A DNA stretch of 64,000 bases, from the NCBI RefSeq assembly GCF_018688315.1, contig NZ_CP061315.1, forward strand, positions 1,674,001 to 1,738,000, given 5' to 3'. Below, in pieces: positions 1 through 64,000 of this stretch (position 1 is the stretch's first letter; every line of letters begins with the position of its first letter). A model generated the notes under the pieces. It had not been told where the DNA came from. It searched no databases and saw only the letters and a list, made by a program, of their open reading frames with translations. The DNA is from Polynucleobacter sp. AP-Kolm-20A-A1 (lineage in GTDB: Bacteria; Pseudomonadota; Gammaproteobacteria; Burkholderiales; Burkholderiaceae). Position numbers and translations under genes: made by a program.

Positions 1-1656
1 CACCGGAATAATCTCGCTTGGATTTCAACACTCTTGCTGCTGATTGCCGGCACATTAATGATGTGGCGCTGGCAAAGAACAAAAATACTCCAGGAGCAAA
101 TCACGACAAACTTGATTTCCTCTAAAGAGACAGCAGAAAAGGCAAATGCGGCTAAATCCGCCTTCCTAGCAACGATGAGTCATGAGATACGCACGCCGAT
201 GAATGCTATTTTGGGGGTTCAAGAGTTATTACTTACAAGTCAGAAATTTCCCGCTAACGACAAATTACTTTTAAAGAGTGCTCATGCCTCTGCAGAATCT
301 CTTTTAGGCATTTTGAATCAGGTCTTGGATCTTTCCAAAATAGAGGCAGGAAAATTAACGCTAAATTTAGAGCCCTACTGCCTCAATTCGCTTATTGACG
401 ATATTGACTCTACCTTCGCAACAGTTGCCAATAAACACAAGCTCTCACTGCACACCAGCAAAGATCCGCGCATCGCCCCTGTCCTCATGATGGATGCCTT
501 GCGACTTCGTCAAATCCTGCAAAACTTGCTGAGTAATGCCATTAAATTTACCGATCAAGGTGAAATCTACTTCTCCATTAGCGTGTTAGCCGATGACCAT
601 GCTGGACAGCTGATTGAGTTTCGCGTTATCGATACTGGCGTTGGCATGGGTAAAGAAGAAATCAAACTCGCACTACAAGCCTTTGAACAATTACCAGGGA
701 AAGCAGACCAAACCAATGGGACAGGGCTTGGACTTACCATTACCAACCATCTAGTTACATCAATGAACAGTCAACTCTATTTTGAGAGTGCCCCTGGATT
801 TGGGAGCAATATTCATTTCAGCATTGCATTTCCTCGAACAAGCATGGCTGCATCTAAGGCCAGCACTGAAAATGACCAAGCATTACATTCTAAAAAAATT
901 ATCCCCAAAAACTATCTGACTGATAAGCGCCCACTGCAAGCATTAGTGGTAGAAGACCATCCAGCTAGCCGCCAGATCATATCCTTGCAACTCGAGGCAT
1001 TCGGCATTGAGGTTGAAGTCTGTGAAAGTGCGTTCATGGCACTAGAGCTGCTTTCAAAACAACATTTTGATTTACTCATTACAGATCAATCCATCCCAGG
1101 AATGCAGGGGTCTGAATTAGCCAAGAAAATTCGTTCACAGGGATTTGCGGATCTCGTCATCATCGGAGTAACGGCAGATATCTATGCACTAGATTCTCGT
1201 CATCGATTTTTAGCGGCCGGAATGAACGGGGTCTTAATTAAACCTCTCAGCCTAATGGGCCTAGAAAACGAGCTGACCCGCTATTTCAAGATTATTGAGT
1301 TTAGCGCCCCAGAAGACTTACAAAATACCTTGGATGAATATACCTTTGACGCGTTCGCGAATCTCTTAAGAGATAAACCAAATCATATCGCGGTGATACT
1401 AGAGGAAATTAAAAAAGTGCACGATGAAGCCCTAGAGATATTGCATCTAGAGCCAGTAAATGAGGTCCTCTTAAAAAGCCTAATTCATAAGGTAAAAGGT
1501 GGCGCCCAGCTCCTAGGAGCTGAACGGTTTATTCAATCCTGCGACCACCTAGAGAATGAAGGCTCGCTATCTGAAAAAATAGACTCATTCCAAAGGGTGC
1601 TCAAGGAGCAGAACCAAAATATTCTGCGATACCTGGAGAAGTTTTCGGATTCTTAA
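1..1656 (+). CDS. Hybrid sensor histidine kinase, BvgS/EvgS-like (5' end outside window)
   Basis: The reading frame is open to the left edge, so the sensor portion is missing. The visible part starts with a hydrophobic membrane segment ending in MWRW. It continues with a short linker, a HisKA dimerisation domain (SHEIRTPMNAILG, phospho-His codon at 181-183), and an HATPase_c domain (NLLSNAIKF, DTGVGMG, NGTGLGLT). A receiver domain (VVEDHP, acceptor Asp codon 1084-1086, LIKPLS) and a C-terminal Hpt domain (IHKVKGGAQ, His codon 1486-1488) follow. This His-Asp-His order is that of unorthodox kinases such as BvgS and EvgS, which relay phosphate to a separate response regulator. No PAS domain lies between the membrane segment and HisKA. 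The stimulus and partner regulator cannot be seen. The first possible start in the window is a TTG at 34, which is probably not used. Confidence 0.9.
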   Translation, partial: HRNNLAWISTLLLLIAGTLMMWRWQRTKILQEQITTNLISSKETAEKANAAKSAFLATMSHEIRTPMNAILGVQELLLTSQKFPANDKLLLKSAHASAESLLGILNQVLDLSKIEAGKLTLNLEPYCLNSLIDDIDSTFATVANKHKLSLHTSKDPRIAPVLMMDALRLRQILQNLLSNAIKFTDQGEIYFSISVLADDHAGQLIEFRVIDTGVGMGKEEIKLALQAFEQLPGKADQTNGTGLGLTITNHLVTSMNSQLYFESAPGFGSNIHFSIAFPRTSMAASKASTENDQALHSKKIIPKNYLTDKRPLQALVVEDHPASRQIISLQLEAFGIEVEVCESAFMALELLSKQHFDLLITDQSIPGMQGSELAKKIRSQGFADLVIIGVTADIYALDSRHRFLAAGMNGVLIKPLSLMGLENELTRYFKIIEFSAPEDLQNTLDEYTFDAFANLLRDKPNHIAVILEEIKKVHDEALEILHLEPVNEVLLKSLIHKVKGGAQLLGAERFIQSCDHLENEGSLSEKIDSFQRVLKEQNQNILRYLEKFSDS

Positions 1657-1697
1657 GTAATTTTGATATCTGATAGCGGGGGTTTATTCTATGGGGG

Positions 1698-3236
1698 ATG
1701 CGACACTTTTTTAAATGCCTTCGTAAACCCACTTTAGCAGCCCTAACGGTCTGCGCAGGCTTGCTCACCCCGCCAGTTCATGCGGATGATGTCAGCGTGT
1801 CAATTCCCAAGGCAGTAAGCAATAGCCTGGAGCGCAATCAAATCCCAAAAGACTCCATCAGTATTTCGGTTATTGAGATAGAACCAGGTCAATCAGGAAA
1901 ACAGCTTGGCAAGAGTATTTTGGACTGGCGTGCAGCAGAGGCCATGAATCCAGCCTCAACCATGAAGCTGCTAACCACGCTTTCAGGTTTAGATATCCTG
2001 GGATCCAAATATCGCTGGCACACCAATATTTACACCGATGGTCTGATTCGCCAAGGAACGCTGAAAGGTAACTTGTATTTACAAGGCACAGGTGATCCAA
2101 AGCTCATTCCAGAAGAGCTGACTAAGCTCATGAAAGAACTGCAGAGTCTAGGCATCCAAAAAATTGATGGCAATCTATTCTTTGATCGTAGCGCCTATGC
2201 GCCAAGTGTCATGGAACACAATACGATCGACGGCGAGTCGCTGCGTGCGTACAACGTTCCACCAGATCCTTTGCTTTATGCATTTAGAACACTCTCCTTT
2301 CAGCTAGGTAAATCACGTACTGCTGACTTCATAGATATCAGCTATACACCCACGCTATCAGGCCTAAAAATTGACAACCAAATGCAATTGGTTGATAGGT
2401 CGTGTGACAACTGGAAGAGCAATATCCAATTTAATCTAGATCCTGAGAGTGGAAATGGCACAAGCCAACTCCTGACTGCACAATTCTCTGGCGCCTTTCC
2501 AAGCGCGTGCAAAGGGGTAAATTACAACGTAGTTGCGCTTGATGCCAATACATTTTTGACGCAAGGATTTGCCGCTGCCTGGGAATTAGCTGGTGGAGTA
2601 TGGGCGCAGCCCCCGATTGGCAAAAATGGTACGGTGCCGCTTGCGGCTCGCTTACTACTGCAATTCGAAGGCATCACTCTGGGGGAAGACGTACAAGACA
2701 TTAACAAGTACTCTAATAATGTCATGGCCCGCCAACTCCTTCTAACACTGGCATTAGAAAAAATGGGTAAGCCTGCCACTACTGCCAATGGAGAAATCGT
2801 TGTTCAGAGCTGGCTCAAACAGAATGGCCTTAACTTTTCTGGCCTAGTAATTGAAAATGGCTCCGGCCTCTCTCGCAATGAAGCAATCACAGCAGGAAAT
2901 ATGAACCAACTACTGTTAACTGCACGCAATTTACCAGTGGGCGATATTTTCTACAACAGCCTGCCAATTGCTGGGACTGATGGCACGATGCGCAATCGCT
3001 TAATGACGCAGCTGAGAAAATTTTTACATCTTAAGAAAAAGCCTGAGGCAAGAATTAAAACTGGTTCACTAGCAGATGTTCGCGCGATCTCAGGCTATGT
3101 ACTGAGCAAATCCGGAAAAATGTATGCGGTCACCTCTTTTATTAACCACCCCAATGCATGGAGGGGTCTTGAGGCGCATGATCAGCTATTAACGTGGCTA
3201 CTTGAGGATGGCCCAGAACCAAAGCACGCACGCTGA
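1698..3236 (+). CDS. dacB: D-alanyl-D-alanine carboxypeptidase/endopeptidase (PBP4 family)
   Basis: This is a low-molecular-mass class C penicillin-binding protein that trims and cleaves peptidoglycan cross-links in the periplasm. The 512-residue product begins with a signal peptide ending near PVHA (about residue 29). All three active-site motifs of the peptidase S13 family are present: SxxK as STMK (S87, K90), SxN as SNN (339-341) and KTG (454-456). About 200 residues separate motifs one and two, as expected for the PBP4 insertion domains. The ATG at 1698 directly follows a run of five G, which is an odd ribosome-binding arrangement. The 3' end overlaps the convergent sua5 gene by 55 nt. 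Confidence 0.93.
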   Translation: MRHFFKCLRKPTLAALTVCAGLLTPPVHADDVSVSIPKAVSNSLERNQIPKDSISISVIEIEPGQSGKQLGKSILDWRAAEAMNPASTMKLLTTLSGLDILGSKYRWHTNIYTDGLIRQGTLKGNLYLQGTGDPKLIPEELTKLMKELQSLGIQKIDGNLFFDRSAYAPSVMEHNTIDGESLRAYNVPPDPLLYAFRTLSFQLGKSRTADFIDISYTPTLSGLKIDNQMQLVDRSCDNWKSNIQFNLDPESGNGTSQLLTAQFSGAFPSACKGVNYNVVALDANTFLTQGFAAAWELAGGVWAQPPIGKNGTVPLAARLLLQFEGITLGEDVQDINKYSNNVMARQLLLTLALEKMGKPATTANGEIVVQSWLKQNGLNFSGLVIENGSGLSRNEAITAGNMNQLLLTARNLPVGDIFYNSLPIAGTDGTMRNRLMTQLRKFLHLKKKPEARIKTGSLADVRAISGYVLSKSGKMYAVTSFINHPNAWRGLEAHDQLLTWLLEDGPEPKHAR

Positions 3237-4285
3237 AGTCGATCTCTGACGCCGTCCCACTCCTCACCTGCAGGCGGCTCAGGAAACAGAATTAAATCCC
3301 AGCCCTGCTGATCTAAATCACGCAATGAACGATAAAGCCGGCTGGCAAAAGCTCCACTATCGCTAGGCAGCTCAACTTCCTCAAAGTACACCGATGGATG
3401 GCCATCCTCACCAAGCGATGACTCCGAGTCCCAAACCCCTACAGCTACACGAGACTTGGTATCCGGGAACTCGCTTAAGGCATCCAAAACGCGACCGGGT
3501 GCGTATAAACGCAATGGAGTTGTAGGTGCGTAATGCGCGCGCAAGCTTCCAGAAACTCTTGGCAAGCCTTCATCAGCATTACTTTCTGAATTCTCGCCAC
3601 GCTGAATTACCTTAATTCCAGTCTTAGCGAGAATCTCACTTGGAGTTATTACACCGGGCCTAAGAAGGAGTACTCTGTCACCCGAAGATAAATCGATAAT
3701 GGTGGACTCAATGCCGACCTCACAATCGCCGCCATCCAAAATCATAAGATCTAAAACGCCTTCAAATTCATGGCGAACATCTGCAGCACTTGTTGGAGAA
3801 ACTTTTCCAAAGCGATTGGCAGATGGTGCAACTACACCGCCCTTAAATTTTCGTAACAACTCTTGCGCTATTGGATGTGCTGGCGCGCGTATGGCAACCG
3901 TATCCTGACCACCAGTTAATTCATTAAGAACACTTTTATCTTTCTTGAAGACCAGTGTTAGTGGCCCTGGCCAAAAGGCATTTATCAAACGCAAAGCATC
4001 TTCAGATATGTCCCTTACCCACGGAGCTAAGATAGAAACCCAATCTACTTGTGCCTGATCAAATTTATCCGGGGCTGCTAGATGCACAATCAATGGATGG
4101 TTAGAAGGTCGCCCTTTGGTGGTAAAGATTTTTTTGATGGCCTCAGAATTTTTAGCGTCTGCGCCCAATCCATAGACAGTCTCGGTTGGGAACGCAACTA
4201 AACCGCCATCACGTAAAGTTTGCACCGCTTCATTCATCACTGCGGAAGATTGCGGGGACCTACTATCAGCTGTGTCCGCAGACAT
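3182..4285 (-). CDS. L-threonylcarbamoyladenylate synthase (Sua5/YwlC type)
   Basis: The enzyme makes threonylcarbamoyl-AMP from threonine, bicarbonate and ATP. This is the first step of t6A37 modification in ANN-decoding tRNAs. The 367-residue length indicates the long Sua5 form. A YrdC domain occupies about residues 15-225 (PTETVYGLGADA, KGRPSNHPLIVH, VAIRAPAHP, SANRFG). A C-terminal Sua5 domain follows a linker (GSLRAHYAPTTPL, LYRSLRDLDQQGWDLI). It is the last gene of the pgk-to-purK operon and starts 2 nt after the purK stop. Convergent overlap with dacB leaves no room for a separate terminator. Confidence 0.93.
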   Translation of the reverse strand: MSADTADSRSPQSSAVMNEAVQTLRDGGLVAFPTETVYGLGADAKNSEAIKKIFTTKGRPSNHPLIVHLAAPDKFDQAQVDWVSILAPWVRDISEDALRLINAFWPGPLTLVFKKDKSVLNELTGGQDTVAIRAPAHPIAQELLRKFKGGVVAPSANRFGKVSPTSAADVRHEFEGVLDLMILDGGDCEVGIESTIIDLSSGDRVLLLRPGVITPSEILAKTGIKVIQRGENSESNADEGLPRVSGSLRAHYAPTTPLRLYAPGRVLDALSEFPDTKSRVAVGVWDSESSLGEDGHPSVYFEEVELPSDSGAFASRLYRSLRDLDQQGWDLILFPEPPAGEEWDGVRDRLQRACFGSGPSSSSHVNS

Positions 4286-4287
4286 TT

Positions 4288-5472
4288 CTAGGGCTCGATC
4301 CCTAATTCAGAGGCAACGGCTGCGCAATTTTGACGAGCCTCATTGAGAGCTTCACCTAAACAGTTGATGTGACCCATTTTTCTTCCGATACGCGGATCTG
4401 ATTTACCGTAAAGATGGAGCTTTGCATCTGGATGTGCAAGCACCTTATTCCAGGCGGGTTCTTTTGCGCGATCCTCACTACCCTCAAACCAAAGGTCGCC
4501 CAATAGATTGAGCATTGATACTGGCGCCAACTGACGAGTATCGCCGAGAGGTAGGCGCGCCATTGCTCTCACTTGCTGCTCAAACTGACTACTGACACAA
4601 GCATCCATTGTGTAGTGACCGGAATTGTGCGGACGAGGCGCGATTTCATTGGCGACGATATCGCCGTTTTTCAATATAAAGAATTCGATACAAAGTACGC
4701 CAACATAATCAATCTTCCGAATCAGGGCTTTAGCAGCTTCAATGATTTTCTTTTCTTGCGCCGGCTTGAGGGATGGAGCCGGCACAGTCGAGGTATGCAA
4801 AATACCATCACGGTGAATATTTTGAGATACGGGATAAGCAACTACCGCATCGTCATAACCACGCACGACCAATGCCGAAACTTCAAAATCTAAATCCATG
4901 CGCTTTTCTAATACACAAGGTACGCGACCAAAATCATTCCAAACTGTTTTCAAACCTTCTGAGTCATAAACAGTGGCTTGACCTTTGCCGTCATAACCCA
5001 TGCGCGCAGTTTTCAAAATTCCAGGGAAAAGATCTGCAGGGACATGATCGATATCGGCATCATGCTCAATCACAAAGTTAGGTGCGGGACCAATATTCGT
5101 TTCGGATTTCCAGGTGGCTAAAAATTTCTTCTCGGCTACCCGGTTTTGCGCTAAAGATACGCAGCTACTGCGTGGGGCGACAAAGACACCCAATGACTCG
5201 AGTTCATCTAGCGCCTGTGCAGGCACATTCTCAAACTCCGTACTCACTGAAGCGCAAAGCGAAGCCATCTCTTTTAGAGCGGCAGAATCCGTGTAATCAG
5301 CTTGGATGAATTTTTCAGCAATTGAGCCAGCAGGGCTATTGGATCCAGGATCCAAAACGCAAACTTTGTAACCCATTGACTGGGCGGCTTGAGTAAACAT
5401 CCGACCCAATTGACCGCCACCTAATATTCCTAAATATGAACCCGGCAAAATGGGTTCCATACGATCTGCCAT
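4288..5472 (-). CDS. purK: 5-(carboxyamino)imidazole ribonucleotide synthase
   Basis: PurK is an ATP-grasp enzyme that carboxylates AIR to N5-CAIR in de novo purine synthesis; PurE then isomerises the product. The 394 residues match the family length. A Rossmann-like N-terminal motif (LGILGGGQLGRM, about residues 14-25) is followed by ATP-grasp features including KTARMGYDGKGQ and VLCIEFFIL. The metal- and substrate-site signature NEIAPRPHNSGHYT lies near residue 267. It begins 3 nt after the purE stop, so the two are translated together in the order purE-purK. Confidence 0.95.
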   Translation of the reverse strand: MADRMEPILPGSYLGILGGGQLGRMFTQAAQSMGYKVCVLDPGSNSPAGSIAEKFIQADYTDSAALKEMASLCASVSTEFENVPAQALDELESLGVFVAPRSSCVSLAQNRVAEKKFLATWKSETNIGPAPNFVIEHDADIDHVPADLFPGILKTARMGYDGKGQATVYDSEGLKTVWNDFGRVPCVLEKRMDLDFEVSALVVRGYDDAVVAYPVSQNIHRDGILHTSTVPAPSLKPAQEKKIIEAAKALIRKIDYVGVLCIEFFILKNGDIVANEIAPRPHNSGHYTMDACVSSQFEQQVRAMARLPLGDTRQLAPVSMLNLLGDLWFEGSEDRAKEPAWNKVLAHPDAKLHLYGKSDPRIGRKMGHINCLGEALNEARQNCAAVASELGIEP

Positions 5473-5475
5473 TAC

Positions 5476-5970
5476 TTAATATCCCGGCAAATTCATAGAG
5501 CGCGCAGTATCAGACTGCTTAACGCGGAACTCTTCTAAACGCTTAGCCAAATCTGCGTCATGCAAAGCCAAACCAGCAATCACATGCAAGGCAGCATTAG
5601 CGGCGCCCGCTTCGCCAATAGCAAAAGTTGCGACAGGAATGCCTTTAGGCATCTGCACAATTGAATACAAGGAATCTTCGCCACGCAAATATTTACTTGC
5701 CACAGGCACGCCATAAACAGGAACGATTGTCTTGGAAGCGAGCATGCCTGGTAAATGGGCTGCGCCACCGGCACCTGCAATGATTGCCTGCAAGCCATTG
5801 CCTTGTGCTTTTTCTGCATATTGGAACATGTCATCGGGCATACGGTGCGCCGAAAGAACTTTGGCCTCATGGGCAATTCCAAACTGCTCAAGCATTTGGG
5901 CGGCATGTTGCATGGTATCCCAATCCGAATTGGAACCCATCACTATTCCGACTATTGGCTTTTTACTCAT
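5476..5970 (-). CDS. purE: N5-carboxyaminoimidazole ribonucleotide mutase
   Basis: Class I PurE moves the carboxyl group of N5-CAIR to give CAIR. The 164-residue product has the characteristic N-terminal GIVMGSNSDWDTM. It also has the catalytic-histidine segment VLSAHRMPDDM and the substrate loop AGAGGAAHLPGMLAS. It lies between purC and purK in a purine sub-operon. The 50-nt gap upstream of it, after the purC stop, shows no hairpin and does not suggest an independent transcript. Confidence 0.95.
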   Translation of the reverse strand: MSKKPIVGIVMGSNSDWDTMQHAAQMLEQFGIAHEAKVLSAHRMPDDMFQYAEKAQGNGLQAIIAGAGGAAHLPGMLASKTIVPVYGVPVASKYLRGEDSLYSIVQMPKGIPVATFAIGEAGAANAALHVIAGLALHDADLAKRLEEFRVKQSDTARSMNLPGY

Positions 5971-6020
5971 TTACCTCTCCAAATGCCTTCAATATCAACT
6001 CAATACTTTCGAAGACTATA

Positions 6021-6917
6021 TTATCCCTGAGTTAAGCGAGTCAGGGCTTCACGATACTTTTGAGCAGTCTTTTCAATGACGTCAGCAGGCAATTGCGGCG
6101 CTGGAGCAGTCTTAGGCCACAGCTTGCCGTTTACTTCAGCAGTTTCCAACCAATCACGAACAAATTGCTTGTCATATGACGGAGGGTTTGAGCCCACATA
6201 ATAGGTTTCAGCAGGCCAAAAACGAGAAGAGTCCGCAGTAAGAATTTCGTCCATTAAGACTAGCTGCCCAGCATCATCCAAGCCAAACTCGAACTTGGTA
6301 TCGGCAATGATGATTCCGCGAGTGGCGGCATACTCAGATGCCTCCTTATAAAGACGAATGCTAACTTCACGGATTTGATTGGCGAGCTTCTCACCAATTA
6401 ATTCGATGACTTTTTCAAAAGAAATATTTTCATCATGCTCGCCCACTTCAGCTTTTGCAGCTGGAGTAAAAATTGGCTCAGGCAGCTTTTGTGCATTCTC
6501 CAAACCTGCTGGCAGAGCAATGCCGCAAACTTTGCCAGTTTCTTTGTAATCTTTCCAACCGCTACCGGCCAAGTAACCACGCACCACTGCCTCAACCAAA
6601 ATAGGCTTTAAGCGCTTAGCAACTACTGCACGGCCTTTTACCTGACTTACTTCATCTGCACTCACAACAGTAGAAGGATCAATGCCGGTTAAATGATTGG
6701 GGATGACTGATGCCAATTTCTCAAACCAAAAATTAGCCATCTGATTCAGCACAACGCCCTTTTCAGGAATCGGCTCGCCCATTACGACATCGAATGCAGA
6801 CAAACGATCAGTGGTGATCATCAATAACTTGTCATCACCCAGGGCGTATACATCGCGCACCTTGCCTTTAGATAGCAAAGGTAATGACTTAATAGAAGTT
6901 GCGTATAAACCAGCCAT
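6021..6917 (-). CDS. purC: Phosphoribosylaminoimidazole-succinocarboxamide synthase
   Basis: SAICAR synthetase condenses CAIR with aspartate using ATP. The 298-residue length fits the longer, single-domain bacterial and yeast type. Family motifs are visible: [27 protein letters not shown] at the N-terminus (18-44), [17 protein letters not shown] in the middle, and the signature DTKFEFGLD with ADSSRFWP toward the C-terminus. It lies 7 nt downstream of fba. This couples an aldolase and purine genes in one minus-strand transcript, an order I recognise from Burkholderiales. Confidence 0.95.
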
Positions 6918-6924
6918 ATTTAAA

Positions 6925-7989
6925 TCACTTCACGATCTGAGTTAGTTTGCCGCTCTTATAAAGTTCAGCCATTTTTTCTAGGGAGATAGGCTTGATTTTC
7001 GAAGCCTGGCCAGCAGAACCAAAAGCTTGAAAGCGTGCAATACAAACTTTTTTAGCCGCCTCACGCGCTGGTTTCAAGTAATCACGTGGATCAAATTTAC
7101 TTGGATTCTCAATAAAGTAGCGACGAATAGCACCCGTCATCGCCAAACGAATATCAGTATCAATATTGATCTTGCGAACGCCATTCTTGATGCCTTCTTG
7201 AATCTCCTCAACTGGTACGCCATAGGTTTCTTTCATATCACCACCAAACTCACGAATCTCAGCAAGCAGCTCTTGTGGAACGCTGGATGAGCCGTGCATT
7301 ACTAGGTGGGTATTTGGGATGCGCGCATGGATTTCTTTAATGCGATCAATCGCCAAGATATCGCCAGTTGGTTTTTTGCTGAACTTATATGCACCATGAC
7401 TAGTGCCAATTGCAATTGCCAAAGCATCACATTGGGTTGCCTTCACAAAGTCTGCTGCCTGCTCAACATCCGTCAACAACTGTTCACGAGTCATCTTGCC
7501 GTCAGCACCATGACCATCTTCTTTATCACCTTGCATAGTTTCCAGGGAACCTAACACTCCAAGCTCAGCTTCCACAGTGACTCCGATGGAGTGAGAAAAC
7601 TTCACAACCTCTTTGGAAACATCAACGTTGTATTCATAACTTGCAACCGTCTTACCATCGGCCTCGAGAGAGCCATCCATCATGACACTAGTAAAACCAC
7701 TTTTAATTGCAGCCATACACACCGCTGGGCTTTGGCCATGGTCTTGATGCATGACGACTGGGATGTGTGGGTATGCCTCTACTGCTGCGGAAATGAGATG
7801 GCGTAAAAATGCTTCGCCAGCATATTTACGCGCCCCAGCAGATGCTTGCATGATGACTGGAGAATCGGCCTCATTGGCCGCTTCCATAATTGCAGTAACT
7901 TGCTCTAAGTTGTTTACGTTGAATGCTGGCAAGCCATAACCATTCTCTGCTGCATGATCCAAGAGTTGTCGTAAAGATACTAAAGCCAT
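6925..7989 (-). CDS. fba: Fructose-bisphosphate aldolase, class II
   Basis: This zinc-dependent aldolase interconverts fructose 1,6-bisphosphate with glyceraldehyde-3-phosphate and dihydroxyacetone phosphate. The 354 residues and the motifs are those of the class II CbbA/Fba type. They include [11 protein letters not shown] (zinc histidines, about 78-88), [37 protein letters not shown] and [10 protein letters not shown], with [11 protein letters not shown] near the phosphate site. It sits between pyk and purC. With pgk and pyk upstream it forms a lower-glycolysis and gluconeogenesis cluster. Confidence 0.95.
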
Positions 7990-8038
7990 GATGTTCTCTT
8001 AATTAGTGTTGTGTTTAAAGTGATAAATAGATTGTGAA

Positions 8039-9475
8039 TTACTTCACGTGAATAATTTTGAGGCTATTCGTTCCACCAGGCTCACCCATCGGCTCGCCAG
8101 AAGTTAAGACCACCGTATCGCCCTTGTTTACTGCGCCAGCTTTTTTCAAGCAGGCCTCAACTTCTTGCAAAGCGGTATCGCGATCCTTGGTGTAATCGAG
8201 GCCAATTGGCGTCACATTGCGATAAGTACTTAATGCGCGCTGTGTTGCAATCTTGGAAGTCAGAGCAAAAATAGGCACATGAATGTTGTGACGGCTCATC
8301 CAAATGGCTGTTGACCCAGAATCAGTCAAAGCAGCAATCGCATTGGCATGTAAGTGGTGAGCGGTAAACAAGGCTCCCAATGCAATAGTTTGATCAATAC
8401 GCGTAAAGGTTTGATCCAGAAAATCAGTATCCAACTTAACGGGATCTGACTTTTCTGCTTCGATACAAATTTCTGCCATCGCTTTAATTGTCTGGACAGG
8501 ATATGAACCCGCAGCAGATTCGGCAGAAAGCATCACTGCATCAGTGCCATCCAAAACCGCATTAGCAACGTCGCTGACTTCTGCGCGAGTAGGTACAGGA
8601 GCATTAATCATGGACTCCATCATTTGTGTAGCAGTAATCGTAAATTTATCTGCCTCACGTGCCCACTTAATCATGCGCTTTTGCAGAGCAGGCACTGCTG
8701 CGTTACCAACTTCAATCGCTAAGTCACCACGCGCAACCATGATGCCGTCACTCTCAGCAATAATGCTTTTAAGGGCATCTGGCTCAATAGCTTCTGCGCG
8801 CTCAACTTTAGCAATAGTGCGAACCTTACCAACGCCATACTTTGCACTGGCTGCATCCGCCAACTTACGAGCATAGGCCATGTCAGCGCCATCTTTTGGA
8901 AAGCTAATCGCCAAGAAATCGACGCCCATAGCAATAGCAGCATCTAAGTCAGCGATATCTTTTTCGGTAAGAGCGGGTGCAGTTAAACCACCACCGGCAC
9001 GGTTAATACCTTTGTTGTTGGAGAGTGGGCCACCTTGCTCTACGAGAGTAAAAATCTCTCCGCCTTTAACGCCTTCGACACGCAAAACAACCAGGCCATC
9101 ATTCAATAACAGGCGATCCCCAGGCTTAACATCATTTGGCAACTCTTTGTAATCTAAACCAACCCGACCTTGATTACCTAGTTCACATGCCACATCCAAA
9201 ATAAACTTTTCACCTTCTTTAAGAAGGATCTTGGTGTCGGCAAATTTACCCACACGAATTTTTGGTCCCTGCAAATCGGCCATGATGCCAACTTCTTTGC
9301 CCGCTTCAGCAGAAATACTTCTCACCAAATCATGGCGCGCTTTATGGTCAGCAACTGTGCCATGAGAAAAATTCATGCGCACTACATCTACGCCTGCACG
9401 AATCATGTCACGCAATACCTCTGGTTTTTCTGATGCAGGACCAAGAGTTGCAATGATTTTTGTTGCTCGAAGCAT
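8039..9475 (-). CDS. pyk: Pyruvate kinase
   Basis: Pyruvate kinase transfers phosphate from phosphoenolpyruvate to ADP. The 478-residue protein carries the full-length signatures: TKIIATLGPASEKPEVL at the start, RMNFSHG, and the magnesium and lysine active-site signature IAKVERAEAI. MVARGDLAIEVG, TATQMMESMI and MLSAESAAGSYPV follow. The C-terminal allosteric domain is present (about 345-478). It begins 2 nt after the pgk stop, indicating tight coupling. A 49-nt gap separates it from fba. Confidence 0.95.
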   Translation of the reverse strand: MLRATKIIATLGPASEKPEVLRDMIRAGVDVVRMNFSHGTVADHKARHDLVRSISAEAGKEVGIMADLQGPKIRVGKFADTKILLKEGEKFILDVACELGNQGRVGLDYKELPNDVKPGDRLLLNDGLVVLRVEGVKGGEIFTLVEQGGPLSNNKGINRAGGGLTAPALTEKDIADLDAAIAMGVDFLAISFPKDGADMAYARKLADAASAKYGVGKVRTIAKVERAEAIEPDALKSIIAESDGIMVARGDLAIEVGNAAVPALQKRMIKWAREADKFTITATQMMESMINAPVPTRAEVSDVANAVLDGTDAVMLSAESAAGSYPVQTIKAMAEICIEAEKSDPVKLDTDFLDQTFTRIDQTIALGALFTAHHLHANAIAALTDSGSTAIWMSRHNIHVPIFALTSKIATQRALSTYRNVTPIGLDYTKDRDTALQEVEACLKKAGAVNKGDTVVLTSGEPMGEPGGTNSLKIIHVK

Positions 9476-9477
9476 AT

Positions 9478-10689
9478 TTAGTCTTTCGCCCGTTCGGCTA
9501 ATACTGCAAAGGCTGGCAAAGTTTTACCTTCGAGGAATTCCAAGAAAGCGCCGCCGCCAGTTGAGATGTAATCCACTTGATTTTCAATACCGTATTTAGC
9601 AATCGCCGCCAAGGTATCGCCACCACCAGCAATAGAAAAAGCTGGTGAATGCGCAATGGCTGCAGCAAGCATCTTTGTGCCGCCACCAAACTGATCAATT
9701 TCAAATACGCCCAACGGGCCATTCCAAACAATCGTGCCTGCATGCGCAAGCATGATGGATAGTCTCGCAGCCGTCTTAGGGCCAATGTCCAAAATCATGT
9801 CGTCTTCAGCAACCTGATCCGCAGGAACGCGGTTTGCACGTGCGAGTGGTGACAATTCATTTGCAACAACTACGTCCTCAGGAATGGGCACATGAGCGCC
9901 ACGCTTTTCCATGAGCGCCATAATTTCTCTGGCTTCATCAACTAAGTCTGGCTCAGCAAGTGATTTACCAATTGGCAATCCTTTAGCCAACATGAAAGTA
10001 TTGGCAATGCCGCCGCCAACAATGAGCTCATCTACCTTTTCTGATAACGCTTTCAGAATGGTGAGCTTAGAAGAAACTTTAGAGCCAGCAACAATTGCTA
10101 CGAGCGGCCGCTTAGGGCTTGCCAGTGCACGGCTCAAAGCATCCAATTCTGCGGCCATCAATGGACCTGCGCAAGCAACCGGAGCAAACTTCGCGACACC
10201 ATTGGTTGTTGCTTCTGCACGATGGGCAGTACCAAAAGCATCATTTACATAAACATCACACAAGCCAGCAATCTTTTTTGATAGCTCGTCATTATTTTTT
10301 TTCTCACCAACATTCAAGCGACAGTTTTCTAGCAAGACCACTTCACCAGGATTTACTTCAAAGCCACCATTTACCCAGTCGCTAATTAAAGGGACTTTAC
10401 GGTTGAGTAATGTGGCGATGCGATCTGCCACTGGAGCAAGGCTATCTTCAGGCTTAAATTCACCCTCGGTTGGGCGTCCTAAATGCGAAGTGACCATTAC
10501 AGCAGCACCAGCATCAAGACACATTTGCACGGCAGGCATAGAAGCGCGAATTCGAGTGTCTTCGGTAATATTTCCAGCCTCATCTTGGGGCACATTCAGG
10601 TCGGCGCGGATAAATACTCGCTTTCCCTTGAGTTGGCCTGACTGGGCTAAATCGCTTAAACGCTTAACTTTGAATAATGATTCCGGCAT
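9478..10689 (-). CDS. pgk: Phosphoglycerate kinase
   Basis: Phosphoglycerate kinase converts 1,3-bisphosphoglycerate and ADP to 3-phosphoglycerate and ATP. The 403-residue product has the N-terminal signature [27 protein letters not shown] (about 24-50), [10 protein letters not shown], a hinge region with [13 protein letters not shown], and the C-terminal nucleotide motif [11 protein letters not shown] with [13 protein letters not shown]. It is the first gene of the minus-strand cluster that runs to sua5. Transcription should therefore start in the 200-nt gap shared with the divergent ilvE gene. Confidence 0.95.
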
Positions 10690-10890
10690 GAGATTAGGGC
10701 AAATATGGTGGTTTATGGGGAATGCTCCATTCTAAATGCTCTGGGCTACCAAAACCAATGGAATGGGCCGATCTGACTGCGCTGCCTGCTCTACAATAGA
10801 GACTTGGACGCATTTTGGCCCCAGGATGAATAAACCCCTAGCCTAGCGCCCCGATTAACCCGGTTTAATAGATATAAAAAGGTAGAGAAA
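10690..10890. other. Divergent intergenic region between pgk and ilvE
   Basis: This 201-nt gap must hold the promoters of both the pgk operon (minus) and the ilvE operon (plus). An A-rich stretch with TATAAA and AGGTAG just before ilvE provides the ribosome-binding site. I could not identify a convincing -35/-10 pair on either strand, and I see no small ORF or strong hairpin. Confidence 0.4.
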
Positions 10891-11814
10891 ATGTCGATGT
10901 CCGACCGCGATGGCTTTATTTGGTCCGATGGGAAGCTGATTCCCTGGCGTGAGGCCAATGTTCATGTCCTAACCCATAGTCTCCACTACGGAATGGGTGT
11001 TTTTGAGGGTATTCGAGCCTACAAAACCCCCCAGGGCACAGCCATTTTCCGCCTCCAGGAGCACGTAAAGCGCCTTTTCAATGGAACTAAGATATTCCAG
11101 ATGAATATGCCTTACAGCCAAGAAGAGATCACCAAGGGCATTATTCAGGTTGTTAACAGCAATAAGCTGGAATCTTGCTATATCCGCCCAATTATCTTTA
11201 TTGGCTCCCAGAAGTTAGGCATCTCTCCTAAAGGCAACAGCATCCATACAGCGATTGCAGCCTGGGAATGGGGCGCTTACTTGGGTGAAGACGGCTTAAA
11301 TAAGGGCATTCGCGTAAAAACCTCCTCCTTTACACGCCATTTTGTAAATTCTTCACTGGTTCGTGCAAAAGCATCTGGCTATTACATAAATTCGATTTTG
11401 GCCAATCAAGAAGTAACTGCAAACGGATATGACGAAGCTTTATTACTCGATACAGAAGGTTACGTTTCTGAAGGCTCTGGCGAAAACCTTTTCATGGTTC
11501 GCAATGGCATCGTTTACACACCTGATCTTGCCTCTTGTCTTGATGGCATCACACGTGACTCAGTCATGCAGATTGCAAAAGATCTTGGCTACGAAGTTCG
11601 TGAAAAGCGTATTACTCGCGACGAAGTGTATTCCGCTGACGAAGCTTTCTTTACCGGTACCGCCGCTGAAGTAACGCCCATTCGTGAACTCGACGATCGC
11701 ACCATTGGTGATGGCAAGCGTGGCCCTATCACTGAAAAAATTCAGAAGACTTATTTTGATGCAGTCTACGGCAGAGATAGCAAATACAAAGCGTGGCTTA
11801 CTTACGTTAAGTAA
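10891..11814 (+). CDS. ilvE: Branched-chain amino acid aminotransferase
   Basis: This PLP enzyme of fold type IV carries out the last step of valine, leucine and isoleucine synthesis. The 307 residues match IlvE. Visible motifs are SLHYGMGVFEGIRAYKT near residue 35, VRAKASGYYINSILANQEV containing the PLP lysine (about 161), and EGSGENLFMVRNGIVYTP. TGTAAEVTPIRELDDR is also present. The start has an A/G-rich upstream region containing AGGTAG. A zinc-finger gene follows after 14 nt. Confidence 0.95.
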   Translation: MSMSDRDGFIWSDGKLIPWREANVHVLTHSLHYGMGVFEGIRAYKTPQGTAIFRLQEHVKRLFNGTKIFQMNMPYSQEEITKGIIQVVNSNKLESCYIRPIIFIGSQKLGISPKGNSIHTAIAAWEWGAYLGEDGLNKGIRVKTSSFTRHFVNSSLVRAKASGYYINSILANQEVTANGYDEALLLDTEGYVSEGSGENLFMVRNGIVYTPDLASCLDGITRDSVMQIAKDLGYEVREKRITRDEVYSADEAFFTGTAAEVTPIRELDDRTIGDGKRGPITEKIQKTYFDAVYGRDSKYKAWLTYVK

Positions 11815-11828
11815 TTAGGAAAAGAGAT

Positions 11829-12017
11829 ATGACTCAAGCTCAAGTAACAATGGTGGATGGCAAAGATTTGCCATTGCATTGCCCCACCAATAAAACTCCA
11901 GCCTGGAATTCGCATCCACGCGTCTTTCTAGATATCACTAAAACCGGTGAAGCGAAGTGCCCATATTGCGGTACTGAATATAAGCTGATTCCGGGTACCA
12001 AACCACACGGCCACTAA
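11829..12017 (+). CDS. Small CHCC-type zinc-finger protein
   Basis: This 62-residue protein has the Cys-His-Cys-Cys arrangement of the zf-CHCC family (C-P-T-N near residue 20, a histidine in SHPRVFLDI, then CPYCGTEYKLIPG). That family includes the complex I accessory subunit NDUFS6 in mitochondria. Its bacterial members, common after ilvE in betaproteobacteria, have no firmly known role. A good ribosome-binding sequence (AGGAAAAGAG) precedes the ATG. It is probably co-transcribed with ilvE. Confidence 0.85.
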   Translation: MTQAQVTMVDGKDLPLHCPTNKTPAWNSHPRVFLDITKTGEAKCPYCGTEYKLIPGTKPHGH

Positions 12018-12023
12018 GCCTTA

Positions 12024-12045
12024 TCAGCGCCCTCAGGGGCGCTGA
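12024..12045 (+). other. Perfect stem-loop between the zinc-finger gene and waaF
   Basis: The sequence TCAGCGCCC is followed by a TCAG loop and GGGCGCTGA, giving a 9-bp GC-rich perfect stem just after the stop codon. It ends 15 nt before waaF. No T-run follows, so it is not a canonical intrinsic terminator. It may stabilise the upstream mRNA end or modulate read-through into waaF. Confidence 0.6.
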
Positions 12046-12060
12046 GTCGGGATACATCTC

Positions 12061-13095
12061 ATGCGCAGTATTCTGATCATTGCCCCAAACTGGATTGGGG
12101 ATGCGGTAATGACGCAGCCTTTACTGGCAAGCCTCAAGGCTCTATATCCAGAATCCAAAATTGATGTTCTTGCGAGTAGCTGGGTTGCACCGATTTATCG
12201 CGCATGCTCAGAAGTACATGAAGTCATCGAGGCAAAGTTTGAGCACAAGAAATTGCAATGGGGCATGCGCAAACAACTCGCGCAAAAATTAGCAGCAAAA
12301 CACTATCAAGCTTGTTTTGTATTGCCCAATAGCTTTAAGTCCGCACTCATTCCTTGGTTGGCAAATATTCCATTTCGCATTGGTTACCGTGGTGAACTAC
12401 GCTATGGATTAATCAACCTTTCATTAGACAACCCGAGTAAAGTGAATCGACCCCCAATGGTTGATCACTATCTTGCCCTCAATCAACTACTCAGCGATCA
12501 CTCTGAAAAAATTGCTACTGATCCGCCTGCGCCAAAATTAAATGTTTCCGCTCTCGCAAAAAGAGTTGTAGAGAATAATTTAGCGGCAGCAAATATCGCT
12601 GGCTCAATTTACGTAATGTGCCCCGGCGCTGAATATGGCCCTACGAAGCGCTGGCCAACAGAGCACTTTGCAAAACTTGCTCAATCTCTAATAGACGACA
12701 ATTCCGATAATCACGTCATTTTGCTTGGTAGCAAAAGTGACTCCGTACTTGCTCAAGAGATCCTCTCCCAAGTTCCCAGCTCAAGAAAACTTCATAACTG
12801 GTGCGGCAAAACCTCGCTCGATGAAGCCATTGCCTTGATTAGCCTAAGCCAAGCAGTGGTCAGCAACGACTCTGGATTAATGCATATTGCTGCCGCCCTT
12901 AAGGCGCCACAAGTTGCCATATTTGGATCTAGCGACCCGTCACACACCCCGCCTCTATCGGAAAAGGCTAAGGTCATTTGGCTAAATTTGCCATGCAGTC
13001 CATGCCACAAGAGAGAGTGCCCTCTGGGTCACTTGAAGTGCCTAAAAGATATCCTCCCAGAGCAAGTTTTAGCTACACTCAATACCTTGCACTAG
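12061..13095 (+). CDS. waaF: Lipopolysaccharide heptosyltransferase II
   Basis: WaaF is a glycosyltransferase family 9 enzyme adding the second L,D-heptose to the LPS inner core on the cytoplasmic face. The 344-residue protein starts with ILIIAPNWIGDAVMTQPLLASLK, the family N-terminus. It contains PGAEYGPTKRWPTEHFA (donor-site region near 186), SLSQAVVSNDSGLMHIAAAL, and the cysteine-rich tail PCHKRECPLGHLKC typical of WaaF. The presence of gmhB elsewhere in the window agrees with heptose-containing LPS. Confidence 0.94.
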   Translation: MRSILIIAPNWIGDAVMTQPLLASLKALYPESKIDVLASSWVAPIYRACSEVHEVIEAKFEHKKLQWGMRKQLAQKLAAKHYQACFVLPNSFKSALIPWLANIPFRIGYRGELRYGLINLSLDNPSKVNRPPMVDHYLALNQLLSDHSEKIATDPPAPKLNVSALAKRVVENNLAAANIAGSIYVMCPGAEYGPTKRWPTEHFAKLAQSLIDDNSDNHVILLGSKSDSVLAQEILSQVPSSRKLHNWCGKTSLDEAIALISLSQAVVSNDSGLMHIAAALKAPQVAIFGSSDPSHTPPLSEKAKVIWLNLPCSPCHKRECPLGHLKCLKDILPEQVLATLNTLH

Positions 13096-13115
13096 TCATC
13101 CAAGGAACGTAAGCC

Positions 13116-13550
13116 ATGCCAAAACTTGCCAGACTCTTTCACAATGCTGATGATGTTGTAGAGGCTTGGCGCGAGGCCTTACGTCATCGTGATGTAAAGA
13201 GTGCCCTGGATATTTGGCTTGATGATGATTCAATCACTTGCGTTCTTCCAGAGGGACATCGCTTAAGTGGGCACGCAGAAATTCGTGAAGGCTTGGAAAG
13301 ACTCTTAGCCAAACAACCTTTATTCCTAGAACCCATTGCTTGTATCAGTCACTCTGTTTTGGGCGCAGCCGTATATGACACAACTGAGGCAGTACACCTT
13401 AGAGCAGATCAAATTGAAGCTGAGTTTTTTCTCAACATTACGCTCGTTCTTCTACAGGACAGTCAAGGATGGAGAATTGCCCATCTTCACGCCAGTCGCT
13501 CAACCGAAGATACATTTGACGCCCCTTCCACGCCACACGGCCTGCATTAA
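13116..13550 (+). CDS. SnoaL/NTF2-like fold protein
   Basis: This 144-residue protein resembles the small SnoaL-like (nuclear transport factor 2) superfamily. It has an N-terminal helix with DDVVEAWREALRHRDVKSALDIW, a WLDDDSITCVLPEGHRLSGHAEIREGLERLL segment and a C-terminal strand pair ending GWRIAHLHASRS. Such proteins are cone-shaped dimers that bind or isomerise small molecules, but no substrate can be inferred. It lies 20 nt after waaF and 8 nt before the next gene, so it is in the same operon. Confidence 0.8.
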   Translation: MPKLARLFHNADDVVEAWREALRHRDVKSALDIWLDDDSITCVLPEGHRLSGHAEIREGLERLLAKQPLFLEPIACISHSVLGAAVYDTTEAVHLRADQIEAEFFLNITLVLLQDSQGWRIAHLHASRSTEDTFDAPSTPHGLH

Positions 13551-13558
13551 CTACAGAT

Positions 13559-14185
13559 ATGGATGAACAAGTACTGCGGTCACTAGCAAAGTGGCCAAAT
13601 GTGCCTGATTGTTTTGGTTGGCTTGCTTTAGATCGTCGCGGTCAATGGCGGATGCGCGATGAGTTTGCGCAAACAAATAAGTTACCAGGCCAAGTCATAG
13701 AGCATGTGGCATTCAAAGAATATATCTCCAGAAATTATTCGCGCGACTCCATGGGACGGTATTTCTTCCAAAATGGTCCGCAAAGAGTTTTTGTGACTCT
13801 AGATGCAACACCTTGGATCGCCAGAATTACTCCCTCTAACGATGGTCTACAGCTGATGACGCAATGTCACAGTAGCATTGAACCAAGCGGCGCTTTAAGT
13901 GATGAAAACGGCAATATTTATATTGTTGGTCTGGTAAAGCAGGCGACATATCAAGATCCTCAAAACCACTCGTTTACCCAGCAAAAAAATCTGACTGTTG
14001 CCCTGCTGCATGACCACGACTTAGACCATTTCTCTGAGTTGGCGAGTTTGCGCGAGGAAGCCTGTAGTTTTGGTGGCTCATGGAACTGGCAGGGAAAACA
14101 ACTACCTCTAGACCCAATACATTCAGGTGAGCTCGCCACTCAATTCCACTTTGTAGCTACACCCAATCCAAATAGCCAGGCTTAG
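13559..14185 (+). CDS. Conserved hypothetical protein of betaproteobacteria
   Basis: This 208-residue soluble protein starts MDEQVLRSLAKWPNVPDCFGWLALDRRGQWRM. From memory it resembles a family annotated DUF2946 in Burkholderiales, but I am not certain of the name. There is no signal peptide, membrane segment or recognised catalytic motif. It is rich in aromatic residues (FGGSWNWQGKQ). It lies 8 nt after the NTF2-like gene, and its stop overlaps the convergent bepA stop by 4 nt. Function unknown. Confidence 0.75.
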   Translation: MDEQVLRSLAKWPNVPDCFGWLALDRRGQWRMRDEFAQTNKLPGQVIEHVAFKEYISRNYSRDSMGRYFFQNGPQRVFVTLDATPWIARITPSNDGLQLMTQCHSSIEPSGALSDENGNIYIVGLVKQATYQDPQNHSFTQQKNLTVALLHDHDLDHFSELASLREEACSFGGSWNWQGKQLPLDPIHSGELATQFHFVATPNPNSQA

Positions 14186-15885
14186 CCCGGCATTTGCTTG
14201 CCCTGCTCCTTGAGCTCATCCTGATATTGCCTTTGCATTTCGCGAAGACGGGCGTCAATGCTAGATCCTTGATAGTAATCAGCGCCGCCAGCCGAGCGCG
14301 CGATCTTAAGTTGCTCAATTGCTGAAGGCCAAGCTCCCTCAAGAGCATATTTTTCTCCAAGTGCGTAATGCCGCATGGGGATATTTTTTGCCTGGTCATA
14401 GGACTGCGAGAGCAAGCTCCACCACACAATTTCATTTGGCTGAGATCTGGTGCGCGCCTTAAGCCATGTAATTGCGTCATTGGTGCGACCCAATCTGAGA
14501 TCGGCGTTAATCATGGCAGCACCTGCAGCATAAGACTGTGGAAAGGCTCTTAAAGTTGCCTGAGCAATCTGCAAGGCCTCCTCACCCTTACCTTTAGCTA
14601 AAGCCAATTCGGAAGAAGTGATATCAAGCGAGAGGCTCTGCCTTTGAATAGGCGAACCTGGGGCGCTAGCAGGCTGGGCTAAATTGCGAGCTTGCTGTAA
14701 GTAGGTTTCTGCTTGATCTATTTTCCCCTGACGCTGCGCAATGAGAGCGAGGCCATAAAAACCTTCCATCTGCTTACCAATGGGCGCTTGCTTACTTAAG
14801 CTCTCAAAGGTATTTTTTAAGTCGTACATACCACTTGATGTGCCGGATTGCTCCATGCGCGCCCTAGCCTTAATAAAATAAAACTCAACAGAAGTTGGCA
14901 CATTACGCGAGGCAACAGTGCGCACCCTATCTTGCATATCTGCAATACGATCAGTCGTTAATGGATGGGTACGGACATAGGCCGGTACGCCTTTATCCAT
15001 AATGCCGGTGATTTTTTGAAGACGCTGAAAAAATCCTGGAGCGCCGTTTACATCATAGCCACTGGCATCCAAAATCTGGAATCCTATGCGATCTGCTTCT
15101 CGCTCTGCATCTCTTGAGTAGGAGAGCTGATTATTAATCGCTGCTGCCTGACCACCTTGCATGAGGCCTGCACCAGCAGATGGATTACGTGACATAGCTA
15201 AAGCACCAAGCACCATGCCCGCAAGAGCAATCATTGTGTTGGTAGCTTGTTTATCCATTTGGCGCGCCAAGTGCCTTTGCAAGACGTGACCCGTTTCATG
15301 CCCCATGACTGAAGCCACTTCGGAATCCGACTCTGCGCTAACAATCAGTCCAGTATGAAAACCTATAAAACCACCTGGCAATGCAAACGCATTGATACTG
15401 GTATCTTTAACAGCGAATACTTCAAAGTTGTAAGCGCCGCTACCTTGCTCATTGGCGCCGCCTAGCTGTAATTTTTTAGCAGCCTGCAATAAACGACGCT
15501 CCATTTGATTAAGATAGTCATATAGTGGCAAGTCATTGGAATAATCTGGATCAGGCCTTATCTGGCGCATGATCATCTCGCCATACTTGCGCTCATCCAC
15601 TCTACTGAGAGTGTCGCCCCCTGGATCACCCATATCAGGCAAGATAATATTCGGCTGAGTCTGGAGAGTATTGCGTGTGGGCAACTTAGATGATCGAGCA
15701 TCGGGCGATTGCATTACCCGGCCAATATTTTGAATCGCGGCAGAGTTCCCATCAACTGTGACATCGCCAGTGGCTGCAGCTGCAAAAGCAGGAGTAATAC
15801 CCGCACAGCCCAGGGCTAATATCAGCTGCGCAGCCAATAGGCGCTGCGAAAAAGAGGGTTTTTTAACTGACTTTATGTCTTGCAT
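14182..15885 (-). CDS. bepA: Periplasmic M48 metalloprotease with TPR domain (BepA/YfgC-like)
   Basis: BepA-type proteases act in the periplasm on assembly and turnover of outer-membrane proteins, including LptD in E. coli. The 567-residue precursor has a signal peptide ending near AFAAA (about 36). The M48 zinc motif is HETGH (H196-H200), with a downstream glutamate in the segment [11 protein letters not shown]. The C-terminal half (about 340-550) is helical with TPR-like repeats. LptD is encoded elsewhere in this window. The start is divergent from moaC with only 23 nt between. Confidence 0.9.
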
Positions 15886-15908
15886 TCCTATATGGTAAAA
15901 CTAATCCC

Positions 15909-16388
15909 ATGAACAAACTAACCCATTTTGATGCCAGCGGCCAAGCCCACATGGTAAATGTCGGCGATAAGCCCAATACTCATAGAGTAGCTGTTGCTAC
16001 GGGCACAATTTCGATGCTACCCGAAACCTTCAAAATGGTTGAGGCAGGAACCCATAAAAAGGGGGATGTCTTGGGTATCGCGCGTATTGCCGGCATTCAG
16101 GCATCCAAGAAAACATCCGATCTTATTCCTCTATGTCATCCATTGGCCCTGACTCATGTTGGCCTGGAATTTAATCTCAATCCCAAAGATAGCAGCGTCA
16201 CTTGCCAAGTTAAAGCAGAAACCACCGGGCCAACCGGTGTTGAAATGGAAGCCCTCACCGCAGTCCAAGTTGCCCTTCTCACTATCTACGATATGTGCAA
16301 AGCAGTAGATCGAGGCATGGTGATGGGTGATGTGAAACTCTTAGAGAAGAGTGGCGGTAAGAGTGGTGAGTGGAAAGCAGGGAAGTAA
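15909..16388 (+). CDS. moaC: Cyclic pyranopterin monophosphate synthase
   Basis: MoaC forms cyclic pyranopterin monophosphate in molybdenum cofactor synthesis. The 159-residue protein is full length, with [19 protein letters not shown] at the start, the conserved [13 protein letters not shown] around residue 75, and [13 protein letters not shown]. The last 37 codons (from 16278) exist a second time at 18454-18564 in a diverged, mostly synonymous version. The gene in its present form therefore seems to have gained its 3' end, or been separated from its old one, by recombination. No terminator follows it directly. The start is divergent from bepA. Confidence 0.95.
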
Positions 16389-16411
16389 ACAACAATTTCT
16401 GTGATGCTGGG

Positions 16412-16762
16412 CTAGTGGTATTCACCCTGAAAGCAATGTCGAACTTCATGTCCAACGGTATCGTTATTAGTCTTTTTGGTGGTGAAAATTTGACAGGTTC
16501 TTTTAATTTTTCCTGACCAGTCTTTTGCATCATCCCAAAATGAACAAGCATCCAGGGGGTACGAAAAGCCATTATTCCCCCTTCTTTTACTCTCAGTCTC
16601 ACAAGATTTTTGAATATCCCTAACACTTACCCACCTAATGGTGACTTCATTTACTTGGTTTTTACTAGTGCTATATAAGCTATAGGCATCATCCTCAAGC
16701 ACTGCATTAGCCCCAAAGCTAATTAAGCCTAATGAAAAGAATATGGCAATATATCTAAACAT
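16412..16762 (-). CDS. Small exported protein with HEVRHC motif, function unknown
   Basis: This is an unrecognised 116-residue protein. It has a signal peptide (MFRYIAIFFSLGLISFGANA) and a mature part with five cysteines. The C-terminal GHEVRHCFQGEYH contains an HExxH pattern followed by further His. HExxH can mark a zinc site, but the protein is much shorter than known metalloprotease domains. A metal-binding or structural role is equally possible. It lies on the minus strand in the islet downstream of moaC, divergent from a small membrane protein 32 nt away. No ribosome-binding site is obvious. Confidence 0.65.
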   Translation of the reverse strand: MFRYIAIFFSLGLISFGANAVLEDDAYSLYSTSKNQVNEVTIRWVSVRDIQKSCETESKRRGNNGFSYPLDACSFWDDAKDWSGKIKRTCQIFTTKKTNNDTVGHEVRHCFQGEYH

Positions 16763-16794
16763 ATAAAAATAAACAAAATTGGGGGGTGTAAATT

Positions 16795-16977
16795 ATGTGG
16801 GGATGGTCACTTCTCGGAGGAATGGTAACCAGTATTTTTGGGCTCATTGGGTGGTTTGTTGGTATAGCAATAGTTCTTTATATCGCTTATGAGCTTTTCA
16901 AGGAGCTATTTTTTGTTGGCATTTTTCTTCTTGTAGTGGGTTGCGGCTTTTTAATTATGGAGATGATAGCAAAATGA
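16795..16977 (+). CDS. Small two-helix membrane protein
   Basis: This 60-residue hydrophobic protein has two predicted membrane segments (about residues 5-30 and 38-57). The connecting residues YELFKEL carry charges. A run of six G eight nucleotides before the ATG can serve as the ribosome-binding site. Its stop codon overlaps the start of the next small gene as ATGA, which argues that both are translated. I do not recognise a family. It belongs to the moaC islet. Confidence 0.6.
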   Translation: MWGWSLLGGMVTSIFGLIGWFVGIAIVLYIAYELFKELFFVGIFLLVVGCGFLIMEMIAK

Positions 16978-17245
16978 TTAAATTACTTGCTTTCATGCTG
17001 GCATTGATTTCACTGCCTACCGCACAAGCCCAAACTAGCGAGCAAGTATTTATTGAAAAAATTAAAATGGCAAATAAATCACTTAAAGACGCTGAGAAGA
17101 CAAAGGATTATGGAGGCGCTTGTTTGATGTTTTATTCAGCCTTAATGGAGCCTTATGCGAAAATAATCCTAGCGTCTATAGACAGACTGCAGACCTAGCA
17201 AGAAGATCTTGCAATGCCGCTGGAATAAAAGGGCTTACTCCTTAA
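16974..17245 (+). pseudogene. Small exported protein gene, probably frameshifted
   Basis: The frame from the ATG at 16974 gives a signal peptide (MIKLLAFMLALISLPTAQA) and a helical mature part, and stops at 17198 after 74 residues. In the -1 frame the sequence from about 17150 continues to a stop at 17243-17245. That tail encodes CENNPSVYRQTADLARRSCN and more, looks like a normal helical ending and supplies cysteines that could pair with the single Cys upstream. A frameshift between about 17140 and 17160 would join them. If there is no frameshift, the real gene is 16974-17198. The start is coupled (ATGA) to the preceding membrane protein. Function unknown. Confidence 0.5.
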
Positions 17246-17369
17246 TTAAATTCAACATATTTTTGAATTGCATTAAATACTCGCCAAACAATCTCCAGGG
17301 CAAAAAGCTGGTATTTCCCCTGGCTTCATTTCTGAAGCCACTGCATAAGAAATTCATTTTTACTGAAAT

Positions 17370-18248
17370 CTATCTACAGAAGTTTCTAATAATTGCTTTA
17401 GCTTGGTCATTGGCCTGCGCCATTGTGACTAAGCCACCACCAGGTAGTTGTTCGGCGGGTCCATTCCCGTAATACTTCTTATACGAATAGTTTGTATATA
17501 TCTGTATTGTTTGATTTGTGCAATTGACAACACTTTCTTGAATTAATGAAGCCCGTGCATTAGGGTTGAGTTCGAGAAGGCCTTTGTAGTTTGTCATTGT
17601 TTCAACAAGGTAGCCACCACCAGATGGCTTTGTAAAATTTTGATTGAAGAATAGTTCTGGCACCCCGTCATAAACAATTCTTTTCCAATTTGGTTTTGTG
17701 CTGGCCATTTGAGCGGTCTCAAATGGAATACCTTTCTCCATATTGCCAACATAAGCATCAACAATGCCATATACGGGAGTTGAAACGGTGCAAACGGTTA
17801 AGGTAGGGGTATCCCCTTCGACTGATTTGCCGTTTGAAACTAGAGTTTGACCATCCCTAGAACGCTGTATTAGCCTCGCCTGTTTTCCGCCGGTATACCA
17901 ATACCAAATGTCTGAATCCCCATTTGACTGCATAAACGTGTATTGCCAAATATCGTCCGCTACCTTTGTTTTTGAAGATGTGTCTTGATAGCGCAGCATG
18001 TCAGGCTTTGCACCTTTACCTGCAAGGTACCTTATAGTCTTGCCGTTATTATCACTTCTGAACATGACTCCCCAGCCATTTTGACAGTCGGTAGCATAAA
18101 CTCGCCCCTCGTAATCCATTAATGCCAGAGCATTTGAGCTTAAGAAAAGTGTCGCTAAGAGAGTGAGTAATTTTGTCATCATGGGGGGGGTAATTCGCTT
18201 ATTAAAAATAGAATAAATATTTGCTGATGAATATAGCACTTCTATCAA
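17370..18248 (-). CDS. Exported protein of unknown function in the moaC islet
   Basis: This open frame has 292 codons. The likely translation start is the tandem ATG at 18182/18179 (MMTKLLTLLATLFLSSNALA), giving a secreted protein of about 270 residues. The longer start at 18248 would bury the signal peptide. The mature part is rich in aromatic and polar residues (DIWYWYTGGKQ, YTNYSYKKYYGNG) with several cysteines (DCQNGWG, TVCTV, VVNCTNQ, NFCR). This looks like an extracytoplasmic beta-rich domain, but I recognise no family. Eight C directly precede the ATG on its strand, and I see no Shine-Dalgarno sequence. Confidence 0.65.
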   Translation of the reverse strand: MIEVLYSSANIYSIFNKRITPPMMTKLLTLLATLFLSSNALALMDYEGRVYATDCQNGWGVMFRSDNNGKTIRYLAGKGAKPDMLRYQDTSSKTKVADDIWQYTFMQSNGDSDIWYWYTGGKQARLIQRSRDGQTLVSNGKSVEGDTPTLTVCTVSTPVYGIVDAYVGNMEKGIPFETAQMASTKPNWKRIVYDGVPELFFNQNFTKPSGGGYLVETMTNYKGLLELNPNARASLIQESVVNCTNQTIQIYTNYSYKKYYGNGPAEQLPGGGLVTMAQANDQAKAIIRNFCR

Positions 18249-18453
18249 TATTGCAGTGCATACATTTTAAGAAATAGCCTAGCATTCCATACATCCTTGT
18301 ATTTACATTGAAATCTGAAAGCTATCTCTACCCCATCCCGTTTCGGATTCAGCTAACCTCCCAAGAGCCTTGAATTCTTGCTAGATTCTTGCTCTAATGA
18401 AGTCTTCTTCGCCGTGATGCTCGCAATAAAGTCAGCCATTAATCATTACCCCC
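18249..18453. other. Non-coding end of the moaC islet
   Basis: No credible gene is visible. The region holds two direct copies of ATTCTTGCT (18374-18382 and 18385-18393) and ends in a run of six C at 18449-18454. Homology to moaC resumes exactly there. No integrase, transposase or inverted-repeat terminus is visible. Confidence 0.5.
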
Positions 18454-18564
18454 CTCACAATCTACGATATGTGCAAAGCAGTGGACCGCGGCATGGTCAT
18501 GGGTGACGTGAAGCTACTTGAGAAGAGTGGTGGGAAATCAGGAGAGTGGAAAGCGGAGAGCTAA
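18454..18564 (+). pseudogene. Detached 3' end of a second moaC copy
   Basis: These 37 codons, including the stop, encode [20 protein letters not shown] and the rest of the MoaC C-terminus. They match 16278-16388 at 90 of 111 positions. All differences are synonymous except in the last two sense codons (ES here, GK in moaC). A block of 23 nt (18460-18482 and 16284-16306) is identical. No start codon or upstream moaC sequence is present, so this is a remnant. It is followed after 22 nt by a strong terminator, which suggests that this is the original end of the moaC transcription unit. Confidence 0.9.
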
Positions 18565-18586
18565 TCAACACCTAAACCAAGATAAT

Positions 18587-18614
18587 AAAAAAACCACCCG
18601 AAGGTGGTTTTTTT
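18587..18614. terminator. Bidirectional intrinsic terminator
   Basis: A-run plus ACCACC, a CGAA tetraloop, then GGTGGT plus a T-run give a 12-bp stem with a T-tail on both strands. It serves the omp-like gene on the minus strand. On the plus strand it probably served the ancestral moaC, whose detached 3' end lies just upstream. Confidence 0.9.
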
Positions 18615-18634
18615 ATAAAGCATTAAAACTTCAA

Positions 18635-19324
18635 TTAGAACTTGTAACCCACACCAACCAATATTTGGTAAGCGCTCGGGGCTCCAGGGTTGAAGTTAAC
18701 ATTAGTGCCAGCAGCAATAGAACTAGTCATTTGCGGCTTGCTGTAACTCATGTAGTTACCTTCAGCAAAACCATAAATTCCGCTAGTAATCATCTGCTTG
18801 TAGCCTAGGCCAACGATATAGCCGCTTGCAGTAGCAGTGTTGCTGTTAGAACCACCGCCGCTGACTTTAGCTTGAAGATTCTCCATGGAATAACCAGCTT
18901 TTAAATACACCAACGCATCTTTATTTAATACATAACCTGGGGTTACGTAAATATTTGCACGATTAGAGATTTGATAGTTGTAATTGCCGGAATTACCTGA
19001 AGCACCGCCAGTCCAGTTGGTCGAGATATTAGAGGTATTTTGATTTAAAAATGAATAATCTGCGCCAAGGCCAAGAGTGTATTGAGGGGTCAGTGAAAAG
19101 GTATACCCAAGACCAGCGATCAATGGGACATTACCGTTGCTCGAAGTGCCAGTGCCTTGCCCGGTAGCCGAGATCTGACCAGTAATAGTCGGGCTGCTAT
19201 TGGCAATCGTGTTATTTTCATAGCCGGTAGATAACTGACCATAAAAACCTTGAAATACGCTCTGAGCAGATGCGGTTCCTGCCAAAAGACTAACTACAAC
19301 AGATGCTAATAATCGCTTTTTCAT
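18635..19324 (-). CDS. Outer-membrane beta-barrel protein (opacity/Omp25-like)
   Basis: This 229-residue protein has a signal peptide (MKKRLLASVVVSLLAGTASA) and alternating amphipathic strands. It ends VGVGYKF; the C-terminal aromatic residue is the usual outer-membrane insertion signal. The features fit an eight-stranded barrel of the outer_membrane_beta-barrel (Omp25/opacity) type. Loops rich in Ser, Asn and Gly (SGGGSNSNTATASG) look surface-exposed. It has its own sigma-70-like promoter, a clear AGGA ribosome-binding site and its own terminator, so it is monocistronic. The exact function is unknown. Confidence 0.85.
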   Translation of the reverse strand: MKKRLLASVVVSLLAGTASAQSVFQGFYGQLSTGYENNTIANSSPTITGQISATGQGTGTSSNGNVPLIAGLGYTFSLTPQYTLGLGADYSFLNQNTSNISTNWTGGASGNSGNYNYQISNRANIYVTPGYVLNKDALVYLKAGYSMENLQAKVSGGGSNSNTATASGYIVGLGYKQMITSGIYGFAEGNYMSYSKPQMTSSIAAGTNVNFNPGAPSAYQILVGVGYKF

Positions 19325-19360
19325 TTATTTAATCCTTTTTTATTAAGTGCAGCTTGATTG

Positions 19361-19390
19361 ATTATATTTACCTTAATGAGGGCATGTCAG
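19361..19390 (-). promoter_or_regulatory. Sigma-70-type promoter of the beta-barrel gene
   Basis: On the minus strand, CTGACA (19385-19390, five of six matches to the -35 box) and TATAAT (19361-19366, perfect -10) are separated by 18 nt. The predicted start site is about 30 nt before the ATG. A run of seven G (minus strand, 19402-19408) lies 11 nt upstream of the -35 box. Confidence 0.75.
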
Positions 19391-19487
19391 CTAAATGGTT
19401 ACCCCCCCTCAATAAACACTTAAATAACTGATTTTGTTGGGAAAATACCACCTTAAGTAACTTAGCCTAACAATCAAACAATAAACT

Positions 19488-21395
19488 TTAATGCTTAACA
19501 GGAAAATTTAGTATTCCATCTTTTACTGCGGCATCTACAAAATACAGCGAGCCCTCTTTAGATAAGTGAGAAGTATCAATTCCAATCGGACTAAGAAGAT
19601 TAGTTGAGGTAGAAAGTAGACACCCTTCGGAATTGCATAGAACCCCAATAGGCGAGACAAAATTAATTCCTAGTTGAGAAGAAATATTCATCATTCTGAG
19701 GTCTGCCTCCCTGGACAAAAAATTAAATCTTTTAAATGTTCTGACCTCTTTACCCTCGGAAAATAATATAGAGGCTAATCTAGGTTGATAGACATCAAAT
19801 ACTGGAAAATTTCCAATCAAGGTTATATTTTTGACGCTAGCCTCTCTAAGGACATCTACAGTACTCCGAATATTCATATCGGTTAATTTATTAAATTGAT
19901 TTATTCCGTCATATTGAGTCCAATTGGCAGCCAATATGACCATCTCTGGATGATTTCTTTTAATCGATTCGAGAATAGTTTTATTGTGGTTAATGCAGAT
20001 TTTATTTTCCGCCAGCGCTTCTGATCTCTCTCCTCTAGGCTCAAATAAAAGCAATGGCGGACATGCTGACAAGCTGGCGTCATATAGATGAAATCCACGC
20101 AATTCAGACTGCGCCTTTAGTCCCGCATAAAGATGGCCAGCATGCGAGTCCCCCCAGAGGTAAATAATTGGCTTTCTATTGACCTTTTCTAGAGGTAAAT
20201 CCTTGCAATTGGACTGACAATAAGCAGAATCTGATTGAAAATTAAACTTATCTTGGGCAACATTCCTAAAAGGATAGCCTTCACGGTCAAATACATTAAG
20301 ACCCGCAAAACCAATCAAACCCATTACTAAAACCAAGAATGTGGCCCTTGATTTTAAAGGGGCATGCTTGAGGGGTTTTTCGATATAGGCATAGGTGGCC
20401 CAAGCCAAAATTACCGAGCCTATTATTAGAAAAATATAGGTCGATGCAGATGGCTCCTGAATGTGACTCATTCGCCAAAAGGTAAGGACTGGCCAGTGCC
20501 ACAAATAAAGTGGGTAACTGATAAGGCCAACCCACACAAGCAAGCGATTGGATAGTATTGCGCAATTCACCCATGACTTTTCGGATGCAATCAGACAGGC
20601 TGCACCAATAACAGGAATTGAAGCCCACCAACCTGGAAACTGCTTATTTGCACTAATTAGAGCGAGGCCCATGAGAAGTAAAAATACTCCCATCCACGAA
20701 AGCAACTCCTTAAGCTTTAGCCATTTTTTACCAGTAAAAAGGCTAGTGATTTGACTCAATAAAGAACCAATTAAAATTTCCCACACTCTAGAAATAGGGG
20801 AATAAAAATCGGTGGATAAATTTTCTGTAGAAAAGTAAATATTTACCGCAAAAGATAAGGTGATGGCAATCAGAATAATTTTAGAAAATGAAATATTCCA
20901 TTTTCTAAAAATCCAAAAAATGAGTGGGGAAAATAGATAGAACTGCTCTTCAACAGCCAGCGACCAAAGGTGCAATAACGCTTTCGTCTCGGCAGAATTA
21001 TCAAAATAGCTAACTTCTTGCCACAAAACTAAGTTGGAAATAAAGCAGGCTCCTGCTGCAATATGTTTTCCAAGCTGCGAAAACTCTGCAGTACCATATT
21101 CCAGCCACCCACAAACATACGCGAATGCCAGCACGACAATAAGGGAAGGGAAAATTCTTGCAACCCTTCTACAGTAAAAATCTATGAAGCTAAATGTATG
21201 CTGATTTAAATTCGAAGTAATAATTGATGTAATAAGGTAACCAGAAATTACAAAAAAAATATCGACCCCAATAAATCCGCCATTCAAGAATTCTGGAAAT
21301 ACGTGGTAGATAACAACAAATAAGATAGCAAGACCACGAAGGCCATCAATATCTGGTCGATATTTAAGGTGTAATTGAGAATGCGGATTTAACAT
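19488..21395 (-). CDS. OafA/YrhL-type acyltransferase with C-terminal SGNH domain
   Basis: This inner-membrane protein is likely to O-acetylate LPS O-antigen or another surface glycan. Residues from about 11 start the acyltransferase-3 domain (KYRPDIDGLRGLAILFVVIYH) with about ten membrane helices. The C-terminal third (from about 400) is a periplasmic SGNH hydrolase-like domain with YLWGDSHAGHL and DTSHLS, the catalytic Ser and Asp-x-x-His. I chose the ATG at 21395 because the family N-terminus begins right after it and a TATAAT lies at 21450-21455. The frame stays open to a GTG at 21539. The gene is visibly more AT-rich than its neighbours, consistent with transfer. Confidence 0.88.
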   Translation of the reverse strand: MLNPHSQLHLKYRPDIDGLRGLAILFVVIYHVFPEFLNGGFIGVDIFFVISGYLITSIITSNLNQHTFSFIDFYCRRVARIFPSLIVVLAFAYVCGWLEYGTAEFSQLGKHIAAGACFISNLVLWQEVSYFDNSAETKALLHLWSLAVEEQFYLFSPLIFWIFRKWNISFSKIILIAITLSFAVNIYFSTENLSTDFYSPISRVWEILIGSLLSQITSLFTGKKWLKLKELLSWMGVFLLLMGLALISANKQFPGWWASIPVIGAACLIASEKSWVNCAILSNRLLVWVGLISYPLYLWHWPVLTFWRMSHIQEPSASTYIFLIIGSVILAWATYAYIEKPLKHAPLKSRATFLVLVMGLIGFAGLNVFDREGYPFRNVAQDKFNFQSDSAYCQSNCKDLPLEKVNRKPIIYLWGDSHAGHLYAGLKAQSELRGFHLYDASLSACPPLLLFEPRGERSEALAENKICINHNKTILESIKRNHPEMVILAANWTQYDGINQFNKLTDMNIRSTVDVLREASVKNITLIGNFPVFDVYQPRLASILFSEGKEVRTFKRFNFLSREADLRMMNISSQLGINFVSPIGVLCNSEGCLLSTSTNLLSPIGIDTSHLSKEGSLYFVDAAVKDGILNFPVKH

Positions 21396-21487
21396 GGTCG
21401 GCAATAAGAATTGCTTATCTAAAATATAGTCTTTATGTAATAAATAATGATTATAAATACCCAGACCCCTGAAAAGGCTAGGTTGAG

Positions 21488-21509
21488 AAGCCCTCTGAAT
21501 TGAGGGCTT
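21488..21509. other. Inverted repeat upstream of the acyltransferase
   Basis: AAGCCCTC, a six-base spacer and GAGGGCTT form a perfect 8-bp stem about 95 nt before the chosen start. No T-run follows on either strand. It could be an operator or a leader hairpin. A run of seven C lies at 21521-21527. Confidence 0.5.
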
Positions 21510-21651
21510 GATCAAAAGCACCCCCCCTCTATGCAGCACAAGAATGTGCTCGCCTTACTTAGAGCCATAGATCAAAATTTGCAGGTCTTCATTCACTAAA
21601 CATGCTTTATATCTAGCATCTAAAAAATATGGGAAGAATCTAATTGGAATG

Positions 21652-21683
21652 TAAAAAAATAAGCCATCTAATGACGGCTTATT
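21652..21683 (-). terminator. Terminator of the pilin gene
   Basis: On the minus strand, AATAAGCC and GGCTTATT form an interrupted stem around a TAAT-type loop, followed by a run of seven T. It lies 25 nt downstream of the pilin stop. Confidence 0.8.
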
Positions 21684-21708
21684 CGCTATAGCTTTAATTA
21701 TGATTTTT

Positions 21709-22233
21709 TTATTTTCCAATCCTGCATTCTGAAGGCAGCAATTGTGAGATTAAATTTGTCTCTGTGGATCTACATGACCATCCGCCTGCCCAAGTCGAAC
21801 CCTCTGGCTTAGATAAATCAATTGGTTTCGGTGAATTTGCATCGGGCTCATTTGTTGGCACTAGATGCAAAGTATTCTTTCCCTCAGGCGCAACGGCTAC
21901 CTGATAGTCAATTGCAATTGCTCCTGATGGTGTGATTTCAATTAACTTCACACTGCGAGTTGGCGTGAAGGTAAATGCCCCGTGGGTTGCCTCATCCATC
22001 GGTACAGTGCCACGACTAGCAAATGCCTCTGTCACGGCTAGCTTTGCGCTTGAGGATAAATTCATCCCCTCTACAACACGACTGCGTGCAATGTAATCCT
22101 GGTACTGCGGAACAGCTACCGCCACCAAAATTCCAATGATGGCCACTACAACCATGACTTCAATCAGCGTAAAACCCGCCTCTTCATTCTTCCCATGATC
22201 TTGCTTTAGGTGTTCTTGATTTATGTTTTGCAT
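21709..22233 (-). CDS. Type IV pilin-like prepilin
   Basis: This is a type IVa pilin or pseudopilin. The 174-residue precursor has a hydrophilic 20-residue leader ending in G20. The class III cleavage site GFTLIEVMVVVAIIG follows, with Phe at +1 and Glu at +5. The hydrophobic alpha1 helix continues to about residue 45. Two C-terminal cysteines (WSCRS and PSEC) form the expected D-region disulfide. The gene stands alone with its own terminator. No assembly ATPase, secretin or prepilin peptidase gene is in the window, so the machinery must be encoded elsewhere. GGGAG before the ATG is the likely ribosome-binding site, beside a small GAGGT/ACCTC hairpin (22248-22262). Confidence 0.88.
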   Translation of the reverse strand: MQNINQEHLKQDHGKNEEAGFTLIEVMVVVAIIGILVAVAVPQYQDYIARSRVVEGMNLSSSAKLAVTEAFASRGTVPMDEATHGAFTFTPTRSVKLIEITPSGAIAIDYQVAVAPEGKNTLHLVPTNEPDANSPKPIDLSKPEGSTWAGGWSCRSTETNLISQLLPSECRIGK

Positions 22234-22304
22234 GTAGTTTCGCTCCCGAGGTGAAATACCTCATCTTCCAGTCTATGCCCTTAAATCACAAGGAAGCTAG
22301 AAGT

Positions 22305-22335
22305 AAAAAAGCCGGCTTTAAAGGCCGGCTTTTCT
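22305..22335 (-). terminator. Terminator downstream of the TerC-family gene
   Basis: AAAAGCCGGC and GCCGGCTTTT form a strong stem with a 7-nt loop, and the minus strand continues into a run of T. The hairpin is nearly symmetrical and may work in both directions. Confidence 0.85.
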
Positions 22336-22352
22336 GATTTGATGCGGAGTAA

Positions 22353-23060
22353 TTACGCCGCTTCTTTATGCTTCTGCTTCTTTTTGAGATAAGTGCCAAC
22401 TAAAAGCACAATCGCAACCCCGATTCCTTCAAAAATCATATGAGCATCTTCAAAAGCTGCTTGCATAGACTCTTTAATTGCTGGATCTTCTACCAGCATT
22501 CCACCAGCCAGCAAGCCCAATAGGCCAGCACCTAAAGTGATGATGATCGGGAAGCGATCCATTACCTTTAAGAGCAAAGCGCTACCAAAAATAATCAAGG
22601 GAATAGATAAACCCAAGCCAATGATGAGTAATACCAAGCGGGTTTCTTCTGGACCCTTTTGAGCGGCAGCAGCCACAGCCAAAACGTTATCCAAACTCAT
22701 CACCAAGTCAGCAACCAAGATTGTGCGGATTGCGCCCCAAATATTTGGGTGTGCATGCATATCTTCTTCTTCACCACTATCAGCCAATAGCTGTACGCCA
22801 ATATAAAGAAGCAAAATTGCTCCAATGATTTTGAGATACGGCAATGTCAGCAACTGAACAGCAGTAATGGTTAAGACCACACGCAAAATAATCGCTGCAG
22901 CGCTACCCCAAAAAATGGCTTTCTTTTGTTGAACTGGCGGCAAATTACGTGACGCCAATGCAATAACTACAGCGTTATCGCCAGATAGCAAAATATTCGC
23001 AACAATAATTGATAAAAGAGCAGCCCAGAATGCTGGCCCTGAAAATACTGATAAATCCAT
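22353..23060 (-). CDS. TerC-family integral membrane protein
   Basis: This is a 235-residue polytopic membrane protein of the TerC/YjbE family, whose studied members export manganese. Conserved acidic membrane motifs are NILLSGDNAVVIALA (about 22-36) and LVADLVMSLDNVLAVAAAA (about 114-132). These are the two Asp-Asn pairs typical of the family. A hydrophilic loop with GEEEDMHAHP lies between them. The tail is lysine-rich (LKKKQKHKEAA). It has its own terminator and is separated from sucD by the sucCD terminator. The short leader leaves no room for a yybP-ykoY riboswitch. Confidence 0.87.
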   Translation of the reverse strand: MDLSVFSGPAFWAALLSIIVANILLSGDNAVVIALASRNLPPVQQKKAIFWGSAAAIILRVVLTITAVQLLTLPYLKIIGAILLLYIGVQLLADSGEEEDMHAHPNIWGAIRTILVADLVMSLDNVLAVAAAAQKGPEETRLVLLIIGLGLSIPLIIFGSALLLKVMDRFPIIITLGAGLLGLLAGGMLVEDPAIKESMQAAFEDAHMIFEGIGVAIVLLVGTYLKKKQKHKEAA

Positions 23061-23114
23061 GATGTCTCCCTACGTTTTTTTATGTTTTAACTGCTTTTTT
23101 TCAATACCAAACAC

Positions 23115-23151
23115 TACAAAAAAAGGGTGCTGTTTTATCAGCACCCTTTTT
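23115..23151 (-). terminator. Terminator of the sucC-sucD operon
   Basis: AAAAGGGTGCTG (23121-23132) and CAGCACCCTTTT (23139-23150) pair perfectly around a TTTTAT loop, with a seven-T tail on the minus strand. It lies 12 nt after the sucD stop. Confidence 0.92.
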
Positions 23152-23162
23152 CTCATTACTAA

Positions 23163-24056
23163 TTACAACATGGCTTTCAACAAAGCAGCCATTTCTGATG
23201 GGTTCTTTGTGACTTTGAAGCCACACTCTTCCATCACAGCTAACTTGGCATCAGCAGTATCGGCACCACCAGAAATCAATGCGCCAGCATGGCCCATACG
23301 TTTGCCTGGAGGCGCAGTTACGCCAGCAATAAAGCCAACTACCGGCTTCTTCATGTTGTCTTTGCACCAGCGAGCAGCTTCAGCCTCATCTGGACCACCG
23401 ATTTCGCCAATCATGATCACAGCATCAGTGTCTGGATCTTCATTGAACATTCTCATGATGTCGATGTGTTTCAAACCGTTAATTGGGTCGCCACCAATAC
23501 CAACCGCTGTGGATTGACCTAGGCCAATAGATGTTAACTGACCAACCGCCTCATAAGTCAATGTACCGGAACGGCTAACCACACCAATACGGCCTTTCTT
23601 ATGAATGTGGCCAGGCATGATGCCAATCTTGATTTCGTCAGGAGTAATAATGCCTGGGCAGTTAGGGCCAAGCAACAAAGTTTTCTTACCACCAGCAGCT
23701 TCTTTTGCATGCATCTTATTACGCACTTCAAGCATGTCACGTACTGGAATGCCTTCAGTAATACAGATAACAAAGTCGAGGTCAGCTTCAACCGCTTCCC
23801 AAATCGCAGCAGCTGCACCTGGAGGCGGAACATAGATTACAGAGGTGGTTGCACCAGTTTGCTGGGCAGCCTCTTTAACAGTTCCGTAAATTGGAATATT
23901 AAAAATGGATTCACCAGCTTTTTTAGGATTTACACCGGCAACAAAACAGTTTTTGCCGTTTGCGTATTCCTGACATTTTTCAGTATGGAACTGACCGGTC
24001 TTACCAGTAATACCTTGTGTAATGACTTTGGTGTTTTTATTGATCAAAATAGACAT
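23163..24056 (-). CDS. sucD: Succinyl-CoA synthetase, alpha subunit
   Basis: The alpha subunit carries the phosphohistidine and the CoA site of the TCA-cycle enzyme making succinate and ATP or GTP. The 297-residue protein begins with [20 protein letters not shown], typical of SucD. It contains [22 protein letters not shown] (about 122-143) and the C-terminal active-site histidine motif [16 protein letters not shown]. It lies 15 nt after sucC, as usual for the alpha-beta heterotetramer. Confidence 0.96.
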
Positions 24057-24071
24057 ATTGAAATTCCTGGA

Positions 24072-25241
24072 TTATTTGTTTTTGGCAACAGCAGCAACTA
24101 CCTTGGTAGCAGCTTCAGCCATTGAATCGGCGCTAATAATTGGCAAACCAGAGTCTGCAAGAATCTTCTTGCCCAACTCTTCGTTTGTGCCCTTCATACG
24201 CACAACCAAAGGTACTGTGAGGTTTACTGCTTTACATGCAGTAACTACACCGTCAGCGATCACGTCACAACGCATAATGCCGCCGAAGATGTTAACCAAA
24301 ATCGCCTCAACACTCTTGTTCTTCAACATGATCTTGAATGCTTCAGTTACTTTTTCTGCTGTAGCACCACCACCAACGTCCAAGAAGTTTGCTGGCTCAC
24401 CGCCGAACAACTTAATGGTATCCATTGTTGCCATTGCCAGGCCTGCGCCGTTTACTAAACAGCCGATATTGCCATCTAATGAGATGTAAGCAAGGTCAAA
24501 TTTAGACGCTTCGATTTCTGCAGCATCTTCTTCGTCGATATCGCGGTAAGCAACGATTTCTGGATGACGGAACAATGCGTTTGGATCAAAGTTGAACTTT
24601 GCGTCCAATGCCTTGATCTTGCCGTTACCCTCAAGAATCAATGGGTTGATTTCAACCAATGAAGCATCGGTATCCCAGTAAGTCTTGTAGAGGTTTTTGA
24701 ATACATCGCGAGCCATCGGAATAGACGCCTCTGGAACGCCAATGCCTTTAGCAACAATGTCGCAGTCAGCATCTGTTAAACCAACCATTGGATCAACAAA
24801 TACTTTAATAATTTTTTCTGGATGAGATTCGGCAACTTCCTCAATATCCATGCCGCCTTCGCTAGAAGCCATGATCACATTCTTCTGTGTTCCGCGGTCT
24901 GTAACGATACTGAAGTAATACTCTTTTTTAATGTCAGCGCCGTCTTCGATTAAGAGGCGATTTACTTTTTGACCTTCTGGTCCAGTTTGATGTGTCTTGA
25001 GTTGCATACCCAAGATTTCTGAAGCGTATTTTTTCACTTCGTCCATGCTTCTAGCCAACTTCACACCACCGCCTTTACCGCGTCCACCAGCATGAATCTG
25101 TGCTTTGACAACCCATACTGGGCCACCGAGTTTTTCAGCAGCTTTAACTGCCTCATCAACACTGAATGCAGGAATGCCGTTTGGAACAGGCACATTAAAT
25201 TGGCGAAGAAGTTCTTTGCCTTGGTACTCGTGAATTTTCAT
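24072..25241 (-). CDS. sucC: Succinyl-CoA synthetase, beta subunit
   Basis: The beta subunit has the ATP-grasp nucleotide site. The 389 residues match SucC. Motifs include [20 protein letters not shown] at the start, [20 protein letters not shown] (about 44-63), [32 protein letters not shown] (about 195-226) and [15 protein letters not shown]. It is transcribed first in the minus-strand sucC-sucD pair, with GGAG five to six nucleotides before the ATG. Confidence 0.96.
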
Positions 25242-25430
25242 AATTACTCCGAAACGGTATCTTTTTTAGCAAGCGATGAGGATTAGTAAAACCGATGTCG
25301 CCACAAATCTCATACTTACTCTGGAAATGGCTAAAAACGCCAAATTTGAATAAATGCGAACGGCTTGACCGACTCCATAAGTCTATCATGCTGCAACGCC
25401 GCAAATGGCCCTTACCGATCCGTAATTGCC

Positions 25431-25949
25431 CTAATCAGGCCTCTGACCGCCAATGATCTTGGCCACCACTTCTGAGCCAAAGCCCTTGGAGGCCAAGAAT
25501 CGATATTGCCTCGCTCGCTCCTTCTGGTCCTGGGCGCGCTCCCCGTATTTCCTGGTCCACAGCTCATAAGCCCTCTGAAACTCAGTCTCTTTTAAAGCCA
25601 CAAGCAACTTAGCCGATTGCTTGGAATCCACGCCAGCCCTTTCAAGCTCATCGGCAATCTTTCTCATGCCATAGCGCTCGCTGCGTCGACGGACCAAAGC
25701 CTCGGCAAAGCGCTCATCTGAAAGCCAGCCGCGGGCCTCAAAGTCGTCCAAAACGGCCTCGATCTGAGAGTCTCTTAATGCTGGAGTCTGCTCAGCCTGC
25801 TCCCCGCCCAACTTACCCCATCTTGCTTCTGACTCCGCCAACTTTGCAGCCAAACCCTTACGACTATATTCACGCAGGGACAAAAGGCGCAAAGCCCGAG
25901 CTTTGAGACTCGGGCTTTGTTTAGGCTTTTTACTACTTTGCTCAGACAT
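25431..25949 (-). CDS. recX: Recombination regulator RecX
   Basis: RecX binds RecA filaments and limits their extension. The 172-residue protein shows RecX helical repeats: RALRLLSLREYSRKGLAAKL, DDFEARGWLSDERFAEALVRRRSERYGMRKIADEL and RARQYRFLASKGFGSEVVAKII. It starts 4 nt after the recA stop, the classic recA-recX arrangement, so its expression should follow the SOS-controlled recA promoter. Confidence 0.93.
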   Translation of the reverse strand: MSEQSSKKPKQSPSLKARALRLLSLREYSRKGLAAKLAESEARWGKLGGEQAEQTPALRDSQIEAVLDDFEARGWLSDERFAEALVRRRSERYGMRKIADELERAGVDSKQSAKLLVALKETEFQRAYELWTRKYGERAQDQKERARQYRFLASKGFGSEVVAKIIGGQRPD

Positions 25950-25953
25950 CGAA

Positions 25954-27045
25954 TTATTCGACTTCCTCTTCCTCGCTCAGCACATCAGTAACCACTGCTG
26001 AGCCCGCTTTCACCCCAAGCTTCTCACGAATCTTTTTCTCGATATCTTGAGCGATAGCTGGATTCTCTTTTAAGAACTCACGAACATTGTCTTTGCCCTG
26101 ACCAATGCGATCGCCGTTATAGCTATACCAAGAGCCTGATTTCTCAACAAGGTCAGCCTCAACACCCATATCAATGATTTCACCTTCTCTAGAAATTCCA
26201 GCGCCGTACATGATGTCAAAAATGGCTTCGCGGAATGGAGGAGAAACTTTGTTCTTCACAACCTTCACACGAGTTTCATTGCCAACAACCTCATCGCCTT
26301 TTTTGATGCTGCCAATACGGCGGATATCTAAACGCATAGAAGCATAGAACTTGAGTGCATTACCGCCAGTAGTAGTTTCTGGAGATCCAAACATCACACC
26401 AATCTTCATACGAATTTGGTTAATGAAGATCACAGTCGTATTTGTACGCTTAATCGCGCCAGTCAACTTACGTAAGGCTTGACTCATCAAACGAGCTTGC
26501 AAGCCAGGTAAGGAATCACCCATATCGCCCTCAATCTCCGCCTTTGGAACCAAGGCAGCAACTGAGTCGATCACGATCAAGTCAATCGAGCCTGAACGAA
26601 CTAATGCATCAGCGATTTCTAAAGCCTGCTCACCAGTGTCAGGCTGTGAAATCAATAAATTATTTACGTCAACACCAAGACGTGATGCGTACTGCACATC
26701 CAATGCGTGCTCAGCGTCGATAAATGCGCAAGTACCGCCAAGCTTTTGCATTTCTGCAATTGCATGCAATGTCAAAGTTGTCTTACCGGAAGATTCTGGG
26801 CCGTAGATTTCAATCACGCGACCACGTGCAAGGCCACCAACTCCAAGTGCAATATCCAATCCCAGGGAACCGCTAGATACCACCTGAATATCTTGGCTAA
26901 TTTCAGCATCGCCCAATCTCATGATTGAGCCCTTACCAAACTGCTTCTCGATTTGTGCCAGTGCTGCTGTTAATGCTTTTTGCTTGTCTCCGCTCATTCC
27001 CTCAAATTCTGAGGAGGCTGATTTTCTTTTGTCATCCAAGGCCAT
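25954..27045 (-). CDS. recA: DNA recombinase RecA
   Basis: RecA forms filaments on single-stranded DNA for homologous recombination and triggers LexA self-cleavage. The 363-residue product has Walker A GPESSGKT (82-89), the signature [13 protein letters not shown], loop L2 ([16 protein letters not shown]) and an acidic C-terminal tail (LSEEEEVE), which normally moderates activity. A LexA box and overlapping promoter lie 72-101 nt upstream. recX follows closely. Confidence 0.97.
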
Positions 27046-27116
27046 TTTTTATTCCCTTTTCGCTATGTACTGGGCTTTTTCCCGAAGTTTTATCTACTGT
27101 TTAACAACTTAGGAGT

Positions 27117-27136
27117 TACTGTATATAAAAACAGTA
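27117..27136 (-). promoter_or_regulatory. LexA (SOS) box of recA
   Basis: TACTGTATATAAAAACAGTA matches the CTGT-N8-ACAG LexA consensus, with symmetric TA flanks and an AT-rich centre. It overlaps the predicted recA -10 region, so bound LexA would block transcription. Confidence 0.93.
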
Positions 27137-27146
27137 GTCTTGGCAA
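27118..27146 (-). promoter_or_regulatory. recA promoter
   Basis: Minus strand TTGCCA (27141-27146, five of six for the -35 box) and TACAGT (27118-27123, four of six for the -10) are separated by 17 nt. The -10 lies inside one half of the LexA box. Confidence 0.65.
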
Positions 27147-27164
27147 GCGACTTTTTAACGGAAT

Positions 27165-27698
27165 TTACGTATTTTTTACTAGGCTGCGTTCGACTGGGGT
27201 GCGATCCCAGTAGAAAAAGAGGGGAATAGCAATGGCCCAGACCACCCCAACCAAGATAAATCCAATGGTTTGACCTCCAGGAGGCCACGCTCCGGCACCC
27301 ATTCGAATGCCTGCTTCGTAAGACATTGGACCGCAAATCGCCCCTAAAACCGCGCCTAACACTGGTCTACCGCGTAGCCAAGATAGAGAGCCATTAATCG
27401 TGGTGGCCACCAAAACCCAAAGAACCCACATCCAAACCGGCGATAAATAGGTTGAGGGCCATGGGTCCTGAAAATCTAAATAGCCTAGATGCACGATCAG
27501 GGTATCGACCACAACCCCATAAATAAGAGCTCTAGTCAGCAGGTGTAATGATCTTTTTGGTTCGTCTAGCCGCCAAATATGGAAGGCTATATAGGCCATA
27601 GTGCCGAGAACTGCCCAAAATACCTGTTTATTGGCAGCGCCTAATACACAAGCAAACCAACCTAGCTGGAAAAAGACAAAGTTCCAAAATTTACTCAT
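27165..27698 (-). CDS. DUF2878-family membrane protein
   Basis: This 177-residue polytopic protein has about six hydrophobic segments. It contains WNFVFFQLGWFACVLGA at the start, YGVVVDTLIVHLGYLDF, and a GAWPPGGQTIGFILVGVVWAIAIPLFF C-terminal section. These are features I associate with DUF2878, whose function is unknown. It lies upstream of the recA promoter and downstream of the tRNA gene, without an evident operon partner. Confidence 0.78.
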   Translation of the reverse strand: MSKFWNFVFFQLGWFACVLGAANKQVFWAVLGTMAYIAFHIWRLDEPKRSLHLLTRALIYGVVVDTLIVHLGYLDFQDPWPSTYLSPVWMWVLWVLVATTINGSLSWLRGRPVLGAVLGAICGPMSYEAGIRMGAGAWPPGGQTIGFILVGVVWAIAIPLFFYWDRTPVERSLVKNT

Positions 27699-27721
27699 AC
27701 CAAGCGCCTAGCGAGCCTAAG

Positions 27722-27753
27722 AAAAAAGGCCACTGCCGCTGGGCAATGGCCTT
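27722..27753 (-). terminator. Terminator of the tRNA gene
   Basis: On the minus strand, AAAGGCCATTGCC pairs with GGCAGTGGCCTTT (one G-T wobble) around a CAGC loop, followed by a T-run. It lies directly after the tRNA 3' end. Confidence 0.9.
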
Positions 27754-27759
27754 TAGATT

Positions 27760-27836
27760 TGGTGGCGAATCAGGGATTTGAACCCCGGACCTGCGGATTA
27801 TGATTCCGTCGCTCTAACCAGCTGAGCTAATTCGCC
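27760..27836 (-). tRNA. tRNA-Met (anticodon CAT)
   Basis: The 77-nt gene, with CCA encoded, folds as a cloverleaf. It has a 7-bp acceptor stem (GGCGAAT/ATTCGCC), a D-arm GCTC/GAGC, anticodon loop ATCATAA with CAT, a 5-nt variable region and a T-arm with a TTCAAAT loop. The paired first base rules out initiator tRNA. An elongator tRNA-Met is most likely; a lysidine-modified tRNA-Ile cannot be fully excluded. The top pair of the anticodon stem appears as an A-C mismatch (position 27-43). Confidence 0.93.
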
Positions 27837-27913
27837 GAACTCGCTATTGTAAATGATCGGAATCCATCTGTCTAAAGGAATGAGCCTTTTGAGGTTTGGG
27901 GCCATATGGGCTC

Positions 27914-28321
27914 TTATTTGATCTGAAATACGCTAACAGCCTCTTCTCGGCCATAGAGGACATTAAATTCAATCTTTTTTGCCAAAAAGAGCTTTTTGAG
28001 TACCTCATCCTTATTGTCAAAAACAATGGCGGTTTGCTCGGGATAACGAGAAAAGGGGTCGCTAGTGACATCTACCGCCACTCCATCAATCTTGATTTGC
28101 TTAATAGAGCGCTTATAAAACCTATCTGGGCGGATAAAAATGAGGCGCTTTACATACTTATCCAACACGAGCTTTTGACCTTGCTCATTGGTCTTAAAGT
28201 AGTAAACCAACTCCTCCTTGCCATTCGCAGTCATGTCACGCTCTTCATCCCATTTAGCGTAAGCTGCTGGATTAAGAATTAGTACAAGCAATGTTGCGGC
28301 AAGCAATCTATAAAAGTGCAT
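27914..28321 (-). CDS. Small exported protein, function unknown
   Basis: This 135-residue protein has a signal peptide (MHFYRLLAATLLVLILNPAAYA) and a compact, charged mature part. Segments such as KEELVYYFKTNEQGQKLVLDKYVKRLIFIRPDRFYKR suggest a beta-rich periplasmic fold. I recognise no family or catalytic motif. It stands alone, with its start divergent from the MOSC gene 49 nt away. Confidence 0.7.
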   Translation of the reverse strand: MHFYRLLAATLLVLILNPAAYAKWDEERDMTANGKEELVYYFKTNEQGQKLVLDKYVKRLIFIRPDRFYKRSIKQIKIDGVAVDVTSDPFSRYPEQTAIVFDNKDEVLKKLFLAKKIEFNVLYGREEAVSVFQIK

Positions 28322-28370
28322 TATTTACTTTCCATGATTTATCGTTTGATCTTATCAGCCATTCACTCTT

Positions 28371-28982
28371 ATGCGCCTTATCTCCATCTCCGCAGGAAAA
28401 GTAGCTCCACTATTTGGCAATCATCACCCTAACTACAAATCCGTTGCCTCGGCGATTCGAAAAAATGTAGTGAGTGATTTAGAAAATCCTATATCCGTAG
28501 AAATTACTGCACTTGGAGTTTTGGGCGATGAACAAGCGGATTTATCTGTGCATGGTGGCATAGAAAAAGCGATTTATGTTTATCCCTCAGAGCACTACGC
28601 TTTTTGGAACGAACTACTGACTCGTGAAACTAAGAAACCCGTTGATCTACAGCGTGGTGCTATTGGCGAGAACTTCACTATTGAAGGTTTGGCAGAAACC
28701 GAAGTATTCGTTGGCGATCGACTGCAAATTGGCGTACTAGAATTTGTCGTTGTAAAGCTACGCGAACCTTGCTTCAAATTTAATGCTGCCATGGGCTATA
28801 AAGGCGCAAGCAAAGCGATGCTGCAGTCTGGCTTTAGTGGCTGGTATTTGCGTGTTTTAAAAACAGGCGCATTGAATGCCGGTAGTGTCATTACGGTCAT
28901 CCCCGGCTCTAGAGAAACTTCTATTGCCCAGCAAAATCAAAAACTATTAAACAATCGCAATCAAAAAGATTTGTGGGAATAA
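28371..28982 (+). CDS. MOSC domain protein (YiiM-like)
   Basis: MOSC domains bind molybdenum cofactor through a conserved cysteine and act in sulfur transfer or N-hydroxylated base reduction. The 203-residue protein contains LGVLGDEQADLSVHGGIEKAIYVYPSEHYAFW (about 46-77), RGAIGENFTIEGLAE and the cysteine motif KLREPCFKFNAAMGY (Cys about 139). These match YiiM-type proteins. With moaC in this window it indicates a Moco-using organism. It ends just before a bidirectional terminator. Confidence 0.87.
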   Translation: MRLISISAGKVAPLFGNHHPNYKSVASAIRKNVVSDLENPISVEITALGVLGDEQADLSVHGGIEKAIYVYPSEHYAFWNELLTRETKKPVDLQRGAIGENFTIEGLAETEVFVGDRLQIGVLEFVVVKLREPCFKFNAAMGYKGASKAMLQSGFSGWYLRVLKTGALNAGSVITVIPGSRETSIAQQNQKLLNNRNQKDLWE

Positions 28983-29014
28983 AAAAACCCGACCATTTCT
29001 GATCGGGTTTCTTA
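28983..29014. terminator. Bidirectional terminator between the MOSC and MFS genes
   Basis: AAACCCGA (28985-28992) and TCGGGTTT (29003-29010) form an 8-bp stem. The minus strand continues into seven T, serving the MFS gene. The plus strand has TTTCTTATTT after the stem, serving the MOSC gene. Confidence 0.85.
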
Positions 29015-29035
29015 TTTGATGCAGACTAAAAATGC

Positions 29036-30706
29036 TTAGTCACGTGCGTAAATATCTACGTCTTTAGTTTCACGTACAAACAGCGTACCGATTACCAATG
29101 TCATCGCAGCGATGATGATTGGGTACCAGAGACCGTAGTAAATGTTACCGTTTTGCGCTACCAAGGCGAAGGAGATCGTTGGCAACAAGCCACCGAACCA
29201 ACCGTTACCAATATGGTATGGCAAGGACATAGAGGTGTAACGAATACGAGTTGGGAACATCTCAACCAGCATCGCAGCGATTGGGCCATAAACCATGGTT
29301 ACCAAGATCACCAAGTACACCAACAAGAGCAATACAGCTACGTAGTTGATGCCAGCTGGATCAGCCTTAGCTGGGTAACCAGCAGCATTCAACGCATCAC
29401 GAATTTGCTTTTTGAACTCAGCATCTTTTGCTTTTGCATCTGCTGGAGCCATACCTACTGGTGTGTAGCCAGTGATTTCTGTATCACCAATCTTCACCAC
29501 AGCCAAACCACCTGCAGGACCAGCAATAGTGCTGTAGCTAGCAGAGTTTGCAGCCATCACCTGTTTTGCAATATCGCAAGAACTTGTGAACTTCGCCGTA
29601 CCTGTTGGGTTGAACTGGAATGTACATTCATTCACGTCAGCAGTAATGGTTGCTGGTGAAGTTGCCATTGCCTTTTCCAATGCTGGGTTAGCAAAGTGTG
29701 TCAAAGCATTGAACACAGAAACTGGAGTGTTAGGGATGTAAGTAATTACAGCCAATAACAAACCACCCATGATGATCACTTTACGGCCGATCTTGTCAGA
29801 CAAGCTACCGAAGATCACGAAGAATGGTGTACCGATTACCAATGAAGCAGCAATCAACAAGTTCGCAGTCTTAGCGTCTACTTTCAACACTTGGGTGAGG
29901 TAGAACAAAGCGTAGAACTGACCTGTGTACCAAACCACTGCTTGACCTGCAACCAGACCAAACAATGCCAAGATAACAATCTTCAAGTTCTTCCATTGAC
30001 CGAATGACTCAGACAAAGGAGCTTTAGACAATTTGCCTTCTTCTTTCATCTTCTTGAAAGCTGGTGATTCATTCATGGACAAACGAATCCATACAGAAAT
30101 CGCCAACAATGCGATAGAAACGATGAAAGGAACGCGCCAGCCCCAAACGTCAAAGTCTGGACCAGTGAATTCACGTGTGAACAAAATCACGAGCAAGGAC
30201 AAGAACAAGCCAAGAGTAGCTGTTGTCTGAATCCAAGCTGTGTAAGCACCACGACGACCATGAGGAGCATGTTCTGCAACATAAGTAGCAGCACCGCCGT
30301 ACTCACCGCCCAAAGCCAAACCTTGAAGCATACGCAATGCGATCAAGATAACTGGAGCAGCAACGCCGATAGTTGCATAGTTAGGCAGAATACCCACGAT
30401 GAAAGTCGCACCACCCATCAATAAGATGGTTACCAAGAAGGTATATTTACGACCAATCAAATCGCCTAAGCGACCGAACACCAACGCGCCGAATGGACGC
30501 ACGATGAAACCAGCAGCAAACGCTAACAAAGCGAAAATGAAGGCAGAGCCAGCATCTAGGCCAGAGAAGAATTGCTTAGCAATAATTGCCGCAAGTGAAC
30601 CGTAAAGATAAAAGTCGTACCACTCAAAAACCGTACCTAAAGATGAAGCAAAAATAACTTTGCGTTCTTCAGCGGTCATTGGGGCTGCTTTAGTTGATGT
30701 TGACAT
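29036..30706 (-). CDS. MFS transporter, metabolite:H+ symporter family
   Basis: This 12-helix major facilitator of the MHS (KgtP/ProP/ShiA) type imports a carboxylate or osmolyte with protons. It has VFEWYDFYLYGSLAAIIAKQFF at the N-terminus, loop 2-3 motif GRLGDLIGRKYTF, LGGEYGGAATYVAEHAP, and the second-half repeat GSLSDKIGRK. At 556 residues it is about 110 longer than usual. The excess is an insert at about residues 330-450, between transmembrane helices, that contains two cysteines and looks extracytoplasmic. The substrate is not deducible. The leader contains a branched inverted-repeat structure, and TTAGGAG precedes the ATG. Confidence 0.88.
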   Translation of the reverse strand: MSTSTKAAPMTAEERKVIFASSLGTVFEWYDFYLYGSLAAIIAKQFFSGLDAGSAFIFALLAFAAGFIVRPFGALVFGRLGDLIGRKYTFLVTILLMGGATFIVGILPNYATIGVAAPVILIALRMLQGLALGGEYGGAATYVAEHAPHGRRGAYTAWIQTTATLGLFLSLLVILFTREFTGPDFDVWGWRVPFIVSIALLAISVWIRLSMNESPAFKKMKEEGKLSKAPLSESFGQWKNLKIVILALFGLVAGQAVVWYTGQFYALFYLTQVLKVDAKTANLLIAASLVIGTPFFVIFGSLSDKIGRKVIIMGGLLLAVITYIPNTPVSVFNALTHFANPALEKAMATSPATITADVNECTFQFNPTGTAKFTSSCDIAKQVMAANSASYSTIAGPAGGLAVVKIGDTEITGYTPVGMAPADAKAKDAEFKKQIRDALNAAGYPAKADPAGINYVAVLLLLVYLVILVTMVYGPIAAMLVEMFPTRIRYTSMSLPYHIGNGWFGGLLPTISFALVAQNGNIYYGLWYPIIIAAMTLVIGTLFVRETKDVDIYARD

Positions 30707-31042
30707 CAGTAGCTCCTAACTATTTTTATTAAATAAAAAACAACGGGTTGATTATGCTTTGAAAAAAATCAAAGAAATCCACTACTTAGGGTAATTCCCC
30801 ATCAAATAGACTCGGGGTTTTCCCGAGAAATGTGGATTTGATGCAACGCATTTAAGCCATGATGAGGCAAGGGTTTAGCACTAACTTGAAGCAATACGCC
30901 CAAGTGAGGTGCATTTCTGTAAATCAGGGTGCAACCCTCTCGAATCAACCTTGTCGCACTTAGCTTTAATTGGTCTAGAAGTTAGCAAAAAGGCATAAAT
31001 AAAAAATGTCATCAAATAATTACTAAACAAGGAGCAAGGCAA
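30707..31042. other. 336-nt regulatory gap between divergent MFS and TRAP genes
   Basis: No ORF of interest is present. The half nearest the MFS gene contains an array of inverted repeats (30757-30839, listed separately). Nearer the TRAP genes lies AGGGT-GCA-ACCCT (30926-30938), an operator-like palindrome. AAGGAGC about nine nucleotides before the TRAP start is the ribosome-binding site. I could not identify a convincing -35/-10 pair for either gene. Confidence 0.5.
30757..30839 (-). promoter_or_regulatory. Candidate structured leader of the MFS gene (multi-stem inverted repeats)
   Basis: Nested complementary segments are present. AAATCCAC (30775-30782) pairs with GTGGATTT (30832-30839) and encloses two hairpins. 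The first is CTCGGG/CCCGAG (30811-30827) and the second GGG/CCC around TAATT (30789-30799). A further hairpin, CTTTGA/TCAAAG (30757-30774), abuts the closing stem. On the minus strand this is a three-way junction plus a stem about 50 nt before the MFS start, the position of a riboswitch or attenuator. It matches no riboswitch class I know. A protein-binding DNA site is the alternative. Confidence 0.5.
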
Positions 31043-32128
31043 ATGAAAAGACGTGACTTTTTAGGTAAGGCCGCAGTTGGCGCGGCCGCAGGCGTATTGG
31101 CTGCACCAGCAATTGCACAATCCATGCCAGAAGTGAAGTGGCGCTGTGCATCTAGCTTTCCAAAAAGCTTAGATACTATTTATGGCGGTGGCGAATTCAT
31201 CTCTAAACGGGTAGCAGCTTTAACGGACGGCAAGTTTCAGATCCGCATCTTTGGCGCCGGTGAAATCGTTCCAGCTTTTGGTACGGTTGATGCAGTGCAG
31301 CAAGGAACTGTGGAGTGCACCCACACTGCTGGTTATTACTTCGTTGGTAAAAACAAAACTTTTGCTTTTGACACCACCGTGCCTTTTGGTATGAATCAAC
31401 GCCAGCAAAATGCTTGGATGTATTGGGGTGGTGGCTTGAAGCTCCAACGTGAATTCTTACGCGACTACAACATCATTTCTTTCCCAGCAGGAAACACCGG
31501 AACTCAGATGGGCGGCTGGTTTAAAAAGCCAGTGAAAACTGTTGCAGACCTTAAAGGTCTCAAAATGCGCATCGCTGGACTTGGTGGTGAAGTCATGTCT
31601 CGCCTGGGCGCAATTCCGCAACAAATTGCTGGTGGCGATATTTATCCAGCGCTTGAAAAGGGCGTGATTGATGCTGCTGAGTGGGTCGGTCCATACGACG
31701 ATGAGAAATTAGGCTTCTACAAAATTGCTCCTTATTACTACTACCCAGGATGGTGGGAAGCTTGTTCGATGTACTCCATGTACGTCAACATCAAAGAATG
31801 GGAAAAACTACCTAAGCAATATCAGGAAGCCTTAGCCTCAGCATGTGCTGAATGCAATATCGACATGATGGCTGAGTACGACTACAAAAACCCAATTGCC
31901 TTGCAGAGCTTGATTAAGAATGGCGTCAAGCTGCAGTCTTACTCCACAGAAATTATGAAAGCCGCATCAACTGCAGCGTTTGAAATGTATGAGGAAGAAG
32001 CTGCCAAGAATCCATCGTTCAAGAAAATTTACGAGCCTTGGAAAAAATTCCGTAACGATCAGATGTTGTGGAACAAGGTTGCAGAACAAACTCTCATGAG
32101 CTTCATGCTAACCAATCCTGTCAAATAA
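31043..32128 (+). CDS. TRAP transporter substrate-binding protein, DctP family (Tat-exported)
   Basis: This periplasmic binding protein delivers an organic acid to a TRAP permease. The 361-residue precursor starts MKRRDFLGKAAVGAAAGVLAAPAIAQ, a twin-arginine signal, so it is probably folded before export. The mature part (VKWRCASSFPKSLDTIYGGGE, GNTGTQMGGWFKKPV, DLKGLKMRIAGLGGEVMSRLGA, YPALEKGVIDAAEWVGPYDDEKLG) resembles the TakP-like clade that binds 2-oxo acids or related carboxylates. The ligand remains a guess. The small and large permease genes follow. Confidence 0.92.
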   Translation: MKRRDFLGKAAVGAAAGVLAAPAIAQSMPEVKWRCASSFPKSLDTIYGGGEFISKRVAALTDGKFQIRIFGAGEIVPAFGTVDAVQQGTVECTHTAGYYFVGKNKTFAFDTTVPFGMNQRQQNAWMYWGGGLKLQREFLRDYNIISFPAGNTGTQMGGWFKKPVKTVADLKGLKMRIAGLGGEVMSRLGAIPQQIAGGDIYPALEKGVIDAAEWVGPYDDEKLGFYKIAPYYYYPGWWEACSMYSMYVNIKEWEKLPKQYQEALASACAECNIDMMAEYDYKNPIALQSLIKNGVKLQSYSTEIMKAASTAAFEMYEEEAAKNPSFKKIYEPWKKFRNDQMLWNKVAEQTLMSFMLTNPVK

Positions 32129-32148
32129 AATTTAAGCGAGTAACTGAA

Positions 32149-32691
32149 ATGCCAAAACAATTTTTAGTTTTTGCAAATTTCGTTGATCGCCTAAATGACC
32201 GTTTTGGTGTTTTAGCAAGTTGGATGGTTCTTATTGCCGTACTGGTCAGCACAGCAAATGCGCTGATTCGGTACGGCTTTAATATCAGCTCAAACGGTTG
32301 GTTAGAAGCGCAATGGTATTTGTTTGCCGGCATGGTAATGTTTGGTGCCGCCACTACTTTTCGCATGAATGAGCACGTGCGGGTTGACGTGCTCTATGCC
32401 TTATATCCCAACAGAGTTCGCCTCTGGTTAGATTTCTGGGGCGGCATTGTTTTCTTTTTACCAATGACCATCATTATTGGTTACTACTCTTGGGAATTTT
32501 TTATTACCTCGGTAATTCAAAATGAAACCTCGAGTAATCCAGGTGGTCTTATTCGTTGGCCAGTGCGCGGCGTGATTACTTTGGGCTTTTTCTTATTAAC
32601 ACTCCAAGGTATTTCAGAAATCATTAAGCGCTATGCAGCTTTGACTGGCATGATTCAAATCGATCCTAAATACGAAAGACCTCTCCAATGA
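32149..32691 (+). CDS. TRAP transporter small permease (DctQ-type)
   Basis: This is the four-helix small membrane subunit of the TRAP transporter. I chose the ATG at 32149 (MPKQFLVFANFVDRLNDRFG), giving 180 residues and starting 20 nt after the binding-protein stop. The longer frame from 32068 would overlap that gene and add residues unlike the family. Helices lie near 23-45, 60-80, 100-120 and 147-165, with the conserved WLEAQWYLFAGMVMFGAATTFRMNEHVRVD. The 3' end overlaps the large permease gene by 4 nt. Confidence 0.9.
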   Translation: MPKQFLVFANFVDRLNDRFGVLASWMVLIAVLVSTANALIRYGFNISSNGWLEAQWYLFAGMVMFGAATTFRMNEHVRVDVLYALYPNRVRLWLDFWGGIVFFLPMTIIIGYYSWEFFITSVIQNETSSNPGGLIRWPVRGVITLGFFLLTLQGISEIIKRYAALTGMIQIDPKYERPLQ

Positions 32692-34133
32692 TTAGCCAAG
32701 ATTTAATGGCCCCCATCATGTTTGGGGGTCTGATTGTATTTTTATTAATTGGATATCCAGCGGCGTTTTCTTTAGGTGCTGTTGGCTTATTTTTCTCGTT
32801 CATTGGCATCGAGATGGGCATGTTTCAGCCCACCTTCTTGCAGGCGCTACCAGATCGAGTGTTCGGCATCTTGTCGAATGACCTTCTACTCTCCATCCCA
32901 TTCTTTACTTTCATGGGCGCCATTCTGGAGAAGTGTGGGTTGGCAGAAGACATGCTCGAAGGCTTAGGTCAGTTATTTGGTCCGATCCGCGGCGGCTTAG
33001 CCTATGCCGTGATTATTGTTGGTGCGATCCTTGGTGCAATTACCGGAACCGTTGCGGCCTCTGTGATTGCCATGGGATTAATTTCTCTGCCAATTATGTT
33101 GCGCTATGGATATAACCCGCGCGTAGCAACGGGCGTGATTGCAGCCTCCGGAACGATTACCCAACTTATCCCGCCTTCACTTGTCTTAATTGTGTTGGCC
33201 GACCAATTGGGTAAATCTGTTGGCGATATGTATGCAGGCGCTATCGGGCCTTCGATCATCCAAGTGGTGTTGTTCTGCTTGTTCATTTTCTTTTTATCCA
33301 TTTTTAGACCGCAAGATGTACCAGCACTTCCCCCGGAAGCGCGTCCGAAAATTGACTGGAAATTGTTCAAGAAAATCCTTTGGGGCATTGTTCCTTCGAT
33401 CGCTCTGATCTTCTTGGTGCTTGGAACCATTTTGATGGGCCTGGCAACACCAACTGAAGGTGGCGCTATGGGCTCAGTTGGAGCATTGGTTCTTGCGGCA
33501 ATGAACAAGCGCCTACAAAAGCCTTTGGTCTGGGAGGCAATGACTTCCACCATGCGTATTAATGCCATGGTGATTTTCATTCTGATTGGATCAACCGTCT
33601 TTGGTTTGGCCTTCCGCGGTGTTGATGGCGACCTATGGATTGAGCATCTATTGTCAGGATTGCCAGGCGGTCAAATTGGCTTCTTAATTGTGGTGAACTT
33701 GTTTGTATTCTTTTTAGCCTTCTTCTTGGATTATTTTGAAATTGCCTTCATCATCATTCCACTATTGGCTCCTGTTGCAGACAAGCTTGGCATTGATCTG
33801 ATCTGGTTTGGCGTGCTTCTCGGTGCCAATATGCAGACCTCATTCATGCATCCGCCATTTGGGTTCGCCTTATTCTATCTTCGCGGAGTGGCGCCTAAAT
33901 CGCTTAAAAGTTCCGATATTTACTATGGGGCTTTGCCATGGGTTGGCTTACAGCTTATCTTGGTTGCGATCATCATCTTTATCCCAGAAACTGTTACTTA
34001 CTTCATTGATAAGCCTGCGGTTGCAGTTGATGTGAATGCCATCTCCGTTGATCCGCTTGAAGGCGTTCAACAAAATGAGATCACTGTAGACTCTAGTTCG
34101 GAGATCGAGCGTCAATTGCGAGAAAATAAATAG
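32688..34133 (+). CDS. TRAP transporter large permease (DctM-type)
   Basis: The large subunit forms the sodium-coupled transport channel. The 481-residue protein has about 12 membrane segments and family motifs such as LLIGYPAAFSLGAVGLFFSFIG, RGGLAYAVIIVGAILGAITGTVAASV and GVIAASGTITQLIPPSLVLIVLADQ. GANMQTSFMHPPFGFALFYLRGVAP follows toward the C-terminus. A hydrophilic C-terminal tail of about 45 residues is longer than usual. The start overlaps the small permease stop (ATGA). A gamma-glutamyltransferase-like gene follows after 40 nt and could share the transcript. Confidence 0.93.
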   Translation: MISQDLMAPIMFGGLIVFLLIGYPAAFSLGAVGLFFSFIGIEMGMFQPTFLQALPDRVFGILSNDLLLSIPFFTFMGAILEKCGLAEDMLEGLGQLFGPIRGGLAYAVIIVGAILGAITGTVAASVIAMGLISLPIMLRYGYNPRVATGVIAASGTITQLIPPSLVLIVLADQLGKSVGDMYAGAIGPSIIQVVLFCLFIFFLSIFRPQDVPALPPEARPKIDWKLFKKILWGIVPSIALIFLVLGTILMGLATPTEGGAMGSVGALVLAAMNKRLQKPLVWEAMTSTMRINAMVIFILIGSTVFGLAFRGVDGDLWIEHLLSGLPGGQIGFLIVVNLFVFFLAFFLDYFEIAFIIIPLLAPVADKLGIDLIWFGVLLGANMQTSFMHPPFGFALFYLRGVAPKSLKSSDIYYGALPWVGLQLILVAIIIFIPETVTYFIDKPAVAVDVNAISVDPLEGVQQNEITVDSSSEIERQLRENK

Positions 34134-34173
34134 CTATAACAAATAGCAAAATAAAAAACAGAGGGGATTTACG

Positions 34174-35772
34174 ATGCAAGCAAAGTGGGGTATTCGAGGG
34201 ATGGCGGTTGCGCCGCACTCCCTCGCTTCTGAATCAGCTTTAGCAGTCTTACGCGAAGGTGGCAATGCATTGGAGGCGATGGTGGCTGCAGCTGCAACCA
34301 TCGCCGTAGTGTATCCACACATGAACTCCATTGGTGGAGACTCCTTCTGGGTGGTGCACTCTCCAGGTAAGGCCATGGGGGGCATTGATGCCTGTGGTGC
34401 AGCAGCGGGCTTAGCAACCAAACAATGGTACGCGGAACGCGGTATTACTAAGGCCATACCTTTTCGCGGTCCAATCGCTGCCAATACGGTTGCTGGAACT
34501 ATTTCAGGCTGGGGTGCTGCACACAAACTTTCCAAGCAAGGTTTGGGCGGCAAGATTCCACTCTCTCGTTTATTGGCTGATGCAATTCATTACGCAGAAG
34601 CAGGCGTACCCGTTACCTACAGCCAATCTAGTTTGACCGAAAAAAAACGTGCAGAACTCAGCTCTATTCCTGGTTTTTCTAAAACTTTTCTAGTGAACGG
34701 CAAAGCACCAGCAGTCGGCAGTATCTTTAAACAAGAACGTCTTGCAAAAACTTTGCGCCAAATTGCAGAAAAAGGAACGGATGACTATTACCGCGGAGAT
34801 CTTGCGCAATTACTTGCAAAAGAATTAACGGACATTGGTAGCCCCTTACGCCTAGATGACTTACACCGTCACCATGCCAAGCTGATTGACCCCTTGGAGC
34901 TCAAACATAGCTTGGGTAATGTGTACAACATGATTCCACCAACTCAAGGTGTTGTCTCCTTGATGATCATTGGCATCCTAGATCAATTGAACTTAAAACG
35001 TTTCAAAGTAGATAGCGCTGAGTATGTACATCACTGCGTTGAAGCTACAAAGCAAGCTTTTAAAATTCGCGATCAATTTGTGACAGACCCTGCGTATATG
35101 ACAAAAAATGCGCAGTCTTTCTTATCGCCAGCATTCCTCAAAAAACTGGCTAAAAATATTGATCCAAATAAAGCTTTGCCTTGGGGTCAGGGAAAGGGGC
35201 CGGCCGATACCATTTGGATGGGCGTGATTGATGGTGACGGTAACTGCGTCTCCTTCATTCAAAGTATTTATCACGAGTTTGGTGCCGGTATTGTTCTACC
35301 CAAGTCTGGAGTCAATTGGCAAAACCGCGGATGCAGCTTCTCCCTAGATCCAAAAACCCTGAATCATCTAGAGCCCTATCGCAAACCATTTCATACCTTG
35401 AACCCAGCGATGGCGCTATTCAAAGATGGTCGCTCGATGGTTTACGGAACGATGGGTGGCGATGGTCAACCGCAAACTCAATGTGCAGTCTTTACCCGCA
35501 CCGCTACTTACGGCCTTGACCCGCAAGACGCCATTAGTCGTCCGCGCTGGCTATTAGGCAGAACGTGGGGGCAAACGAGTGACAGCCTGAAATTGGAATC
35601 GCGCTTTAGCCCTTGGGTTGCAAAAGAATTGCATGCATTAGGTCATGAAATTGAAATGCTCGATGCATTTGATGAGACCGTTGGTCATGCAGGCTGCATC
35701 ATCCGCGATCCTTCCGGCACCTTGCGTGGCGGCTGGGACCCTCGCAGTGATGGCGCAGTTAGCGCGTTTTAG
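34174..35772 (+). CDS. Gamma-glutamyltransferase family protein without signal peptide
   Basis: This is an N-terminal nucleophile hydrolase of the GGT family that self-cleaves into two subunits. The N-terminal part has MAVAPHSLASESALAVLREGGNALEAMVAAAATIAVVYPH and NSIGGDSFWVVH. The probable nucleophile Thr346 lies in PADTIWMGVIDGDGNCVSFIQS. GAGIVLPKSGVNWQNRG and GTMGGDGQPQTQ follow. The oxyanion region differs from the TGSPGG of classical GGT and resembles YwrD-like members of uncertain activity. At 532 residues it is slightly short and shows no export signal, so it is probably cytoplasmic. It follows the TRAP genes. The end overlaps the convergent TRIC-type gene by 14 nt. Confidence 0.88.
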   Translation: MQAKWGIRGMAVAPHSLASESALAVLREGGNALEAMVAAAATIAVVYPHMNSIGGDSFWVVHSPGKAMGGIDACGAAAGLATKQWYAERGITKAIPFRGPIAANTVAGTISGWGAAHKLSKQGLGGKIPLSRLLADAIHYAEAGVPVTYSQSSLTEKKRAELSSIPGFSKTFLVNGKAPAVGSIFKQERLAKTLRQIAEKGTDDYYRGDLAQLLAKELTDIGSPLRLDDLHRHHAKLIDPLELKHSLGNVYNMIPPTQGVVSLMIIGILDQLNLKRFKVDSAEYVHHCVEATKQAFKIRDQFVTDPAYMTKNAQSFLSPAFLKKLAKNIDPNKALPWGQGKGPADTIWMGVIDGDGNCVSFIQSIYHEFGAGIVLPKSGVNWQNRGCSFSLDPKTLNHLEPYRKPFHTLNPAMALFKDGRSMVYGTMGGDGQPQTQCAVFTRTATYGLDPQDAISRPRWLLGRTWGQTSDSLKLESRFSPWVAKELHALGHEIEMLDAFDETVGHAGCIIRDPSGTLRGGWDPRSDGAVSAF

Positions 35773-36388
35773 TAATAAACATTTTGGGTACGCGCAGATC
35801 CCAATGAATAGCGGCTGCGCGTAGTCCAAAAATTGCCAGCATGCAAAGGACAGATCCTTCAAGTACATATTGCGGCAAGAAGTTCAAAACCAATACATAA
35901 GCACAGCAACCTAAGGTGACAGGAATGGCATAAAGCTCATGCGACATGATGAGCGTTTTTCTGCCCGCCAAAATATCTCGTATCAAGCCACCGCCAATCG
36001 CTGTAATCACACCCAGAATGACAGGGGCAACCGGTAAGCCATAACCCATACTCCAGGCTTTATCGGCCCCCTGAATTCCGAAGAGAGCTGCACCAAAACC
36101 GTCGATATATAACATCCAGCGATAAATTTGCGGCTGGGTAAAAAAGGATTCGGCCACGAAGGTCAAAACGCTTGCGCCCAATGCAAGCCAAACATAAATC
36201 TGGTTTTCAGACCAAAAGACTGGGGCCTCCAAAATGATGTCGCGAATCGTGCCCCCGCCAATGGCAGTGATTAGTCCGAGCACCAAAACACCAAAGAGAT
36301 CAACGCCACGATCCGCAATCGCGAGCACGCCAGTCACCGCAAATGCCATGGTTGCAATGATGCCAATCCAAAATTGAATCTGTTCCAT
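35759..36388 (-). CDS. TRIC-type cation channel family protein (UPF0126)
   Basis: This 209-residue membrane protein has seven predicted helices and two internal repeats, each ending in a glycine-rich motif (GLITAIGGGTIRDIIL and GVITAIGGGLIRDILAG). These are hallmarks of the bacterial YicG/UPF0126 family, homologous to trimeric intracellular cation channels. The transported ion in bacteria is not firmly established; some homologues have been linked to glycine uptake. Monocistronic. Confidence 0.88.
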   Translation of the reverse strand: MEQIQFWIGIIATMAFAVTGVLAIADRGVDLFGVLVLGLITAIGGGTIRDIILEAPVFWSENQIYVWLALGASVLTFVAESFFTQPQIYRWMLYIDGFGAALFGIQGADKAWSMGYGLPVAPVILGVITAIGGGLIRDILAGRKTLIMSHELYAIPVTLGCCAYVLVLNFLPQYVLEGSVLCMLAIFGLRAAAIHWDLRVPKMFITKTR

Positions 36389-36450
36389 AGCAGCCAGTCT
36401 AATGCAATTTAGATTGACGCAAGCCTGATTTCGGAGTCATCAATATACTA

Positions 36451-37164
36451 ATGAGAACGGATCCACGAAAGCCCTTCATGAATGCAAAACCTAAGCTGTA
36501 CAGTTTCTGGCGAAGCTCTGCCGCATTTCGCGTTCGAATTGCTTTGAATCTGAAGGTTATGGATTATGAAATCATTCCCGTGCACCTGGGTAAAAATGGT
36601 GGCGAGCAAATGAGTGATGAATATAGCAATAAGAACCCCAATCGTTTGGTGCCTTTGTTTGATGATGGGAAAAATACCATCCATCAATCACTTGCCATCA
36701 TTGAGTACCTTAACGAAATAGAACCAGAACCGCCATTGCTGCCAGACTCAGCGATAGATCGCGCCTGGGTGCGCGCACTTGCAATGGACATTGCCAGCGA
36801 CATTCACCCTATCAATAATTTAAGGGTGCTGCGTTATCTCATTAAACAACTAGGCGTCAGCACGGAGGCAAAAGACATTTGGTATCAACATTGGATTGAG
36901 CTTGGATTGGCAAGCTTAGAAAAACAATTAAGCAATGATTCAAGGGTTGGAAAATTTGCCTATGGCGATCAACCAGGTTTAATTGACATCTGCCTCGTGC
37001 CGCAAATGTTTAATGCCTTAAGTAGCAAAATGGATGTAAGCCCCTATCCCACAATCATGAAGATCTTCAATGAGTGCATGACATTACCCGCCTTCATTAA
37101 CACCTCATGGGAAAAGCAAATTGATGCCGAGGGCTCAAACCCTATTGCCCCACCACAAAAATAA
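36451..37164 (+). CDS. maiA: Maleylacetoacetate isomerase (zeta-class GST)
   Basis: This glutathione-dependent isomerase converts maleylacetoacetate (or maleylpyruvate) to the fumaryl form in aromatic amino acid or gentisate breakdown. A GST N-terminal thioredoxin fold has the zeta motif SFWRSSAAFRVRIALNLK, NPNRLVPLFDDG and IHQSLAIIEYLNE. The C-terminal helical domain includes RALAMDIASDIHPINNLRVL and the segment FAYGDQPGLIDICLVPQ. The 237-residue frame starts at 36451; an internal ATG at 36478 gives 228 residues, closer to the family start. No other gene of the pathway is adjacent. The 3' end overlaps the convergent AEC gene by 30 nt. Confidence 0.87.
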   Translation: MRTDPRKPFMNAKPKLYSFWRSSAAFRVRIALNLKVMDYEIIPVHLGKNGGEQMSDEYSNKNPNRLVPLFDDGKNTIHQSLAIIEYLNEIEPEPPLLPDSAIDRAWVRALAMDIASDIHPINNLRVLRYLIKQLGVSTEAKDIWYQHWIELGLASLEKQLSNDSRVGKFAYGDQPGLIDICLVPQMFNALSSKMDVSPYPTIMKIFNECMTLPAFINTSWEKQIDAEGSNPIAPPQK

Positions 37165-38064
37165 TGAGAGCGATAACAAAGAACCCATAGTAGTGATCAA
37201 TACCACTCGAGAAATCACGCTACCATCCGCTTTGTAATATTGTGCCAACATAAATGGGCCGGTACCGGTTGGCAGGGCACACAAAATCACAATGGCTGTT
37301 ACCCACAAGCCGGGCAAATCCAAAATGGGGCTGGCAATTATCCAAGCGATTAGAGGCTGAACAAAGAGCTTGGCAAAACTAATGCCCCATGCCTGACTTG
37401 CTGGAGCATCACTTTTTTGCAATAAAAATAAACCGATTGAAACCAATGCGCACGGCGTTGATGCAGCAGCCAAAAAGGCAATCACTTGTGCAATCGGGTC
37501 ATACATCTGTAGATCACTTACAGCCCACAATAAGCCAGCTACTGGCGCAATGAGCAAAGGATTGGTACATAAGGACTTTGCCACACTCAAAATAATTTCA
37601 TGGGACTTTTTGTGAGAAAGAATGCCGATTTCAATAAACACTGTTGCCAAGGCAAACATCACGAAGACGATAAAGGTAGAAATAATTGCAGGTGCTAAAC
37701 CATCTTGGCCGAGCGCTAATGCACAGAGTGGAATACCCATGTAACCAGTATTGGAGTACGAGGCGCTTAATCCATTAAAGCTAGCTGCCGCCAAATCCCC
37801 TGTCCGATACCAGCTGATAAATAACACCAAAGCAAAGACCATCAAACAGCTTAAGAAAAAAGCACCGATAAATCCTGGTTGCCAGAGAGTTTGCCAACCA
37901 CTGTTAGCAGCAAAGTTAAATAGCTGCGCAGGTAAAGCCAACCAGACAACAAACCGATTTAATTCGATAGAGGCACTTGCGCCTAACTTGCCCGTGCGCC
38001 CACATAGATACCCAATCAATATGAGGGCAAAGACTGGTAGAACTACATTAAATACGTAGAGCAC
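37135..38064 (-). CDS. AEC-family transporter (auxin efflux carrier type)
   Basis: This 309-residue protein has about ten hydrophobic helices in two halves, the fold of the AEC/bile-acid transporter superfamily. Features include VFALILIGYLCGRTGKL, an ASIELNRFVVWLALPAQLFNFAA segment, FNGLSASYSNTGYMGIPL (conserved NTGYMGIP) and ALPTGTGPFMLAQYY near the end. Bacterial members export or take up dicarboxylates or amino acids; the substrate here is unknown. It starts 13 nt after the gamma-carbonic anhydrase stop. Confidence 0.9.
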   Translation of the reverse strand: MLYVFNVVLPVFALILIGYLCGRTGKLGASASIELNRFVVWLALPAQLFNFAANSGWQTLWQPGFIGAFFLSCLMVFALVLFISWYRTGDLAAASFNGLSASYSNTGYMGIPLCALALGQDGLAPAIISTFIVFVMFALATVFIEIGILSHKKSHEIILSVAKSLCTNPLLIAPVAGLLWAVSDLQMYDPIAQVIAFLAAASTPCALVSIGLFLLQKSDAPASQAWGISFAKLFVQPLIAWIIASPILDLPGLWVTAIVILCALPTGTGPFMLAQYYKADGSVISRVVLITTMGSLLSLSLFLWWGNRV

Positions 38065-38077
38065 TTTTTATCAATAC

Positions 38078-38602
38078 TTAAGAGATTTTTTTCAGGGTCT
38101 TGTTATAGCGCTGAGCATTTTTGACATAACGTCCAGAAATATCGTGGATGCCAGCAATCTGCTCTGGGGTGAGCTCCTTAACTACCTTGGCAGGCGTTCC
38201 CAAGATCATTGATCCATCTGGAAATTCTTTGCCCTCTGTAACGAGAGCGCCAGCACCGACCAAACAATTTTTGCCAATCTTTGCGCCATTCAAAATGACT
38301 GCGCCAATGCCAATCAGACTGCCATCGCCAATCGTGCAGCCATGAAGCATGACCTGATGACCTACCGTGACATTTTTTCCAATCGTTAGCGGAAAGCCAG
38401 GATCGGTATGCAAGATTGAAGTGTCTTGCACATTGCTGCCTTCACCTATTTGAATGAGATCGTTATCGCCACGGATAACAACCTTGGGCCAGACACTCGC
38501 ATTTTTATGAAGTTCGACCTTGCCGATGACTTCGGCACTTTCCGCTACCCAAGCACCCTCAGCCAGCTGAGGTGCGTTTCCGTCTAGTTCATATATAGCC
38601 AT
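38078..38602 (-). CDS. Gamma-carbonic anhydrase family protein (YrdA/PaaY-like)
   Basis: This is a left-handed beta-helix hexapeptide-repeat protein of 174 residues. Three zinc-ligand histidines are visible in ILHTDPGFP and NVTVGHQVMLHGCTIGD, the pattern of gamma-type carbonic anhydrases. The hexapeptide repeats run from about residue 15 to 145. Whether it has carbonic anhydrase or thioesterase activity, as reported for PaaY, cannot be told from sequence. It is first in a two-gene unit with the AEC transporter. Confidence 0.9.
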   Translation of the reverse strand: MAIYELDGNAPQLAEGAWVAESAEVIGKVELHKNASVWPKVVIRGDNDLIQIGEGSNVQDTSILHTDPGFPLTIGKNVTVGHQVMLHGCTIGDGSLIGIGAVILNGAKIGKNCLVGAGALVTEGKEFPDGSMILGTPAKVVKELTPEQIAGIHDISGRYVKNAQRYNKTLKKIS

Positions 38603-38648
38603 GACTCATTATAGGTATGAATCAGGCTATATATTGATCTGCAGAGAA

Positions 38649-39851
38649 CTACCAGTTAGGTTCGCGGTCTGGCGTAGAAGAAATGCGATGGACGCTCAAG
38701 TCAGCGCCTTCAAACTCTTCCTCCTGTGACATACGAATGCCGAGCACGGCTTTTAAAGTGCCGTAGACCACAATTCCGCCGACTAGGGCAATACCAACGC
38801 CAAGCGCACTACCGATGAGCTGCCCAGTAAAAGTAACCCCACCAATTCCACCAAGCGCTTTAGTACCAAATATGCCCGCAGCCAAACCACCCCAGAGACC
38901 GCACAAACCATGCAAAGGCCATACACCTAAAACATCATCAATCTTCCAGCGGTTTTGCACTAGCGTAAACATGTACACAAACAAAGCGCCTGCTACTAAA
39001 CCAACGAACAAAGCGCCAACTGGATGCATTAAGTCAGAGCCTGCACAAACCGCTACCAATCCAGCTAGCGGGCCGTTGTAAGTAAAGCCTGGGTCATTAC
39101 GACCAACAACCCACGCTGCCAAAGTACCGCCAACCATTGCCATCAATGAATTGATTGCTACCAAACCACTAATCTTGTCGATGGTTTGCGCACTCATCAC
39201 ATTAAAACCAAACCAACCTACCGCCAAAATCCAAGCGCCCAATGCTAGGAAGGGAATGCTTGATGGAGGATGAGCAGAGATTTGCCCTTCCTTGGTGTAG
39301 CGACCACGGCGCGCACCTAAAAGAATCACAGCAGGCAGTGCAATCCAACCACCGACTGCATGCACTACTACTGAACCTGCAAAGTCATGAAACTCTTCAC
39401 CGGTCAAACCCTTGATCCACGCTTGAATCCCATAGTGTTGGTTCCAGGCGATACCTTCAAAGAAGGGATAGACAAAACCAACCAATACAAATGTCGCGAT
39501 CAGTTGTGGATTAAATTTAGCGCGCTCAGCAATGCCGCCAGAAATAATCGCAGGAATCGCTGCAGCAAATGTCAGCAAAAAGAAAAACTTCACGAGCTCA
39601 TAGCCATTTTTCTCAGCCAACAATTCAGCGCCTGAGAAAAAGTTCACGCCATAGGCAATGCTGTAGCCAATGAAGAAGTAAGCGATCGTTGAAACCGCAA
39701 AGTCGACCAAGATTTTGACAAGTGCATTGACTTGGTTCTTTTTACGAACCGTACCAAGCTCTAAAAATGCAAAACCAGCATGCATCGCCAACACCATGAT
39801 GGCGCCAAGCAGAATGAATAAAGCATCACTACCGGATTTCAGAATTTCCAT
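38649..39851 (-). CDS. amtB: Ammonium transporter
   Basis: This is an Amt/Mep/Rh channel for ammonium uptake. From the ATG at 39851, preceded by a GGGGGG ribosome-binding run, the 400-residue protein has eleven helices. The conserved twin histidines are visible in GSVVVHAVGGW (about residue 154) and VWPLHGLCGLWGG (about 303), and DFAGS is intact. The C-terminal tail is acidic and moderately short. No PII gene (glnK) lies next to it, which is unusual. A longer frame from 39902 is open but adds an atypical hydrophilic extension. Confidence 0.92.
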   Translation of the reverse strand: MEILKSGSDALFILLGAIMVLAMHAGFAFLELGTVRKKNQVNALVKILVDFAVSTIAYFFIGYSIAYGVNFFSGAELLAEKNGYELVKFFFLLTFAAAIPAIISGGIAERAKFNPQLIATFVLVGFVYPFFEGIAWNQHYGIQAWIKGLTGEEFHDFAGSVVVHAVGGWIALPAVILLGARRGRYTKEGQISAHPPSSIPFLALGAWILAVGWFGFNVMSAQTIDKISGLVAINSLMAMVGGTLAAWVVGRNDPGFTYNGPLAGLVAVCAGSDLMHPVGALFVGLVAGALFVYMFTLVQNRWKIDDVLGVWPLHGLCGLWGGLAAGIFGTKALGGIGGVTFTGQLIGSALGVGIALVGGIVVYGTLKAVLGIRMSQEEEFEGADLSVHRISSTPDREPNW

Positions 39852-39987
39852 GAAATTTCCCCCCTTATTTTTTGCATCATTATGGGGAATCAAAAAACCC
39901 AAAAAAGTGCAGATTGCACCTATTTAGGGCATAAAACTGCCCTATTTATCGTTTATGATGAATTTACATACACTTAAGGGAGAACCC

Positions 39988-40350
39988 ATGAAGAAATTCC
40001 TCGTTGTTTTAGTCGCCCTTGCGACATTTGCCGGAGTTGCGCAAGCCCAAGAATCCATCAAAGTAACTAGCACCCAGGAACTCGCAAATACCTGCAAGCT
40101 CCCAGCGAGCCCAGAATCACGTAGTTTCTGCATTGGCTTTACTACTGCCGTTTATGAAACCTATTTGGCAACCCGCCACCCACAACGTGCCAAGCCATTT
40201 ATTTGCGTGAAGCAACCAGCACCAGCTCGCGATGAAGTGATCGGCGATTTTGTGAAGTTTGCACAAAGCACTCCACAAGTTGCTGACAAACCAGCGGCAG
40301 GCGTTTTATTGGGCTTCTTGGCTACACGTTTCCCTTGCGCAAGAAAATAA
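39988..40350 (+). CDS. Exported Rap1a/Tai-like protein
   Basis: This 120-residue protein has a signal peptide (MKKFLVVLVALATFAGVAQAQ). The mature domain has the cysteine pattern of the Rap1a/Tai family: NTCKLP, SFCIGFTTAVYETYL, PFICVKQ, and AAGVLLGFLATRFPC at the end. In Serratia and Enterobacter such proteins neutralise type VI amidase effectors, but many free-living betaproteobacteria carry orphan homologues with unknown roles. No effector or type VI gene is nearby. AAGGGAG precedes the ATG at 39988; the upstream in-frame ATG at 39955 would add residues before the signal peptide. Confidence 0.78.
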   Translation: MKKFLVVLVALATFAGVAQAQESIKVTSTQELANTCKLPASPESRSFCIGFTTAVYETYLATRHPQRAKPFICVKQPAPARDEVIGDFVKFAQSTPQVADKPAAGVLLGFLATRFPCARK

Positions 40351-40397
40351 TCCAAACAACTTAGCCAAACTAATACATATTTAAAGGATCAGTTGAG

Positions 40398-40685
40398 ATG
40401 AAAAAAATTATCGCGATTACAGCAGCAACTTTGGCAATCGCTGGTTGCTCAAACATGAGCAACACAGAACAGCGCACACTCTCAGGGGCTGGCATTGGCG
40501 CAGCAGCTGGTGCAGTTGGCACTGCCATTTTCCACGGCAACCCAATCTGGGGCGCAGTAGGTGGCGCAGCAGTTGGCGCGGCATCCGGTTATGTCTACGA
40601 CGCGTACAAGAAAGAGCAAGCTTCTGAGTACAACTCTGGCTATAACGCCGGTAAAAGCAATCAGCCAGCTAAAGCGCCTAACTAA
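40398..40685 (+). CDS. Glycine-zipper lipoprotein
   Basis: This 95-residue protein has a lipoprotein signal (LAIAGC, lipid Cys17). A glycine zipper follows (SGAGIGAAAGAVGTAIFHGNPIWGAVGGAAVGAASGY, about 30-66), and the tail is hydrophilic. Such proteins associate with the outer membrane, related in style to OmpA-linked YMGG or SlyB proteins. It lies 47 nt after the Rap1a-like gene and is followed by a terminator, so the two may form an envelope-protein operon. Confidence 0.85.
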   Translation: MKKIIAITAATLAIAGCSNMSNTEQRTLSGAGIGAAAGAVGTAIFHGNPIWGAVGGAAVGAASGYVYDAYKKEQASEYNSGYNAGKSNQPAKAPN

Positions 40686-40727
40686 GTTTCTTGGTTAGGC
40701 CTTTTGAGGTCGCAGTACAGCACTACC

Positions 40728-40763
40728 AAACCCAGCTCGTATTAATTTACCAGCTGGGTTTTT
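40728..40763 (+). terminator. Terminator after the glycine-zipper lipoprotein
   Basis: AAACCCAGCT (40728-40737) and AGCTGGGTTT (40752-40761) pair around a 14-nt loop and are followed by TTTTTA. The downstream arm lies inside the 3' end of the convergent osmC-like gene. Confidence 0.75.
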
Positions 40764-41131
40764 ATTTGGATCTCGCCAGCTAAGGCTTTGTGTATCGGGC
40801 ACTTATCGGCTATTTCTAATAAGCGCTCTTTTTCTTCAGCAGTTAAATTTCCCATCAATTGAATATCGCGAGAAAATTTTTCGACATTGTCGACTCGCTC
40901 GATATCCACAGTCACAATCGCATTTTCTAATTTCATATCTTTGCGACCAGCGTACATTTTTAAAGTCATTGACGTACAAGCAGCCAAAGCTGCACCCAGA
41001 TATTCATGGGGGCTTGGCCCGGTTCCGGAGCCTCCCTTTGAAACCTCTGCATCAGATAGAAAATGCAAGTCACCGGTAGTTAATTTCTGCTGAAGCGGAC
41101 CTTGGCCAAATTGCGAGATTACTTTTCTCAT
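40742..41131 (-). CDS. OsmC-family protein
   Basis: OsmC/Ohr-type proteins reduce organic peroxides through two cysteines. The 129-residue protein carries EYLGAALAACTSMTLKMYAGRKDMKLEN (first Cys about 52) and a second Cys in LEIADKCPIHKALAGEI (about 110). The arrangement fits the YhfA/OsmC group. It is single, facing the lipoprotein gene, and shares its 3' end with that gene's terminator. Confidence 0.9.
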   Translation of the reverse strand: MRKVISQFGQGPLQQKLTTGDLHFLSDAEVSKGGSGTGPSPHEYLGAALAACTSMTLKMYAGRKDMKLENAIVTVDIERVDNVEKFSRDIQLMGNLTAEEKERLLEIADKCPIHKALAGEIQIKTQLVN

Positions 41132-41177
41132 ATATATCCTAAAAAATGAACTCTATTAATTGCATGACAAATTTACT

Positions 41178-41591
41178 TTAACTGGAGTGGGGCTTGCTTG
41201 CTTTTTCCGCTATAGGTAGTTGGGCTTGCCTCCACGCGCTAAAGCCGCCCTCTAAATGACAAATATTTGGCACGCCCATTCTTTGCAAGGTTTGGGTTGC
41301 TAAGGCTGAACGCCAAGCAGAAGCGCAATACAGAATGAGTTTTTTGCCTTCGCCAAACACAGGCTTGTAATAAGGGCTTTCGGGATCAACCCAGAACTCC
41401 AGCATGCCTCTTGGTGCGTGTAGGGCATTGGGGATCATGCCCTCTCGCTCCAATTCACGGACATCACGAATGTCAACAAACACCACATTGGAGTCCTCTA
41501 ATAGTTGCTGAGCCATTTCCGCTGGAAGAGTCTCAATTTCATTCATAGCATCCTGAATGAGCTCTTGATATCCAATCTTTAATTTCACCAA
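41178..41591 (-). CDS. Rhodanese-like domain protein
   Basis: A single rhodanese domain makes up this 137-residue soluble protein: VVFVDIRDVRELEREGMIPNALHAPRG, then the active-site loop YCASAWRSALATQTLQRMGV with the catalytic Cys (about 99), and HLEGGFSAWRQAQLPI. Such proteins move sulfane sulfur. The acceptor is unknown. It precedes the OsmC-like gene in the same direction, 46 nt away. Confidence 0.9.
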   Translation of the reverse strand: MVKLKIGYQELIQDAMNEIETLPAEMAQQLLEDSNVVFVDIRDVRELEREGMIPNALHAPRGMLEFWVDPESPYYKPVFGEGKKLILYCASAWRSALATQTLQRMGVPNICHLEGGFSAWRQAQLPIAEKASKPHSS

Positions 41592-41646
41592 AATCTCCTA
41601 AATTAACAAAGCATGCTTTTAATCAAGTACCTGCTACCATTCTGCT

Positions 41647-42909
41647 ATGAACTTTACCCCCACAGAACTTGGCGCAAGTATTATTTTTGCAATTGCCGTT
41701 TTGCATACCTTTTGCACCGGTTATTTTGAATCTATTGCCAAAAAATCTCCGCGACATGCTGGGTTATGGCACCTCCTGGGTGAAGTAGAAATTGTTTTTG
41801 GGTTTTGGGCTGCTGTACTGGTTATTTTTATTGGCTTTAAAGATGATCTAAGTACAGCAAAAGAGTTTCTGAATAAACGCAATTTCACGGAGCCGCTCTT
41901 TGTTTTTGCCATCATGATCGTTGCTGGCACCAAACCAATTCTCTATATCTCTACCCAAGCACTTCATGGGCTCGCAAAAATATTACAGACCATATTGCGC
42001 ATCAAGAGTGCGCCCGCTCTTTATTTCTTAACCCTAGGCGTCACGCCGCTCCTAGGATCCTTAATTACTGAGCCTGCAGCAATGACCTTGGCAGCCTTTC
42101 TACTGCGCGACCTGGTCTATCGCCACAAGTGCTCTAAAGCACTCTTGTTTGGCACGCTTGGTGTTTTGTTTGTCAACATATCAATTGGCGGCACACTAAC
42201 CAACTTTGCAGCCCCGCCAGTTTTGATGGTTGCTTCCACCTGGGGCTGGAGTTCAGCATTTATGTTTGCGAACTTTGGCTTGGAGTCCTGCATAGCAATT
42301 CTCATCAACGCGTTTGCTGCCACTCTTTTATTTCATCGCCAGCTAATTGAACCGAACACCGACAAAAAAGAAGTGAAGCTACCTCTAGCGGTTATTTTTA
42401 TGCACTTGCTATTTTTGTGTGGTGTTGTTGTCTTTGCCCACGATCCCATTATTTTTATGTGGATACTTTTATTCTTCATTGGCTACACCACCGCTTACCC
42501 AAAACATCAAAGCCCTCTTATATTGAAAGAAGCACTATTGGTTGGATTCTTCTTGGGCGGTTTAGTAGTCTTAGGCGCACTGCAGGGATGGTGGCTACAA
42601 CCAATTTTAGAAATGATGAGTCCTACGGCAGTCTTTTACGGCAGTCTTGTTCTCACCGCATTTACAGATAACGCGGCACTAACGTATTTAGGCTCCTTGG
42701 TTACAGGAACATCACCAGAATTTAAATTGGCTCTTGTTGGTGGCGCAGTTGCTGGTGGCGGCCTTACTGTTATTGCGAATGCGCCAAATCCTGCAGGTAT
42801 TGCGATCTTGAGGCAGCATTTTCCAAACGGTGCGGTATCGGCTCTCTTTCTATTAATAGCCGCAATACCTCCAACCCTGGTCGCCATCCTGGCCTATAGG
42901 CTCATCTAA
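41647..42909 (+). CDS. Putative Na+/H+ antiporter (PF07399 type)
   Basis: This 420-residue inner-membrane protein has about twelve hydrophobic segments. It shares the outline I associate with the putative Na+/H+ antiporter family PF07399. Its features are FESIAKKSPRHAGLWHLLGEVEIVFGFWA at the start, TEPAAMTLAAFLLRD, GGTLTNFAAPPVLMVA, FTDNAALTYLGSL and a late GGAVAGGGLTVIANAPNPAGIAIL. Repeated TEPA and TDNAALTY-like motifs in each half are typical of ion-transporter-fold antiporters. It is separate from the following miaB operon. Confidence 0.8.
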   Translation: MNFTPTELGASIIFAIAVLHTFCTGYFESIAKKSPRHAGLWHLLGEVEIVFGFWAAVLVIFIGFKDDLSTAKEFLNKRNFTEPLFVFAIMIVAGTKPILYISTQALHGLAKILQTILRIKSAPALYFLTLGVTPLLGSLITEPAAMTLAAFLLRDLVYRHKCSKALLFGTLGVLFVNISIGGTLTNFAAPPVLMVASTWGWSSAFMFANFGLESCIAILINAFAATLLFHRQLIEPNTDKKEVKLPLAVIFMHLLFLCGVVVFAHDPIIFMWILLFFIGYTTAYPKHQSPLILKEALLVGFFLGGLVVLGALQGWWLQPILEMMSPTAVFYGSLVLTAFTDNAALTYLGSLVTGTSPEFKLALVGGAVAGGGLTVIANAPNPAGIAILRQHFPNGAVSALFLLIAAIPPTLVAILAYRLI

Positions 42910-42975
42910 AGCCCACAAAGGCCTTAGGCAGTAAAATCTGAGCTTCGCCCCCAGCTATAAACCTGAGAACGGCAT

Positions 42976-44322
42976 ATGAAAAAGCTCTATATCAAAACCT
43001 TTGGCTGTCAAATGAACGAGTATGACTCGGGCAAGATGGCCGACCTCTTGCATGCCGATGAAGGCATGGTCATGACAGATAGCCCCGAAGATGCCGACGT
43101 TGTTCTTCTGAATACCTGCTCTATTCGTGAAAAAGCAGAAGACAAAGTCTTCTCCGATCTTGGGCGATTGCGTGAGCTTAAGAAAAGCAAACCAAATTTA
43201 TTGATTGGCGTGGGTGGTTGTGTTGCCAGTCAAGAAGGCCAGCAAATTGTGAGTCGCGCACCTTATGTTGATGTTGTCTTTGGGCCCCAAACATTGCATC
43301 GCTTATCGGATCTCATTGCACAGCGACGCAAAACTGGCCTTTCTCAAGTAGATATTTCATTTCCAGAAATTGAAAAATTTGATCATCTACCTGCATCACG
43401 ACAAACACGCGGCTCTGCATATGTTTCCATCATGGAAGGGTGCTCTAAATATTGCAGCTACTGTGTAGTGCCCTATACGCGTGGCGAGGAAGTATCACGC
43501 CCCTTTGACGATGTTCTAACCGAAGTTGCCGGCTTAGCAAGCAAAGGTGTTAAAGAAATTGTTTTGCTGGGACAAAACGTTAACGCCTATCTTGGCAAGA
43601 TGGGTGACACCGAAGAGATTGCTGACTTTGCCCTACTCATTGAATATATTGCTGAGATTCCTGGTGTTGAGCGCATTCGTTTTACTACCAGCCATCCAAA
43701 AGAATTTACGCAGCGCCTCATTGATGTCTATGCCAAGGTACCGAAGCTGGTGAGTCACCTCCATCTACCTGTGCAGCATGGCTCTGACTCTATGCTATCA
43801 GCCATGAAGCGTGGTTACACTGCTCTCGAATTTAAAAGTATTATTCGTAAAATGCGTGCCGTTCGTCCAGACCTCACTCTTTCAAGTGACTTTATTGTCG
43901 GCTTTCCAGGAGAGACTGAAGCTGACTTTGAAAAATTATTGAAGATGGTGAAGGATCTGGAATTTGATAACAGTTTTTGCTTTATCTTTAGCCCACGTCC
44001 AGGCACTCCTGCTGCGAATTTAAGTGATGACACACCCTACGAAGTAAAACTCAAACGCTTACAAACACTTTTAGCGCTAGTAGAAAGTCAAGCCAATCAA
44101 ATCAGTCAAAAAATGTTGGGCAAGACTGAGAGGGTTCTCATTGAAGGCCTTGCCAAAGATGGCGTCAACTTACAGGGTCGCTCTGAAAATAATCGCGTCA
44201 TTCATTTCACGGCCCCCGATCAAGACATCGATACCCTTATTGGGCAAATGGTCGATATTCGCATTACCGAGGTCCTAAATTACACCTTAAGAGGTGAACT
44301 GGTTGAAGCCCATGCCCACTAA
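42976..44322 (+). CDS. miaB: tRNA-2-methylthio-N6-dimethylallyladenosine synthase
   Basis: MiaB is a radical-SAM enzyme that adds a methylthio group to i6A37 of tRNAs reading UNN codons. The 448-residue protein has the N-terminal UPF0004 domain with three cluster cysteines ([33 protein letters not shown]). The radical SAM motif [15 protein letters not shown] (about 155-169) and a C-terminal TRAM domain follow. It overlaps ybeY, forming miaB-ybeY-corC-lnt. Confidence 0.96.
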
Positions 44323-44776
44323 ATCGAATGCATCAACATTAGTCATTGATATTCAATGCGCTACACCGGCACTTCAAGCCAGCCTTCATCAAGCAGCAAG
44401 CTCGAACGTCATCAAAAAATGGGTTAAAGCAGCAATACCCGGTAATTGCTTATTAACACTTCGGTTTGTAAATGCAACCGAGGGAAAGAAGTTGAACCTG
44501 GCCTTTCGTAAAAAAGATTACGCGACCAATGTTTTAACTTTTCCATATGAGCTCAATAAAAATTCCTTGGTGGCCGATATCGTTTTTTGTTTTCCCGTTA
44601 TACAAAAGGAAGCAAAAGAGCAAAATAAAGCCTTAAAGGCACACTTAGCGCATTTAGTAGTTCATGGCTGCCTTCACGCCAAGGGTCACGATCATGAGAT
44701 TGAAAGGGACGCCAAAAAAATGGAGTCTCTTGAAATCAATATTCTTCAAAAATTGGGTTTTGCCAACCCCTATTGA
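44312..44776 (+). CDS. ybeY: Endoribonuclease YbeY
   Basis: YbeY is a zinc-dependent RNase needed for 16S rRNA 3' maturation and ribosome quality control. From the ATG at 44312, 11 nt inside miaB, the product has 154 residues. The catalytic signature [12 protein letters not shown] matches HGxLHLxGxDH, and [15 protein letters not shown] is the family's upstream block. A GTG at 44294 in the same frame is an alternative start. In most proteobacteria a phoH-like gene separates miaB and ybeY; it is absent here. Confidence 0.92.
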
Positions 44777-44809
44777 TTCATTGCCTTATTTCTGCGCTAT
44801 TCTTGCTAT

Positions 44810-45649
44810 ATGCCCGACCCCACTAAATCCCTTTTAGACCGATTAGCTGATTTTTTAACACCTCAGCCAACCAATCCTAGCGAGCGTCGCCAAGAGTTAA
44901 TAGACACTCTACGTGAAGCACAAGCCGAGGGCTTAATTGATGCGGATGCGCTATCAATGATTGAAGGCGTATTTCAAGTGGGGCAATTATGTGCGCGAGA
45001 TATTTTGGTGCCACGCGCCCAAATTGACTGGATTGACATCAACCTGCCTTTATCCGAAATCATTAAGAGTGTGATTGAGGCAGCCCATTCGCGCTTCCCA
45101 GTATTCGAAGGATCGCGAGATAACGTCATTGGCATCTTACTGGCCAAAGATTTACTGCGACATGCAACAGAAAAAGATTTTCAAGTGCGTGACTGGCTTC
45201 GTCCAGCGGTATTTATTCCTGAATCAAAACGCTTAAGCGTTTTATTGCGCGACTTTAAAGATAACCGCAATCATCTCGCTGTTGTGGTTGACGAATACAG
45301 TGGGATTGCCGGCATTATTACGATTGAAGATGTTCTCGAACAGATTGTTGGCGACATTGAAGACGAACATGACATTGATGAAGAGGCGGATAACCTGATC
45401 GCCCTAGATAATGGTGATATTCGCGTCAAAGGCATTACTGAGCTTGAGCAATTTAATGAAAAACTCGGCACCCAGTTTGAAGAAGATGATATTGAAACTG
45501 TTGCGGGGCTAGTTATTCAGCACCTTGGCAGAGTCCCAAAAATGGGAGAGCTCGTGATGATTGATGACATTGAGTTTGAAATTCAGCGAGCAGATCCTCG
45601 ACAAATCCACATTTTGTTGGCTCGTCAAATCCCCAAAAAATCTGACTGA
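44810..45649 (+). CDS. corC: CorC/HlyC-family CBS-domain protein
   Basis: This 279-residue cytoplasmic protein has two CBS domains (about 64-180) and a C-terminal CorC_HlyC domain. It has no DUF21 membrane region, so it is the short CorC type linked to magnesium and cobalt efflux. Features are VGQLCARDILVPRAQIDWIDI, SRFPVFEGSRDNVIGILLAKDLL, LAVVVDEYSGIAGIITIEDVLEQIVGDIEDEHD and VAGLVIQHLGRVPKMGE. It lies directly upstream of lnt, as in E. coli (ybeX-lnt). Confidence 0.93.
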   Translation: MPDPTKSLLDRLADFLTPQPTNPSERRQELIDTLREAQAEGLIDADALSMIEGVFQVGQLCARDILVPRAQIDWIDINLPLSEIIKSVIEAAHSRFPVFEGSRDNVIGILLAKDLLRHATEKDFQVRDWLRPAVFIPESKRLSVLLRDFKDNRNHLAVVVDEYSGIAGIITIEDVLEQIVGDIEDEHDIDEEADNLIALDNGDIRVKGITELEQFNEKLGTQFEEDDIETVAGLVIQHLGRVPKMGELVMIDDIEFEIQRADPRQIHILLARQIPKKSD

Positions 45650-45657
45650 GATCTGCC

Positions 45658-47181
45658 TTGGTCATCTTGCACTCTATTGGGCACCGCCGCAGCATTGATG
45701 CACTCATTCTTTTTGCATTAGGTGCGCTGCTTGCTGTTGTTGCAGAGCTACCTTATGGCGGCTGGCTTCAGATTCCATTGCTGAGCATTGTTTGGTGGCG
45801 ACTCAATCTTGAATCCAAATCCACGCTTAAATCTTTTTTGAGTTTTGGCTTAATTTTTGGATTGGGCTACTTTGTAGTTGCTCTGTGGTGGCTTTATATC
45901 AGCCTGCACGATGTTGGCGGAATGAACAGCCTGTTTTCTTGCATGGCTGTTTTTTTACTGTCTGCATACGTTGCGCTGTACTTTTCCGCTGCCACCCTTG
46001 CAATTCGCTTATTCAAGATCTCGCGCCTTCAGGGTCTTTTGCTTGCTGCCAGCTGGGTGATCATGGAATTCTTACGCGGCTACATCTTTACCGGCTTTCC
46101 TTGGATGGGTTTTGCAGAAGCGCAATTTAATGGGCCCTTTGCACCAGTTGCCCCATTCTTTGGAGGTCTGGCCTGCACGTTTTTAGTGATATGGACCTCT
46201 TGGGAAATTACCCAAGTACGCAAACAGGCAATCTGGAGTGTCCTCAGCATTATTTGCGTCTTATCCATCGCGCAGCTGGCAAGCCTCGTCAGCTTTACCA
46301 AACCCACTGGCGAACCAATTAACGTAAGGCTCATTCAGGGAAATTTTGAGCAGCGCTTAAAGTTTGACCCGTCAGCAATCAACCAGCAAATTAATTTTTA
46401 TACTGCAGAAATTAAAAAATCAGCAGCAGATCTCATCATCATTCCTGAAACTGCATTTCCTTGGCCACAAAATAATTTGCCAGTTGGTTTAATGAACTAT
46501 CTGCAAGATTTTTCAAATGCCAGTTCAAGCAACCTACTATTAGGATTGATTGGTGAGGTGCCTGGTGATAAAGCAATGCAGTATTCAAATCGTGCCACCG
46601 GTTTATCACCCAACACAGCTCCATATAATTACGACAAAGCCCACCTAGTACCATTTGGCGAATTTATTCCACCGGGTTTCCATTGGTTTGTGAGCGCATT
46701 TCATGTGCCAATGAGTGACTTTGCAAGGGGTAGCCTAGATCAATCTCCCTTCAAGATTGCGCGCAAAGATAAAGCCGATGTTTATGCCGCAATCACCATT
46801 TGCTATGAAGATGTCTTTGGTGGTGAGCTAGCCTCACGAATCAAAAATAGTGATCAGCCCGTTAATCTTCTGATTAATATGACTAATCTGGCATGGTTTG
46901 GAAAATCCCAAGCGTCTACCCAGCAGCTAAGACTTTCTCAATTGCGATCTTTGGAAGCAGGTCTGCCTGCGTTACGCGCAACCAATACTGGCATCACGGC
47001 AGTACTTGGTGCCGATGGGAAAGTACTGGCAAACCTGCCAGAATTTACCCAGAGCACCCTAGTCACGCAAGTACAGGGCTATGCAGGCAAAACACCCTTT
47101 GTCATTTGGGGAAATTTGCCAATTTTGAGCATTTCATGCCTCTTGTTGATATGGGGCTTCTTGCGTCACAGACGTTTTTAG
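45658..47181 (+). CDS. lnt: Apolipoprotein N-acyltransferase
   Basis: Lnt adds the third acyl chain to lipoproteins on the periplasmic face of the inner membrane. The 507-residue protein has about six N-terminal helices, a nitrilase-like catalytic domain (about 220-470) and a last helix. The catalytic triad is visible: Glu in IIPETAFPW, Lys in KAHLVPFGEFIP and Cys in AITICYEDVFGGE. No in-frame ATG lies near the start. The TTG at 45658, 8 nt after corC, is the best candidate. Confidence 0.94.
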   Translation: MVILHSIGHRRSIDALILFALGALLAVVAELPYGGWLQIPLLSIVWWRLNLESKSTLKSFLSFGLIFGLGYFVVALWWLYISLHDVGGMNSLFSCMAVFLLSAYVALYFSAATLAIRLFKISRLQGLLLAASWVIMEFLRGYIFTGFPWMGFAEAQFNGPFAPVAPFFGGLACTFLVIWTSWEITQVRKQAIWSVLSIICVLSIAQLASLVSFTKPTGEPINVRLIQGNFEQRLKFDPSAINQQINFYTAEIKKSAADLIIIPETAFPWPQNNLPVGLMNYLQDFSNASSSNLLLGLIGEVPGDKAMQYSNRATGLSPNTAPYNYDKAHLVPFGEFIPPGFHWFVSAFHVPMSDFARGSLDQSPFKIARKDKADVYAAITICYEDVFGGELASRIKNSDQPVNLLINMTNLAWFGKSQASTQQLRLSQLRSLEAGLPALRATNTGITAVLGADGKVLANLPEFTQSTLVTQVQGYAGKTPFVIWGNLPILSISCLLLIWGFLRHRRF

Positions 47182-47240
47182 AGATTTTTAGCTTCAGACC
47201 GCTCTAGCCATGTAAAATCAATGGCTTAGCCAGGTTAATC

Positions 47241-48131
47241 ATGCTTACTTTTCAGCAAATCATTCTAAAACTTCAAGAGTATTGGGACCAACAAGGTTGC
47301 GCCCTATTACAACCCATCGACCTCGAGGTAGGCGCCGGTACATCCCATACCGCAACTTTCTTAAGAGCCATCGGCCCAGAGCCCTGGAAGGCCGCCTATG
47401 TTCAGCCATCCCGCAGACCTAAAGATGGTCGCTACGGTGAAAATCCAAACCGCCTACAACACTACTATCAATACCAAGTAGTTCTTAAGCCTGCCCCAGA
47501 AAATATTCTCGAGCTTTATCTTGGATCTCTCGCGGCCTTAGGTTTAGACCTAAAAGAAAATGATGTTCGCTTTGTTGAGGACGACTGGGAAAACCCAACG
47601 CTTGGAGCATGGGGTTTAGGCTGGGAAGTTTGGCTTAACGGCATGGAAGTAACGCAGTTCACTTACTTCCAACAAGTTGGTGGCCTTGACTGCAAGCCAG
47701 TGCTTGGTGAAATTACTTACGGCATCGAACGCTTGGCGATGTACATTCAAAATTGTTCAAATGTTTACGATCTCGTGTGGGCTGATGGCATCTCTTATGG
47801 CGATGTCTACCATCAGAATGAAGTAGAGCAGTCTTGCTACAACTTCGAGCACTCCAATACTGACTTACTTTTTGCCAACTTCACGAATTATGAAGGCGAA
47901 GCAAAGCGTTTGATGGAAGTTCCTCTTGCTTTACCCGCATATGAAATGGTTCTCAAAGCTGCGCATACCTTTAACTTGCTGGACGCCCGCGGCGCCATCT
48001 CTGTAACTGAGCGTGCTGCCTATATTGGGCGCATTCGCAACCTCTCTCGTGCAGTTGCTCAAGCTTACTTTGAGTCCCGCGAAAAGCTGGGCTTCCCTAT
48101 GTGTCAACGTCAGGCTAAAGCGCAGGCTTAA
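47241..48131 (+). CDS. glyQ: Glycine-tRNA ligase, alpha subunit
   Basis: This is the catalytic class II subunit of the bacterial alpha2beta2 glycyl-tRNA synthetase. The 296 residues match GlyQ, with [38 protein letters not shown] at the start and the motif 2 region [42 protein letters not shown] follows. It is followed after 27 nt by glyS. A TAAAAT -10-like box inside an AGCCAT/ATGGCT repeat lies just upstream. Confidence 0.97.
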
Positions 48132-48158
48132 GCACATCGAGATTTTTGCAATCTATTT

Positions 48159-50297
48159 ATGAGCACATCTAATTCAAAACCTCAATTAGCCACTTTGTTG
48201 ATTGAGGTGTTTACAGAAGAGTTACCTCCAAAGTCTTTGCGTCGCCTAGGAGATGCATTTAGCGAAGGCATTTTTGCGGCGCTGAAAGCAGCGGGCCTGA
48301 CATCAGATTCATCTAAAGCAACAGGCTTTGCTACACCACGCCGCTTAGCAGTTCAAATCACCGATGTATTGAATCAAGCATCAGACTACCCTGTACGCGA
48401 AAAATTATTACCTACGAGCATCGCATTTGATGCTGAAGGAAAAGCAACTCCGCCTTTGCTTAAAAAACTAGGGTCTCTTGGTTATGCTGATGTTGATCCC
48501 ACCACTTTAGAAAAAGCTGGTGAAGGTAAAAATGAAGCGCTTTATCTCAATGTAGTTGCTAAGGGTGCGGTGCTTGAACCAGCTGCTCAAACAGCACTAG
48601 AGCAAACACTCAATAAACTACCTATTGCCAAAATGATGCACTACCAAGTGCAACAAAAAAATGGTCAATTAGCAGACGTCCAATTTGCCCGCCCTGCTCA
48701 TCGTATTGTGGCTTTGCATGGAAATACAGTCCTCAATATCAGCGCCTTAGGCATTGATGCGCACAATCAAACTGAAGGACATCGTTTTTTGGCCCCGGGT
48801 AACGTTACGATCAGCAATGCCGATCAATATGAATCTGATCTAGAATCCAAAGCCAAGATTGTTCCGAGTTTTAATAAGCGCCGTGCGCAAATTGAAGCTG
48901 CGCTTCTCAAGGCAGCTGGCGATGACTTGGTATTAATGCCTGATAGCCTTCTAGATGAAGTCACTGCCTTGGTTGAATGGCCAGCTATTTACGAATGTCA
49001 TTTTGACCAAGAGTTCTTAGAGGTCCCGCAAGAGTGCTTGATTTTGACAATGCAAACAAATCAAAAATACTTTGCATTGACCGACAAACCCGGTAAGTTG
49101 CGCAATCGATTCCTGATTGTTTCTAATATTGAAACCAATAAACCGGACGCCATCATCTCCGGCAATGAGCGTGTGGTTCGTCCACGCCTTTCAGATGCTC
49201 GCTTCTTCTTCCAGCAGGATCAAAAGCGCCCGCTAGGCTCGCGTGTAGTTGACCTTGGTAAAGTGGTTTATCACAACCAACTAGGCAATCAACTTGATCG
49301 AACCAAACGCGTTCAGGGAATTGCTGCTGGTATTGCCAAAAAGCTCAACGCTGACGAAACGCTTGCTCTTAGAGCAGCAGAAATTGCTAAGACAGACCTT
49401 CTAACTGATATGGTTGGTGAGTTTCCAGAGCTCCAAGGAATTATGGGGCGCTATTACGCCAACCATGATGGCGAGAATGCCGAAGTTGCAGCAGCATGTA
49501 GCGAACACTATATGCCACGCTTTGCTGGCGATGCACTACCAAAAACCCAAACCGGAACAATCCTGGCAATTGCTGACAAATTAGAAACTCTCGTTGGCAT
49601 TTGGGGGGTAGGCCTTGCTCCAACAGGAGATAAGGACCCGTACGCTCTACGTCGTCACGCCCTTGGTATCTGTCGTCTCTTAGCGGAAAATAATCTGTCA
49701 TTAAGTCTGCCTGAGTTAATTGACTTAGCTCGCGCACAGTTTTCACAGAAAGATGTTCAAGAGAAGGCTAAGGGTGCAGATATCTATGCATTCATCATTG
49801 ACCGTCTGCGCGCATATTTACGCGATCAATCAGTGGCTGGAAAACCATTTACTAGTGCTGAAATTGATGCTGTGCTCAGCCAAGATCCAGCACAAATTAA
49901 TGACCTAATCGCACGCTTAACCGCACTTCGTGAATTCAATGCTCTTACGGAAGCCGCACAACTGGCTGCTGCTAATAAGCGTATTAGCAATATTCTCAAA
50001 AAGACTACTACTGCCATTCCTGCAGCTTGCTCAAAGCAGTTATTACAGATACCCGCTGAAACTGCTTTACATCAAGCCCTGGAAGCGATCGCACCTGCAT
50101 TAAATACTGCTTATGAGAAACGTCAATTTGTGGAGCTCTTAAAAGCGCTAGTTGCTTTGAGTGCGCCAATTGACCAATTCTTTGCCGATGTAATGGTGAT
50201 GGATCCAAATCCCGAGCTACGTGACAATCGTCTAGCACTCCTGCAACAACTTCACCAGAAAATGAATCTCGTTGCCGATCTCGGCAAATTAGCATGA
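48159..50297 (+). CDS. glyS: Glycine-tRNA ligase, beta subunit
   Basis: The beta subunit supplies tRNA binding, an HD-like domain and the anticodon-binding domain. The 712-residue length fits GlyS. Recognisable segments are LLIEVFTEELPPKSLRRLGDAF at the start, GFATPRRLAVQI, EGHRFLAPG, LILTMQTNQKYFAL, NERVVRPRLSDARFF and GVGLAPTGDKDPYALRRHALGICRLL. Its stop overlaps the gmhB start by 4 nt. Confidence 0.97.
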   Translation: MSTSNSKPQLATLLIEVFTEELPPKSLRRLGDAFSEGIFAALKAAGLTSDSSKATGFATPRRLAVQITDVLNQASDYPVREKLLPTSIAFDAEGKATPPLLKKLGSLGYADVDPTTLEKAGEGKNEALYLNVVAKGAVLEPAAQTALEQTLNKLPIAKMMHYQVQQKNGQLADVQFARPAHRIVALHGNTVLNISALGIDAHNQTEGHRFLAPGNVTISNADQYESDLESKAKIVPSFNKRRAQIEAALLKAAGDDLVLMPDSLLDEVTALVEWPAIYECHFDQEFLEVPQECLILTMQTNQKYFALTDKPGKLRNRFLIVSNIETNKPDAIISGNERVVRPRLSDARFFFQQDQKRPLGSRVVDLGKVVYHNQLGNQLDRTKRVQGIAAGIAKKLNADETLALRAAEIAKTDLLTDMVGEFPELQGIMGRYYANHDGENAEVAAACSEHYMPRFAGDALPKTQTGTILAIADKLETLVGIWGVGLAPTGDKDPYALRRHALGICRLLAENNLSLSLPELIDLARAQFSQKDVQEKAKGADIYAFIIDRLRAYLRDQSVAGKPFTSAEIDAVLSQDPAQINDLIARLTALREFNALTEAAQLAAANKRISNILKKTTTAIPAACSKQLLQIPAETALHQALEAIAPALNTAYEKRQFVELLKALVALSAPIDQFFADVMVMDPNPELRDNRLALLQQLHQKMNLVADLGKLA

Positions 50298-50866
50298 GCC
50301 ATAGCTCCTCCAAGCTAATTATTCTTGATCGCGATGGAGTGATCAATGAAGATCGCGATGATTATGTGAAGTCTGTAGATGAGTGGATTCCTTTGCCGGG
50401 AAGCCTAGAGGCCATTGCACTACTCACACAAGCAGGCTATCAAATCGCAATAGCAACCAATCAATCAGGTCTATCGAGGGGCTACTTCACCATTAATGAC
50501 TTGCACTCGATGCATAGCAAAATGGAGTTGCTACTCAAGCCGCTAGGCGGACATATAGACAGCATCTTTTTCTGTCCACACGTCGATTCTCACCAGTGCG
50601 ATTGTCGTAAGCCAGCCCCTGGCCTCATGAAAGAAATTGCTCTGCGTTACAAGAAAAATGACAGCGTCAACCCTCTAATAGGGGTGCCGATCGTAGGCGA
50701 CTCTTTGCGCGACCTTCAAGCAGGTATCGCCTTGGGCGCTTCGCCGCATTTGGTTTTAACAGGCAAGGGCCAGAAAACCCTTACCAAAGGTGGCCTGCCC
50801 GAAGACACACAAATACATGCCGATCTCATGGCTTTTGCACAAGCAATTTTAGAAAACAAGGTCTAA
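50294..50866 (+). CDS. gmhB: D-glycero-beta-D-manno-heptose-1,7-bisphosphate 7-phosphatase
   Basis: GmhB is a HAD phosphatase in the ADP-heptose pathway for LPS inner core. The 190-residue protein begins LIILDRDGVINEDRDDYV (motif DxD, about 9-11). It has IATNQSGLSRGYF and the zinc-binding cysteine loop CPHVDSHQCDCRKPAPGLM, followed by VGDSLRDLQAGIALG. It is coupled to glyS by ATGA and followed by plsC. Confidence 0.94.
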   Translation: MSHSSSKLIILDRDGVINEDRDDYVKSVDEWIPLPGSLEAIALLTQAGYQIAIATNQSGLSRGYFTINDLHSMHSKMELLLKPLGGHIDSIFFCPHVDSHQCDCRKPAPGLMKEIALRYKKNDSVNPLIGVPIVGDSLRDLQAGIALGASPHLVLTGKGQKTLTKGGLPEDTQIHADLMAFAQAILENKV

Positions 50867-50873
50867 GGCAATC

Positions 50874-51608
50874 ATGATTTATGTCCGCTCGATTCTATTT
50901 GCATTATTTTTGCTGATCTTTACGCCGATTTGGTCGGTTTTGTGCATGCTGGCTTTCCCATTTTTAAGCCCTGAAAATCGTTACCGTTTTATTGGTCTTT
51001 GGAACAAAGTGGTGATCTGGCTGTTATGGCACTTGTGTGGAATTCGATATGAAATCCGCGGCATGGAACATATGAAGGCAGTCCTGAATGAGCCAGTTGT
51101 GATTTTGAGCAAACATCAATCAGCCTATGAAACTATTGCCTATATTGCCTTGCTACCAAAACAACTGTGTTTTGTATTTAAGCGCGAATTACTGTGGATA
51201 CCATTCTTTGGTTGGGCTCTCGCTTTACTAAAAATGATTCATATCAACCGCTCCAACAAACAGACTGCTGCACTTTCCGTTGCAAGTCAGGGTCGCAAAC
51301 GATTGGCAGAGGGCAAATGGATCATGCTCTTTCCGGAGGGAACAAGAACACCTACCGGTTCGAATAAGCCCTACCGCAAGGGTGGCGCACGTCTAGCAAG
51401 CGCTACCGGCGCATTAGTAATTCCTATCGCGCATAACGCTGGTCGTTACTGGCCTAAGAATGGATTTTTAAAGCACCCGGGTACCGTGATCTTTTCAATT
51501 GGTCCTGCCATTGCTTCCACGGGGAAATCTGGCGAAGAATTACAACAAGAGGTGGAAGGCTGGATTGAAGCGGAAATGCGCGTCATTGATCCAAGCGCAT
51601 ATCAATAA
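50874..51608 (+). CDS. plsC: 1-acyl-sn-glycerol-3-phosphate acyltransferase
   Basis: PlsC acylates lysophosphatidic acid to phosphatidic acid at the inner membrane. The 244-residue protein has an N-terminal membrane segment (about 3-27). The catalytic box appears as SKHQSAYET, with Glu in place of the usual Asp of the H-x4-D motif. Motif 3 is FPEGTRTPTGSN, and the block LVIPIAHNAGRYWPK follows. It lies 7 nt after gmhB. Confidence 0.93.
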   Translation: MIYVRSILFALFLLIFTPIWSVLCMLAFPFLSPENRYRFIGLWNKVVIWLLWHLCGIRYEIRGMEHMKAVLNEPVVILSKHQSAYETIAYIALLPKQLCFVFKRELLWIPFFGWALALLKMIHINRSNKQTAALSVASQGRKRLAEGKWIMLFPEGTRTPTGSNKPYRKGGARLASATGALVIPIAHNAGRYWPKNGFLKHPGTVIFSIGPAIASTGKSGEELQQEVEGWIEAEMRVIDPSAYQ

Positions 51609-51616
51609 CTAAAGGC

Positions 51617-52393
51617 CTAGGCAGTGATGATCTTCGCCCATTCGATATAACGCGCTACCGAAATATCTTGGGCTCTTGCTTTAAGCTCTACCTCAGTCAA
51701 GCTAAGCCTATCTGCAAAAGCCTGTAAATTGGTACGCAGCATTTTTCTTCTCTGTGAGAATGCGGCTGCAACTACCTTCTCTAAAGAATGCCACTGTGCA
51801 TCACTTAAATCAAAATCTCTTCTGGGGATCATGCGAACCACAGCAGAATTTACCTTAGGCATTGGATCAAAAGCCTCAGGAGGCACCTCTAAAACTAACT
51901 CCATATCGTAGCGCGCTTGAAGCATTACGGATAATCGACTGAAATCTGAGCTTCCCGCCTTAGCCACCATACGCTCTACGACTTCCGCCTGCAGCATAAA
52001 TACTTGCTCATCAATTTCCTTTGCTGCTGACACCAAGTGAAATAGTAATGGTGAAGAGATGTTGTAAGGAAGGTTACCAACTACCTTACAAAGACCCCTT
52101 TTATCAGCGCGATTTCTAGCCCACTCCAAAAAATCAAATTTCAGAGCATCGCCTTCAATTACTTTTAAACCTTTTAGGTTTTCTTGATTCCAGTAAGCCA
52201 CTAAGTCACGATCGATCTCTAAAAGATCTAATTGATCAAGATTACTCAGTAAGGGTCTAGTGAGTGCACCAAGACCAGGGCCAATCTCAATCACATGCAT
52301 GTCTGAGCTAGGATTAATCAAAGCCACTATGGAATAGATAATCCCATTGTCTTGTAAAAAGTTTTGGCCAAATCGTTTACGTGCGCGATGCAT
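51617..52393 (-). CDS. rsmA: 16S rRNA (A1518/A1519) dimethyltransferase
   Basis: RsmA (KsgA) dimethylates two adjacent adenosines near the 3' end of 16S rRNA. The 258-residue protein has RKRFGQNFLQD at the start, the SAM motif IEIGPGLGALTRPLL (about 35-49) and the catalytic NLPYNISSPLLFHL. KVNSAVVRMIPR and FSQRRKMLRTNL follow. It begins right at the pdxA stop, as the last gene of lptD-surA-pdxA-rsmA. Confidence 0.96.
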   Translation of the reverse strand: MHRARKRFGQNFLQDNGIIYSIVALINPSSDMHVIEIGPGLGALTRPLLSNLDQLDLLEIDRDLVAYWNQENLKGLKVIEGDALKFDFLEWARNRADKRGLCKVVGNLPYNISSPLLFHLVSAAKEIDEQVFMLQAEVVERMVAKAGSSDFSRLSVMLQARYDMELVLEVPPEAFDPMPKVNSAVVRMIPRRDFDLSDAQWHSLEKVVAAAFSQRRKMLRTNLQAFADRLSLTEVELKARAQDISVARYIEWAKIITA

Positions 52394-53413
52394 TTATTTA
52401 GATTGCTCTCTCTGATTTATTGCCAATTGATAGGCTAAATGTAGAGCTTCAAGCATGCTGCCGGAATCTGCAATGCCCTTACCTGCTATATCCAAAGCCG
52501 TACCGTGATCAACCGATGTACGAATAATTGGCAAACCTAGGGTGACATTGACGCCACCACCAAAACTTACAAATTTAAATGGGGCTAAGCCTTGATCGTG
52601 ATACATCGCTATATAAGCATCAACACTTGCTAGGGAGGAGGCATCAAACATCGTGTCACCTGGATAAGGCCCCATCACATTAATACCCATCTTTTTTGCC
52701 GCCTCAATAGCGGGAGAGATGAATTCAATTTCCTCGCGCCCAATATGGCCAGACTCTCCCGCATGAGGATTTAAACCGGCGACACGTATGGCCGGCTTAG
52801 AAATGCCAAACTTATTCTGTAAATCAGCATGCACTATTTGAATAGTCTCTAGAATCAATTCGTAGCTTAGGGTTGATGGCACATCTCTTACCGGAAGATG
52901 CGTGGTTACTAATGCAACCCTCAAATCCCTGGGTGATTTAAGTCCTAAGAAACCCATCGGCAACTGGGCGCACAACATCATGACAACGTGCTTTGCATTG
53001 CAACGGCGCTCCAAATATTCTGTGTGTCCTGTAAATGGAATACCGCCCTCATTAATAATGCTTTTTTGTACCGGGGCTGTCACCATGGCATCGAACCGGC
53101 CATCAAGACAGCCGTCTACAGCATCATTCAACAACTGCAATACATATTGAGCATTCGCTGGATTTAAGGTACCAGGAGTTACGGGTGCGGAAAGAGAGAT
53201 TGCTTCTATCTTTAGGCGATCCGATAATTTGGTATTACTTGCTTGATGGGATAGCAATAAATCAGCATCTCCAAGCAAAGTGATTTGCACATCTGGATAA
53301 TTCTGCAAAAAATCTTGTGCAGCAGCTACAGAAACCTCAGGGCCGACACCGGCAGGTTCGCCGGTAGTAATGGCCAGCTTAACGAGGGGCACTTGTTGCT
53401 GCATCTTCCACAT
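52394..53413 (-). CDS. pdxA: 4-hydroxythreonine-4-phosphate dehydrogenase
   Basis: PdxA oxidises 4-phosphohydroxy-L-threonine in pyridoxal phosphate synthesis. Motifs include LAITTGEPAGVGPEV near the N-terminus, VTAPVQKSIINEGGIPFTGHTEYL, GLNPHAGESGHIGREE and PYPGDTMFD. MYHDQGLAPFK and GTALDIAGKGIAD follow, with the three metal histidines. The frame starts at 53413; an ATG at 53404 (MQQQVPLVKLAITTGEP) is closer to the usual start. Both lie inside the 3' end of surA, implying translational coupling. Confidence 0.95.
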   Translation of the reverse strand: MWKMQQQVPLVKLAITTGEPAGVGPEVSVAAAQDFLQNYPDVQITLLGDADLLLSHQASNTKLSDRLKIEAISLSAPVTPGTLNPANAQYVLQLLNDAVDGCLDGRFDAMVTAPVQKSIINEGGIPFTGHTEYLERRCNAKHVVMMLCAQLPMGFLGLKSPRDLRVALVTTHLPVRDVPSTLSYELILETIQIVHADLQNKFGISKPAIRVAGLNPHAGESGHIGREEIEFISPAIEAAKKMGINVMGPYPGDTMFDASSLASVDAYIAMYHDQGLAPFKFVSFGGGVNVTLGLPIIRTSVDHGTALDIAGKGIADSGSMLEALHLAYQLAINQREQSK

Positions 53414-54839
53414 TCAGAATCTTGACGGTTGCAGTATCGCGCAACTCGCGCAACCAATCCTGATATGCCTGCTCAAACTTTCTTTCACGAATAGCTGCAC
53501 GTGCAAACTGTCGCTGCTTTTCAACAGTCAACTGGGCTTCACGGCGCTCCAATACCTGAATTAAGTGCCAACCAAACTCCGACTTAACGGGATTACTAAC
53601 CTCACCAATTTGCAAGCGGTTCATAGCTTGCTCAAACTCAGGCACCAAATCGCCAGGCCCCATCCAGCCTAAGTTTCCGCCACCCGCAGCAGAACCATCT
53701 TCGGAGTACTTTTTGGCAAGCTCACCAAAGTCTGCCGTTTTAGCGCGAACCTGGTCTCGATAGCCCTGTAGGCGTCTCTCGGCATCTTGGTCAGTTAAGC
53801 CAGGACGACTACGCAAAAGAATGTGGCGCGACATTGTTTGCGTGACCATAATATTTTGTGGGGTAGTAGAAGCGGCTTCCTGCGGCGCTGCCTGAGGCTC
53901 GGGAGCTGCTCCAGCAACAAGTGCACGACGATCCAATACTTTGAGCACGTGGTAACCCGCAGGACTCTTAACGATGCTGCTAGCAACCTGGCCACCGCCA
54001 GTATTTCTGATGGCTTCATAAAATAATTGAGGCAAACGATCTGGAGTTCGGTAGCCCAGATCTTGAAACTTAATATTTGGATTATCTTTAGCTGCCATTG
54101 CGCCTAGTTGCATAAAATCAACATCGCCACGGGCTTGACGCAATAAAGCATCTGCAAGTTTTTTTGCCTCAGCCTGGGTGCCGGCTCCGGCTCCCGCATT
54201 TACTGGAATAAATATCTGCGCTACATCGATTTCTTCTGGAGCGCCTTTTGCTGCAGGTGCAGAGCGCTGTACCCCGCCTCCCGTGATTGCAGCTCTGCGA
54301 TCGGCAATAAAGTTATCAATTTCAGCATCGGAAATTTTAATCTTGCCCTCAACCTCGCGCTCCCGATAACGACTCACAATAACGTCATCACGCAACATTT
54401 CTTTGTAACGCGCAAAAGTTGTTCCCGAGGCATCAACTTTTGCCTTGAATTCGGCATAAGTTAATTTATTTTTTGCCGCAATATCACCAATGATCTTGTT
54501 CAGCTCTTTATCGGTAACTTTTATGCCATCCTGATCAGCATTTTGGAGTTGAATTTTTTCAACAATTAAACGCTCGAGAATGACTTTGCGTAAAGAAGCG
54601 TCATCCGGTAACTTTGCCCCCTGCTTTTTAAGAGCGGCAATTCGATCATCAATTTCTTTGCGTGTAACGTAGCCAGTATTGACAACGGCTGCAACCCCGT
54701 CAATATTTCGAACCTTGCTATCGACAGCACCAGTACTGCGAGCAGAGTCTTGAGCGGTACTAAGACTAGCAAATAAAGCAAAGCCGCCAAATAAAATTGC
54801 GGTGCTAATGTGTTTAAAGCGATTCCTACAAAGCATCAT
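53379..54839 (-). CDS. surA: Periplasmic chaperone and peptidyl-prolyl isomerase SurA
   Basis: SurA escorts unfolded beta-barrel proteins, including LptD, to the BAM complex. The 486-residue precursor has a signal peptide (ILFGGFALFASLSTAQ), the SurA N-terminal domain (DGVAAVVNTGYVTRKEIDDRI onward) and two parvulin domains. The first is at about 205-310 and is less canonical. The second is at about 336-440 (SRHILLRSRPGLTDQD, FGELAKKYSEDGSAAGGGNLGWMGPGDLVPEFE). It overlaps lptD by 4 nt and pdxA by up to 35 nt. Confidence 0.95.
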   Translation of the reverse strand: MMLCRNRFKHISTAILFGGFALFASLSTAQDSARSTGAVDSKVRNIDGVAAVVNTGYVTRKEIDDRIAALKKQGAKLPDDASLRKVILERLIVEKIQLQNADQDGIKVTDKELNKIIGDIAAKNKLTYAEFKAKVDASGTTFARYKEMLRDDVIVSRYREREVEGKIKISDAEIDNFIADRRAAITGGGVQRSAPAAKGAPEEIDVAQIFIPVNAGAGAGTQAEAKKLADALLRQARGDVDFMQLGAMAAKDNPNIKFQDLGYRTPDRLPQLFYEAIRNTGGGQVASSIVKSPAGYHVLKVLDRRALVAGAAPEPQAAPQEAASTTPQNIMVTQTMSRHILLRSRPGLTDQDAERRLQGYRDQVRAKTADFGELAKKYSEDGSAAGGGNLGWMGPGDLVPEFEQAMNRLQIGEVSNPVKSEFGWHLIQVLERREAQLTVEKQRQFARAAIRERKFEQAYQDWLRELRDTATVKILNVEDAATSAPR

Positions 54840-57358
54840 TGATAGTTCTCATAAATTGAGGGGGGGATTGGCTTAGAGGTGGGCATATATCCAGGGACAT
54901 TTAACTTCATAATATCAACTGGATTGCTTCCTGCGCTAGCAAAGCCTCTAAATTCTATTTGGAATAGGATTTGGGTGGTGGTTATCTGTGATGTATTGAC
55001 CACTTGAGAGTACGCCCCACGGAAAGTCCAGCAATCACGAGTCCACTCTAAAGCCATTAAAGTATTTAAGGTTTTAGTAGCTAAAGCATCATATCCCCAA
55101 CGTCCCAGCACCGAAACTTCACGGGTAAGCGGCCACTGTCCAGAAATATTGTATTGATCGGTTGTTGTAGCAGCCGGGACAAAAGTTTGATTGTTTTGCA
55201 CCGAAGCCTGAACTGGTGGTGACCATACATTGCGATAACCAAAATTTAAACTTCTACCAGGAGTTGGTCGCCAACTACCACCAACAGTACTTTGAACAAA
55301 TTTATTTAACTGAGTGTTGTACTGTCCAAATACATCCGCACTGAAGTTACCAAGCAAACGAATCGATCCCGACCCCAAGGTATCTGAATAAGTGGTGGGA
55401 TTCGTAATATTTCCATTCAACCCAACTCTTTGGCCTGTGAATTGCTGCTTCTGAGCAAGCGTAACGTTCGCACGTTCAGCACCAGTATTGGCCTCAATCA
55501 TGCGGCTAGTTAAACCCAGCGTTGCAGCGTTGCTATCTGCAATACGGTCATTACCAACGAATGTGTTTTCACTAAAGATTTGAGAGACGCCAAAACCTGC
55601 ATCAGCCGTATCGAAGATTGGTGTTTGCGCTTGACTTTGATACGGGGTATATAAATAAAATGCGCGTGGCTCTACTGTTACCAACATATCGCGACCATAA
55701 AAACCTTTTAACTCGGCTGCCTCACGCTCAAGAGCTAAACCGGAATCTAGACTAAAGGTGGGGATAGTAAAGCCCTGCACAATGGGGACGGTGCCTGTAG
55801 TAAATTGCGTTGCGTTATAGGTGTTTGACTGAAAGCTCACCTTAGGCGTTAAGTAATAACCTGGAGTCACTTGTGGGAGTGACATTGCACCCTTAAGAAC
55901 GGTTCTATCAGCCTGACTGTAAACACCAGGTGCTGTTGCTGCTAAATTGCCACCAATGTTGTAAGAAAAGCGTGTGAAATCAGACGAGAAAGTGGTAACT
56001 GGTCCACTTGGCAAAGCCAAATATTTTCCGCTTGCATCTGCGGCAGCTGGGGTCATGCGGTTGTTATATGCAGCAGTGATATTTGGCAATATGTTGTATG
56101 GGGCCTGTACCGTGACAGTTGGATCGGGCTGCAAAGTTTGGAATGTTGCCGCTTTAGCACCCACAGTCCAGTTACTTAAGCTGCCTGTAAGATTTTTGGT
56201 GGTTCCAGCTTCCTGACGAAACTGACTTGTAACAGCTCCAGCAATACTTTGTGAAAAATCCGTTGGATACATATTGTCGGAAACCCTCGACATATTAGCG
56301 TAGCCCGTCCAGGCACCGGGAAGTGGAACACCGCCATACCCCATGCCACCACTAAATATCTGTCGCTGTTGCCAGTCGTACTTCCAGCGATCTGTACCTG
56401 TCTTCTTATCGTAAGACATGAATTCACCCATTGCAGTGCCGGAATACTGGCTATCCAAGAATCGATACTGAGCTCCGAGCATAGCGCCCCGTTGATTCAT
56501 ATAACGCGGCAATAAAAGCAAATCACGATTGGGGGCAATGTTAACGTAATAGGGCTGAGTAATATCAAGGCCATTATTAGAGCTGTAGCCTGCTACTGGA
56601 GCAAGCAGACCTGAGCGACGTTGGCCACCAGTTGGCGCCGTGAAATACGGCACATAAGCAATGGGTACATCGAAGAAACGCATGACACCATGTGTGCCAA
56701 CCATTTCTTTTTGCTCGTTATCAATCTCCATCGTGCTGACAGTGAAATACCAATCCATGTTTTCCGGGGTACACGTCGTGTAGGTGGCCTTATCAAATAC
56801 AAATACATCAGCGCTTTGTACAGTTAATTTATTGGCTGACCCATTGCCACCGTTATCGCGCAATAGATACACAGGAGTCTCCATTGCACCTTCGCGCGCA
56901 TCTACTTTGAATTGTCCTTTAGGACCCTTAAAGGTCACATTGCCTTTTGACAATTCAGCATTACCCAATAGATCAGCAACATCGGTGTCTGGGTCATAAG
57001 TAATTTCGTCCGCTTTTAATACTGCGCCATTACGACGAATTTGCGCACGGCCTTTTAGATGCATATCACGATCCACGACACCATCAATAGAATCGCTAGA
57101 TGTAAACGTAAGTGCCTTGCCATCACTAATTGGCTGACCAACACGCAACTGATCATCTAACTTTAAAATGGTCACATTGCCGCGATCGGGAAGCAAAATA
57201 GTATTAGCTGATTGCTGCCCAAGAGGGGGTAATGGGGCTGGTGCTTGGGCATGCCCCGGAAGCACGACAATAAGGGTTGCCACCCCCATCATTACGCGCA
57301 GGGTTGCAGCTATTAAAAGAGGGGCGCAAAGGCCGGCGCGACGGCGATAATGACTCAT
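54836..57358 (-). CDS. lptD: LPS-assembly protein LptD
   Basis: LptD is the outer-membrane barrel that, with LptE, inserts LPS into the outer leaflet. The 840-residue precursor has a signal peptide, a periplasmic beta-jellyroll (OstA) domain at about 75-220 (LKGRAQIRRNGAVLKADEITYDPDTDVADLLGNAEL) and the C-terminal barrel. Conserved blocks include YFTAPTGGQRRSGLLAP and LEREAAELKGFYGRDM. A run of seven C (minus strand, 54860-54866) codes for prolines just before the C-terminus. It heads the lptD-surA-pdxA-rsmA operon, divergent from amgK. Confidence 0.95.
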   Translation of the reverse strand: MSHYRRRAGLCAPLLIAATLRVMMGVATLIVVLPGHAQAPAPLPPLGQQSANTILLPDRGNVTILKLDDQLRVGQPISDGKALTFTSSDSIDGVVDRDMHLKGRAQIRRNGAVLKADEITYDPDTDVADLLGNAELSKGNVTFKGPKGQFKVDAREGAMETPVYLLRDNGGNGSANKLTVQSADVFVFDKATYTTCTPENMDWYFTVSTMEIDNEQKEMVGTHGVMRFFDVPIAYVPYFTAPTGGQRRSGLLAPVAGYSSNNGLDITQPYYVNIAPNRDLLLLPRYMNQRGAMLGAQYRFLDSQYSGTAMGEFMSYDKKTGTDRWKYDWQQRQIFSGGMGYGGVPLPGAWTGYANMSRVSDNMYPTDFSQSIAGAVTSQFRQEAGTTKNLTGSLSNWTVGAKAATFQTLQPDPTVTVQAPYNILPNITAAYNNRMTPAAADASGKYLALPSGPVTTFSSDFTRFSYNIGGNLAATAPGVYSQADRTVLKGAMSLPQVTPGYYLTPKVSFQSNTYNATQFTTGTVPIVQGFTIPTFSLDSGLALEREAAELKGFYGRDMLVTVEPRAFYLYTPYQSQAQTPIFDTADAGFGVSQIFSENTFVGNDRIADSNAATLGLTSRMIEANTGAERANVTLAQKQQFTGQRVGLNGNITNPTTYSDTLGSGSIRLLGNFSADVFGQYNTQLNKFVQSTVGGSWRPTPGRSLNFGYRNVWSPPVQASVQNNQTFVPAATTTDQYNISGQWPLTREVSVLGRWGYDALATKTLNTLMALEWTRDCWTFRGAYSQVVNTSQITTTQILFQIEFRGFASAGSNPVDIMKLNVPGYMPTSKPIPPSIYENYQ

Positions 57359-57391
57359 AGATCCAGACCCGCCTTATTATACGAATCGACC

Positions 57392-58384
57392 ATGACTGAC
57401 TCTCGCTTAAATACCCTTCGCAGCTGGCTAAAAGGCCTACAAGCTAACTGGCAATTAGATCTCGACACTTTGACCCCCGCATCAGCGGATGCCAGCTTTC
57501 GACGGTATTTCAGGATTGAGTCCAAAAAGGTAGATTTTCCAACCTTGATCATCATGGATGCCCCTCCGCAGCATGAGCCTTTAGATGCCTTCATTCAAGT
57601 CGATTTATTGCTCTCCGAGGCAGGTCTAAATGTCCCCAAAATTCTTGAACAAGACCTTACCAACGGCTTCTTATTATTAAATGATCTTGGCAACAAAACA
57701 TACCTTGCAGAGCTCAATAATGAGAGCGCAGATCATCTTTATCAAGCTGCAACACATGCGTTGGTAGAAATGCAACTTGCGAGCAAACCCAATGTATTGC
57801 CAAACTATGATGAAGCACTCTTACAACGTGAATTAGATTTGTTTCCAGAATGGTATCTAAAGAAGCATCTCAATATTCAACTAAATGGTTTGCAAGAAGC
57901 GCAGATCAAAAAATCATTTGAACTCATTATTGAAAATAATTTGGCGCAAGCAAAAGTCTATGTGCATCGTGACTATCATTCACGTAACTTGATGGTGACT
58001 GAAAAAAATAATCCGGGCGTAATTGATTTCCAAGATGCTGTCTATGGCCCCATTACTTATGATGCTGCTTCGCTCTGGCGCGATGCTTACATTGCCTGGC
58101 CTGAGGAACGCGTAATTGACTGGGTTATTAAATTTTGGGAAGAAGGTCGTAAGGCTGGGCTTCCCATGCCGAATGACTTTGGTCAGTTCTACCGAGATTT
58201 TGAATGGATGGGTTTGCAGCGCCACCTGAAGGTTCTTGGTATTTTTGCAAGACTTTTTCATCGTGATGGAAAAGATGGCTACCTCAAAGACATTCCATTA
58301 GTTCTTGAATATGCCATTGCCTGCGCCAACCGCTATATTGAATTAAAACCATTGGCACGAATTTTAGAGGCCACTCGCTCATGA
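57392..58384 (+). CDS. amgK: N-acetylmuramate/N-acetylglucosamine anomeric kinase
   Basis: AmgK phosphorylates MurNAc and GlcNAc at C1 in the peptidoglycan recycling route that bypasses early MurA/MurB steps. From the ATG at 57392 it has 330 residues with an aminoglycoside-phosphotransferase fold. ASADASFRRYFRIES is at the start, Brenner's catalytic motif VYVHRDYHSRNLMV in the middle, and the metal motif VIDFQDAVYGPITYDAASL follows. A longer frame begins at 57350 but overlaps lptD. murU follows with a 4-nt overlap. The lptD/amgK/murU neighbourhood is the same as in Pseudomonas. Confidence 0.92.
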   Translation: MTDSRLNTLRSWLKGLQANWQLDLDTLTPASADASFRRYFRIESKKVDFPTLIIMDAPPQHEPLDAFIQVDLLLSEAGLNVPKILEQDLTNGFLLLNDLGNKTYLAELNNESADHLYQAATHALVEMQLASKPNVLPNYDEALLQRELDLFPEWYLKKHLNIQLNGLQEAQIKKSFELIIENNLAQAKVYVHRDYHSRNLMVTEKNNPGVIDFQDAVYGPITYDAASLWRDAYIAWPEERVIDWVIKFWEEGRKAGLPMPNDFGQFYRDFEWMGLQRHLKVLGIFARLFHRDGKDGYLKDIPLVLEYAIACANRYIELKPLARILEATRS

Positions 58385-59097
58385 ATAAGCGCTTGCTGAT
58401 TCCCTGCTTTCTGCTGGCTGCAGGTAGAGGTGAACGGATGCGCCCTCTTACGGATGATCTACCAAAACCCCTCTTAACAATCCAAAACAAATCTCTATTG
58501 CAATGGCATATAGAAGCATTAGCGAAAGCTGGAATTCAAAACATCGTTATCAACCACGCTTGGTTGGGTGAAAAAATTGAGAAGGTCTTGGGTGATGGCA
58601 GCCAATTTAACCTACACATCAAATACTCCCCCGAAGAAACGGCTTTAGAAACTGCTGGCGGAATACGCCAAGCGCTTTCCATCCTGAATCCAGGGGAATA
58701 CTTTTTAGTAATCAATGGGGATGTATTTAGTCCAAACCTGCCAATTTCCCAGCTCTTGGATACTGCCGCCAAGATGGGTTTGGATAGTCATCAGCCTTTG
58801 GCCCACCTCCTGATGGTCCCCAACCCCGTCCAGCACCCCGAGGGAGATTTCTACCTCCAGGGCTCGTCCGTAAAGAATTCAGCAGCACCCAATGCTGAAA
58901 AGCTCACATTCTCAGGAATTGGCATTTATCACAAAGACTTGTTTAAAGGTCTGGAATATGGTGCTCCAGCTAAGCTAGCCCCCTTACTAAGAACTGCCAT
59001 GGAGCAAAATAAAGTGTCCGGTGAAAAATATGTCGGCCCATGGCACGATGTAGGTACGCCACAACGCTTACAAGAGCTCAATGCAGCATATGAATAA
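58381..59097 (+). CDS. murU: N-acetylmuramate alpha-1-phosphate uridylyltransferase
   Basis: MurU makes UDP-MurNAc from the AmgK product, completing fosfomycin-tolerant cell-wall recycling. The 238-residue nucleotidyltransferase begins CFLLAAGRGERMRPLTDDLPKPLLTI, with the G-x-G-x-R nucleotide signature. It continues IKYSPEETALETAGGIRQAL, FLVINGDVFSPNLP and FSGIGIYHKDLF, and ends with GPWHDVGTPQRL. It is coupled to amgK by ATGA and overlaps the start of pepP. Confidence 0.93.
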   Translation: MNKRLLIPCFLLAAGRGERMRPLTDDLPKPLLTIQNKSLLQWHIEALAKAGIQNIVINHAWLGEKIEKVLGDGSQFNLHIKYSPEETALETAGGIRQALSILNPGEYFLVINGDVFSPNLPISQLLDTAAKMGLDSHQPLAHLLMVPNPVQHPEGDFYLQGSSVKNSAAPNAEKLTFSGIGIYHKDLFKGLEYGAPAKLAPLLRTAMEQNKVSGEKYVGPWHDVGTPQRLQELNAAYE

Positions 59098-60457
59098 AAA
59101 CGATATTTATCAGCTTCGTAGAAATGCCCTAGCAAAACAAATGCTTGCCAAAACTGGTGGCGGCATCGCTGTGATCTCGACTGCACCAGAGCTAGCTCGC
59201 AACCGCGATAGCGAATTTCCCTATCGTCACGATAGTGATTTTTTCTACTTAACGGGTTTTGAAGAACCTGGAGCCACGCTTGTCATGAAGGTTGATGACG
59301 ACGCAGGAAATGCTCAACTTCAATCTCATTTGTTTTGCAGACCTAAAGATCTTGAACGAGAAATTTGGGATGGTATTCGCCTTGGTCCTGAGGCGGCTCC
59401 AAAAGTTTTAGGTCTTGAATTTGCTCACAGCAATCAAGAGCTCGATCAAAAGCTTGGTGAATTATTGGCTGATCAAGATGCAGTCTATGTACGCCTGTCA
59501 GAAAGCGCTGAAGCCGATAGACGCTTGCGTCATTGGATGAAACAAGTGCGCAGTCAGGCACGTTCCGGAGTAAACCCGCCCTCAGAATTTCATGATGTTG
59601 AAGCACTGATACATGAAATGCGTTTATTTAAGGATGCGCATGAAATCGACATCATGCGTCGTGCTGCAGCCATCTCTGCGCGCGCCCATATCCGAGCAAT
59701 GCAAATTTGTAAGCCTGGCATGCGTGAATATCAACTCGAAGCAGAATTACTCCATGAGTTCCGCAATAGTGGTGCACAAAGTGTTGCATATAACAGCATT
59801 GTTGCGGGCGGCGAGAACTCTTGCATCCTCCACTATCGTGCTGGTGCAACTGAATTGCGCAGTGGTGAGCTATGTCTAATTGATGCCGGTTGTGAGTTGG
59901 ATGGCTATGCTTCAGATATCACCCGCACATTTCCAGTGAATGGAAAATTTACCGGGCCACAACGCGCTTTATATGACATCACACTAGCAGCGCAAGAAGC
60001 TGCTATTGCAGCAACCAAAGTAGGCAACACTTTCATGCAACCTCATGAGGCGGCACTCAAAGTTCTCACTCAGGGATTGCTAGACGAGAAGTTACTCAAG
60101 CTCTCTGAATTAGGCTCTTTGGACAACGCCATTGAAACAGCGGCTTATCGCCGCTTCTACATGCACCGCACCTCTCATTGGCTTGGCATGGATGTTCATG
60201 ATGTTGGCTCATATCGTGAAACATCACAAGATATATCCGGCACAGAAAAGCCTTGGCGCATGCTCAAAAGCGGCATGGTCATCACAATTGAGCCGGGTCT
60301 ATATGTCAGACCCGCGGACGACATTGATGAGGCCTTCTGGAACATTGGGATTCGCATTGAAGATGATGCCGTAATCAATGACTCAGGATGTGAATTGATT
60401 TCACGTGGCGTACCGGTCAAAGCAGATGAGATTGAAGCGCTCATGAAAAACTCATAA
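59081..60457 (+). CDS. pepP: Xaa-Pro aminopeptidase (aminopeptidase P)
   Basis: PepP is a dimanganese M24B peptidase that removes the N-terminal residue before proline. The 458-residue protein has an N-terminal domain (RRNALAKQMLA, RNRDSEFPYRHDSDFFYLTGFEEPGA). The pita-bread catalytic domain has metal ligands in LIDAGCELDGYASDITRTFPVNG, YMHRTSHWLGMDVHDVG, MVITIEPGLYV and GIRIEDDAVI. An alternative ATG at 59090 exists. AAGAG before 59081 favours the longer form. It overlaps murU and precedes ubiH, as in E. coli. Confidence 0.95.
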   Translation: MQHMNKNDIYQLRRNALAKQMLAKTGGGIAVISTAPELARNRDSEFPYRHDSDFFYLTGFEEPGATLVMKVDDDAGNAQLQSHLFCRPKDLEREIWDGIRLGPEAAPKVLGLEFAHSNQELDQKLGELLADQDAVYVRLSESAEADRRLRHWMKQVRSQARSGVNPPSEFHDVEALIHEMRLFKDAHEIDIMRRAAAISARAHIRAMQICKPGMREYQLEAELLHEFRNSGAQSVAYNSIVAGGENSCILHYRAGATELRSGELCLIDAGCELDGYASDITRTFPVNGKFTGPQRALYDITLAAQEAAIAATKVGNTFMQPHEAALKVLTQGLLDEKLLKLSELGSLDNAIETAAYRRFYMHRTSHWLGMDVHDVGSYRETSQDISGTEKPWRMLKSGMVITIEPGLYVRPADDIDEAFWNIGIRIEDDAVINDSGCELISRGVPVKADEIEALMKNS

Positions 60458-60469
60458 AAATAACTAAAA

Positions 60470-61621
60470 ATGAGTTCGTCCAATTGCGATATTTTGATTC
60501 AGGGAGGTGGTCCAGTAGGATTGGCTTGCGCCGCCTGGATATTGCAAAAATTTCCCGATGCAAGTGTCATATTACTTGATCGAAATCCCGTAAATGATGA
60601 AGATCTTGTAAACGCAGACAGTCGCGGTATTGCGCTCTCGCATGGCAGTAAGCTGTTGCTCGACACCATTCATGCTTGGCCAAAAGAATTTGCGCAAATT
60701 CATCGAGTACATGTTTCACAAGCTGGGCGCTTTGGCCGTGCACTAATGACGCGTGAAGAGCTCAAGCAGGATGCCCTTGGACACATCATTCGCTATCGCG
60801 ATATTCATGTCACGCTTCGCCAAGCCTTAAGGGCGATTCAAACAAAAAGTAAAAACTTCGCGTGGAAGCATATTAGCGAAGGTGTCGAAGAAAATATCAT
60901 TCAAGCTAAATGTGTTGTGCACGCTGAAGGTGGATTATTTAAGAAGCAGGACTGGGTCGAATCTGGTCGTGATTATGGCCAATCTGCTTTAGTTGGCCTA
61001 GTAGAAGTAGAAAATGCAGCGCCCCACCAAGCCTGGGAACGTTTTACATCAGAGGGCCCTCTAGCAGTTCTGCCAAGTCACTATGGTTCTAACATTCTGA
61101 ATCTCGTTTGGTGTGGTTCGCCCGCTTCATCACAACACCACTTACAACTGAGTGATGCAGATTTTTTAGATGCATTACAAAATGAATTTGGTTCACGCAT
61201 TGGACGCTTTTTAAAAATTCAAGATCGTCGCTTATACGAACTCGGCCTGAACTACCGCAAAGAGATTGCTAAGGACAATGAAGTTTGGATTGGCAATGCT
61301 GCCCAAACTCTGCACCCTGTGGCAGGGCAAGGTCTGAACTTAGGGCTACGTGATGCCTATCTCTTATCAGAAACATTGGTTGATGTATTTTCCGGATCCG
61401 AGCAATCCTCCATCGAAATCCAAAACGCCCTCCAGAGTTATGCCCAAAGTCGCAAAGCCGATAGAAAAGCTACTATTGGGCTAACAGACTTTATGGCCAG
61501 AGTATTTACATCGAATCTAGCCCCAGTTGTGGTCGCTCGCGGACTGGCTTTATCGGCCCTTCAGTGGGTTCCGCCAATCAAGACAGCCTTAGCCCGCCAG
61601 ATGATGTTTGGCAGGCGCTAA
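60470..61621 (+). CDS. ubiH: UbiH/UbiF/COQ6-family FAD monooxygenase
   Basis: This is a flavin hydroxylase of ubiquinone ring synthesis. The 383-residue protein has the dinucleotide motif ILIQGGGPVGLACAAWIL (about 5-22), ADSRGIALSHGSKLLLD, and the late FAD motif WIGNAAQTLHPVAGQGLNLGLRDA (about 274-297). These are family hallmarks. Which ring position it hydroxylates is uncertain from sequence; the position after pepP argues for UbiH. It is followed by a stem-loop before dusB. Confidence 0.88.
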   Translation: MSSSNCDILIQGGGPVGLACAAWILQKFPDASVILLDRNPVNDEDLVNADSRGIALSHGSKLLLDTIHAWPKEFAQIHRVHVSQAGRFGRALMTREELKQDALGHIIRYRDIHVTLRQALRAIQTKSKNFAWKHISEGVEENIIQAKCVVHAEGGLFKKQDWVESGRDYGQSALVGLVEVENAAPHQAWERFTSEGPLAVLPSHYGSNILNLVWCGSPASSQHHLQLSDADFLDALQNEFGSRIGRFLKIQDRRLYELGLNYRKEIAKDNEVWIGNAAQTLHPVAGQGLNLGLRDAYLLSETLVDVFSGSEQSSIEIQNALQSYAQSRKADRKATIGLTDFMARVFTSNLAPVVVARGLALSALQWVPPIKTALARQMMFGRR

Positions 61622-61675
61622 AGGGCTTAAATCACCCTCAAAATCCAAGCGCTCACCATTTGATCTAAAACAAGC

Positions 61676-61701
61676 AATCTGCCTAAAAAATAGGCAGATT
61701 T
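61676..61701 (+). terminator. Stem-loop between ubiH and dusB, probable weak terminator
   Basis: AATCTGCCTA and TAGGCAGATT form a perfect 10-bp stem around five A, followed by only a short T-run. It separates the pepP-ubiH unit from dusB-fis. Read-through is possible because the T-tract is short. Confidence 0.6.
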
Positions 61702-61749
61702 AGGGTCGATTGTGCTAAAGTGTCATGCTTTCCGCCCAAGCCCTTTTAG

Positions 61750-62766
61750 ATGAACATTGGTCCTCACCTCCTCGCAAATAAGCTTTTTGTAGCCCCTATG
61801 GCTGGGGTAACAGATCGTCCTTTTAGGCAGCTTTGCAAGAAATTAGGTGCTGGCTATGCCGTTTCCGAAATGGTGGCATCCAATGCTCTGCTTTGGAAAA
61901 GTGAAAAAACGCAACGTCGAGCAAATCACGTTGGCGAGTTCAAGCCGATCGCTGTGCAAATTGCAGGTGCCGATCCCGCCATGATGGCGGCTGCTGCAAA
62001 AATCAACGTAGATCACGGCGCCCAAATTATTGATATCAATATGGGCTGCCCAGCAAAAAAAGTTTGTAATGTTGCCGCGGGCTCTGCGTTATTACGTGAC
62101 GAACCTCTGGTACAACAAATTTTAGAGGCAGTCGTTAATGCCGTTGGAGTTGGTCCAGATGCGGTACCGGTAACCTTAAAGATTCGCACCGGCTGGGATC
62201 GTGAACACAAAAATGCAATTGAGATTGCGCGCTTAGCAGAAAAAAGTGGCATCTCCATGTTGACCGTGCACGGTCGCACTAGAGCCGATCTATATCACGG
62301 TGAAGCAGAATACGAAACAATTACCGCCGTTAAAAATAGTGTGAGAATACCGGTGGTGGCCAATGGCGACATCAATAACCCTGAAAAAGCAGAGCAAGTT
62401 TTAAAGGTCACCGGTGCAGATGCCATCATGATTGGTCGCGCCGCACAAGGACGCCCTTGGATTTTTCGTGAAATTAATCATTACCTAGAAACTGGTGGCA
62501 AGCTGCCGACCCCGGAGATCAATGAGATCCAGGCCATCATGAATGCCCACCTTTTGGATCACTATGAGTTTTACGGCGAGCACATTGGCCTTCGCACCGC
62601 ACGTAAGCACATTGGCTGGTATTGCAAAGGCTTACGTGACTCGCATGCTTTCCGCCAACGCATGAATACTGCCGATGATTGCAAGACGCAATTGCAAATG
62701 GTGAATGATTATTTTGATGAGATGAAATCTCATTCTGATCGTTTGCTGTTTTTAGAAGCCGCTTGA
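61750..62766 (+). CDS. dusB: tRNA-dihydrouridine synthase B
   Basis: DusB is an FMN enzyme that reduces uridine at position 17 in the tRNA D-loop. The 338-residue protein has LFVAPMAGVTDRPFRQLCKKLGAGYAVSEMVAS at the start. The signature DINMGCPAKKVCNVAAGSALLRD (catalytic Cys about 110) follows, with LTVHGRTRADLYHGEAEY, VVANGDINNPEKA and IGRAAQGRPWIF. It is co-transcribed with fis 40 nt downstream, the arrangement known in gammaproteobacteria and common here too. Confidence 0.96.
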   Translation: MNIGPHLLANKLFVAPMAGVTDRPFRQLCKKLGAGYAVSEMVASNALLWKSEKTQRRANHVGEFKPIAVQIAGADPAMMAAAAKINVDHGAQIIDINMGCPAKKVCNVAAGSALLRDEPLVQQILEAVVNAVGVGPDAVPVTLKIRTGWDREHKNAIEIARLAEKSGISMLTVHGRTRADLYHGEAEYETITAVKNSVRIPVVANGDINNPEKAEQVLKVTGADAIMIGRAAQGRPWIFREINHYLETGGKLPTPEINEIQAIMNAHLLDHYEFYGEHIGLRTARKHIGWYCKGLRDSHAFRQRMNTADDCKTQLQMVNDYFDEMKSHSDRLLFLEAA

Positions 62767-62806
62767 TTATTTTTTCTTATATTTGTTTTTGTATTGATAG
62801 ATTGTT

Positions 62807-63046
62807 ATGACCAATAAGCACCCAATTACTGAATGCATTGAAACCCAATTACAAGGTTACCTAAATGACCTTAAAGGAACAGCACCTACTGATATCTATC
62901 AAATGGTATTGGCTGTTGTAGAAAAGCCGATGTTGGAATTAGTGATGCAACATGCTAAACACAACCAGTCCCTAGCAGCACAATACCTTGGCATCAATCG
63001 AAATACCCTTCATAAGAAGTTAGTTGAGCATCAACTACTGAAATAA
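62807..63046 (+). CDS. fis: DNA-binding protein Fis
   Basis: Fis is a small nucleoid-associated, growth-phase-linked regulator that bends DNA. The 79-residue protein is shorter at the N-terminus than the 98-residue E. coli form. The C-terminal helix-turn-helix is intact: MLELVMQHAKHNQSLAAQYLGINRNTLHKKL (about 45-75). The location after dusB and before purH is typical of betaproteobacteria. Confidence 0.95.
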   Translation: MTNKHPITECIETQLQGYLNDLKGTAPTDIYQMVLAVVEKPMLELVMQHAKHNQSLAAQYLGINRNTLHKKLVEHQLLK

Positions 63047-63093
63047 GAATCAACAGTCTTTAACGTAATTTTTAATTAAACCCTCCGAAAAAT

Positions 63094-64000
63094 ATGATCC
63101 GTACAGCCCTTCTCTCCGTCTCCGATAAAAATGGCATCGTGCCTTTTGCTAAAGCCCTTCATGATCAAGGTATCAAGCTAATTTCCACCGGAGGCACCGC
63201 AAAGCTCTTGGCTGAGAACAGTTTGCCTGTTGTAGAAGTTTCATCCCTGACTAAATTTCCAGAAATGCTTGATGGCCGCGTTAAAACGCTCCACCCCATG
63301 GTGCATGGCGGTCTACTAGCGCGCAGAGACTTCCCGGAACATATGGCGGCGCTTAAAGAGCACGGCATCGACACAATCGACATGCTGGTAATTAATCTGT
63401 ATCCATTTAATGAGACTATTGCCAAGGAAAACTGCTCATTTGAAGATGCGGTTGAAAATATTGATATCGGCGGTCCAGCCATGTTACGCGCTGCCGCCAA
63501 GAATCATCAAGACGTTACCGTACTGATTTCACCCGAAGATTACGCCCCAGTCTTGGCTGAAATGAAAGCCAATAAGAATGCTGTTTCATACAAGACTAAT
63601 TTGACTTTAGCCAAAAAAGTATTTGCCCATACAGCTCAATATGATGGTGCAATTGCCAACTATCTCTCAGCATTAGGTGATGACTTAGACCATAAAGCTC
63701 GTTCTGCCTATCCAGAAACTCTGCATCTTGCTTTCGAAAAAGTACAAGAGATGCGTTATGGCGAGAACCCACATCAATCCGCTGCTTTCTACAAAGATAT
63801 TTATCCCGTAGATGGCGCACTTGCTAACTACAAACAGTTACAAGGCAAGGAACTGTCATACAACAATATTGCTGATGCTGATTCGGCCTGGGAATGCGTT
63901 AAGAGCTTTACCGGCAATGCTGGTGGCGCTGCTGCGTGCGTCATCATCAAGCACGCCAATCCTTGCGGCGTTGCTGTAGGCTCAACAGCGCTTGAGGCAT
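63094..64000 (+). CDS. purH: Bifunctional AICAR formyltransferase/IMP cyclohydrolase (3' end outside window)
   Basis: PurH carries out the last two steps of IMP synthesis. The frame is open from the ATG at 63094 to the right edge, so about 302 of the usual 520 or so residues are present. They cover the cyclohydrolase (MGS) domain ([65 protein letters not shown]) and the start of the formyltransferase domain ([38 protein letters not shown]). It lies 47 nt after fis. Confidence 0.96.

Follow-up and report, generated by a model that had tools for sequence, protein, structure and literature searches.

Restoration of the interrupted gene end is described as usual for integrases whose target sites lie inside genes (PMC10803314, PMC10111431). 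In Escherichia coli K-12, the e14 element sits in icd, where it supplies a replacement 3′ end on a 165-bp segment (12 nucleotide exchanges and two conservative residue changes) and displaces the native end (PMC11148124). PICMIs, which are defined by int, alpA, and primase genes, integrate at fis (PMC10803314, PMC10111431), and SGI1, which transfers with a conjugative helper plasmid, uses the last 18 bp of thdF as its att site (PMC2297512). Within a genus related to the one treated here, the 87-kb chromid region CMGI-A of Cupriavidus metallidurans is bounded by the moaC gene Rmet_4428 (PMC7019866). Searches of the open-access literature returned no report (main texts) of moaC or pntB as an integration site of this kind, and nothing on phage satellites of Polynucleobacter.

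Here, we describe such a site in Polynucleobacter sp. AP-Kolm-20A-A1, within a 64,000-nt window (the whole stretch of DNA that was analyzed) belonging to a 1.92-Mb single-contig genome. The last 111 nt of moaC (16278 to 16388) are repeated at 18454 to 18564 with 90/111 bases identical, including a 23-nt block of perfect identity (16284 to 16306 and 18460 to 18482). Between the copies, 17 codons differ, 15 of them synonymously and two, the last two sense codons (GK versus ES), nonsynonymously. Recomputation returned exactly the coordinates, identity, and shared block given in a preliminary description of this DNA, as well as its statement that all but the last two sense codons specify the same residues. 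In a repeat search, the pair can be extended to 125 nt at 80%, the similarity starting slightly upstream of 16278. Chance is excluded as the origin of the repeat, since other genomes show this arrangement at the same position.

We read the locus, with a probability of about 0.92, as the remnant of a moaC-targeting integrative island with a gene-restoring attP, whose integrase and left arm have been lost (Table 1). From the sequence comparisons, we infer that a tyrosine integrase would have recombined an attP bearing the core ATGTGCAA, the presumed crossover, with an identical core lying in moaC codons 129 to 131. The attP would carry a complete replacement moaC 3′ tail; integration would join the host moaC body to the island tail, leaving MoaC intact, and would displace the host tail, terminator included, to the opposite end of the island. 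Later deletion of the integrase gene and left arm would have left the window copy immobile. Comparison across genomes supports this reading through recurrent integrase-bearing islands, a second moaC end on their far side, repeat doublets at the island ends, a terminator of native type, and a right-hand doublet in the window.

Table 1. Features of the moaC locus, in window coordinates.
Feature	Position	Strand	Remark
Intact moaC, 159 aa	15909..16388	+	ORF; read as host-derived to the core, with an element-derived 3′ tail beyond
23-nt block with proposed left core ATGTGCAA (16293-16300)	16284..16306	+	identical to 18460-18482
Replacement moaC 3′ tail (read as element-brought)	16301..16388	+	tail/body divergence versus G422; no terminator after
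Decayed island body (as read here)	16389..18376	.	integrase, leader relic, and left arm doublet all absent
ORF, 116 aa	16412..16762	-	signal-peptide-like start by eye; no family
ORF, 60 aa	16795..16977	+	hydrophobic by eye; no Pfam family
ORF, ~73 aa (85 aa from upstream TTG)	16977..17198	+	signal-peptide-like start by eye; no Pfam family
ORF, 270 aa, cargo ORFan	17370..18182	-	self-match only in protein and genus searches
Right arm-type doublet CTTGCT-N5-CTTGCTC	18377..18394	+	11-bp spacing; resembles right end of L125 inner island
Proposed right core ATGTGCAA	18469..18476	+	
Displaced native moaC 3′ end (as read here)	18469..18564	+	90/111 repeat identity; terminator after
Native-type moaC terminator hairpin	18585..18616	.	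perfect 14-nt arms
Outer-membrane-protein-like gene, outside islet	18635..19324	-	no Pfam family
Pilin	21709..22233	-	right-hand moaC neighbor at empty sites

The moaC islands resemble e14 in icd in that they integrate in a housekeeping gene, supply a 3′ end with mostly silent changes, and displace the native end (PMC11148124); unlike e14, a cryptic prophage, they measure 3.4 to 11.3 kb, and no phage structural gene was recognized among their scanned proteins. With SGI1, they share integration at the 3′ end of a gene (thdF in SGI1) and use of a secondary site that retains stretches conserved relative to the first (PMC2297512); unlike SGI1 and its 18-bp att site, they replace about 96 coding bases of moaC. 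CMGI-A is, like the islands described here, a genomic island adjoining moaC; its table entry names neither an integrase nor a tail or att site (PMC7019866).

A survey of 151 genomes of the genus gave MoaC matches in 143, of which 25 (the window's own included) list more than one. Sixty related regions were fetched, 20 with a second MoaC match and 40 that seemed well assembled, so that proportions among them are not those of a random sample. A second moaC end lies downstream of moaC in 19 of the 20 second-match regions, weakly in two (L133 and L134), and the lone exception (L121) has an empty site. A later batch of 20 further regions yielded a second end in four (L353, L355, L366, and L369), one of them with two, L362 being too short to judge. 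Together with the window, the 61 regions of the first batch comprise 13 with an integrase, 19 with an empty site, 8 with a second tail and no integrase (the window included), 2 with only a leader relic, and 19 with other inserts; leader relics occur in 8 of the 48 regions that have no integrase. Empty sites consist of moaC, usually a terminator, and then a convergent pilin gene 53 to 109 nt away. Several expectations of the preliminary description are thereby borne out: uninterrupted moaC-terminator strains exist (19/61), the same junction is found with other cargo, and there are versions whose first gene is an integrase. The order it proposed for uninterrupted strains, moaC-terminator-omp, holds as far as the terminator, the gene adjoining moaC at empty sites being the pilin gene; in the window strain, the omp gene and an acyltransferase gene lie between terminator and pilin. 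Relatives of this omp-like gene, at up to 54% identity, are present in 35 other genomes among 186 of the genus.

The integrase, a tyrosine recombinase of ~327 aa, lies directly behind moaC in 13 of the 60 fetched regions, and its start is 74 to 86 nt past the moaC stop in all 13. A second moaC tail follows 3.4 to 11.3 kb on in 12 of them; in the thirteenth (L154), the contig ends before a second moaC end could appear. The integrase of L127 matches PF00589 above the cutoff and an integrase N-terminal domain just above it, and R, HxxR, H, and Y positions, which we take to be the catalytic residues of tyrosine recombinases, are invariant across 10 aligned integrases. Other scanned island proteins include AAA_25 proteins with primase C-terminal or NrS-1 polymerase domains (primase/AAA matches in L119, L130, L132, L135, and L138), matches to phrog_4756, small HGGxSTG proteins, a helix-turn-helix regulator, and variable cargo. 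No phage structural, terminase, or conjugation genes were recognized among the island proteins scanned (a subset of the ORFs). The family assignment of a nine-member ORF cluster was narrowed, two of its members being moaC-tail ORFs linked via a fused ORF in L125; the three members tested against NCBIfam all matched HGGxSTG. Defense-related content was seen in L226, from another genus, with strong matches to PD-Lambda-2 and dCTPase defense models, in L231, also from another genus, whose island carries an FRG protein, and in L130, with a partial match to several defense models. Small size, an integrase in first position, primase/AAA genes, and, in L130, AlpA are features in which moaC islands resemble PICIs and PICMIs; unlike in PICMIs, AlpA was recognized in only this one island among the proteins scanned, and any dependence on a helper phage is hypothetical.

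In the window itself, an integrase and a leader relic were sought and are absent, as the preliminary description had already said of the integrase. The window genome has two PF00589 matches, presumably XerC and XerD, at positions similar to those of matches in other closed genomes, and no match to the integrase family of the moaC islands at E ≤ 1e-40. The 270-aa cargo ORF has a subthreshold similarity to Adhesin_E (22.1 bits versus a cutoff of 23.7); a search of 5.8 billion proteins (757 candidates scored) reported nothing but the ORF itself, and among 186 genus genomes it occurs in its own genome only, without a second copy.

Terminators were scanned for within 110 nt of the moaC stop and bear on which of the two ends is native. 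The window has none behind the intact gene within that distance and, behind the distal copy, a hairpin followed by a T run (18585 to 18616), the same contrast that had been noted earlier. Behind moaC, a terminator is present at 17 of the 19 empty sites, at 1 of 13 integrase-bearing sites, and at none of the 8 tail-bearing sites without an integrase. Given the difference between empty and integrase-bearing sites, the distal copy of the window looks like the native moaC end, and the view that incoming DNA brought a replacement tail gains support both from the terminators and from the integrase-bearing relatives. Among 19 distal tails scored (L133 left out), eight are followed by a terminator, namely seven of the eight located no more than 110 nt from the pilin gene, plus that of the window. 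The 10 distal tails that are farther from the pilin gene, or for which it is out of reach, have none and may be inner tails of piled-up islands.

The crossover core is likely to be ATGTGCAA, to judge from the alignments of tail pairs. In L231 and L234, both from other genera, similarity between the tails starts exactly at this word, at moaC nt 385. At pntB, the proposed core is ATGGTCAA, and three tail pairs (L209, L211, and L214) are diverged to its left and to its right. The 23-nt junction of the preliminary description stands as a shared block; the core itself is probably only ~8 nt within it. In the moaC islands other than L231 and L234, similarity mostly starts 30 to 61 nt upstream of the core, and the tail pair of L124 is identical upstream and diverged around the core. 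Neither pattern is expected from a simple crossover at the core, and both speak against the reading given here.

Further out, the islands carry repeats 11 bp apart that flank the core, for example, TTGTCCAAATcTTGTCCAA at +138/+149 and about −111/−100. The same doublet word is present at both ends in 24 of 29 moaC or pntB islands, versus 5 of 560 control placements (L125 scored by its inner right end, and L216 left out); by the criteria used, matching doublets are absent in the other 5 of the 29. The words vary between islands (TGTCCA, TTGCTC, GGCCCA, TGTCCT, TGCTCC, CCCAAT, and others), and the commonest doublet is found a single time in 1.2 million strand-bases of background. We infer that the doublets are integrase arm sites. 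A doubled direct-repeat motif flanking the att core is likewise described for helper-embedded PICIs, with a different motif sequence (PMC10803314, PMC10111431). The window has a right doublet (CTTGCTagattCTTGCTC, 18377 to 18394), whose repeats lie 92 and 81 nt upstream of the distal core; a left doublet was sought in the window and is absent. The right doublet aligns with the right end of the L125 inner island at 35/42 identical positions, a score that none of 500 shuffles equaled. Across 186 genus genomes, its 18-nt pattern has 26 occurrences, a single one of them in the window genome, versus one for a reversed-pattern control; of these 26 places, only that of the window and the left end of L125 are known to lie at moaC.

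G422, the closest relative (86% across the stretch from M48 to moaC), differs from the proximal tail of the window at 4/96 positions, from its distal tail at 21/96, and from the 264 nt before the core at 39. The contrast between tail (4/87) and body (39/264) gives a Fisher P value of 0.013 in a comparison chosen after the fact, and the tail divergence is the lowest of 260 pairs with similar body divergence; this near-relative test is at most suggestive. In G422, the second moaC end is decayed, with an apparent relic of a TGTCC-type end ahead of it, and the genes inside are different. A shared proximal tail together with a right end that is decayed and unlike that of the window calls for more than one event: either more than one island has occupied the moaC locus or a shared island has been reshaped in each lineage. 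The end of the proximal tail, GGGAAGTAAAC, resembles that of L129. Comparing the two 3′ ends separately, as proposed in the preliminary description, was feasible over the 76 nt after the core, a stretch on which element and native tails are not told apart; for each of the window tails, the best matches come from a mixture of classes.

With integrase, left arm, and leader relic absent, the window is assigned to the island family by its tail pair, its core, and a single doublet that resembles that of one relative, L125. Against the assignment, nearly all of the genus occurrences of this doublet's 18-nt pattern are at places other than moaC. The preliminary description had left open whether the element is decayed, is mobilized in trans, or arrived by homologous recombination within moaC. 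The survival of the right doublet, with the integrase and the left arm gone, makes decay of an integrase-type island the best fit, and the other two options rank below it. Homologous recombination that imported a foreign moaC end with flanking DNA, and no site-specific step for the window copy, would sit well with the missing integrase and left arm and with the unrelated inserts, free of second tail and integrase, found between moaC and the pilin gene in 19 of 61 regions; we consider it improbable in view of the doublet at its expected place before the distal core, the presence of that core within the shared block, and the same architecture in integrase-bearing relatives. Just as improbable, in our estimate, is a nonautonomous unit of the same family that was once, or still is, mobilizable in trans by a related integrase: the core and right doublet are in place and the displaced tail reads without stops, against which stand the missing left doublet, a genome whose two PF00589 matches include no member of the island integrase family at E ≤ 1e-40, and ORFan cargo with no second copy in 186 genus genomes. 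(This alternative shares its origin with the decayed island and differs from it on mobility.) A plain tandem duplication of the moaC end within the lineage, which would explain two copies lying close together, can be given almost no credence, as 21/111 bases differ with 15 of 17 changed codons synonymous, G422 is far nearer to the proximal (4/96) than to the distal tail (21/96), and the arrangement recurs in other genomes, all in line with the earlier opinion that this is no recent local duplication.

The integrase-bearing counterparts of the presumed decayed island extend to a second gene and to other genera. Integrase hits of at least 366 bits in the 151 genus genomes, with sites checked on fetched loci, number 28, divided equally between positions directly behind moaC (14, in one case on a contig whose first bases fall within the moaC tail) and behind pntB (14). 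A second pntB end is present in 10 of the 14 pntB islands (one weak at the protein level), the other four being on short stretches. In the wider family, 76 of 299 genomes have an integrase match at E ≤ 1e-50; the best 30 loci fall behind moaC (12), behind pntB (3), or elsewhere (15), and 10 of these 12 moaC loci lie in six other genera, with a second tail within the fetched stretch in 7 of the 10. One integrase (L022) is identical to a Ralstonia soli protein. In a tree of 55 integrases, those at moaC in other genera form one clade (support of 100/99), as do those at pntB (99/95), which are nested among the Polynucleobacter moaC integrases. The joining branches are only moderately supported (89/91 and 92/94), and the strongly supported branches alone are compatible with a single moaC group; most simply, the integrases switched once, from moaC to pntB.

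No close relative of the integrase turned up among the best viral loci or the phage records. A single-sequence integrase search of viral contigs matched the pattern in five stretches, none of which encoded a relative, and in a search with the integrase alignment, the best 80 of 368 viral loci were at most 47% identical. Phage records gave 361 integrase matches, all below 60%, and plasmid records gave 2,455, two of them at 60 to 80%. Positions 15909 to 18620 of the window matched 13 plasmid records, one at 99% or above, and the three matches listed all cover a short part of moaC.

Tentatively, and at somewhat less than even odds, we suggest that the moaC and pntB islands are a hitherto unrecognized phage-satellite-like family of Burkholderiaceae, in which integrases may have passed from moaC to pntB through reuse of a core shared by chance, ATGNNCAA, with the replacement gene end retailored and the doubled arm sites kept, and in which islands may have piled up serially at moaC with ORFan and antiphage cargo. 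What began as an odd repeat becomes an integration hot spot that has been mapped: of the 151 genus genomes sampled, 14 carry an integrase at moaC and 14 at pntB, and the islands form a series from integrase-bearing to decayed. From the covarying end doublets, a remnant can be assigned to the kind of integrase that it has lost, and islands in other genera carry matches to defense genes (L226). The moaC/pntB pair is clearly a candidate case of integrases changing their target gene by way of a short core common to both.

At least two displaced moaC tails (host moaC 3′ ends pushed to the far side of an integrated island), plus integrase fragments, lie behind moaC in genome G433 (region L369), where islands appear to have piled up serially. 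In region L125, an inner displaced moaC tail is fused in frame with a gene of the HGGxSTG small proteins, and the moaC island of genome G119 reaches 11.3 kb, its size raised by transposase-like ORFs that we take, by eye, to be IS3-like and IS30-like. Elsewhere, a short tandem duplication in moaC of the closest relative (region L353) shifts the local reading frame near the gene's start, and the moaC 3′ site of genome G031 (region L121) is empty, yet this genome contains four MoaC matches.

Coordinates of features at or near moaC in the window and in relatives
Region	Position	Feature
Window	18635-21539	Outer-membrane-protein-like gene and acyltransferase-SGNH gene
L125	4648-5082	144-aa ORF, tail fusion
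L132 (G119)	6073-12244	Transposase-like ORFs inside moaC island
L353	about 1750-1830	Short tandem duplication near moaC start

The two window genes are flanked by a moaC-type terminator and the pilin gene. Acyltransferase relatives are likewise sited behind moaC in regions L122 and L140, so that the stretch from moaC to the pilin gene seems to be a hot spot of a general kind.
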